Source of the DNA: Caldilinea sp. CFX5
GTDB taxonomy: Bacteria > Chloroflexota > Anaerolineae > Caldilineales > Caldilineaceae
NCBI GenBank assembly: GCA_021405325.1
Contig: QWII01000125.1
Span: 1 to 27,894 of the forward strand
DNA length: 27,894 nt
Direction of reading: 5' to 3'
Part shown: in pieces, positions 1 through 27,894 of the stretch
How positions within the stretch are numbered: position 1 is the first letter of the stretch
Layout: each line of letters opens with the position of its first letter
Program-made: the position numbers and the translations under genes
The notes under the pieces: model-generated
The model's input: the letters and a program-made list of their open reading frames with translations, nothing else
Told to the model about the DNA's origin: nothing
Database searches by the model: none

Positions 1-12
1 AAGCCGCATCTG

Positions 13-1194
13 TCATCCTCCCTTCGCCGACGGTCGATTCGCCGCCGTGCGATCCAGGACACCGGCCAGATCGACGCCAAAGGTCCATTCGGCGGTAGCG
101 GTCATCTGTTGGAGTTTGGCTTCGTCGATCTCGACGCCCATGCCGGGGCTTTCGGGGACAAGCAGGTGGCTCTTTTCATAGCGCAGCGGTTCTTTGACCG
201 CATCGTCGGTGTAGAGATGGGGGCCAGTGCTGTCACCGGGATAGTCGAGGACGCGCGCGGCGGCGGCGAGATGGGCGACAGCGGCAGTACCCAGGTTCAA
301 TTCCTGCGTCGTGCCGATGAGAACGCTGGCGCGGGCTGCCTCAGCCAGGGCCACCAGGCGCAGACTGGCCTGCAAACCACCCAGCAGATAGGGCGAGACG
401 TTGAGAATATCAACGCAGCCGTTACTGAGCAGTTGCCAGCCGTGGTGGATATGCAGCACATGTTCAGAGACCGGGCGGCGGCAGCGGCGACGGAATTCGG
501 CTAACCCATCAATGTCATTGCGCGGGGCAGGACTTTCCACCAACATGAAATCGACCACCTCCTGGTAGCGTTCAAGCGCCATGATCGCCCGCCGCCAGTC
601 GAGCAGGTTGGAGAAGTCGAGCGACTTGATCTCCACCTTGTTGCCAAAGCGGTCGGCAAACTTGCCGAGGAATTGCAAATCCGCTTCCAGATTGGAGCCG
701 ACATAGACCCGAATCAAGTCAAAACCTTGCGTCAACTTCTCGGCCACCCGTTCCAGGTTCGGCTCCACCTCTTCCACCGAGCGCATCCGAAAGATCGGGT
801 AGCAGACCCGCATCCGGTCGCGCAACTTGCCGCCCAACAAGTCATAGACGGGGACGCCTTCATAGCGGGCGATCAGGTCATGCAGCGCCAGGTCGATGCC
901 CTGTCGCACCAGCCCCGACCGGCTGTACATGTGGCCTTCATCAGGGAAGAAGCGAATCAGGTCATCTTCAATCTTGACCACATTGCGCGCATCTTTGCCT
1001 TGCAACAACTGGTTGAGCATTCGCTCTAATTCGCCCATATCAAATTGATACATGGGGACATGGGAGAGATCGCTCATCTCACCCCAGCCGACGGCGCTGT
1101 CACCGGCCTCGACTTTGACGATGACATGTTGATTGGCAATGCCGGTCTGCCGGGGCGTGGCAATGGGAAAGAGTTGGACACGTTGAATTTTCAT
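13..1194 (-). CDS. Enolase-superfamily (mandelate racemase/muconate lactonizing-like) protein
   Basis: This 393-residue protein has the usual length and two-domain order of the MR/MLE family: an N-terminal capping domain (about 1-125) and a barrel. Metal-ligand candidates, aligned by eye, are D193 (in SLDFSN), E220 (in LVESPAP) and E244 (in VSEHV); GTTQEL near E299 fits the end of the barrel. The KxK position that normally holds the catalytic lysine reads R162-V163-Y164, so the chemistry may be unusual. Members of the family dehydrate or epimerise sugar acids, and the neighbouring DapA-, RraA- and AKR-type genes fit sugar-acid breakdown. The ATG at 1194 has a GAGGAA ribosome site just upstream. 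It probably shares a transcript with the reductase upstream on the minus strand. The substrate is unknown. Confidence 0.85.
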   Translation of the reverse strand: MKIQRVQLFPIATPRQTGIANQHVIVKVEAGDSAVGWGEMSDLSHVPMYQFDMGELERMLNQLLQGKDARNVVKIEDDLIRFFPDEGHMYSRSGLVRQGIDLALHDLIARYEGVPVYDLLGGKLRDRMRVCYPIFRMRSVEEVEPNLERVAEKLTQGFDLIRVYVGSNLEADLQFLGKFADRFGNKVEIKSLDFSNLLDWRRAIMALERYQEVVDFMLVESPAPRNDIDGLAEFRRRCRRPVSEHVLHIHHGWQLLSNGCVDILNVSPYLLGGLQASLRLVALAEAARASVLIGTTQELNLGTAAVAHLAAAARVLDYPGDSTGPHLYTDDAVKEPLRYEKSHLLVPESPGMGVEIDEAKLQQMTATAEWTFGVDLAGVLDRTAANRPSAKGG

Positions 1195-1228
1195 GGGTTC
1201 CTCGGTTTTCTTGGTCGTTTGGTCGCGT

Positions 1229-1319
1229 AGTCGTGTAGTCGTGTAGTCGCGTGGTCGTTGGCCTCATTCTGTCACATCAGGCCGACAAATTGACTACGCG
1301 ACTACACGACTACACGACT
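1229..1319. repeat. Inverted repeat made of tandem 9-base words, overlapping a stop codon
   Basis: Arms 1229-1256 and 1292-1319 are complementary over 28 bases with one G-T wobble, with a 35-base loop. Each arm repeats the word TAGTCGTG/TAGTCGCG. The right arm contains the last two codons and the TAG stop of the aldo/keto reductase (GTC GTG TAG on the minus strand). No run of T follows on the minus strand, so it is not a classical terminator. Confidence 0.85.
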
Positions 1320-2311
1320 TTCATTTTCATCCAGCCGGAAGTGTTATGGAAGTTGGCGACGGCACTGCCGGGCGGCACGATGGCGTCACAGGCGGTGCGC
1401 AGATTGTCGGGGAGTTTCATCGCAAGGACGGGCAGCAAGTGTTCCAATTGGGCCAGCGACCGCACCCCGATGAGCGGGGCGGTGATGCCCGGTTGATCTT
1501 TGGTCCAGAGTAAGGCGAGTTGCGCCGGATCGTAACCGTGGTCGCGCGCCAATTGGACAAAGCGCTGACCGGCGGCGATGGCGTTGGTGGTCACCCGTTC
1601 GGCGTAGATGCCGCCGCGCAACTGCGCCCGTGAATCGGATGGGTAGTGGGCGGCCTCGGTGTAGCGACCGGCCAACAGGCCCATGGCCAGCGGCGCCCAG
1701 GTGAGCAGCCCCAAGCCGTAGCTCTGACAAAGGGGAACCAGTTCATTTTCAATGCGACGGTCGAGCAGGTTGTAGGGCGGCTGTTCAGTGACAAAGCGGG
1801 CGTACCCCTTGAATTCGCTAGTCAGCACCCCCTCCATCACCTTCCAGGCCGGGGCGGTAGAACTGCCGATATAGCGCACCTTGCCCTGTCGCACCAGATC
1901 GGTGAGGGCGCCCAGCGTCTCGTCAATGGGGATGTCAAAGACGGGGCGGTGCAGTTGGTAGAGATCAATGTAGTCGGTCTGAAGACGGCGCAATGATTCT
2001 TCACAGGCGCGTATGAGATGCAAACGCGAATTGCCCCGGTCGTTGGGGCCGGGGCCGGTCGGGTAGTGGGCCTTGGTGGCGAGGATCACGTCGTGGCGGC
2101 GACCTTGTTCCGCTAGGGTGCGACCGATGATGCGTTCGCTCTCACCGGCGGCATAGCTGTTGCTGGTATCGATCAGGTTGATGCCGGCGTCTAAGGCGCG
2201 CAGGAGAATGGGCGTTGCCTCGTCGGCGGGCAGGGGGTTGGCGAAATTATCCGTACCGAGGGCTAACGGGGCAATTTTTACACCGGTACGACCTAAGCTT
2301 CTGTACTCCAC
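1310..2311 (-). CDS. Aldo/keto reductase
   Basis: A 333-residue NAD(P)H-dependent aldo/keto reductase of usual length. The full catalytic tetrad is visible: D48 (in LIDTSNSY), Y53, K80 (in LATKAH) and H121 (in QLHRP). It would reduce aldehydes or ketones, or act on sugar derivatives, in the cytoplasm. The start at 2311 is GTG, giving the canonical EYRSLGRTG opening; a weak GAGAG lies upstream. It sits between the DapA-family gene and the enolase-type gene on the same strand, so handling of an aldehyde released by sugar-acid cleavage is a reasonable inference. Its last codons, V-V-stop, are part of a tandem-word repeat, so the natural C-terminus may have been altered by that repeat. Confidence 0.93.
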
Positions 2312-2396
2312 GCCTGCTCTCGTTTCTGTGGCTGGTTGGGAAAGGTTGGTTGATAACGTGATCGTAGTCTAGTTTCTGTTGCGAAAGCAAAGAATC

Positions 2397-2466
2397 AACC
2401 GCAGAGGCGCAAAGTTCGCAAAGCAGGTTAGTGTAAAATCTTTGCGTTCTTCGCGTCTTCGCGGTT
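2397..2466. repeat. Dispersed-type hairpin (AACCGC...GCAAAG family)
   Basis: Arms 2397-2423 and 2440-2466 are imperfect inverted copies of 27 bases with a 16-base loop. The type AACCGCGAAGACGCGAAG is a word I recognise from intergenic DNA of many environmental bacteria; its spurious translation reads NREDAK. It lies 38 bases beyond the stop of the DapA-family gene and upstream of the aldo/keto reductase. Confidence 0.8.
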
Positions 2467-2503
2467 CATTGATGAGTTCGTAACGAGAATTAGTCTAGCA
2501 CTA

Positions 2504-3421
2504 TCATGCGGCAATGCCAAGCCGCGCCAGAATTTGGCGAACTTCGGCGCGCTCATTGTCCGCCAGTTCGGAGATGGGCGGGCGCACGGTTGCTTTACAG
2601 AGGCCCAGTTGCGCCATCGCTTCTTTGACGGCGGAAACATTGTTGGCATTGTTGCGGCGGGCGCGCAGGTCTTCAAAGGGCTTGATCTGATGCCAGAGTT
2701 GCATGGCCGTACCGTAATCATCTTGTTCCAGCGCCTGCTGCATGGCCAGCGAGATACCGGGCGCCACATTGACCAACCCGGAAGTAAAGCCCCTGGCGCC
2801 GCCGACTCGGAAGAAGGGCGCCCATGATTCGGCGATGCCGCAGATCCAGGCCAGCCGATCGCGCCCGACGGCCTGCACAATTTCGGCGAAGAGCGGCGGG
2901 TTGCCGACGGCATATTTCACGCCAACCAGGCTAGGACATTCTTCGGCCAGCCGGCGCAACGCACTGGCGCCAATCGAAGCGTCGCGCACATAGGGGACAA
3001 TGCCCAGGCCGGGAACCGCATCGGCAATCGCTTTGTGATAGGCCACCCACCCTTCATCGGAGCGGTAAGGGTGGACGGGCTGATGCACCATGACAGCATG
3101 AGCGCCTTGGTTGGCAGCAAATTGGGCCATATCGATGGCGGTTGCCGTGTCAAAGCCGACACCAGCGAGGATAAAAGCGCGACCACGAGCGCCGGCAACC
3201 GTGGCCTCCAATGAGTGCCGCATCTCTTCTTGGGTCAACGAGTAAAACTCACCCGTGTTGCCATTGGGCGTAACGGCGGTGATACCGGCGCTGACCATTT
3301 TGTCGAGCAGATCGGCATAGGCTTGGAAGTCGGCGGTGATAGTCGCGCCGCGGCGGACAAAAGGCGTGACCGGAATGGCGACGACGGTGCAGAGGGCGTC
3401 GATCATGGCTTGAAAGTTCAT
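2504..3421 (-). CDS. DapA-family (dihydrodipicolinate synthase/aldolase-like) class I lyase
   Basis: A 305-residue protein of the pyruvate-dependent class I aldolase family. Visible signatures are N53-G-N-T-G-E58 (carboxylate-binding GNTGE), Y144 in VPYVRD and the Schiff-base lysine K169 in VGVKYA. The family includes dihydrodipicolinate synthase, KDG aldolase and 5-dehydro-4-deoxyglucarate dehydratase. The surrounding enolase-type dehydratase, RraA aldolase and reductase favour a sugar-acid role over lysine synthesis. ATG at 3421 is preceded by GGAAGGAG at good spacing. The upstream region holds a candidate sigma-70 promoter and two palindromes, so this gene is probably regulated and may lead the transcript running down to position 13. 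The exact substrate is not determinable. Confidence 0.9.
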   Translation of the reverse strand: MNFQAMIDALCTVVAIPVTPFVRRGATITADFQAYADLLDKMVSAGITAVTPNGNTGEFYSLTQEEMRHSLEATVAGARGRAFILAGVGFDTATAIDMAQFAANQGAHAVMVHQPVHPYRSDEGWVAYHKAIADAVPGLGIVPYVRDASIGASALRRLAEECPSLVGVKYAVGNPPLFAEIVQAVGRDRLAWICGIAESWAPFFRVGGARGFTSGLVNVAPGISLAMQQALEQDDYGTAMQLWHQIKPFEDLRARRNNANNVSAVKEAMAQLGLCKATVRPPISELADNERAEVRQILARLGIAA

Positions 3422-3455
3422 CGTGAATTGCTCCTTCCCATGCGATGGGTTGATA

Positions 3456-3474
3456 GAGACGAAAGAAGTGTCTC
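3456..3474 (-). promoter_or_regulatory. Palindrome just downstream of the DapA-family promoter
   Basis: GAGAC (3456-3460) and GTCTC (3470-3474) form an inverted repeat that extends to GATAGAGAC and GTCTCGATC with one mismatch. It lies immediately downstream of the -10 box, where a repressor would block initiation. Operator function is inferred from position only. Confidence 0.4.
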
Positions 3475-3475
3475 G

Positions 3476-3504
3476 ATCATACTGGTTTTTGGCAGAAAGA
3501 GCAA
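3476..3504 (-). promoter_or_regulatory. Candidate sigma-70 promoter of the DapA-family gene
   Basis: On the minus strand, TTGCTC (3504-3499) is followed after 17 bases by TATGAT (3481-3476). The -10 is strong and the -35 weak. Transcription would start about 50 bases before the ATG at 3421. Confidence 0.5.
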
Positions 3505-3531
3505 TCTACTTCATGGTGTCGCTGCTCCTAT

Positions 3532-3564
3532 CACTCTATATACTATTAAATCCTATATAGAGTG
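3532..3564. promoter_or_regulatory. Perfect 11-bp palindrome upstream of the DapA-family promoter
   Basis: CACTCTATATA (3532-3542) and TATATAGAGTG (3554-3564) are perfectly complementary with an 11-base spacer. The site is AT-rich, has no T-run, and lies about 28 bases upstream of the -35. This position would suit an activator, or the second half of a looped repressor. It also lies 53 bases from the 3' end of the YkvA-like gene, so a weak terminator role cannot be excluded. Confidence 0.45.
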
Positions 3565-3616
3565 TAGGGCAGGAACAAGCCGGTGACAATCGCAGGTTCT
3601 ACGTATTTTCTGCAGC

Positions 3617-4021
3617 CTATGCCCAGCCGAACCAACGCGCTGCCAGCCATAAGGCCCATCCGGCCAGGAACACCCAGATACCGATGATCACCCCGGCCGC
3701 CCCCCAATTCACCGGCTTGTTCCCCTGCATCCGCGCTTGGGCGGCAGCACGACAGTCAGCCATCACCACCGGTGGAATCAGGCGAATCGCCAGGAGGATG
3801 CCCAACGGCACCAGGATCAGATCATCCAGATAGCCAAGAATGGGGATGAAGTCGGGAATGAGATCGATCGGGCTAAAGGCATAGGCCACAACACCGGCGG
3901 CGACAAGGCGCGCAACCCAGGGCGTGCGTGGGTCGCGACAGGCCAGGTAGAGCGCAAAAACATCGCGCTTCACCCGGCGCGCCCACGCCCGCCAGTTGCT
4001 GACTTCAGCCGGTGCGCTCAT
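3617..4021 (-). CDS. YkvA-like (DUF1232) small membrane protein
   Basis: A 134-residue protein with the DUF1232 signature around residues 38-75: RDPRTPW, then [19 protein letters not shown], then a hydrophobic helix. A second hydrophobic segment lies near the C-terminus ([20 protein letters not shown]). The family is widespread and of unknown function, thought to be membrane-associated. I chose the ATG at 4021 because it overlaps the TGA of the RraA-family gene (ATGA, 4018-4021), typical of translational coupling. A longer reading from 4168 would only cover the end of that gene in another frame. A link to sugar-acid metabolism is not obvious; it may simply be co-transcribed. Confidence 0.85.
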
Positions 4022-4761
4022 CGTTGGCTTTGTTGATGTTTGGCGCGCAACTCCGCGTACATCTCCGGCGTCGGCGGGTAATATTTGCCCGGTCGCACCC
4101 CTTCGGCGCGGATCTTCTGTTTGATGTAGGCTTCCACCGCCTCGTGTTCCTCGACAATGGCAACGCACTCTTCGGCAAACCAGGAAGGCACGACGACCAC
4201 GCCGTCGCCATCGCCCACCAGCACGTCACCGGGGCGAACCAGCGCGCCGCCGCACTGAATATCGCCATTTTCCTCCGCCGGTTCAGCCCAGGGGGAAGAG
4301 CCATAGGGGGTGCGCTCTTTGGCGTAGATGATCAGGCCGTAATTTTCGGCCTCCATCACCTCCAGGTCGCGGATTGCGCCGTCGGTGACAATGCCGTCGG
4401 CCTGATTCATGACCAGTTGCACCGCCTTGACATCGCCAAAGATACAGGCGCGCGGATGGCCCATAATGTCCGCCACCAACACATCCCCAGGGCCGCAACG
4501 GGCCATGGCGCGATATTCAGGTGAATTTTCCCCTTGTCGCACTTCGGCCATCAAATCAGGGCGGGGTGGCAGAAAGCGGAGGGTGCGGGCGCGGGCGGCC
4601 AGCCGTTTGCCGGGCGTATAAGGGCGCACCCCTTCCATAAAGGGCAACGGCACGCCGGCATCCTTCATCACATGGTTCCAGATGGTAGCGACGGGGAGTT
4701 TTTTGAAGCGGTCCAAAATCTCCTGCGAGACATGAACGGGAGCGTAAGAGCGCACGGACAT
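4018..4761 (-). CDS. RraA-family aldolase (HMG/CHA aldolase-like)
   Basis: A 247-residue member of the RraA/4-hydroxy-4-methyl-2-oxoglutarate aldolase family. Typical blocks are GPGDVLVAD (about 90-98), FGDVKAV (108-114), the catalytic-type TDGAIRD with R131-D132, and [10 protein letters not shown]. Enzymes of this family cleave pyruvate from 4-hydroxy-2-oxoacids with a divalent metal; others inhibit RNase E, which is unlikely here. It is longer than RraA itself, with a helical C-terminal extension ([14 protein letters not shown]). The ATG at 4761 has AAAGGAG upstream, and a near-consensus promoter lies 65-94 bases upstream. With the DapA-family gene it gives this locus two alternative retro-aldol enzymes. 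The substrate is unknown. Confidence 0.88.
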
Positions 4762-4825
4762 AAGTTTCTCCTTTGCTGCGCTGGTGTTGGTTGGTGGGAA
4801 CGTGACAGATGTTGTCTAGAAAGGG

Positions 4826-4854
4826 ATCATAAACAGGAGTGGAGATATTGTCAA
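4826..4854 (-). promoter_or_regulatory. Near-consensus sigma-70 promoter of the RraA-family gene
   Basis: On the minus strand TTGACA (4854-4849) is followed by a 17-base spacer and TATGAT (4831-4826). A small inverted repeat, GACA/TGTC (4804-4816), lies about 10 bases beyond the -10 box and could be an operator. Confidence 0.7.
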
Positions 4855-4930
4855 CCCTGGCTTAACCGCTAGGCATTTGTCTAAGTGATTTGCGGCTCGG
4901 CTACTTCTGTTCTTGCTTATGACACCAAAA

Positions 4931-4936
4931 TATAGT
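4931..4936 (+). promoter_or_regulatory. Possible -10 box of hicA with almost no leader
   Basis: TATAGT ends 11 bases before the hicA ATG (4948). A weak -35 candidate TTCTTG (4910-4915) lies 15 bases upstream. If used, the transcript would be leaderless or nearly so, and no Shine-Dalgarno sequence precedes the ATG. Confidence 0.3.
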
Positions 4937-4947
4937 ACCATTTCTCT

Positions 4948-5202
4948 ATGAAAAGAAAGCATCTGAACACCCTGCGTGCGATTTTCGCTCATCCTATCAG
5001 CGCTAATATTCAATGGCGGGATATTGAAGCATTGTTGTTGGAGCTTGGGGCTGACATTAGTGAGCGTGAAGGTAGCCGGGTTGCTGTCATTCTTTTCGGT
5101 GAAGTGAAAGTTTTTCATCGCCCGCATCCAAGCCCGAACACAGACAAGGGGGCGGTGGCAAGTGTCCGTCGATGGTTGGAACAGCACGGAGTAACGCCAT
5201 GA
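4948..5202 (+). CDS. hicA: HicA-family toxin (mRNA interferase)
   Basis: An 84-residue protein matching the longer HicA branch: WRDIEALLLELGA (about 23-35), EGSRVAV, the conserved FHRPHP with H57 and H60, and the C-terminal KGAVASVRRWLEQHG. HicA toxins are double-stranded-RNA-binding-fold ribonucleases that cut mRNA and are neutralised by HicB. The canonical GSH histidine reads GSR here, as I recall for this branch, so the catalytic residue is probably in FHRPH. Its TGA overlaps the hicB ATG (ATGA at 5199-5202). The toxin is encoded first, as is usual for hicAB. Confidence 0.85.
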   Translation: MKRKHLNTLRAIFAHPISANIQWRDIEALLLELGADISEREGSRVAVILFGEVKVFHRPHPSPNTDKGAVASVRRWLEQHGVTP

Positions 5203-5528
5203 ATTTGATGACTGTTGATAATCATCATGCTAAAATCGAATATGATGCAGAACTTGACATGTTCCGCGGTGAGATCCTTGGCTTGAATGGTGGCGCTGAT
5301 TTCTATGGCCACACCCCGGATGAGTTGCGGGCAGAGTTCCGTAAGTCTCTCGCAGTCTTTCTGGAAGTCTGCCGTGAAAAAGGCATTGAACCCTACCGCA
5401 GTTATTCCGGTAGGTTTAACATCCGTATTCCTCCGCAGTTACACGAGCGGGTCGCCATTATGGCTGAGGCAGAGGGCAAGAGCCTTAATGCTTTGGCCCA
5501 AGAGGCGCTACAAAGGATCGCGCAGTAG
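5199..5528 (+). CDS. hicB: HicB-family antitoxin
   Basis: A 109-residue antitoxin. The N-terminal half (KIEYDAELDMFRGEILGL, then FYGHTPDELRAEFRKSLAVFLEVC) is the degenerate RNase H-like HicB domain that binds HicA. The C-terminal half (GRFNIRIPPQLHERVAIMA, then SLNALAQEAL) is a ribbon-helix-helix DNA-binding domain, so it should also autorepress the operon. I chose the ATG at 5199, which overlaps the hicA stop. An in-frame start at 5172 would add nine residues inside hicA and is less likely. Confidence 0.88.
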   Translation: MNLMTVDNHHAKIEYDAELDMFRGEILGLNGGADFYGHTPDELRAEFRKSLAVFLEVCREKGIEPYRSYSGRFNIRIPPQLHERVAIMAEAEGKSLNALAQEALQRIAQ

Positions 5529-5751
5529 CACCCATTGACACACTAGAGCATAGAGCGCCAACTTTCAGTAAAAGCGCAGCAGTGTCTATGTTTCCATTGA
5601 AGGCTGATGGCGCTCATCCCGCCCGTAGCGCCTCCAAAAACCTGTTTGCATACGCTTTCGCCACGCGGTATACTGAGCATCGCGATTTGCCATCTTTGCG
5701 CTATACCACGAAGCGTAACCAAACCAGTATCCTAGAGCGAAACAAGAAGCG
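5529..5751. other. Gene-poor spacer with a possible small minus-strand ORF remnant
   Basis: No convincing gene lies in these 223 bases. On the minus strand an open frame ending at 5586 reads through a hydrophobic segment (LIASCFALGYWFGYASWY) into a basic tail rich in R and K (TAWRKRMQTGFWRRYGRDE). It could be the remnant of a small one-helix membrane protein. Its upstream part overlaps the next gene and no ribosome site is seen, so I do not call it a gene. Confidence 0.25.
5646..5674 (+). promoter_or_regulatory. Candidate promoter of the Gfo/Idh/MocA gene
   Basis: TTGCAT (5646-5651), a 17-base spacer and TATACT (5669-5674) precede the ATG at 5752 by 77 bases. The -10 is good and the -35 only half-matched. 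Confidence 0.4.
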
Positions 5752-6804
5752 ATGAGTACAAAAGCACGTATTGCCGTCGTCGGCGCCGGCTGGTGGGCGA
5801 CGACGGCCCATATTCCCGCCGTGATCAATCATCCCCAAGCAGAATTGGTTGCCCTGTGCGACCGTGACGACCAGAAGTTACAGAACGCAGCGACAGCGTA
5901 TCAGCTTTCCCAAACCTATACCAACCTTGACCAAATGCTCGCCCAGGAGCAACTGGATGGCGCCATCGTTGTCACCAACCATGCCAGCCACTATGCCGTC
6001 GCCCGGCGCTGTCTAGAGGCGGGGCTGCATGTGGTGATCGACAAGCCGATGACGCTCTACGCTTGGGAAGCGAAGAGCTTGGTAGAGCTGGCGCAGGCGC
6101 AAGGGCGGGAATTGCTCGTCGGCTATCCTTACAATTATACACCCTATGCTATCCGCAGCCGGGAAGTGATTCAGTCGGGGGCGTTGGGGAAGGTGCAATT
6201 TGTCAACTGCCTCTTTGCCACGCACATCTTTGACTTGTTGCGCGGCGAACATGCTGTCACCGGCCCGGTGCATGGCCCCGGCAAAGTCTATAGCGATCCA
6301 GCGCTTTCCGGCGGCGGGTTGGGGCATTTACAGTTGACTCATACGCTGGGCGTTCTCTTTTTTGTCACTGATCTGCGCGTCAAACGGGTTCATGCGTTGA
6401 TGCACCAACACGGTCTGGCGGTTGATCTGGTGGGGGCGATCACAGCAGAATTTGAAGGGGGCGCGCTCGGCACGATTGGCGGTACGGGCAATCTGGGTGG
6501 CGGCAATGGGCGCAAACAGATGGTGCAAATCTACTGTGAAAATGGCTCGATTGACATTGATATTGTCAGCGGCGAAGCGACCATCTACCGCCGTGACCAG
6601 CCGCCGGAACCCATTGAGCCAGTGGTGGGTGAACGCGACTATCGGCACTACGCACCAGCCCATAACTTAATCGGCATTGTGCTAGGACAAGCCAAGAACG
6701 AATCACCAGGGACAGTCGGCTGGCGGGTGGTCGAGTTGCTGGATGCCGCCTACCGTTCGGCCCAGCGGGATGGTGGCGGTGTCACGCTGGCTGAACTTGC
6801 GTAA
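5752..6804 (+). CDS. Gfo/Idh/MocA-family oxidoreductase
   Basis: A 350-residue NAD(P)-dependent sugar or inositol dehydrogenase-like enzyme. The N-terminal Rossmann fold begins with VVGAGWW (G11-A-G13). The family's EKP motif reads D97-K98-P99, a common variant. The C-terminal substrate domain contains GGGLGHLQLTH, whose histidine sits where the family's catalytic histidine is expected. Such enzymes oxidise sugars or cyclitols at a secondary hydroxyl. It lies 265 bases upstream of the sugar transporter on the same strand, which suggests that it acts on the imported substrate. A separate strong promoter in the gap means the transporter need not be co-transcribed with it. Confidence 0.9.
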   Translation: MSTKARIAVVGAGWWATTAHIPAVINHPQAELVALCDRDDQKLQNAATAYQLSQTYTNLDQMLAQEQLDGAIVVTNHASHYAVARRCLEAGLHVVIDKPMTLYAWEAKSLVELAQAQGRELLVGYPYNYTPYAIRSREVIQSGALGKVQFVNCLFATHIFDLLRGEHAVTGPVHGPGKVYSDPALSGGGLGHLQLTHTLGVLFFVTDLRVKRVHALMHQHGLAVDLVGAITAEFEGGALGTIGGTGNLGGGNGRKQMVQIYCENGSIDIDIVSGEATIYRRDQPPEPIEPVVGERDYRHYAPAHNLIGIVLGQAKNESPGTVGWRVVELLDAAYRSAQRDGGGVTLAELA

Positions 6805-6816
6805 GGATTAACTTTA

Positions 6817-6828
6817 TTGCAAAAGCAA
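6817..6828. promoter_or_regulatory. TTGC-AAAA-GCAA palindrome upstream of the -35
   Basis: A perfect 4+4+4 palindrome lies two bases upstream of the -35 box of the transporter promoter. It is a plausible regulator half-site pair for a sugar operon; this is inferred from position only. Confidence 0.35.
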
Positions 6829-6829
6829 G

Positions 6830-6858
6830 TTGACGGCCTGGTTTAATGATGGTATACT
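6830..6858 (+). promoter_or_regulatory. Strong sigma-70 promoter of the sugar ABC transporter operon
   Basis: TTGACG (6830-6835), exactly 17 bases, then TATACT (6853-6858). The start of transcription would be near 6865, leaving a leader of about 200 bases before the first permease. Confidence 0.72.
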
Positions 6859-6865
6859 CTCTACA

Positions 6866-7069
6866 ACGATAGGATTGACCTCTCCCTGTGCTGAGAAAGC
6901 ACATGATCAAAAAAATCATCGTTGTCCATCAAGTAGCAACAACCGAAGTGTTCCAGTTAACAATCTATCACAACCACGGCCCCCACAATCACTGCCCCTG
7001 ATGATGGAATAGGCGCCGGCTACGATACTAGCGTATGACGGTACAAACTTTGACGGTATAGAAAGGTAC
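6866..7069 (+). other. Untranslated leader of about 200 bases with small hairpins
   Basis: No convincing gene lies here. The predicted transcript contains a GTGCT/AGCAC hairpin (6888-6902), an ATGAT/ATCAT hairpin just after it, an ATAC/GTAT inverted repeat (7025-7036), and the direct repeat TGACGGTA at 7036-7043 and 7051-7058. I recognise no riboswitch class. Confidence 0.35.
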
Positions 7070-8008
7070 ATGCCAATGACCGCCAGAACAATCACGGCCA
7101 GGCCCGGTATGAGTTTGCGGGTGCGTGAGGCTGTTGCGGGCTATCTATTTCTCACGCCCTGGCTAATCGGCCTGCTCTGTTTTGTGATTGGGCCGATGCT
7201 CGCCTCGGCGTACTTCAGTTTTACCAACTCGGATGTGGTCAATACCCCCAAATTTGTTGGGTTGCGGAACTACGAAGATATTTTTACCAGCGACCGGCTC
7301 TTCTGGCCGGCTATGTTTCGTACCTTCCGCTATGCGATCATCGTCGTGCCTTCGGCGTTGATTGGTTCTTTGCTGGCGGCGATGCTGCTCAATCAGGCGC
7401 TCAAGGGGACGATTTTCTTCCGCACCTTTTTCTTTATGCCCCATCTGACGCCGATTGCTGCGTCGGCTGTGCTCTGGGCCTGGATGTTCAACCCGGATGT
7501 CGGGCCGATCAACTACTTTCTGCGCGATATTGGGATTGCCAACCCGCCCGAATGGTTCCGTTCGCCCCAGTGGGCCATGAGCGGGTTGATCATTATGGCG
7601 ATGTGGGGCGCCATCGGCGGCAATACGATGTTGATCTTTCTGGCCGGCTTACAAGGCATCCCCCAAGAACTTTATGAAGCGGCGTCGATTGATGGCGCCT
7701 CACCTTTGGCCAAATTTTGGAATGTAACCATCCCCTTACTGACGCCGACGATTTTCTTTAATCTGGTGTTAGGCATCATTGGGGCGCTGCGCGTCTTTAC
7801 CGCCGCCTTTGTCGCCACTGGTGGTGGTCCGGCCTATGCTACCCACTTTTATGCGCTCTACATCTACGAACGCGCCTTTAAGTATTTCGAGATGGGGTAC
7901 GCTTCGGCGCTAGCCTGGATCTTCTTCTTTATCATGTTTGTGTTCACCTTTATTCAGTTCCGCGCTTCACGGCGCTGGGTTTATTACGCTGGGGAGAGGA
8001 ATGACTAA
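7070..8008 (+). CDS. Sugar ABC transporter permease, MalF/UgpA-like (CUT1)
   Basis: A 312-residue integral membrane protein with about six transmembrane helices, the first at roughly residues 22-48. The cytoplasmic EAA loop that contacts the ATPase is at about 202-225 (YEAASIDGASPLAKFW, then TIPLLTP). It would form a heterodimer with the next permease to import sugars. Two in-frame ATGs exist (7070 and 7076). The GAAAGG at 7061-7066 is only 3 bases from the first and 9 from the second, so 7076 may be the real start. Its TAA overlaps the next ATG by one base (TAATG), indicating tight coupling. Confidence 0.92.
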   Translation: MPMTARTITARPGMSLRVREAVAGYLFLTPWLIGLLCFVIGPMLASAYFSFTNSDVVNTPKFVGLRNYEDIFTSDRLFWPAMFRTFRYAIIVVPSALIGSLLAAMLLNQALKGTIFFRTFFFMPHLTPIAASAVLWAWMFNPDVGPINYFLRDIGIANPPEWFRSPQWAMSGLIIMAMWGAIGGNTMLIFLAGLQGIPQELYEAASIDGASPLAKFWNVTIPLLTPTIFFNLVLGIIGALRVFTAAFVATGGGPAYATHFYALYIYERAFKYFEMGYASALAWIFFFIMFVFTFIQFRASRRWVYYAGERND

Positions 8009-8925
8009 TGGCCCAAGAAGCACTTGCCCAACGCAACGCGCCTGTCCTGCAGGCGTCTACCACCGTTCGCACGATCCAACGGCAACAATTGATTGGTCGC
8101 ACCATTCTGTACATCATTGCAATTGGGGCGTCGATTCTCTTTATGTTGCCCTTTGCCTGGACCATTTTTTCGTCGCTCAAGACCCCCAGTGAACTTTATA
8201 TGTTCCCACCGCGCTGGTTGCCGGAAACACCGCGTTTTGGCAATTATGCTGAAGTCTTTGAGCTTGCGCCCTTTGGTCGCTGGCTCTGGAATTCGTTCTA
8301 TGTCGCCGGGGTAGCAACCTTTGGCGCAGTGCTATCGGCGGCTGTTACCGGCTACTCGTTTGCCCGCTTCCGTTACCCTGGCCGTGATCTGCTCTTTATG
8401 TTGACGCTCAGCACCTTGATGCTACCTACCGAAGTAACGTTGATCCCGCTCTATCTGCTCTTTAACAAGATCAAGTGGCTGGACACCTACCTGCCGCTGA
8501 TTGTCCCCTCATTCTTTGGCGGCGGGGCGTTCTTGATCTTTATGATGCGCCAATTCTTTATGACGATCCCGATGGATCTCGATGAGGCGGCGCGCATTGA
8601 CGGCGCCGGCTACCTGCGCATCTTCTGGCAGATTCTGCTGCCGCTCTCCGGCCCTGTGCTGGCGACGGCCGCTGTCATCACCTTTATCGGGGATTGGAAT
8701 GCTTTTCTCTTTCCCTATATTATTTTGAATGACAAACTCAAGTTTACGATTGGCATTGGCATCAAATACTTCCAAACCATTGCCGCCAACATCGACTCCA
8801 TGGAGCCACGCGAAAACTTGCTCATGGCCGCTAGCATGATGATGACCACCCCCATCATTATCCTGTTTTTCACCGCGCAACGCTATTTTGTACGCGGCAT
8901 CGTTATGTCGGGAATCAAGGGGTGA
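8008..8925 (+). CDS. Sugar ABC transporter permease, MalG/UgpE-like (CUT1)
   Basis: A 305-residue permease with about six transmembrane helices. The EAA loop lies near residues 191-212 (DEAARIDGAGYLRIFWQILLP). The first helix follows a polar cytoplasmic N-terminus of about 30 residues. The protein pairs with the preceding permease. GAGAGG (7994-7999) upstream can serve as ribosome site. Its TGA stop is the first part of a repeated TGAGTGAGTGG stretch that opens an intergenic inverted repeat. No ATP-binding subunit is encoded nearby; CUT1 systems often share an ATPase encoded elsewhere. Confidence 0.92.
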   Translation: MAQEALAQRNAPVLQASTTVRTIQRQQLIGRTILYIIAIGASILFMLPFAWTIFSSLKTPSELYMFPPRWLPETPRFGNYAEVFELAPFGRWLWNSFYVAGVATFGAVLSAAVTGYSFARFRYPGRDLLFMLTLSTLMLPTEVTLIPLYLLFNKIKWLDTYLPLIVPSFFGGGAFLIFMMRQFFMTIPMDLDEAARIDGAGYLRIFWQILLPLSGPVLATAAVITFIGDWNAFLFPYIILNDKLKFTIGIGIKYFQTIAANIDSMEPRENLLMAASMMMTTPIIILFFTAQRYFVRGIVMSGIKG

Positions 8926-8926
8926 G

Positions 8927-9005
8927 TGAGTGGCGAGTGGTGGGTGGTGGGTAGCGAGTCATTTTGACCTGCCACCCACCACCTGCCACCCGCCATCTGC
9001 CACCC
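8927..9005. repeat. Word-type inverted repeat between permease and binding-protein genes
   Basis: The left arm is made of words like GTGGCGAGT and GGTGGGT, the right arm of CCACCCACC and TGCCACCCGCC. A perfect core stem pairs 8943-8952 with 8974-8983. It starts inside the stop region of the second permease and ends about 25 bases before the ribosome site of the binding protein. It may alter the expression ratio within the operon. Confidence 0.7.
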
Positions 9006-9043
9006 AATCTACATTTCTTGTTTCATCTAAGGAGGATCGCTTC

Positions 9044-10369
9044 ATGTTGAACCAAACGTTAAGTCGCCGTCGCTTTTTGATTGGCACGTCGGCAGTCGCC
9101 ACCGCAGCCTTTGTGGCGGCCTGCGCCCCAGTTGCCCAGACCGGGCAGAGCGGCGGCGGCGAAGCTGCCCCCAGCGCCGAAGGCACAACCATCGTCTTTC
9201 ACTCGCGCTTAGGCTCCCATGCCGACTGGCACAAGTCGCGCGTGGCGCTCTTTGAGGAGCAGAACCCTGGCATCAAGCTGCAGATCGATGAGCTGGATGC
9301 GGGCGAAATGATTGCCAAGTTGTATGCCATGGCCGCCGGCGGCAACCTGGGTGACATCTGCTGGACCTATCTGAATACGATGACGGAACATGTCAAGAAG
9401 GGCGTTGTAGCGCCCCATGACGATGTGATTGCCGCCAACGGCTTTGATACCTCGGTCTTCTGGCCGGCGATTATGAAGGCGTTGACCGTGGACGGTAAAA
9501 TCTATGGCATCCCCAACCACGGCCACTTTGGCACCGTCGTCTACTACTTCAACCAGGATCTCTACGAAGCCGCCGGCGCCGATCTGCCAAACCCGGACTG
9601 GACATCTGACGATCTGGTTGCTGGCGCGATGAAGGTAACGAGTGCGCCCGATACTTGGGGTTTCCGCTCCAATCAAGGGTCCGAACACACCCCGTCCTAT
9701 GTGCGCATGTTTGGCGGCGAGGTATTGAGCGAAGATGGCACCAAGTGCTTGCTGGGCGAAGAAAAAGCCGTGGCGGCCTTGCGCTGGCTCTATGAACTCA
9801 AGAGCACCCATCAGGTTGATCCCTGCATCTGTGGTGATCAGATCCGTGAGAACTTTGTGGCCGGCAAGGTCGGCGCCTTTAACACAACGCCCGGTCTGGT
9901 TGCCGAATTCAGTAAAGTCACCGATTGGGCTTTCAAGTGGGATGTCACCGCGGCGCCGCTCGGCCCGGATGGCATTCGCGGTTCCCAGGTCTCCGGCGCC
10001 GGTTTCTGTATGACCCCTGGCGCAGCCGAGAAACACCCGAATGAAACCTTCAAGGTGTTAGACTTCTACACCACCAAGGAAGATGGCATCGAACATGTCT
10101 TCGGTGGCGCTGGCAGCCCTGGCACCCGCGATGATGTGTGGGATGATCCGAAGCTGAACGAATTCAACCACATCTACGGCACTATCCGCAAAGCCTTCCC
10201 CGAAGGGCCGAAGCCGTGGCTCTTCCCGGCCAATGCCCGCACCGCCGAATTCAACGATGCGATGGTTGCCAACCTGCAAGGGATCTGGACGGATCAGGTC
10301 GGCTTTGACGAGGGCGTCGAACAGACCATCGGATTGTTACAAGAAATTCTGGATAAAGAACCGTCTTAA
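9044..10369 (+). CDS. Extracellular sugar-binding lipoprotein of the CUT1 ABC transporter
   Basis: A 441-residue family 1 solute-binding protein. I chose the ATG at 9044, preceded by AAGGAGG (9029-9035). The signal begins with a twin-arginine block (SRRRFL, residues 7-12), then a hydrophobic stretch and a lipobox ending AFVAAC, with C27 as lipidated cysteine. Export by Tat followed by lipid anchoring is therefore likely. A serine/glycine-rich linker follows, then the two-lobe domain (for example VDGKIYGIPNHG). It would capture sugar outside the membrane and deliver it to the two preceding permeases. The gene is followed by a strong terminator, closing the operon. Confidence 0.93.
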   Translation: MLNQTLSRRRFLIGTSAVATAAFVAACAPVAQTGQSGGGEAAPSAEGTTIVFHSRLGSHADWHKSRVALFEEQNPGIKLQIDELDAGEMIAKLYAMAAGGNLGDICWTYLNTMTEHVKKGVVAPHDDVIAANGFDTSVFWPAIMKALTVDGKIYGIPNHGHFGTVVYYFNQDLYEAAGADLPNPDWTSDDLVAGAMKVTSAPDTWGFRSNQGSEHTPSYVRMFGGEVLSEDGTKCLLGEEKAVAALRWLYELKSTHQVDPCICGDQIRENFVAGKVGAFNTTPGLVAEFSKVTDWAFKWDVTAAPLGPDGIRGSQVSGAGFCMTPGAAEKHPNETFKVLDFYTTKEDGIEHVFGGAGSPGTRDDVWDDPKLNEFNHIYGTIRKAFPEGPKPWLFPANARTAEFNDAMVANLQGIWTDQVGFDEGVEQTIGLLQEILDKEPS

Positions 10370-10396
10370 GGAATGTTGGTCGATTGACGGTAGGAT

Positions 10397-10430
10397 AAAA
10401 ATACGGACACGCAACCGTGTCCGTATTTTT
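10397..10430. terminator. Bidirectional intrinsic terminator
   Basis: A perfect 15-bp stem (10397-10411 with 10416-10430) with a 4-base CAAC loop. The stem ends in TTTTT on the plus strand and, by symmetry, on the minus strand. It ends the transporter operon 28 bases after its stop and also overlaps the TAA (10431-10429) of the convergent nucleotidyltransferase gene. Confidence 0.93.
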
Positions 10431-11040
10431 ATTGGTCGGTTCCCAGCAGTTTGTCAACCTCGCCAAGTAATTCGTACCAGGCTTCCGTCAAGCCAAGCTT
10501 TTGCGCCCACTCGTCAATGTAGGCCCAATCAAGCTCATCGCCCATGAAAACGATAATCGTAGCAATATCGCGAACATGTTTGGTTTGTTGGCTTAGGCCA
10601 AAATACCGCACCTTGTTCAAAATTAAATCTTCAGGCGAGTGAACGTATACTGTACCCAGTGTGGGTCCTAAATCAACCAACCGCCGACGCGTGAGCGAAA
10701 CGCGTCGATATTCGTCGCCGTAGCGCAACAAAAAAAATTCCGCCTTGTAATGACTATCAAGATGCATGGCGTTGATGGGCAGATCACCTTCTGGCTGAAA
10801 AAGAAGGCGAAGGATGATGTCTGGCGGCACTAACATCCCATGTTTGGCGAGTTCTTGTGAAAGACGATCAATTTGGTCGCCAGGCAGGTTGATAACGACA
10901 TCAAAGTCACGCGTGGTACGGGCCTCGCCCCACGCCGCAACGGCGACCGCTCCGCCGATTAAATACTCGAGATCAATCGCCTCCAGAGCATCGATTACAG
11001 AGCGGGCGAATTCCTCAAAGGTTACTTCGGGTTTTGCCAT
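10429..11040 (-). CDS. Nucleotidyltransferase-fold protein (AbiEii/MNT-type, possible toxin)
   Basis: A 203-residue protein with the minimal nucleotidyltransferase signature: YLIGGAVAVAAWG (G29-G30), then RTTRDFDVVI with the metal-binding pair D45 and D47. A third conserved area, SPEDLILNKVRYF near 135-147, is typical of the family. Many such small NTases are toxins or partners in toxin-antitoxin or abortive-infection pairs; enzymatic role here is inference. Its ATG overlaps the upstream 106-residue gene by 26 bases, so the two are translationally coupled. The TAA lies inside the intrinsic terminator. A second, truncated NTase start lies upstream at 11441, showing that the module has been duplicated. 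Confidence 0.82.
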   Translation of the reverse strand: MAKPEVTFEEFARSVIDALEAIDLEYLIGGAVAVAAWGEARTTRDFDVVINLPGDQIDRLSQELAKHGMLVPPDIILRLLFQPEGDLPINAMHLDSHYKAEFFLLRYGDEYRRVSLTRRRLVDLGPTLGTVYVHSPEDLILNKVRYFGLSQQTKHVRDIATIIVFMGDELDWAYIDEWAQKLGLTEAWYELLGEVDKLLGTDQ

Positions 11041-11335
11041 TTCTTTTCTCCAACGCTCTTTTGATCATCTCACCGCTGCGCACAATCCGTAACGCTTCTG
11101 TGTCACTAAGTTCCGGTTCACGTAGGCGCAGTCGGTGAACGGCGATGCTTTCCACGAACTTAATCATTGACACCATTTGGGCAAAACGCTGGGCTGCTGT
11201 AAGACTACGCGATAGCCTAATTTGCTCTGGATCAATTTCCGCCACAGCACCAGCGATCATCCGCTTAATTCGCTCGTCAATCAGTAACGGTTGCTTCAAA
11301 CGCATCCGTTCAGTGAAAGAATTAAATGTTGACAT
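11015..11335 (-). CDS. 106-residue partner protein of the nucleotidyltransferase (copy A)
   Basis: A small soluble protein I cannot assign by name. It has a conserved N-terminal block (IDERIKRMIAGAVAEID), a helical middle (TAAQRFAQMVSMIKFVE) and a PELSDTEALRIVRSGE block near the C-terminus. It is about 50% identical, without gaps, to the equally long protein at 11417-11737. I chose the ATG at 11335 (MSTFNS), which has GAGG upstream and matches the paralogue's start. It overlaps the nucleotidyltransferase start by 26 bases. Role as the antitoxin or partner of the NTase is inferred from this fixed pairing. Confidence 0.75.
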   Translation of the reverse strand: MSTFNSFTERMRLKQPLLIDERIKRMIAGAVAEIDPEQIRLSRSLTAAQRFAQMVSMIKFVESIAVHRLRLREPELSDTEALRIVRSGEMIKRALEKRNGKTRSNL

Positions 11336-11441
11336 AAGAAAACCTCGGAAAGGGTTGTCGGCCATAGTCGAATTCTGTTGGTTCCAGCGCATCTAAAACC
11401 AGACGCACATAATCCTTTAGCCTAATCGGTTCGTTCGCCAT
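11322..11441 (-). pseudogene. Truncated second copy of the nucleotidyltransferase gene
   Basis: An ATG at 11441 overlaps the 3' end of the upstream small gene by 25 bases, mirroring the 26-base overlap in the intact pair, and has GGAGG before it. The first 26 codons align without gaps to the intact NTase: nine identities plus many conservative changes, for example VRLVLDALE against ARSVIDALE, ending FDY against LEY. The similarity stops exactly where the GG motif should start. The frame then runs into the next gene's leader and ends at a TAA after 39 codons. It lacks the whole active site. Confidence 0.7.
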
Positions 11442-11737
11442 CGTTCCTCCACCTTGGCCCGAAAGACCAGCCCCCTTTGGCGCACGGCAAGCACAGCTTC
11501 ATCTTCGCTCAACTCCGGCTGCTTTTGGCGTAAACGAACAGCGCTAACTCGTTCCGCCGTTCGCATCATCGATAAAGCTTGCCAAACGCGTTGCGCTGGT
11601 GTCATCGTGCGGGAAAGCGCAGTCTGCGCAAGATCAATTTCAGCAACGGCGCCGGCAATCATCTGCTTGATCCGTTCATCAATGACCAATGGTTGTTCCA
11701 ATCGCATGGGATCAGTTGAAGGATTTGCTGTTGACAT
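11417..11737 (-). CDS. 106-residue partner protein (copy B), paired with the truncated nucleotidyltransferase
   Basis: This paralogue of the 11015-11335 protein has the same length, the same N-terminal block (IDERIKQMIAGAVAEID) and the same PELSEDEA block; about 53 of 106 positions are identical by hand count. I chose the ATG at 11737 with GAGG upstream; a start five codons earlier at 11752 is possible. It appears intact and is first in the transcript, downstream of an extended -10 promoter. Its own nucleotidyltransferase partner is reduced to a remnant, so it may now act alone or on the remaining NTase. Function unknown. Confidence 0.72.
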   Translation of the reverse strand: MSTANPSTDPMRLEQPLVIDERIKQMIAGAVAEIDLAQTALSRTMTPAQRVWQALSMMRTAERVSAVRLRQKQPELSEDEAVLAVRQRGLVFRAKVEERWRTNRLG

Positions 11738-11788
11738 AAGAAACCTCATCAAGCATTACCGGCTCACCATACACATAACAGTAGGCTG

Positions 11789-11816
11789 ATTATACCACAA
11801 TTTTCCACTTTGACAC
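11789..11816 (-). promoter_or_regulatory. Extended -10 promoter of the nucleotidyltransferase module
   Basis: On the minus strand TGGTATAAT carries a perfect -10 (11794-11789) with the extended TG. A weak -35, GTGTCA (11816-11811), lies 16 bases upstream. Its -35 shares bases with the divergent sulfatase promoter. Confidence 0.65.
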
Positions 11817-11839
11817 AGTGCAACGCCCCAACCGATAAT
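11810..11839 (+). promoter_or_regulatory. Sigma-70 promoter of the sulfatase gene
   Basis: TTGACA (11810-11815), 18 bases, then GATAAT (11834-11839). Transcription would begin about 40 bases before the ATG at 11884. Confidence 0.6.
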
Positions 11840-11851
11840 AGCGCTATCATC
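11834..11851. promoter_or_regulatory. Palindromic operator candidate over the sulfatase -10
   Basis: ATAGCGCTAT (11838-11847) is a perfect 10-bp palindrome, extended to GAT...ATC on the outside with one mismatch. It overlaps the -10 and start region of the sulfatase promoter, a typical repressor position. Function is inferred. Confidence 0.42.
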
Positions 11852-11883
11852 TTTTACCATTCTGCCAATTATAAGGATCGATC

Positions 11884-13335
11884 ATGCAACCTATGAACCT
11901 GCTTTTTATCATGTCCGACGAACATCAGCGCAACGTCACCGGCTGTTATGGCCACCCCATTGTGCAAACGCCCAATCTGGATCGCTTGGCAGCCCGTGGC
12001 ACACGCTTTACCCATGCTTATACCAATTGCCCCATCTGTGTCCCCTGTCGCGCTTCGTTGGCGACGGGGCGTTATGTCCACCAGATCGGTCACTGGGACA
12101 ACGCCTTTCCCTACATTGGCGCCGTGCCGGCGTGGGGTCATCGCTTGCAAGAACAAGGTCTACGTGCTGACTCTATCGGCAAACTGCATTACCGCCGCGC
12201 CGAAGACAATGATGGTTTCACCCAAAAACATGATGCCATGTATGTGGCCGAGGGCATCGGCGAGTTGATCAGTTGCATCCGCGAGAACCCACCCTTACGC
12301 AAAGGGCGCAGCGGCATCCTCAACGCTGGACCGGGCGAATCGTCCTATCTACGTTATGATGCTCGCATTGCTGACCATGCCTGTGACTGGCTGGCCGCCC
12401 ATGCCAACGACGAAAAACCGTGGGCGCTCTTCACCTCATTTGTCAACCCTCACCCGCCCTTTACCGCACCGCCGGAACTCTATGACCTTTATCCGGTCGA
12501 CGAAATGCCGTTGCCATCACAATGGCGGCAGGAGGAGTGGCCCGACCAACCGGCGCTCGCCTTTCTCCGCCGCTACTTTGGTTGGGAGGGCGGCTTTACG
12601 GCTGACGAAGTCCGTAACGCCATTGCCACCTACTATGCCATGTGTACTTATGTCGATCAGAAGATCGGCCAGGTGTTGACGGCGCTGGAAGAGCAGGGTT
12701 TAGCCGAACGAACCCGCATCATCTACACCAGCGATCATGGCGCGATGATGGGAGCCAAGGGGCTGTGGGGGAAATTTACCCTGTATGAGGAAGCGGCAGC
12801 CATTCCGTTCCTGTTGGCGGGGCCGGATGTGCCGCAAGGGAAGGTCGTCAACACACCGATTTCGCTGGTCGATTGCTTTCCCACCATCTTAGAAGCTGTC
12901 GGTGCGCAACCGTCGCCGGCTGATGCTGCGTTGCCGGGCGAATCGCTTTGGGCCATCGCCCAAGCGTCTAACCGTGAACGCACCATCTTTAGCGAATATC
13001 ACGCCGCCGGTACACGCAACGGGATTTACATGGTTTGTGATGGCCGCTATAAGTATATCCACTACCTGCATGAACCGGCGCAACTCTTTGATCTGGTCAA
13101 CGATCCGGCGGAGGAGCATAATCTGGTCGGCAATCCGGCTTATGGAACCACTGTTGCTGATTACGAAAGCCGGTTGCGTACTATTGTCGATCCGGTGGCG
13201 GTTGATATACAGGCGAAGGCGGATCAGCAAGCAAAATTGGAGGCATTTGGTGGCGAAGAAGCGGTCTTGAAGCGGGGCTTAAGCAATTCTGCCATTCCAG
13301 GGGAAGCGCCCGTTTTTCATCAGATGAAGCGCTAA
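11884..13335 (+). CDS. Sulfatase (formylglycine-dependent type I family)
   Basis: A 483-residue alkaline-phosphatase-fold sulfatase of usual length. The formylglycine motif is C52-V-P-C-R56-A-S-L-A-T-G, which fits C-x-P-x-R with an unusual C at the fourth place. Metal-ligand candidates are D12 in MSDEH and the later TSDHGAMMG with D and H. It would cleave sulfate esters from a sugar or other organic sulfate. No signal peptide is visible (the chain begins MQPMNLLFIMSDEH), so it should act in the cytoplasm, unlike many polysaccharide sulfatases. No formylglycine-generating or anSME enzyme is encoded in the window. A near-consensus promoter and a palindrome precede it, and AAGGAT serves as ribosome site. 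Confidence 0.92.
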   Translation: MQPMNLLFIMSDEHQRNVTGCYGHPIVQTPNLDRLAARGTRFTHAYTNCPICVPCRASLATGRYVHQIGHWDNAFPYIGAVPAWGHRLQEQGLRADSIGKLHYRRAEDNDGFTQKHDAMYVAEGIGELISCIRENPPLRKGRSGILNAGPGESSYLRYDARIADHACDWLAAHANDEKPWALFTSFVNPHPPFTAPPELYDLYPVDEMPLPSQWRQEEWPDQPALAFLRRYFGWEGGFTADEVRNAIATYYAMCTYVDQKIGQVLTALEEQGLAERTRIIYTSDHGAMMGAKGLWGKFTLYEEAAAIPFLLAGPDVPQGKVVNTPISLVDCFPTILEAVGAQPSPADAALPGESLWAIAQASNRERTIFSEYHAAGTRNGIYMVCDGRYKYIHYLHEPAQLFDLVNDPAEEHNLVGNPAYGTTVADYESRLRTIVDPVAVDIQAKADQQAKLEAFGGEEAVLKRGLSNSAIPGEAPVFHQMKR

Positions 13336-13340
13336 TCTTC

Positions 13341-13389
13341 ACACGGATAGGAGGGAGCACCGTTTGTCCGTGCTCCCTCCTATCCGTGT
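13341..13389. repeat. Perfect 20-bp hairpin between convergent genes
   Basis: Arms 13341-13360 and 13370-13389 are perfectly complementary with a 9-base loop. It begins six bases after the sulfatase stop and ends 21 bases before the HtpX stop on the other strand. No T-run follows on either side, so termination, if any, would be factor-dependent; it probably at least protects 3' ends. Confidence 0.85.
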
Positions 13390-13409
13390 AAAGCATGTTT
13401 TGCGCAAGG

Positions 13410-14366
13410 TTAATACCACAAATTCATCATGCGCCACCCCGGCTGACGGGTGATTTGGGTGTAGTTGCCCGGTAAGGCAAAGGGCGCCTGTTGAGGCATG
13501 GCGATGGGTTGATATTGCTGCGGGTTCAACTCTTGCAAGCGGGCAATGCGGTCTTTGGTGTGGGGGTGGGTGCGGAAGATCGACGGATCAGGGACGCCGC
13601 GCCCCGGAAAGAGTACCTGTTGCCAGATGTTGGTCGAGTAGTATTCCAACTTTTGCAACGCATTCATCAAGCCGACGGGGTCGCGCGTCAACTGAATGGC
13701 GTCCAGGTCGGCGTCAAATTCGCGTGTGCGCGAAAGCGCCAGTTGCAGCAGGCCACTGATAAAGGGGGCCACAATCAGCAGCAGAATCGCCCACCAGGAG
13801 ATGGGCGCGCTGCCCATAAAGATGAGGGGCAAGTTGACGAGCAGCAGGAACTTGCCAAAGGTCGAGAAGAGATTCGTCACCCGGCTGATCACGTCGGCCA
13901 CATTCATCGAGCGCATGTCATTGTTGCGGATATGGCTCATCTCGTGGGCCAGGACGCCGGTTAACTCGCGCAGGTTCAGCCCGCGCAAAAGGCCGTCGGT
14001 CAGCCCAATGGCCGCGTTGCGCCGGTTGCCGACGGCAAAGGCGTTTAACATGCGGCTTGGCACATAATAAAGAACCGGCACAAAGGGCAATTGCGCCCGG
14101 CGCGCCAGTTCCTCCATAATCTGGTATAGTTGCGGCGCTTCGGCGGCAGTCAAGGGCCGGGCGCGATACATGCGCAGCACCAACTGTGGCGAGACCTGCT
14201 GCCCAAAGAGCACCAGAATCCCGCCCAGGATCACTGCCCAGATGATCCCTGTTTGGCCAGCCACCAGCCAACCCAAGAGGGCCAGGAGCGCCAACATACC
14301 GCCCAAGAGCAGCACGGTGTGCAACCAATTACGAAAGTCGTGATTAACAGCAACGTCTTGCTTCAT
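13410..14366 (-). CDS. htpX: HtpX-type membrane zinc metalloprotease (M48 family)
   Basis: A 318-residue membrane protease. Two hydrophobic helices lie at about residues 16-56. The zinc motif is H141-E142-M-S-H145 and the third ligand is E216 in SRTREFDAD. Two further hydrophobic segments lie between (about 172-210). Family members degrade damaged membrane proteins and act in envelope quality control with FtsH. A C-terminal tail of about 50 residues is rich in Q and P. The ATG at 14366 overlaps the TGA of the DUF2887/Rpn-like gene (ATGA), so expression is coupled to that gene, an unusual partner. Confidence 0.9.
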   Translation of the reverse strand: MKQDVAVNHDFRNWLHTVLLLGGMLALLALLGWLVAGQTGIIWAVILGGILVLFGQQVSPQLVLRMYRARPLTAAEAPQLYQIMEELARRAQLPFVPVLYYVPSRMLNAFAVGNRRNAAIGLTDGLLRGLNLRELTGVLAHEMSHIRNNDMRSMNVADVISRVTNLFSTFGKFLLLVNLPLIFMGSAPISWWAILLLIVAPFISGLLQLALSRTREFDADLDAIQLTRDPVGLMNALQKLEYYSTNIWQQVLFPGRGVPDPSIFRTHPHTKDRIARLQELNPQQYQPIAMPQQAPFALPGNYTQITRQPGWRMMNLWY

Positions 14367-15370
14367 TGTGCATCTTCTTTTACTGGCGACTTGCCGTTCA
14401 TAGGTTTTTGTAAAGCTGATTTAACTATGCGATCAAGCACCTTCTGCTCAAACGCGGTAAAAGAATCCGTTTGTGTCGCTAGTTGTAACAACATGCCAAC
14501 CGTTTCCACATCATGAAGGTACCCGAAAAGAGCGAGCAGGCGTGTCATTGCTTCCTGGGTCGTATTAGGAAAACGTGTCAGAAGAACAATACGAATCGCA
14601 TCGATCAAGCCATCAATATGACCCTCGACCCGTCCTTCGACGCGACCCTCGACGCGACCTTCGACGCGACCCTCGACCCGTCCTTCTTCGCGCCCTTTTA
14701 TCTTACCCAGTTCCATTAATTCCTGACCGGCGCGCGTCTGTTCCAGTGGTGTTAGTTTTAACATGCGTTCTAACTCCTTATACGGAAGCTCTACAAATCG
14801 CTGCATAATGAATTTTACCAATAAATCGACCAAAACGCCATGTTGACCAGGGGCAAGTTGCGGCAACTGTTGAATGGACGCGACCCATTGTGGCCCTTCA
14901 CGTTCGACTTCTTCTATATCTGTAGTAATCAAGGGGCGGAGCACATTCAACAACGGCGAAGCGTTCGGCGCCTGGGCCAGTAACTTCGGAATAACACCGG
15001 TGATTAGCCAGCGTTTGGCATCATGTGCCAGCGGCCCCAACGTCTCTGTGCCAGGGTCATGCGCATCGTCCAGAAAGAGGATGACACATTTCCACTCCTG
15101 TTGCTTCAGATCAGCGGCCTTTTCATGATGGCGGACAATGGGGTAGAGCGCTCGCCAGTAGATATGCCGGTCGCGATAGCCCTGAAACTCGATGAAATAG
15201 TAGGGTTTGCCCGACTCCACCGGCGCGAGAAAGCCGTCCATGCGCCGTTCACTCGTTTTGAAAACCGGACTGGTGAAGCGATAGTCACAGGGTGGCTCGA
15301 TCTGGAGCAATTCAAAGAAAGCGCCGGGCGCGACTTGAAAATACTCTTGAAAAAGTTGATCGGTTTGCAT
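14363..15370 (-). CDS. DUF2887/Rpn-like PD-(D/E)XK nuclease-fold protein
   Basis: A 335-residue protein opening with the DUF2887 pattern (MQTDQLFQEYF, then FFELLQI). The nuclease-fold residues appear to be D45 (RMDGFL) and E61-F-Q63 (FIEFQGYRD), the D...ExQ version seen in Rpn/YhgA-like transposase-related proteins. At about residues 227-250 lies a run of RVEG units encoded by six 12-base repeats. A helical tail with a hydrophobic LLALFGYLHDVETV segment follows. Such proteins are often multicopy and linked to recombination, but their role is unsettled. It overlaps the htpX start by four bases. Function in this setting is unknown. Confidence 0.78.
   Translation of the reverse strand: MQTDQLFQEYFQVAPGAFFELLQIEPPCDYRFTSPVFKTSERRMDGFLAPVESGKPYYFIEFQGYRDRHIYWRALYPIVRHHEKAADLKQQEWKCVILFLDDAHDPGTETLGPLAHDAKRWLITGVIPKLLAQAPNASPLLNVLRPLITTDIEEVEREGPQWVASIQQLPQLAPGQHGVLVDLLVKFIMQRFVELPYKELERMLKLTPLEQTRAGQELMELGKIKGREEGRVEGRVEGRVEGRVEGRVEGHIDGLIDAIRIVLLTRFPNTTQEAMTRLLALFGYLHDVETVGMLLQLATQTDSFTAFEQKVLDRIVKSALQKPMNGKSPVKEDAQ
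14621..14692 (-). repeat. In-gene 12-base tandem repeat (six units) encoding RVEG
   Basis: Six consecutive 12-base units, for example ACCCTCGACGCG on the plus strand, with a few substitutions. Each encodes R-V-E-G (one unit E-E-G). As the unit is a multiple of three, copy-number changes would leave the frame open and only lengthen or shorten a charged linker. Confidence 0.9.
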
Positions 15371-15383
15371 CGGTTGCTCCAGA

Positions 15384-15452
15384 CGTGATACGTGCTGCGT
15401 GATTCGTGCCCTTCGACAGGCTCAGGGCACGAATCACGCAGCACGTATCACG
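15384..15452. repeat. Perfect 29-bp hairpin with a dispersed CTTCGACAGGCTCAGG core
   Basis: Arms 15384-15412 and 15424-15452 are perfectly complementary with an 11-base loop. The centre is the word CCTTCGACAGGCTCAGG, which I recognise as a widespread dispersed repeat whose spurious translation reads PEPVEG. It lies 17 bases after the stop of the mannonate-dehydratase-like gene and 13 bases before the ATG of the DUF2887 gene, so it covers the place where that gene's leader would be. Confidence 0.85.
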
Positions 15453-15469
15453 CAAGTTGGCAAAAGAGC

Positions 15470-16687
15470 TTACGGCCGCACAATCGACCCATCGGTGCGG
15501 CGATCTTCGGCCATGTAGAACGATTTGGCGGCACGTGCCGGATCGAGCAGCGCTTTGGCTTTGGCTTCATCAATGTCCATACCCAAACCGGGGTTGTCAT
15601 TGGCATAGAGATAGCCGCCTTCCAGGATGGCGTGACCGGGGAAGAGATCATACTCTTCCGCGCGGAAGTGATTTTCTTCCTGCACGCCAAAGCTGGAGAT
15701 ACTCAGATCGACATGCACCGCCGCCATCTGGTTGACCGGGTCGTTGTCGCCCCCTTCTTGCCAGGCGGTGCGCACGCCAAACCATTCACAGAGATGGGCA
15801 ATCTTGCGACAGTTGGTGATGCCGCCGCCTTTGGAGACGCGCACGCGCACATAGTCGATCAGCCGCTCGGTGATCAGCGGCACCCATTCGTGCGGGTTGA
15901 TAAAGAGTTCACCCATCGCTTGCGGCGTGGTGCATTGCTGACGCACCAGACGATACCAATGTACCTGTTCCGGCGAAAGTAGATCTTCCAGGAAGAAGAG
16001 GCGATAGGGTTCGAGTAATTTCGCCAGGATGACGGCGTTGGTTGGGTGCAGATGTTCATGCACATCATGCGTGAGCTTGGGGCCAAAGCCCAATTCGTTG
16101 CGCAGATGCTCGAACATTTTGGGAATGTTTTCCAGATAGGATTCGTCATCGAAGGCGCGCGTCTGACCCCAGAGATTGTTTTTGGCAAGGCGGGCATCCT
16201 TGCCGTCCAAAAAACCGCCGCCGCCGTATGGCCCCATCTGGCAGCGAATGACCTGATAGCCTTCTTCGACATAGCGGCGCACATCATCGACTAGCTCCGG
16301 CAGCGTGTCACCGGCGGCGTGGGCATAGCACATGACGGCGCTGCGGGTGGCGCCACCCAGCAGTTGGTAGACCGGCATTTTCGCCTCTTTGCCTTTGATG
16401 TCCCAGAGCGCCATGTCGATACCGGCTTGCACCGTGTTGATAATCGAGTCGTTGCGCCAGTAGCCGCTGGTGTAGATCGATTGCCAGATGTCTTCAATCT
16501 GGCTGGCGTCGCGACCGATGAGCATGGGGGCGATGGTCTCAATGGCGGTCTGCACCGTCCTGGCGCGATAGTGGTCGCTGGCCGAGCCGATGCCGTAGAG
16601 GCCGGGTTGGTCGGTCAGCACTTTGACAAAGAGCCAGGTGCCGTTGACGCGGGTGCGAATGGTTTCAATTGCGGTAATTTTTGTCAT
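15470..16687 (-). CDS. Mannonate dehydratase/RspA-like enolase-superfamily protein
   Basis: A 405-residue protein of the ManD subgroup, at the usual length. Residues recognised: R148 in VIRCQ, D208-V-H210 in THDVHEHLHP, E234 in FFLEDLLSPEQ and E260 in AMGELF. YVRVRVSKGGGIT and RTAWQEGGDNDP complete the barrel. Most ManD proteins have histidine after RTAW; here Q310 takes its place, which may alter activity. The reaction would be dehydration of a sugar acid such as D-mannonate or D-gluconate to a 2-keto-3-deoxy acid. The ATG at 16687 has GAGGAT upstream. It begins only 24 bases after the sensor-kinase stop, so the two are co-transcribed. Confidence 0.9.
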   Translation of the reverse strand: MTKITAIETIRTRVNGTWLFVKVLTDQPGLYGIGSASDHYRARTVQTAIETIAPMLIGRDASQIEDIWQSIYTSGYWRNDSIINTVQAGIDMALWDIKGKEAKMPVYQLLGGATRSAVMCYAHAAGDTLPELVDDVRRYVEEGYQVIRCQMGPYGGGGFLDGKDARLAKNNLWGQTRAFDDESYLENIPKMFEHLRNELGFGPKLTHDVHEHLHPTNAVILAKLLEPYRLFFLEDLLSPEQVHWYRLVRQQCTTPQAMGELFINPHEWVPLITERLIDYVRVRVSKGGGITNCRKIAHLCEWFGVRTAWQEGGDNDPVNQMAAVHVDLSISSFGVQEENHFRAEEYDLFPGHAILEGGYLYANDNPGLGMDIDEAKAKALLDPARAAKSFYMAEDRRTDGSIVRP

Positions 16688-16711
16688 AGCTTGGATCCTC
16701 TTGCATATTTT

Positions 16712-19021
16712 CTAGTTCAATTGTTGGCGAAGTATTTTAAGTAACGCCTCGGGGTGATAGGGTTTTTGGAGAACAGAAATTGGTTCCGCCACCCGTTCCA
16801 ACAGGTCGGTTGTGTTGAAGCCGGAGGAGAGCACCACTTTTACTTGCGGGTCGATTGCGCGCAGTTGTTGCCAGGTCTGGAGGCCATTCATGCCCAACAT
16901 GGTCAGATCGAGCAAGACCAGATCAATCTCACCGGCATGAGCCGCATAATAATTGACGCCGGCCAGCCCATCAGCAAAAGGAATGACCTTAATTTCATAG
17001 GTAGCCAGGGTTTCCGCCACGGTTTCGCGAATCTCCGGTTGATCATCGATCACCAAAACCGTGCGCGGCTTCCCTCCCATAGGTGCGCTCATGTCAGCGT
17101 CATCGTCAAGCAGCAAGGGCGCCGCTTCGACAGCTTCCGCCAGTCGCGGCAAAAGCACCTGAAACGTTGTCCCGACCCCTACCTGACTTTGGACACAGAT
17201 GCCCCCTTGATGACCGCGCACAATGCCCAAACCCGCAGCCAGGCCGAGACCGCGGCCGGTAAATTTGGTGGTAAAAAAGGGATCGAAGATCCGTTCCAGC
17301 ACCTCCGGGGCAATGCCGCTGCCGTTATCGGTGACGGTGATGAGAAGATAGGAACCAGGGGCCAGGGGTTGGGCAGTATATTGCCAAAAGTGGGCATCAT
17401 CGGCTTCGGGCTTGTCCCCAATCGTGTAACACGTTGTGCGCACCGTAATCACTTGCGCTTCAGCTTCCGCGGCATTCATGATGAGATTGGTCAGCAGTTG
17501 CTCGATCTGACCTTTGTCGATCTCCATGAATGAATCACAGGCGGTTACGTCAAAGCAAAGGCGGCAGTGGCTGCCGATGGCGCTGAGCCAGAGTTGGCGA
17601 TTGGCAGTTAGTAGTTCACTAAGTCGGCAACGAACAACTTCAAAGCGGCCTTTGCCGGAATAAGCCAACATTTTCAAAGAGAGATTAGCCGCGCGTTCGG
17701 CGGCCTCATTCACTTTGCGCAGGTTTTTTCGCGCCGGATGATCGGGTGGGAGCTTTTGCAGGGCTAATTCTGTCTGTCCCAATACGGCTACCAGCAAGTT
17801 GTTAAAGTCATGGGCGACGCCGCCGGCCAGAATGCCCAGGCTCTCCAACTTCTGCGCCTGCACGAGCGCTTTTTGGGTGCGTTCCCGTTCGGCAATCTCA
17901 TGCTGCAACTCGACATAGCGCAGTTGGTAGATCTCCGCTTCCCGTTGGGCCGCCTCCGTCTGATAGGCCACTTCCAACTGGTTGCGCATCTCCTCGGCTT
18001 CGCGATTAAAAATCGCTTCTTTCAAGCGATGAAATTCTTCATAATGAGCCAATGCTTGCTCGTAGTTTCCCTCGGCTTTATAGCTGGCGGCCAGTAGCTC
18101 ATGCGCTTCAAATTGAAACCCTTGCTGTTTGCTGCTTTGGGCAATCTCCAAGACCAACTGGGCATACGATTGCGCCAGATCCTGTTTTTGCTCCTGATAG
18201 AAGGCGCGCGCCATACTCAGGAGGGTTGCGGCTTGATCAAAGTTATTGCCAATCGCGGTTGCCAGTTGCGCGGCTTGTTTAAAGTGGTCAAAGGCGCGCT
18301 CCAGCTCACCAAGCGCCGTATACGTATTCGCCAAATTATTCAGTCCCCACATTTCAGCGGGACGTAAACCATATTGGCGGGCAAGCGCCACACTGGTAAG
18401 GCCCGCCGTCAACGCTTCGGGGTAGCGGCCCAAATCTTTGTAGCTCATGCAAAGATTGCCTAACGCGCGCGTTTCGCCATAAACATCCCCGATTTTGCGG
18501 GCAAGCGCTAAGCTTTTCTCGAAATAGTGTGCGCCTTTGGCATGGTCCCCCAGATTCACATAGAGAATGGCAAAGAGATTGTAGAGGGTCGCCTCATGCG
18601 ACGAATCACCCATTTGTTGCGCAATGGGTAGAGCTTCGACGAGGAGGGCCAGTGCTTTCGATGGGTTGCCCAGGCGCACCAAACAGATCGCCGCCACTTC
18701 CAACGCTTTACAACGGATCAGGCTCTCCTCCCCTACCCCATCCAGCGTCATCACGCTTTGCGCAAGGTGCAATGCTTCCTCGTAACGCCCTTGGTGATAC
18801 TGCAAAAATGCTAGAGTTGCCTGATGGTTCGCCCATAGGCGTTGATCATGGCCATGCATGACATTGACAAGCAACTGCCCAGCCTCGTCGAAGAGCAGAA
18901 GGGCGCGCGGTAAGTTCACATACCCAAGCATCCAGATCAATTGGTGCAGGATGTCAAGCCGTTGAGCAGGCTCGGTTGCGCTTTGTAATGTGCTTTCTAG
19001 GACTTCGATCTGCGGTGTCAT
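16712..19021 (-). CDS. Cytoplasmic hybrid sensor histidine kinase with N-terminal TPR repeats
   Basis: A 769-residue protein. Residues 1 to about 340 form tetratricopeptide repeats (for example ALGNLCMSYKDLGRYPEAL), then a coiled coil. HisKA follows with H404 in GGVAHDFNNLL and the HATPase with TNLIMNAAEA, TDNGSGI and GRGLGLAAGLG. A receiver domain follows with acidic pair D-D-Q, phosphoacceptor D705 in LVLLDLTM, S-S and K in LQKPYHP. No transmembrane segment or signal peptide is seen, so it should sense a cytoplasmic signal, probably through protein contact with the TPR array. No DNA-binding output domain is present; a separate partner is needed. It is co-transcribed with the downstream mannonate-dehydratase-like gene. 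Confidence 0.92.
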   Translation of the reverse strand: MTPQIEVLESTLQSATEPAQRLDILHQLIWMLGYVNLPRALLLFDEAGQLLVNVMHGHDQRLWANHQATLAFLQYHQGRYEEALHLAQSVMTLDGVGEESLIRCKALEVAAICLVRLGNPSKALALLVEALPIAQQMGDSSHEATLYNLFAILYVNLGDHAKGAHYFEKSLALARKIGDVYGETRALGNLCMSYKDLGRYPEALTAGLTSVALARQYGLRPAEMWGLNNLANTYTALGELERAFDHFKQAAQLATAIGNNFDQAATLLSMARAFYQEQKQDLAQSYAQLVLEIAQSSKQQGFQFEAHELLAASYKAEGNYEQALAHYEEFHRLKEAIFNREAEEMRNQLEVAYQTEAAQREAEIYQLRYVELQHEIAERERTQKALVQAQKLESLGILAGGVAHDFNNLLVAVLGQTELALQKLPPDHPARKNLRKVNEAAERAANLSLKMLAYSGKGRFEVVRCRLSELLTANRQLWLSAIGSHCRLCFDVTACDSFMEIDKGQIEQLLTNLIMNAAEAEAQVITVRTTCYTIGDKPEADDAHFWQYTAQPLAPGSYLLITVTDNGSGIAPEVLERIFDPFFTTKFTGRGLGLAAGLGIVRGHQGGICVQSQVGVGTTFQVLLPRLAEAVEAAPLLLDDDADMSAPMGGKPRTVLVIDDQPEIRETVAETLATYEIKVIPFADGLAGVNYYAAHAGEIDLVLLDLTMLGMNGLQTWQQLRAIDPQVKVVLSSGFNTTDLLERVAEPISVLQKPYHPEALLKILRQQLN

Positions 19022-19042
19022 CCAACCAACTCGTACTGAAAA

Positions 19043-19145
19043 GGTAACGATTCAGCCATCAAAGATTGCGCAGATTCCATAGATTACAGATAAGAAAATC
19101 AATCTGCGGAATCTGTGTAATCTTTAATCTGCCTGAATCGTTATC
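19043..19145. repeat. Imperfect inverted repeat of AGATT-type words
   Basis: Arms of roughly 45 bases (19043-19086 and 19099-19145) share GTAACGATTCAG, AAAGATT and CAGATTCC with small mismatches. The word CAGATTACGCAGATT is a common dispersed type. It lies upstream of the sensor kinase and 76 bases after the 2-hydroxyacid dehydrogenase stop. Across 19022-19220 I see no gene and no convincing promoter for the kinase, so read-through from the dehydrogenase is possible. Confidence 0.7.
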
Positions 19146-19220
19146 TGAAAAGTTAGAAAATGGGTAACGAGCCAGCCTGCTCCTCACCCGTTGCGGATCG
19201 GTGGGGCGCAGGTTTGCCGG

Positions 19221-20285
19221 TTACGCCGGGCTACTGCCACTGCGATTGGCTGCTGAACGGGGCGTTAAGTCAAACCAGGTCTCATGACCATGAAAGAAGC
19301 GATCCAATTCATCTACCATCAACGCAAAAAAGTGTGGGTATGGATCACCGGAGTACCAGCCAATATGCGGGCTGAGAAAGACATTGGGTAATTGGGTGAT
19401 TTCATGACCGGCGGGGATCGGTTCCGGGTCAAAGACATCCAGTCCGACAAAGATGTCCCCTTGTTTGGCGCGCGCCACCAAGGCGTCCGAATCGATGATC
19501 GGCCCGCGCGAGACGCTCACCAGCACCGCGCGCGGCCGGATTAGCCCCAGTTCACGGGCGCCGATCATGCCGCGTGTGCGTGGCGTCAGGGGGGCCAAAC
19601 AGACAATTACATCGCACTGGCTCAATACATTGTCGAGCGAGGTCTGCACAAAGCCGACCGCCTCGGCCAGTTCGCGCGGCAGGTAGGGGTCATGCACCCA
19701 GATCTCCACCTCAAAGGGGCGTAGAAATTTGATCAGCCGCCGCCCCATGTGGCCGCCGCCGATCAGACCAACGCGTTTGCCGGTCAACATACCCGGCGCA
19801 ATTTCCAAATCACCCCGATGCCAGCCATCTTCGCCGGCAATGAGTCGGCGGAATTGGGCGCCGGCGTTGCGCGTTGCCACCAGAATCAACCCCAGCGCCC
19901 ACTCGGCCACCGGATAAGAAGAGCCGTTCGTGGTGTCAACGGTACGAATCCCACGCGCCCAGATTGCCTCCAGATCCAGACGGCTGGCAAAACGGTCGCC
20001 TTCCAATTCACCAATAATGCGCAGCTTGGCGGCATTTTCTAGGACGGCCGCCGTAATCGTCGGCGCGCCGTGACAGACGACCAGACCATCAATCGCCTGG
20101 AGCCGGGCCGCCAGTTGGGCAGCGGCTTCCGGGTTAGCATTGGTATCATAAATGCCGCCGCCATCACAAGGAAACCATTGCCAATCAGCAAAAGTCTCTA
20201 AACGTTGGAGCGCTTCGGGCGGGAGATAACGGTTGCGGACATTTTCATTACAAGCAATGAGCAGTTGCGGACGTGACTGAGTCAT
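19221..20285 (-). CDS. D-2-hydroxyacid dehydrogenase (NAD-binding)
   Basis: A 354-residue enzyme of the phosphoglycerate/glyoxylate/hydroxypyruvate reductase family. The Rossmann motif is G176-G-G-H-M-G181, with acidic D199 following (VHDPYL). The catalytic triad is R260 (SVSRGPIID), E288 (DVFDPEP) and H307 (LSPHIGW). It would interconvert 2-oxo acids and D-2-hydroxy acids using NAD(P)H. With sugar-acid enzymes around, reduction of glyoxylate, hydroxypyruvate or a 2-keto acid is a reasonable guess. It is preceded by a near-consensus promoter and a palindrome in the leader. The C-terminus (RSAANRSGSSPA) extends slightly beyond the fold. Confidence 0.92.
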   Translation of the reverse strand: MTQSRPQLLIACNENVRNRYLPPEALQRLETFADWQWFPCDGGGIYDTNANPEAAAQLAARLQAIDGLVVCHGAPTITAAVLENAAKLRIIGELEGDRFASRLDLEAIWARGIRTVDTTNGSSYPVAEWALGLILVATRNAGAQFRRLIAGEDGWHRGDLEIAPGMLTGKRVGLIGGGHMGRRLIKFLRPFEVEIWVHDPYLPRELAEAVGFVQTSLDNVLSQCDVIVCLAPLTPRTRGMIGARELGLIRPRAVLVSVSRGPIIDSDALVARAKQGDIFVGLDVFDPEPIPAGHEITQLPNVFLSPHIGWYSGDPYPHFFALMVDELDRFFHGHETWFDLTPRSAANRSGSSPA

Positions 20286-20303
20286 AAGCGCGTCAACCTT
20301 ACT

Positions 20304-20318
20304 TTTCTAGTGTAGAAA
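20304..20318. promoter_or_regulatory. Leader palindrome of the 2-hydroxyacid dehydrogenase gene
   Basis: TTTCTA-GTG-TAGAAA is a perfect 6+3+6 palindrome between the promoter and the ATG at 20285. It could be an operator acting after transcription start or a small leader hairpin. Confidence 0.35.
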
Positions 20319-20338
20319 TGAGTGATTATACTTTCTCC

Positions 20339-20367
20339 ATTATCGTATGATCGTGCAATGCTGTCAA
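20339..20367 (-). promoter_or_regulatory. Near-consensus promoter of the 2-hydroxyacid dehydrogenase gene
   Basis: On the minus strand TTGACA (20367-20362), a 17-base spacer, then GATAAT (20344-20339). A second -10-like TATAAT (20330-20325) lies further downstream without a matching -35. Confidence 0.68.
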
Positions 20368-20388
20368 ACAAGATTTTGAGCGGAGAAT

Positions 20389-20474
20389 AACCACGAAGAG
20401 GCAAAGCGCACGAAGCTTTTTCATACGAGTCTACTCCGCTCGTAACCAGTCACGATCTGGCGACGAGCGAAGTA
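20389..20474. repeat. Half-copy of a dispersed repeat plus a short hairpin
   Basis: 20389-20415 resembles the left arm of the 2397-2466 repeat (AACCACGAAG..., ...GCACGAAG) but lacks a right arm. At 20432-20474 a separate imperfect hairpin pairs CGCTCGT with ACGAGCG and CCAG with CTGG. No gene is visible between 20286 and 20536. Confidence 0.6.
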
Positions 20475-20536
20475 GGTTGGTGGCCACCAAGCATTGTGTA
20501 GAGGAGAAGGGTTTAGGGTCTAGGAGAGGCGGTAAT

Positions 20537-21253
20537 TTATGCAGCTATAAGCTTATACACCCCGGCGCCAACGAGACCAACCCAATAGCCGGTAGCATAG
20601 TACAAAAAGAGCGGTTGACGACCATAACGGCGCCAGGCGCCGACGGCCACCAGCGCCAGTAGGGCGACAATATAGAGATCCAGGCCGATTTCCTCAAAGG
20701 CTAGATTTGCAAAGATGCCAAGCGCGACAAAGAGACCATTGCCGATCAGCAACCAGGTGTCACGCCGTTGCCAGCCGCCGCGATAGGGGAAGAGCGCTTG
20801 GGTGAGGAGCAAGACGAGGTTGATCAGGACAAAGCCGGCAAACCAGACCCAGTGGGAAAATTCGTCGTCGTTAAAGATGATAATGCGACAGAGCGCGCTG
20901 GTTGTCTCCTGATCGCAAAAGCGGATGTGTAGGTAGTTGGTCACTTCATGGCTGCCATAGCCGGCGCCAAAGAGATAGAGACCAATGGCAAAGAGTAAGC
21001 CAATCGCCTGATAAGCAATGCCGTTGCGTAGGCTCTGTTCATCCGCCAAAGTCTCTTTCAAGTAGTAAAAAGTCACCAGGCTGAGCAGCGGCAGGGTGAG
21101 CATGTTGTGAAAATCGACCCAGCGCAAAAACTCATTGGCAGCGACGTAGCCTAGCGTCAAGGAACTCAAGCGGTTGATAGAAAGCAAGAGGATAATGACC
21201 GTTTGGATGGTCAATAAGCTATGAATCCGGCCGAGCATCTGTACGCGTTTCAT
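20537..21253 (-). CDS. Unknown polytopic membrane protein
   Basis: A 238-residue protein that I do not recognise. It has about six hydrophobic segments, for example TIQTVIILLLSI near the start, LPLLSLVTFYYL, AIGLLFAIGLYLFGAG, FAGFVLINLVLLL, LIGNGLFVALGIF and LYIVALLALVAVG. Two cysteines (in RFCDQETTSALCR) lie in a loop and could form a disulfide outside the membrane. ATG at 21253 has AAAGGAA upstream. It follows the FAD monooxygenase on the same strand, but a hairpin and a MITE-like element lie between. No function can be suggested from sequence. Confidence 0.72.
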   Translation of the reverse strand: MKRVQMLGRIHSLLTIQTVIILLLSINRLSSLTLGYVAANEFLRWVDFHNMLTLPLLSLVTFYYLKETLADEQSLRNGIAYQAIGLLFAIGLYLFGAGYGSHEVTNYLHIRFCDQETTSALCRIIIFNDDEFSHWVWFAGFVLINLVLLLTQALFPYRGGWQRRDTWLLIGNGLFVALGIFANLAFEEIGLDLYIVALLALVAVGAWRRYGRQPLFLYYATGYWVGLVGAGVYKLIAA

Positions 21254-21285
21254 GAAAGTTCCTTTGTATATGATAAAACCACGTA

Positions 21286-21338
21286 ACTACCCTGCCGCTC
21301 CCAGCCAGTCCGTGACTGGCTGGGAGCGGCAGGGTAGT
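21286..21338. repeat. Perfect 25-bp hairpin with 3-base loop
   Basis: Arms 21286-21310 and 21314-21338 are perfectly complementary with a CGT loop. The arms are GC-rich, with no T-run after. It lies 33 bases before the unknown membrane-protein gene and 17 bases from the target duplication of the left MITE. Confidence 0.9.
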
Positions 21339-21362
21339 GGCTACGACAACCGTAAGAATTAC

Positions 21363-21499
21363 GTAGCGACTAACCCCTCCCTACCCCTCCCCTGCTAAGG
21401 GAGGGAACCGTGGTGCGGTCAACAGTTCCCTCCCTTAGCAGGGGAGCGCGCCTGGTAGGCAACCGCTTCTAGGCGCGGGAGGGGTGGCTTGGTAGTTAC
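21363..21499. mobile_element. 137-bp MITE-like element, left copy, with 8-bp target duplication
   Basis: The element starts GTAGCGACTAA and ends GGTAGTTAC; ends are imperfect inverted repeats beginning GTA(A)C. Inside are a 22-bp perfect inverted repeat (CTCCCCTGC.../...GCAGGGGAG) and a smaller CGCGCCT/AGGCGCG pair. It is flanked by AGAATTAC on both sides (21355-21362 and 21500-21507), a perfect 8-bp duplication. It is about 132/137 identical, in inverted orientation, to 22924-23060. No transposase is encoded. It ends nine bases before the stop codon of the monooxygenase gene (21511-21509). Confidence 0.88.
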
Positions 21500-21508
21500 A
21501 GAATTACC

Positions 21509-22903
21509 TCAATCCCCGCTATAAGCCATCTCCGGTTGCGGCATGGTGGCAGTCGCCTGGTTGCGCCGATTGCCCCACAACACCCGCCAGAGAATCTGCG
21601 GATGAAAAAGACTAGTCGGCGCGGCCATCAAATTCATCACCTTGAGAAAAGCGGTATAGACCATGGGATCATGATGGGTGGCCTGATGAACTTTGGCGAC
21701 ATAGGCGTTGATCAGATCAACGCCGGCGGGCTTCTTGCCTTCGGTCTCCGGGTAGCGGAAATCTTCCCCCACAGCCAACTGCCAGGGAATCTCAACGACC
21801 TTGGCCGCCGCCTTAAAGAAGTCGCGCCAGAGACCGGTGAGGGCTGGGCGACCAGTCAACAACTGATCCAGCGCCGCCGCCTGCATGGCCGCCGAGGTCA
21901 TGCCCTGGCCATAGACCGGGTTGAAGCTGCAAATGGCATCACCCAACACCAGGTAGCCTTCGGGGAAGCGCTTTAGCCCTTCATAGTGCCGGCGCAAACT
22001 GCCGGGGAACTTATGGGGAATGATGTCAGAAATTGGCTCCAGCCGCTGGAGCATGTTGTGTAGATCCGGGGCGGGCAGACTTTGAGCAAAAGCCATAAAC
22101 GCTTCCTCTTCCAGCGGGGGATGATCGCCGGCCCAACCGCCGAGGGTGCAGATCCAGCGGTCGCCTTCGATGGGGAAGATCAGGCCCGTCCGTTTGCCGT
22201 GGGGCGGATCAGAAGCGATCATGAGTAGGTCGGCGCCTTCCAGGTCGCCGAGTCTACGGCAGTAGAGGCGAGTAGCGTAGCCGACATTAGCTTTGACAAA
22301 GCTCTCTGTCGGTTTGGCGTACCCCGCTGCCGCCAACCATTTAGGCGACGCCGAGCCACGTCCGCTGGCATCAACAACCAGATGGGCGGTCAACGTGGCT
22401 TTTTCCTGATTGCTATTGCGGCGACTGATTGTCACCCCGGTGATGCGGCTCTGATCGGCGCTGAAGGCCAACCCTTCCACATCGCATTCGTCGATCACTT
22501 GCACATTGGGCAATGCCACCACCTGGCGGCGAATCTGCCATTCCAAAAAGGGGCGGCTCATCAAAGCGCCGATCATGCCGCTCTTGAATTGCTTGCGGTA
22601 GCCGCCAAAGGCGTGCCAGCGCATCCCCAATCCCATATCAGTGACAAAGGCGCCGCCGGCGATTAGGTCATTGACCAGGGTGGGGAAATAGGTCAGCATC
22701 GTTTCCAGCCCTTTGGCTAATAGACCATGCAGATGGCGGGTTTGGGGTTGGCCCTTGCGCGCTTCGGGTTGGTCATTGATCTTGTCCCGTTCCAGCAGTG
22801 TCACTTGGGTGAAATGGTTGCTTAGCACACGCGCCGTCAGCAGACCGGCCATGCTGCCGCCGATCACGATGGCATGGGTTGGTTGAATTGTTTGCGTCCT
22901 CAT
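21509..22903 (-). CDS. FAD-dependent monooxygenase, LasC-like epoxidase/hydroxylase type
   Basis: A 464-residue flavoprotein. The FAD-binding Rossmann motif is AIVIGGSMAGLL (G15-G16-S-M-A-G20) with VTLLERD following. RKGQPQTRHLHGLL and the later GDAICSFNPVYGQGMTSAA complete the group A monooxygenase pattern; the latter resembles polyether epoxidases (LasC/MonCI) and related FAD enzymes. It would use NAD(P)H and oxygen to hydroxylate or epoxidise an organic substrate. The frame is open to a GTG at 22918, but I chose ATG at 22903 because GGAG (22909-22912) is well spaced and the longer start would use bases of a target duplication. It is flanked tightly by two MITE-like elements. The substrate is unknown. 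Confidence 0.85.
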   Translation of the reverse strand: MRTQTIQPTHAIVIGGSMAGLLTARVLSNHFTQVTLLERDKINDQPEARKGQPQTRHLHGLLAKGLETMLTYFPTLVNDLIAGGAFVTDMGLGMRWHAFGGYRKQFKSGMIGALMSRPFLEWQIRRQVVALPNVQVIDECDVEGLAFSADQSRITGVTISRRNSNQEKATLTAHLVVDASGRGSASPKWLAAAGYAKPTESFVKANVGYATRLYCRRLGDLEGADLLMIASDPPHGKRTGLIFPIEGDRWICTLGGWAGDHPPLEEEAFMAFAQSLPAPDLHNMLQRLEPISDIIPHKFPGSLRRHYEGLKRFPEGYLVLGDAICSFNPVYGQGMTSAAMQAAALDQLLTGRPALTGLWRDFFKAAAKVVEIPWQLAVGEDFRYPETEGKKPAGVDLINAYVAKVHQATHHDPMVYTAFLKVMNLMAAPTSLFHPQILWRVLWGNRRNQATATMPQPEMAYSGD

Positions 22904-22923
22904 TTTGATTGTCTCCACTGTTT

Positions 22924-23060
22924 GTAACTACCAAGCCACCCCTCCCGCGCCTAGAAGCGGTTGCCTACCAGGCGCGCTCCCCTGCTAAGGGAGGGAACGG
23001 TCGAGCGTACCACGGTTCCCTCCCTTAGCAGGGGAGGGGTAGGGAGGGGTTAGTCGTTAC
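22924..23060. mobile_element. 137-bp MITE-like element, right copy (inverted), with 8-bp target duplication
   Basis: This copy starts GTAACTACC and ends GTCGTTAC. It is the inverted counterpart of 21363-21499, differing at about five of 137 positions. It is flanked by CACTGTTT on both sides (22916-22923 and 23061-23068), a perfect 8-bp duplication different from that of the left copy. It separates the monooxygenase ribosome site (22912-22909) from any original promoter. Confidence 0.88.
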
Positions 23061-23115
23061 CACTGTTTTTACTTACTTGCTTTGTCCTTGCGTTCGCACA
23101 ACTGGTTGGTTGTAG

Positions 23116-23372
23116 TGTCGCACGGGGCGCTGGTCACTCACCAGCTCAGCTTCTACTCACTTTTTGTTCACTTTCAGTCTAGTGGTGACCACGTTTTTGA
23201 TCGTTTCGGTCGCGTTTGCTCAATCAACGCCTAACCTAGACTTACGCAGCGTGACAGAACAGCTTGGGTCTGACGCACCAAGTGATGAGGCCGACTATGA
23301 CGGGATGGACGAGGTGGATGAGGATCTAAACTCTTATAATCCAGCGCAGCCGCGCTACCTGAACCCGCGCCG
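23116..23372 (+). pseudogene. Possible 5' fragment of a secreted acidic protein
   Basis: An open plus-strand frame reads a hydrophobic signal-like segment (FSLVVTTFLIVSVAFAQS, cleavage possible after FAQ or AFA), then an acidic stretch (SDEADYDGMDEVDEDLNSYN) and RYLNPRRYDLL. It looks like the start of an exported protein. Only TTG (23164) or an upstream non-ATG start is available and there is no ribosome site. The frame then continues antisense through the 3' end of the MFS gene, which is unlikely to be coding. A truncated gene, or chance, is the best reading. No other gene is seen in 23069-23372. Confidence 0.28.
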
Positions 23373-25646
23373 CTATGATTTGCTGGTGACAACCGGCATC
23401 TCTGCCAGTTCATGCAAGGTATGGAGGAGGAGTAACACGTACTCAAGGCGCGCCGCGCCAAGGTGGGTCAACTGCGTGGCGCACGCCATTAAGACAAGTT
23501 GGGCGCCCTCAGGCAAGCGTTCGGCCGGCAGATGGTCGATCAACGTTGACAACTGCGTGGCGCCCCCGGCCAGATCGTTGCGCGCGAGTAGACCACTTGC
23601 GGTATCCAGGGCAGCAAGCGCTTGTCCATCTTCCGCAGCCAGTTTGCCGATCTTGCGGCGCAGGCTGGCGGCGGCTTGCGCCAGCGCCGTTCCTGTTTCG
23701 GCCCGTGCCTGGCGGAGTAACTGGATGAAATAATGCTCGTCGCCTACAGTGCGCGCTACGGCCAATGCCAACTCCATGCGGGTGCTTTCATCATCGGCTT
23801 CTTGCAACAAAGTCAGCAGGATGGGCGTCGCTTCTTTGGCCTTGAGCTTGCCCAGCGCCGAAGCATAGGCGATGCGCAGACCATAGTCCGGTTCAACGTG
23901 CAGGCGCGTCAACAATTCGGGGATGCTATCACGGTCGCCCAGCGTCGCCAGGGAGCGGGCGCAATGGGATTGGATCGAACGATAGGTGGAATTTAGCCCC
24001 TCGCGCAGTGGCGGTAAGGCGCGGGCATCCTCCATCCGCCCCAAGGCCCAGGCGGCAATGACACTGAGCGCCGGCGATTTGCCCTGCATGATGGCGATCA
24101 ACTCATCCGTCAATCGGGGGTCGGGCCGCATCCGAGCAATGGAGATGATCGCTTCATAGCGCACATTAAAACGGGGGTCGCGCAGGGCGTCGAGCAGCTC
24201 ATCGACCGTCAGATGACTCTGCGCCTGGCCCAGCCGTTCGGTCATAAAGACGGCGGCCCGTTCATCATGGGCGCGATGGTAGCGGATCATCGACTCAAAG
24301 GCGCGCAATGGGTTGCCTTGCAAAAAAAGGCCGGCAAATTGCCCTGTGCTGACGCCGCTGTCGCCGCGCACCTGGCGAAAGATCCAGAGACTGGCCGCCG
24401 TCAAGAACAAGGCCAACGCCATCAGAACCGTATATTGGTCAAGCCGCCAGGCGCCGATCTGAAACGAAAAGCCCGCCATTGCATCCAGCGCCCGTCCGCC
24501 CAACATCTGGCTTGTCCCGGTGATGAGGCCGGCCAGAGCGTAATAGAGCGCCATGTATTCGGTGCTTTGGGCTGCCGGTACGACGTTGACAAAGAGCAGC
24601 CGCGCTGAGCCAATCGCCCAGCCCACATCGCCAATGCCTTGGAGAACGGCAATACCGAGCGCAAAGAGCAAGCTCCACTCTGAATGATGAGGCATGACAA
24701 ACCACAAGACCGGCAAGAGCAGCCGAATAATCAGACCACTCATCATCACCGGTTTGCTGCCGTAGCGATCCGACGCCCAGCCCCAGAGATAGCCGGCCAC
24801 CAGCCCACCGGCCAATGCCCCGATGGTCAAGCGCACCACATTACCTTCACTCAGGCCGACGGTCTGGCGCATAAAGAGGGGCAAAAAGGAGAGCAGCGGC
24901 GTAAAGCCGACAATGATCAGCCCGACGCCGAGCATATAGCGGCGAAAGTTGGCATCGCGCCCGACGGCCAGCACCCGCCGTAGATCAATCTTGGCCGCCA
25001 CTGGGCGGGGCGCGCCCCCCGGCACCTGTGCATAGGCCCAGACTGACACAAAACCGGCCACCACGCCGGCGCTGATCAACAACATAAAGCCGGTGAGGCC
25101 TGTCGTGCGTTCAATGACAAACCCGGCGACTACCACCACCGCAAAGCTGGCAATGGTGCAAAAGAGATTGCTGGTGGCGTAATATTTGCCCCGCACACTG
25201 TCAGGAATGTACTCCTGTACCCAGGGATAAGCCGCGGTGTCCGCCACGGCTTTGCAGAGGGCAAAACCGGCGGTGATCCCGGCAACAAAGAGCGAAGCGG
25301 CGCCCGTGCCAAAGGTCGCCGCCACCCAAGGGGTCAGCAACAGAAAGGCGGTGATCACCTTGCGCAGGCCAAAGAAGGTGACAAAGGTGCGTTTATAGCC
25401 AAAGCGGGCCGCGGCCGGTGCAATAAAGAGCGCCAGCGTCCCAGCAAAGGGGATGAGCGAGAGCAGCGAGCCGATCTCGGTCTTGTTGAGGCCCAGCTTA
25501 TCCAAAAAAAGGATAAAGACGGAGCCAAAGAAGATCAACTGGGAAAAGATCGTAATGCTGGTGTCCGCGGCAATGCTCCAGGGCAAGCCGCGTAGCTTCT
25601 CGACATTGGTTGGTTCCGTTTGCGTTGGTGATGCAGTTGTGATCAT
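23373..25646 (-). CDS. MFS transporter fused to a C-terminal HEAT-repeat domain
   Basis: A 757-residue protein. Residues about 20-425 contain roughly twelve transmembrane helices with MFS loop features (for example GYLWGWASDRYGSKPVMMSG between helices). Residues about 480-700 are soluble helical repeats of HEAT/PBS-lyase type (LLDALRDPRFNVRYEAI, SVIAAWALGRMEDARALPP, RIAYASALGKLKAKEATPIL). The tail is helical. Plain MFS exporters are about 400-450 residues, so the second half is an added cytoplasmic scaffold, perhaps for protein binding or regulation. The cargo is unknown. AAGAGAG precedes the ATG at 25646. The gene lies downstream of the tungstate genes but is separated by a nested hairpin. 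Confidence 0.88.
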   Translation of the reverse strand: MITTASPTQTEPTNVEKLRGLPWSIAADTSITIFSQLIFFGSVFILFLDKLGLNKTEIGSLLSLIPFAGTLALFIAPAAARFGYKRTFVTFFGLRKVITAFLLLTPWVAATFGTGAASLFVAGITAGFALCKAVADTAAYPWVQEYIPDSVRGKYYATSNLFCTIASFAVVVVAGFVIERTTGLTGFMLLISAGVVAGFVSVWAYAQVPGGAPRPVAAKIDLRRVLAVGRDANFRRYMLGVGLIIVGFTPLLSFLPLFMRQTVGLSEGNVVRLTIGALAGGLVAGYLWGWASDRYGSKPVMMSGLIIRLLLPVLWFVMPHHSEWSLLFALGIAVLQGIGDVGWAIGSARLLFVNVVPAAQSTEYMALYYALAGLITGTSQMLGGRALDAMAGFSFQIGAWRLDQYTVLMALALFLTAASLWIFRQVRGDSGVSTGQFAGLFLQGNPLRAFESMIRYHRAHDERAAVFMTERLGQAQSHLTVDELLDALRDPRFNVRYEAIISIARMRPDPRLTDELIAIMQGKSPALSVIAAWALGRMEDARALPPLREGLNSTYRSIQSHCARSLATLGDRDSIPELLTRLHVEPDYGLRIAYASALGKLKAKEATPILLTLLQEADDESTRMELALAVARTVGDEHYFIQLLRQARAETGTALAQAAASLRRKIGKLAAEDGQALAALDTASGLLARNDLAGGATQLSTLIDHLPAERLPEGAQLVLMACATQLTHLGAARLEYVLLLLHTLHELAEMPVVTSKS

Positions 25647-25749
25647 GGCTCTCTTGGTTCATCAGTCAATCAGGATTCGTCATGATCGTAAGTATACTGC
25701 AAGTAGGTCGATTGTTACTAGTTGCAAGGGAAGAGGTGGTTCTGTTAGA

Positions 25750-25835
25750 TTCTGTTGACATTTCGTGGTAGCCCCTGAAACACCTGACAGGTTTTGGCAA
25801 CCTGTCAGGTGTGTGCGTCGCAAATGTCAACAGAA
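25750..25835. repeat. Nested double inverted repeat
   Basis: The outer arms 25750-25763 and 25822-25835 (TTCTGTTGACATTT type) are perfectly complementary over 14 bases. Inside, 25780-25793 pairs with 25799-25812 over 14 bases with a 5-base loop (ACACCTGACAGGTT type, a word I have seen dispersed in other genomes). The repeat begins 12 bases beyond the tupB stop and could end that transcript. A possible MFS promoter -10, TATACT, lies at 25696-25691 on the minus strand with no clear -35. Confidence 0.85.
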
Positions 25836-25846
25836 CCTAGAAAAGT

Positions 25847-26491
25847 TTACCGCACCTGCGCCTTACCTAAGCGTAATACAAAAGCATTAATCAACGCCGA
25901 AATGACCAATAGCAGCCCGCCTAACGCCAAGGCCAGGTCAAAGTTCCCCTGGCGTGTTTCCAGAACAATCGCGGTGGTCAACACACGGGTCTGGCCGTCA
26001 ATATTCCCGCCGACCAGCATGACCGCGCCGACTTCGGAAAAAATGCGGCCAAAGGCGGCGATGATCCCCACTAAGACCCCACCACGTGCTTCTCCCAACA
26101 ATGTCCACATTTCCTGCCAGGGCGAAGCCGCCCAGGAACGCAAGAGAAGCCGCAAGTCGGGGTTCAGCGCCTCAAACGCGGTTTGGGTCAGCGCGGCTAC
26201 CATCGGCAGCGCGATGATCACCTGGGCCACAATAATCGCCCGCGGCGTAAAGAGCCAGCCCCACAGCCCCAGCGGCCCACTCCGAGAAAGCAGCAAATAG
26301 ACCAGCAGCCCCACCACCACCGTGGGGAAGCCCATCCCTGTGTAGATGACCAGTTCCCACCAGCGCTTGCTCCGCTTGGCATATAACCCCACCCACGCCC
26401 CCAATGGCACGCCCAGCAGCACCGCCAGGCACAGCGCCACACCGGAGACATAAAGGGAAAGACCGACAATAGGCGCTAGGGTTGACCACAT
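25847..26491 (-). CDS. tupB: Tungstate-type ABC transporter permease
   Basis: A 214-residue permease with about five or six helices. The conserved loop reads RSWAASPWQEMWTLLGEARGG followed by GRIFSEVGAVMLVGGNI, typical of TupB/WtpB-like tungstate or molybdate permeases. It would move the oxyanion delivered by TupA into the cytoplasm for molybdo- or tungsto-enzymes. The ATG at 26491 has no Shine-Dalgarno sequence, since tandem 8-base repeats run to within seven bases of it. The ATPase gene tupC, which usually follows, is absent; the MFS gene comes next instead. Confidence 0.88.
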   Translation of the reverse strand: MWSTLAPIVGLSLYVSGVALCLAVLLGVPLGAWVGLYAKRSKRWWELVIYTGMGFPTVVVGLLVYLLLSRSGPLGLWGWLFTPRAIIVAQVIIALPMVAALTQTAFEALNPDLRLLLRSWAASPWQEMWTLLGEARGGVLVGIIAAFGRIFSEVGAVMLVGGNIDGQTRVLTTAIVLETRQGNFDLALALGGLLLVISALINAFVLRLGKAQVR

Positions 26492-26498
26492 GGTGTGT

Positions 26499-26600
26499 AG
26501 GTAAATAGGTAGACAGGTAGACAGGTAGACAGGTAGATAGGTAGATAGGTAGATAGGTGGGTACGGTGAAAATACCTGTGTACCTGTCTATCTAACCTAC
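26499..26600. repeat. 8-base tandem repeat (eight units) and partial inverted counterpart in the tupA-tupB gap
   Basis: Eight units of 8 bases (AGGTAAAT, three AGGTAGAC, three AGGTAGAT, AGGTGGGT) fill 26499-26562. The segment 26574-26600 is their imperfect inverted counterpart (ACCTGT...ATCTAACCTAC) and includes the tupA stop codon (26599-26597). The gap could form a long hairpin, and unit number may vary between strains. Confidence 0.9.
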
Positions 26601-27475
26601 TGGCTGTTCGGGTAGAAAAGCGGCTGGCCAAACTGCTCTTTGCCGTAGTCGCCGATCATCTGTTGGGTTTCGGGGGCGGTGAGCCATTCGGCAAATTGGG
26701 TGGCCAGGTCAAAGTTGACGCCAGGGTGCTTTTCAGGGTTCACAGGGATGACGCCGTAGGGATTAAGCAGCGCTTTGTCACCGTTCTGGTCGATGGTGGC
26801 GCCGCCGACTAAAACGGTTAAGCTCGGCAGATTTTCCTGCATGGAAAGCCAGGTGCCGCGATCGGCCAGGGTGTAGGCCAGCTTTTCGTTGGCAAAGAGC
26901 AGCGTTTCGCCCATGCCCTGGCCAACGGAAAGATACCAACCGCTATCGACCGTGGGCGTGATGCCGGCGGCGGCCCAGAGGCTCTTTTCTTTGGTGTGGG
27001 TGCCGGAGTCATCACCGCGCGAGGCAAAAGGTGATTGCGTTTCGGCAATTTTGGGCAATGCTTCTTTCGCCAATGCTAGACCGCCAATCCCAGCCGGATC
27101 AGCGGTTGGGCCGACGATCACATAATCGTTGTACATGACATCCAAGCGGTTGATCCCGTCGCCGTCGGCCACAAACTTGTCTTCACGCGCCCGTGCATGA
27201 ACCAGCACAACATCGGCGTCCCCCTTTGTCCCGATTTCGAGCGCCTGCCCTGTACCCACGGCGACGACATCGACCCGCGCATTATATTTCTGTTCAAAGT
27301 CCGGTAAAATGGCGTCCAACAGACCGGAGTCAGCGGTGCTGGTGGTGGTGGCAAGGCGCAAGACGGTCGGCTCGGTGGTGGTTGTCGCCGTGTCCGGCGG
27401 GGCGACAATCGGCTGACAAGCGGCGACCGTTGCCAGCAGCAGCAAGCTCAAAAGAAAACGGGTAAAACGAAACAT
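26597..27475 (-). CDS. tupA: Tungstate-binding lipoprotein of the TupABC-type transporter
   Basis: A 292-residue periplasm-side binding protein. The signal peptide ends in lipobox ATVAAC with C20 as the lipid-attached cysteine. The family signature LRLATTTSTADSGLLD (about 39-54) and SRGDDSGTHTKE are characteristic of TupA. It should bind tungstate (or molybdate) at high affinity. The ATG at 27475 has GAAGGAG upstream. A ModE-like inverted repeat lies 32-54 bases before the start, so metal-dependent repression is likely. The stop codon is embedded in a repeated TAGGT-type word. Confidence 0.92.
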   Translation of the reverse strand: MFRFTRFLLSLLLLATVAACQPIVAPPDTATTTTEPTVLRLATTTSTADSGLLDAILPDFEQKYNARVDVVAVGTGQALEIGTKGDADVVLVHARAREDKFVADGDGINRLDVMYNDYVIVGPTADPAGIGGLALAKEALPKIAETQSPFASRGDDSGTHTKEKSLWAAAGITPTVDSGWYLSVGQGMGETLLFANEKLAYTLADRGTWLSMQENLPSLTVLVGGATIDQNGDKALLNPYGVIPVNPEKHPGVNFDLATQFAEWLTAPETQQMIGDYGKEQFGQPLFYPNSQ

Positions 27476-27506
27476 CTTAAGTCTCCTTCACATGATGGGT
27501 TAATAA

Positions 27507-27529
27507 CGTTATGTTTTAAAAGCATAACG
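27507..27529. promoter_or_regulatory. ModE/TunR-like operator upstream of tupA
   Basis: CGTTATG (27507-27513) and CATAACG (27523-27529) form a perfect 7-bp inverted repeat with 9 bases between. The half-sites resemble the CGTTAT...ATAACG of E. coli ModE sites as I recall them. It overlaps the region where the tupA -10 should lie (candidate -35 TTGAAT upstream on the minus strand). A ModE-like gene is immediately upstream. Confidence 0.72.
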
Positions 27530-27552
27530 CTTTCGCCACATTCAAGCAAACT

Positions 27553-27894
27553 TCAGGAAGGGTGATCCATTGTTGGAAAGGTAGCGGCGTAACGCTGTTG
27601 GATCTCCTGCTCCAAACCGGCGGCAAAAGTGCGGAATTGGGCAATCGCTTGTTGGGCGGCTGGCGTCAGTTGGGCACCGCCACCACCGGCGCCACCTACA
27701 GCCGTCACTAAGACCGGTGCGCCCAGGCCGCGCTCGATCTCCTGCACCTTCTCCCAGGCGCGGCGATAGGGAACACCCAGTTGCTTGGCCGCCGCGCTGA
27801 TTGAGCCGGTGGCGGCGATGGCTTCCAACAGTTGCACTCGCCACGGGCTAAGGACGACATTGCCATCCGCTTCCAGCCAGACATTAAATTTAGG
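27553..27894 (-). CDS. ModE-like winged-helix regulator (partial at window end)
   Basis: The frame is open to the right edge, giving 113 residues without its first codons. The visible part begins KFNVWLEADGNVVLS, then LLEAIAATGSISAAAKQLG (helix-turn-helix) and PYRRAWEKVQEIE, then GGAGGGGAQLTPAA. This is the N-terminal ModE DNA-binding domain; no molybdate-binding TOBE domains follow, so it resembles short ModE/TunR-type regulators. It probably senses molybdate or tungstate, directly or not, and controls tupA through the inverted repeat at 27507-27529. It ends 77 bases before the tupA start on the same strand. Confidence 0.85.
   Translation of the reverse strand, partial: PKFNVWLEADGNVVLSPWRVQLLEAIAATGSISAAAKQLGVPYRRAWEKVQEIERGLGAPVLVTAVGGAGGGGAQLTPAAQQAIAQFRTFAAGLEQEIQQRYAATFPTMDHPS

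Follow-up and report, generated by a model that had tools for sequence, protein, structure and literature searches.

What placed two short repeats, in opposite orientation, at the two ends of a single monooxygenase gene of Caldilinea sp. CFX5, and do they belong with the IS66 family of insertion sequences? In the window (the whole stretch of DNA analysed, 27,894 nucleotides) the gene and its surroundings are arranged as follows:

21355..21362: left target duplication of copy 1, 8 bp, AGAATTAC
21363..21499, plus strand: MITE copy 1, 137 bp, left end GTAGCGACTAACCC, right end GTAACTACCAAGCC (reverse complement)
21387-21446: central hairpin of copy 1, with 25-bp arms; copy 1 has a second hairpin as well
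21500..21507: right target duplication of copy 1, 8 bp, AGAATTAC
21509..22903, minus strand: FAD-dependent monooxygenase-like gene between the two MITEs, stop codon 21509-21511
22916..22923: left target duplication of copy 2, 8 bp, CACTGTTT
22924..23060, minus strand: MITE copy 2, 137 bp, inverted with respect to copy 1, with five differences
23061..23068: right target duplication of copy 2, 8 bp, CACTGTTT

The earlier note had described two 137-bp elements in inverted orientation with about five differences, each bracketed by its own perfect 8-bp duplication and devoid of a transposase, one lying 9 bases beyond the stop of the monooxygenase gene and the other just before its ribosome site, and all of this was borne out by the comparison. 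Copy 1 and the reverse complement of copy 2 differ at exactly five element positions (4, 53, 56, 59 and 62; 96% identity), both duplications are exact, no transposase is encoded inside either copy, nine bases (21500-21508) separate copy 1 from the stop codon, and copy 2 lies directly upstream of the gene. Read on the minus strand, the element closes with GTTAC, after which come the duplication AAACAGTG, then GAGACAATCAAA and the ATG at 22903; the GGAG motif of the ribosome site straddles the boundary of the duplication. This ATG, from which the database entry of 464 aa and the relatives in the alignment also start, was adopted, with a GTG at 22918 as the alternative. The chance of an exact 8-mer pair at a fixed spacing is ~1.5e-5 (4^-8), and only one other exact 8-mer match at the element spacing exists in the whole window, a 9-base match at 26720. 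Four of the five differences between the copies are located in the central loop region; those at 53, 56, 59 and 62 fall on every third base and, in one reading frame, would leave the encoded residues unchanged, a spacing that is probably due to chance.

The elements end in GTARCGACTAA and GTAACTACCAA and are predicted, when single-stranded, to form a branched hairpin structure of -84.9 to -95.5 kcal/mol (RNA parameters, both strands of both copies), with stability z-scores of -7.5 to -9.2 against shuffled sequence. The G+C content of copy 1 is 64% vs 56% for the window. Like MITEs, the elements are short and transposase-free, with terminal inverted repeats, duplications of a constant 8 bp and dispersed copies; at 137 bp and without an IS66 transposase they are not IS66 elements themselves. 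The MITEs of bacteria are described as short, non-coding and intergenic, with inverted ends, stable stem-loops and duplications that fade with age (PMC10969869, in excerpt), and the elements resemble them in all these respects, whereas the typical AT-richness mentioned in the same excerpt is at odds with the composition of copy 1. Three other strong palindromes were observed in the window: a perfect hairpin at 21283-21343 (25-bp arms, 3-base loop), of which the left side, GTAACTACCCTGCC, agrees with the IS66 end at 11/14 positions and in which neither an 8-bp duplication nor a proper right end was seen; a perfect hairpin with 29-bp arms at 15384-15452, adjoining a DUF2887 (PF11103) gene; and an inverted repeat of the GTCGTGTAGTCG type at 1222-1318.

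The four ends of the two copies agree with the IS66 14-mer GTAACTACTAAGCC at 13, 13, 12 and 11 of 14 positions, the left end of copy 1 being the weakest. Such similarity by itself is unexceptional: the window has 15 places that score 10/14 or more, and shuffled windows have 5-21. A scan that demanded inverted IS66 ends of at least 9/14 on both sides together with a duplication of at least 7/8 retrieved three elements, i.e. copy 1, copy 2 and a further one at 19044-19144, vs a mean of 0.05 (one in total) in 20 shuffled windows; the combination of ends and duplication thus stands out, because shuffled sequence almost never matches it. Looser scans were uninformative (at least 8/14: 5 vs 1.95 in shuffled windows; at least 7/14: 38 vs 32.6). 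Because the pattern that led to the IS66 end was derived from the window, independence from that end can be claimed for the third element and for all the duplications but not for the ends of copies 1 and 2. The third element has an 8/8 duplication and an interior unrelated to that of copies 1 and 2:

19036..19043: left target duplication of the third element, 8 bp, CTGAAAAG
19044..19144: third IS66-ended MITE, 101 bp, GCAGATT-type hairpin interior, ends GTAACGATTCAGCC and ATAACGATTCAGGC
19145..19152: right target duplication of the third element, 8 bp, CTGAAAAG

IS66 transposases were found in 20 of 46 genomes of the family (genomes are numbered with G, loci with L). An IS66 partner was at first disfavoured, because PF03050 is absent from G039, G043, G034, G035 and G001, so that the two genomes with the closest copies of the element, G039 and G043, have no recognisable IS66 transposase. 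The end pattern GTAACTACCAAGCC with at most one mismatch occurs in 26 of the 46 genomes, in several of them at numbers far above the control (G012: 57+63 vs 0+1; G025: 91+45 vs 0+0; G026: 35+35 vs 0+0; G035: 32+29 vs 0+0). Among 30 loci of relatives with an IS66 transposase, seven have inverted GTAACTACTAAGCC-like ends around it; these elements are 1539-1611 bp long with one long transposase ORF, and five of the seven have perfect 8-bp duplications (L224 is cut by the locus end, L249 has none). L226 and L242 are identical in sequence and lie at different sites between different duplications. The transposases of two of the seven elements were tested against profiles, and both are IS66 (L226 and L223: 138.5 and 148.4 bits for the Pfam family DDE_Tnp_IS66, 296 and 306 for NCBIfam IS66). 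At L222, L228, L234 and L227 there are further IS66 elements, whose ends are variant and whose duplications are exact. As a separate observation, contig C1 of G025, one long contig, has six IS66 transposase genes of equal score and length, and the genome has 136 end-pattern matches, which makes it a good one for dating IS66 and MITE activity.

How IS66 elements transpose is, according to PMC12898284 (in excerpt), insufficiently characterised. A member of the family, ISDge4 of Deinococcus geothermalis (ISBst12 group) is reported with the ends GTGACTACTCAGCA and GTAACTGCTCAGCA, a single ORF and an 8-bp repeat (same excerpt), and two IS66 elements with an 8-bp duplication are reported from Paracoccus (PMC3281130, in excerpt). 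The ISBst12 group, as far as these excerpts describe it, is alike in its ends of the GTAACTACT-CAGC type and its 8-bp duplication, and the IS66 elements of Caldilineaceae likewise have one long transposase ORF. The window elements differ from it in being 137 bp long and transposase-free, and with the IS66 elements of Caldilineaceae they have only ~15 bp of the ends in common.

The earlier note had proposed a search for further copies, and in the genomes of the family it did retrieve close relatives of copy 1 in two of 46 (G043 and G039, E 1e-6); the same two were the only ones matched at 1e-8 in a class-level sample of 396 genomes, with two candidates scored per genome. G001 (Caldilineaceae SJ28) has partial matches of 37-41 bp only. 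No match to the 137-bp element was found in plasmid and phage collections, and in viral contigs the end pattern occurs in 5 stretches, with no second end seen in the ~260 bases inspected of each. G043 has 85 rows matching the element, many of them partial or duplicate. In G039 at least 40 places match most of it (41 rows, one place being matched on both strands; best 40 of 151 candidates), and their consensus, GTAACTACCAACCCCACCC...GGGGGTGGCTTGGTAGTTAC, is built in the same way as the window element. Ten of the 40 copies scored have in-register duplications of 7/8 or 8/8, and the mean agreement of 4.1 compares with 2.3 for shuffled partners (the highest of 2000 shuffles being 3.1). At 22 of the 40 copies only 0-4 of the 8 duplication positions agree, as expected if many copies are old. 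Some copies in relatives were peculiar: L091, L095, L098 and L103 have longer flanking repeats of 11, 16, 15 and 13 bp, and L128 has one of 18 bp with a single mismatch; in the first four the last bases of one element end resemble the target, as though neither the cut site nor the length of the duplication were fixed. In L113, L126, L137 and L181 the hairpin core lies inside longer inverted repeats of the flanks and not between duplications, perhaps as a result of insertion into palindromes that already existed.

The scan rule used for the window was also applied to 210 fetched loci (626,166 bases), which had been picked for similarity and thus are not a random sample and yield no frequencies. 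They contain 29 distinct elements, 19 of them with 8/8 duplications, vs none in shuffled loci. Seven are of IS66 size and 21 are short (70-460 bp); the remaining one, a 742-bp pairing at L127, is probably due to chance. When the interiors were clustered, 16 (L127 included) formed a hairpin type and 11 an IS66 type, the latter consisting of the seven IS66 elements and four short ones (L261, L262, L276 and L279), leaving two singletons. The four short elements are deletion derivatives of Caldilineaceae IS66, with the same ends, duplications of 7/8 or 8/8 and interiors that cluster with IS66, which is not true of the hairpin type. The interior of the window element is a fixed hairpin scaffold and not an IS66 deletion derivative. 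We may further speculate, though we regard it as rather unlikely, that the Caldilineaceae IS66 ends are a modular carrier, with the same 14-bp ends set around several unrelated long palindromes, such as the CCCCTCCC hairpin, the GCAGATT hairpin of 19044-19144 and the interiors of L265 and L268. If this were true, the palindrome between the ends, and not an IS leftover, would make a successful miniature element, and the hairpin would perhaps aid the pairing of the ends or synapsis.

A search for hairpin-type copies at E 1e-5 in ten genomes found them in two (G033 and G037); at the same threshold none was found in G017, G025, G026 and G027, which possess exact-end IS66 elements. The IS66 of G033 has the ends GTGACTATTCAGGC and is inserted at two sites, with the exact duplication GAAAATAC at one and CAAATTGA at the other, and the hairpin MITE of this genome (L301) has the ends GTGACTATTCAGCC and GTGACTGTTCACCC and the duplication CCCTATTC. 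The unusual end GTGACTATTCAG is common to both. In G037 the one IS66 examined has the ends GTAACCGTTCAGAT and the MITE has GTAACTACCAAGCC, so that the ends of IS66 and MITE do not always match. The two remaining proposals of the earlier note, namely a resemblance to the IS66 family (from the GTAA ends and 8-bp duplications) and an autonomous partner elsewhere, are supported by these data, the second at the level of the family: IS66 elements of relatives have matching 14-bp ends and 8-bp duplications, such elements exist in the family, and one genome, G033, harbours both an IS66 and a hairpin MITE that ends like it.

We therefore favour, with a probability of about 0.94, the reading that both elements are copies of one MITE which would be mobilised in trans by a single-ORF (ISBst12-like) transposase of the IS66 family. 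The transposase would recognise 14-bp ends of the form GTAAC-T/G-AC-C/T-AA..., i.e. of the GTAACTAC(C/T)AAGCC type, and insertion at staggered cuts would create the 8-bp duplications. An IS66 of this kind would act, or have formerly acted, in the organism of the window itself. By its insertion copy 2 would have cut the monooxygenase off from its upstream sequence and become its 5' leader, and copy 1 would have become its 3' end, both being likely side effects. Several observations speak against this reading: G039 and G043 lack an IS66 transposase, the four genomes with exact-end IS66 elements lack hairpin-type copies, the ends disagree in G037, over half of the scored G039 copies have poor duplications, the left end of copy 1 agrees at 11 of 14 positions only, and no empty site was seen. 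That copies 1 and 2 were inserted independently follows from the separate duplication of each and from the different outer 8-mers.

The same difference between the outer 8-mers (AGAATTAC vs CACTGTTT) bears on the idea that the pair bounds a composite unit, similar to TIME-COMP or MITE-flanked transposons, that brought in the monooxygenase or can move it: it implies two single insertions and an arrangement that did not arise from movement of the gene as a unit. A single duplication around the outer ends of the pair, which characterises composite transposons, was not found. An inverted pair with all four ends present around one gene does fit a composite, and MITE-bounded composites have been reported (PMC13367494 and PMC3934969, in excerpt); TIME-COMP and the bla-PER-1 unit in these reports likewise have two short-element copies around a gene, but in the window, unlike in them, each copy has its own duplication, and movement as a unit is not implied. 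The closest named relatives of the monooxygenase come from Caldilineaceae MAGs, the best locus of a named genome being that of Caldilineaceae SJ28 (64%, L006), and the closest gene among 46 order-level genomes is 65% identical; monooxygenase genes with 84-89% identity (P0002-P0004) are known from metagenome contigs. A contig search with the monooxygenase alone returned no relative; with an alignment, the best 80 of 372 were kept. The gene neighbourhood is unconserved in 23 loci of relatives, apart from one partial match to the MFS gene, which would suit a gene that has moved, but these relatives are at most about 64% identical and too distant for lost synteny to tell much. Altogether we consider a composite unit very unlikely. 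Still less credible, and in our opinion hardly worth maintaining, is a reading as repetitive extragenic palindromes that owe their spread to a Y1 (REP-associated) transposase or to vertical descent, the flanking 8-mers being fortuitous. Hairpin structure, intergenic position and the many copies would agree with such palindromes. Y1 transposition is not known to leave a target duplication; here duplications are present, as two exact ones and a third element with its own in the window and as matches of 7/8 or 8/8 at a quarter of the scored G039 copies (10/40), and whole elements with an IS66 end on either side turned up in the scan of the 210 loci. One REP super-family is tagged by GTAG (PMC3733652, title), the letters with which copy 1 starts, but copy 2 and the G039 consensus start with GTAAC.

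A further alternative, unlikely in our estimation, is that mobility is ancient and that the hairpins are retained for a function, as terminator, mRNA stabiliser or leader. The copies do lie at both ends of one transcription unit, and in an alignment (A2) of 29 of the 40 from G039, from which 11 rows were excluded as chimeric or diverged (L126, L137, L138, L140, L146, L147, L182, L183, L186, L188 and L189), the stem arms are nearly constant (8/609 differences in hp1, 17/607 in hp2) and the loop varies (252/1264). Yet the ten well-duplicated G039 copies do not have arms that change significantly more slowly than the duplications when counted per lineage (16/648 vs 6/160, Fisher p 0.41; with the duplications counted per pair, 6/80, p 0.026), and a two-sided change was seen at one of 32 pairs of the 29 copies, i.e. 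there is no compensatory pattern. Between 21200 and 23400 no promoter-like match was found vs 0.9 expected, the single terminator-like match lies inside the gene and none in either element, and no Rfam family was hit by the elements at gathering score. Constant arms are equally expected if the arms matter for transposition. Because the arms, in comparison with the decay of the duplications, are not clearly constrained once inserted, we think that it is the mobile element, and not the host, that requires them to be constant.

Both MITEs and IS66 elements are well known, and a MITE family mobilised by an IS66 transposase would be a new family of a well-known kind; none of the excerpts available from the open-licence literature of PubMed Central describes, as far as we could recognise, an IS66-type MITE family from Chloroflexota. 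The reading proposed here would connect a family of hairpin repeats in uncultured Chloroflexota with one definite family of transposases. The ends in combination with the 8-bp duplications serve to find further copies, as exemplified by the third element, which this 28-kb window yielded in this way, and the pair of a 137-bp substrate and an IS of 1.5 kb that co-occurs with it may form a compact system for tests. In annotation, the monooxygenase gene would be treated as flanked by insertions and not by conserved regulatory elements.
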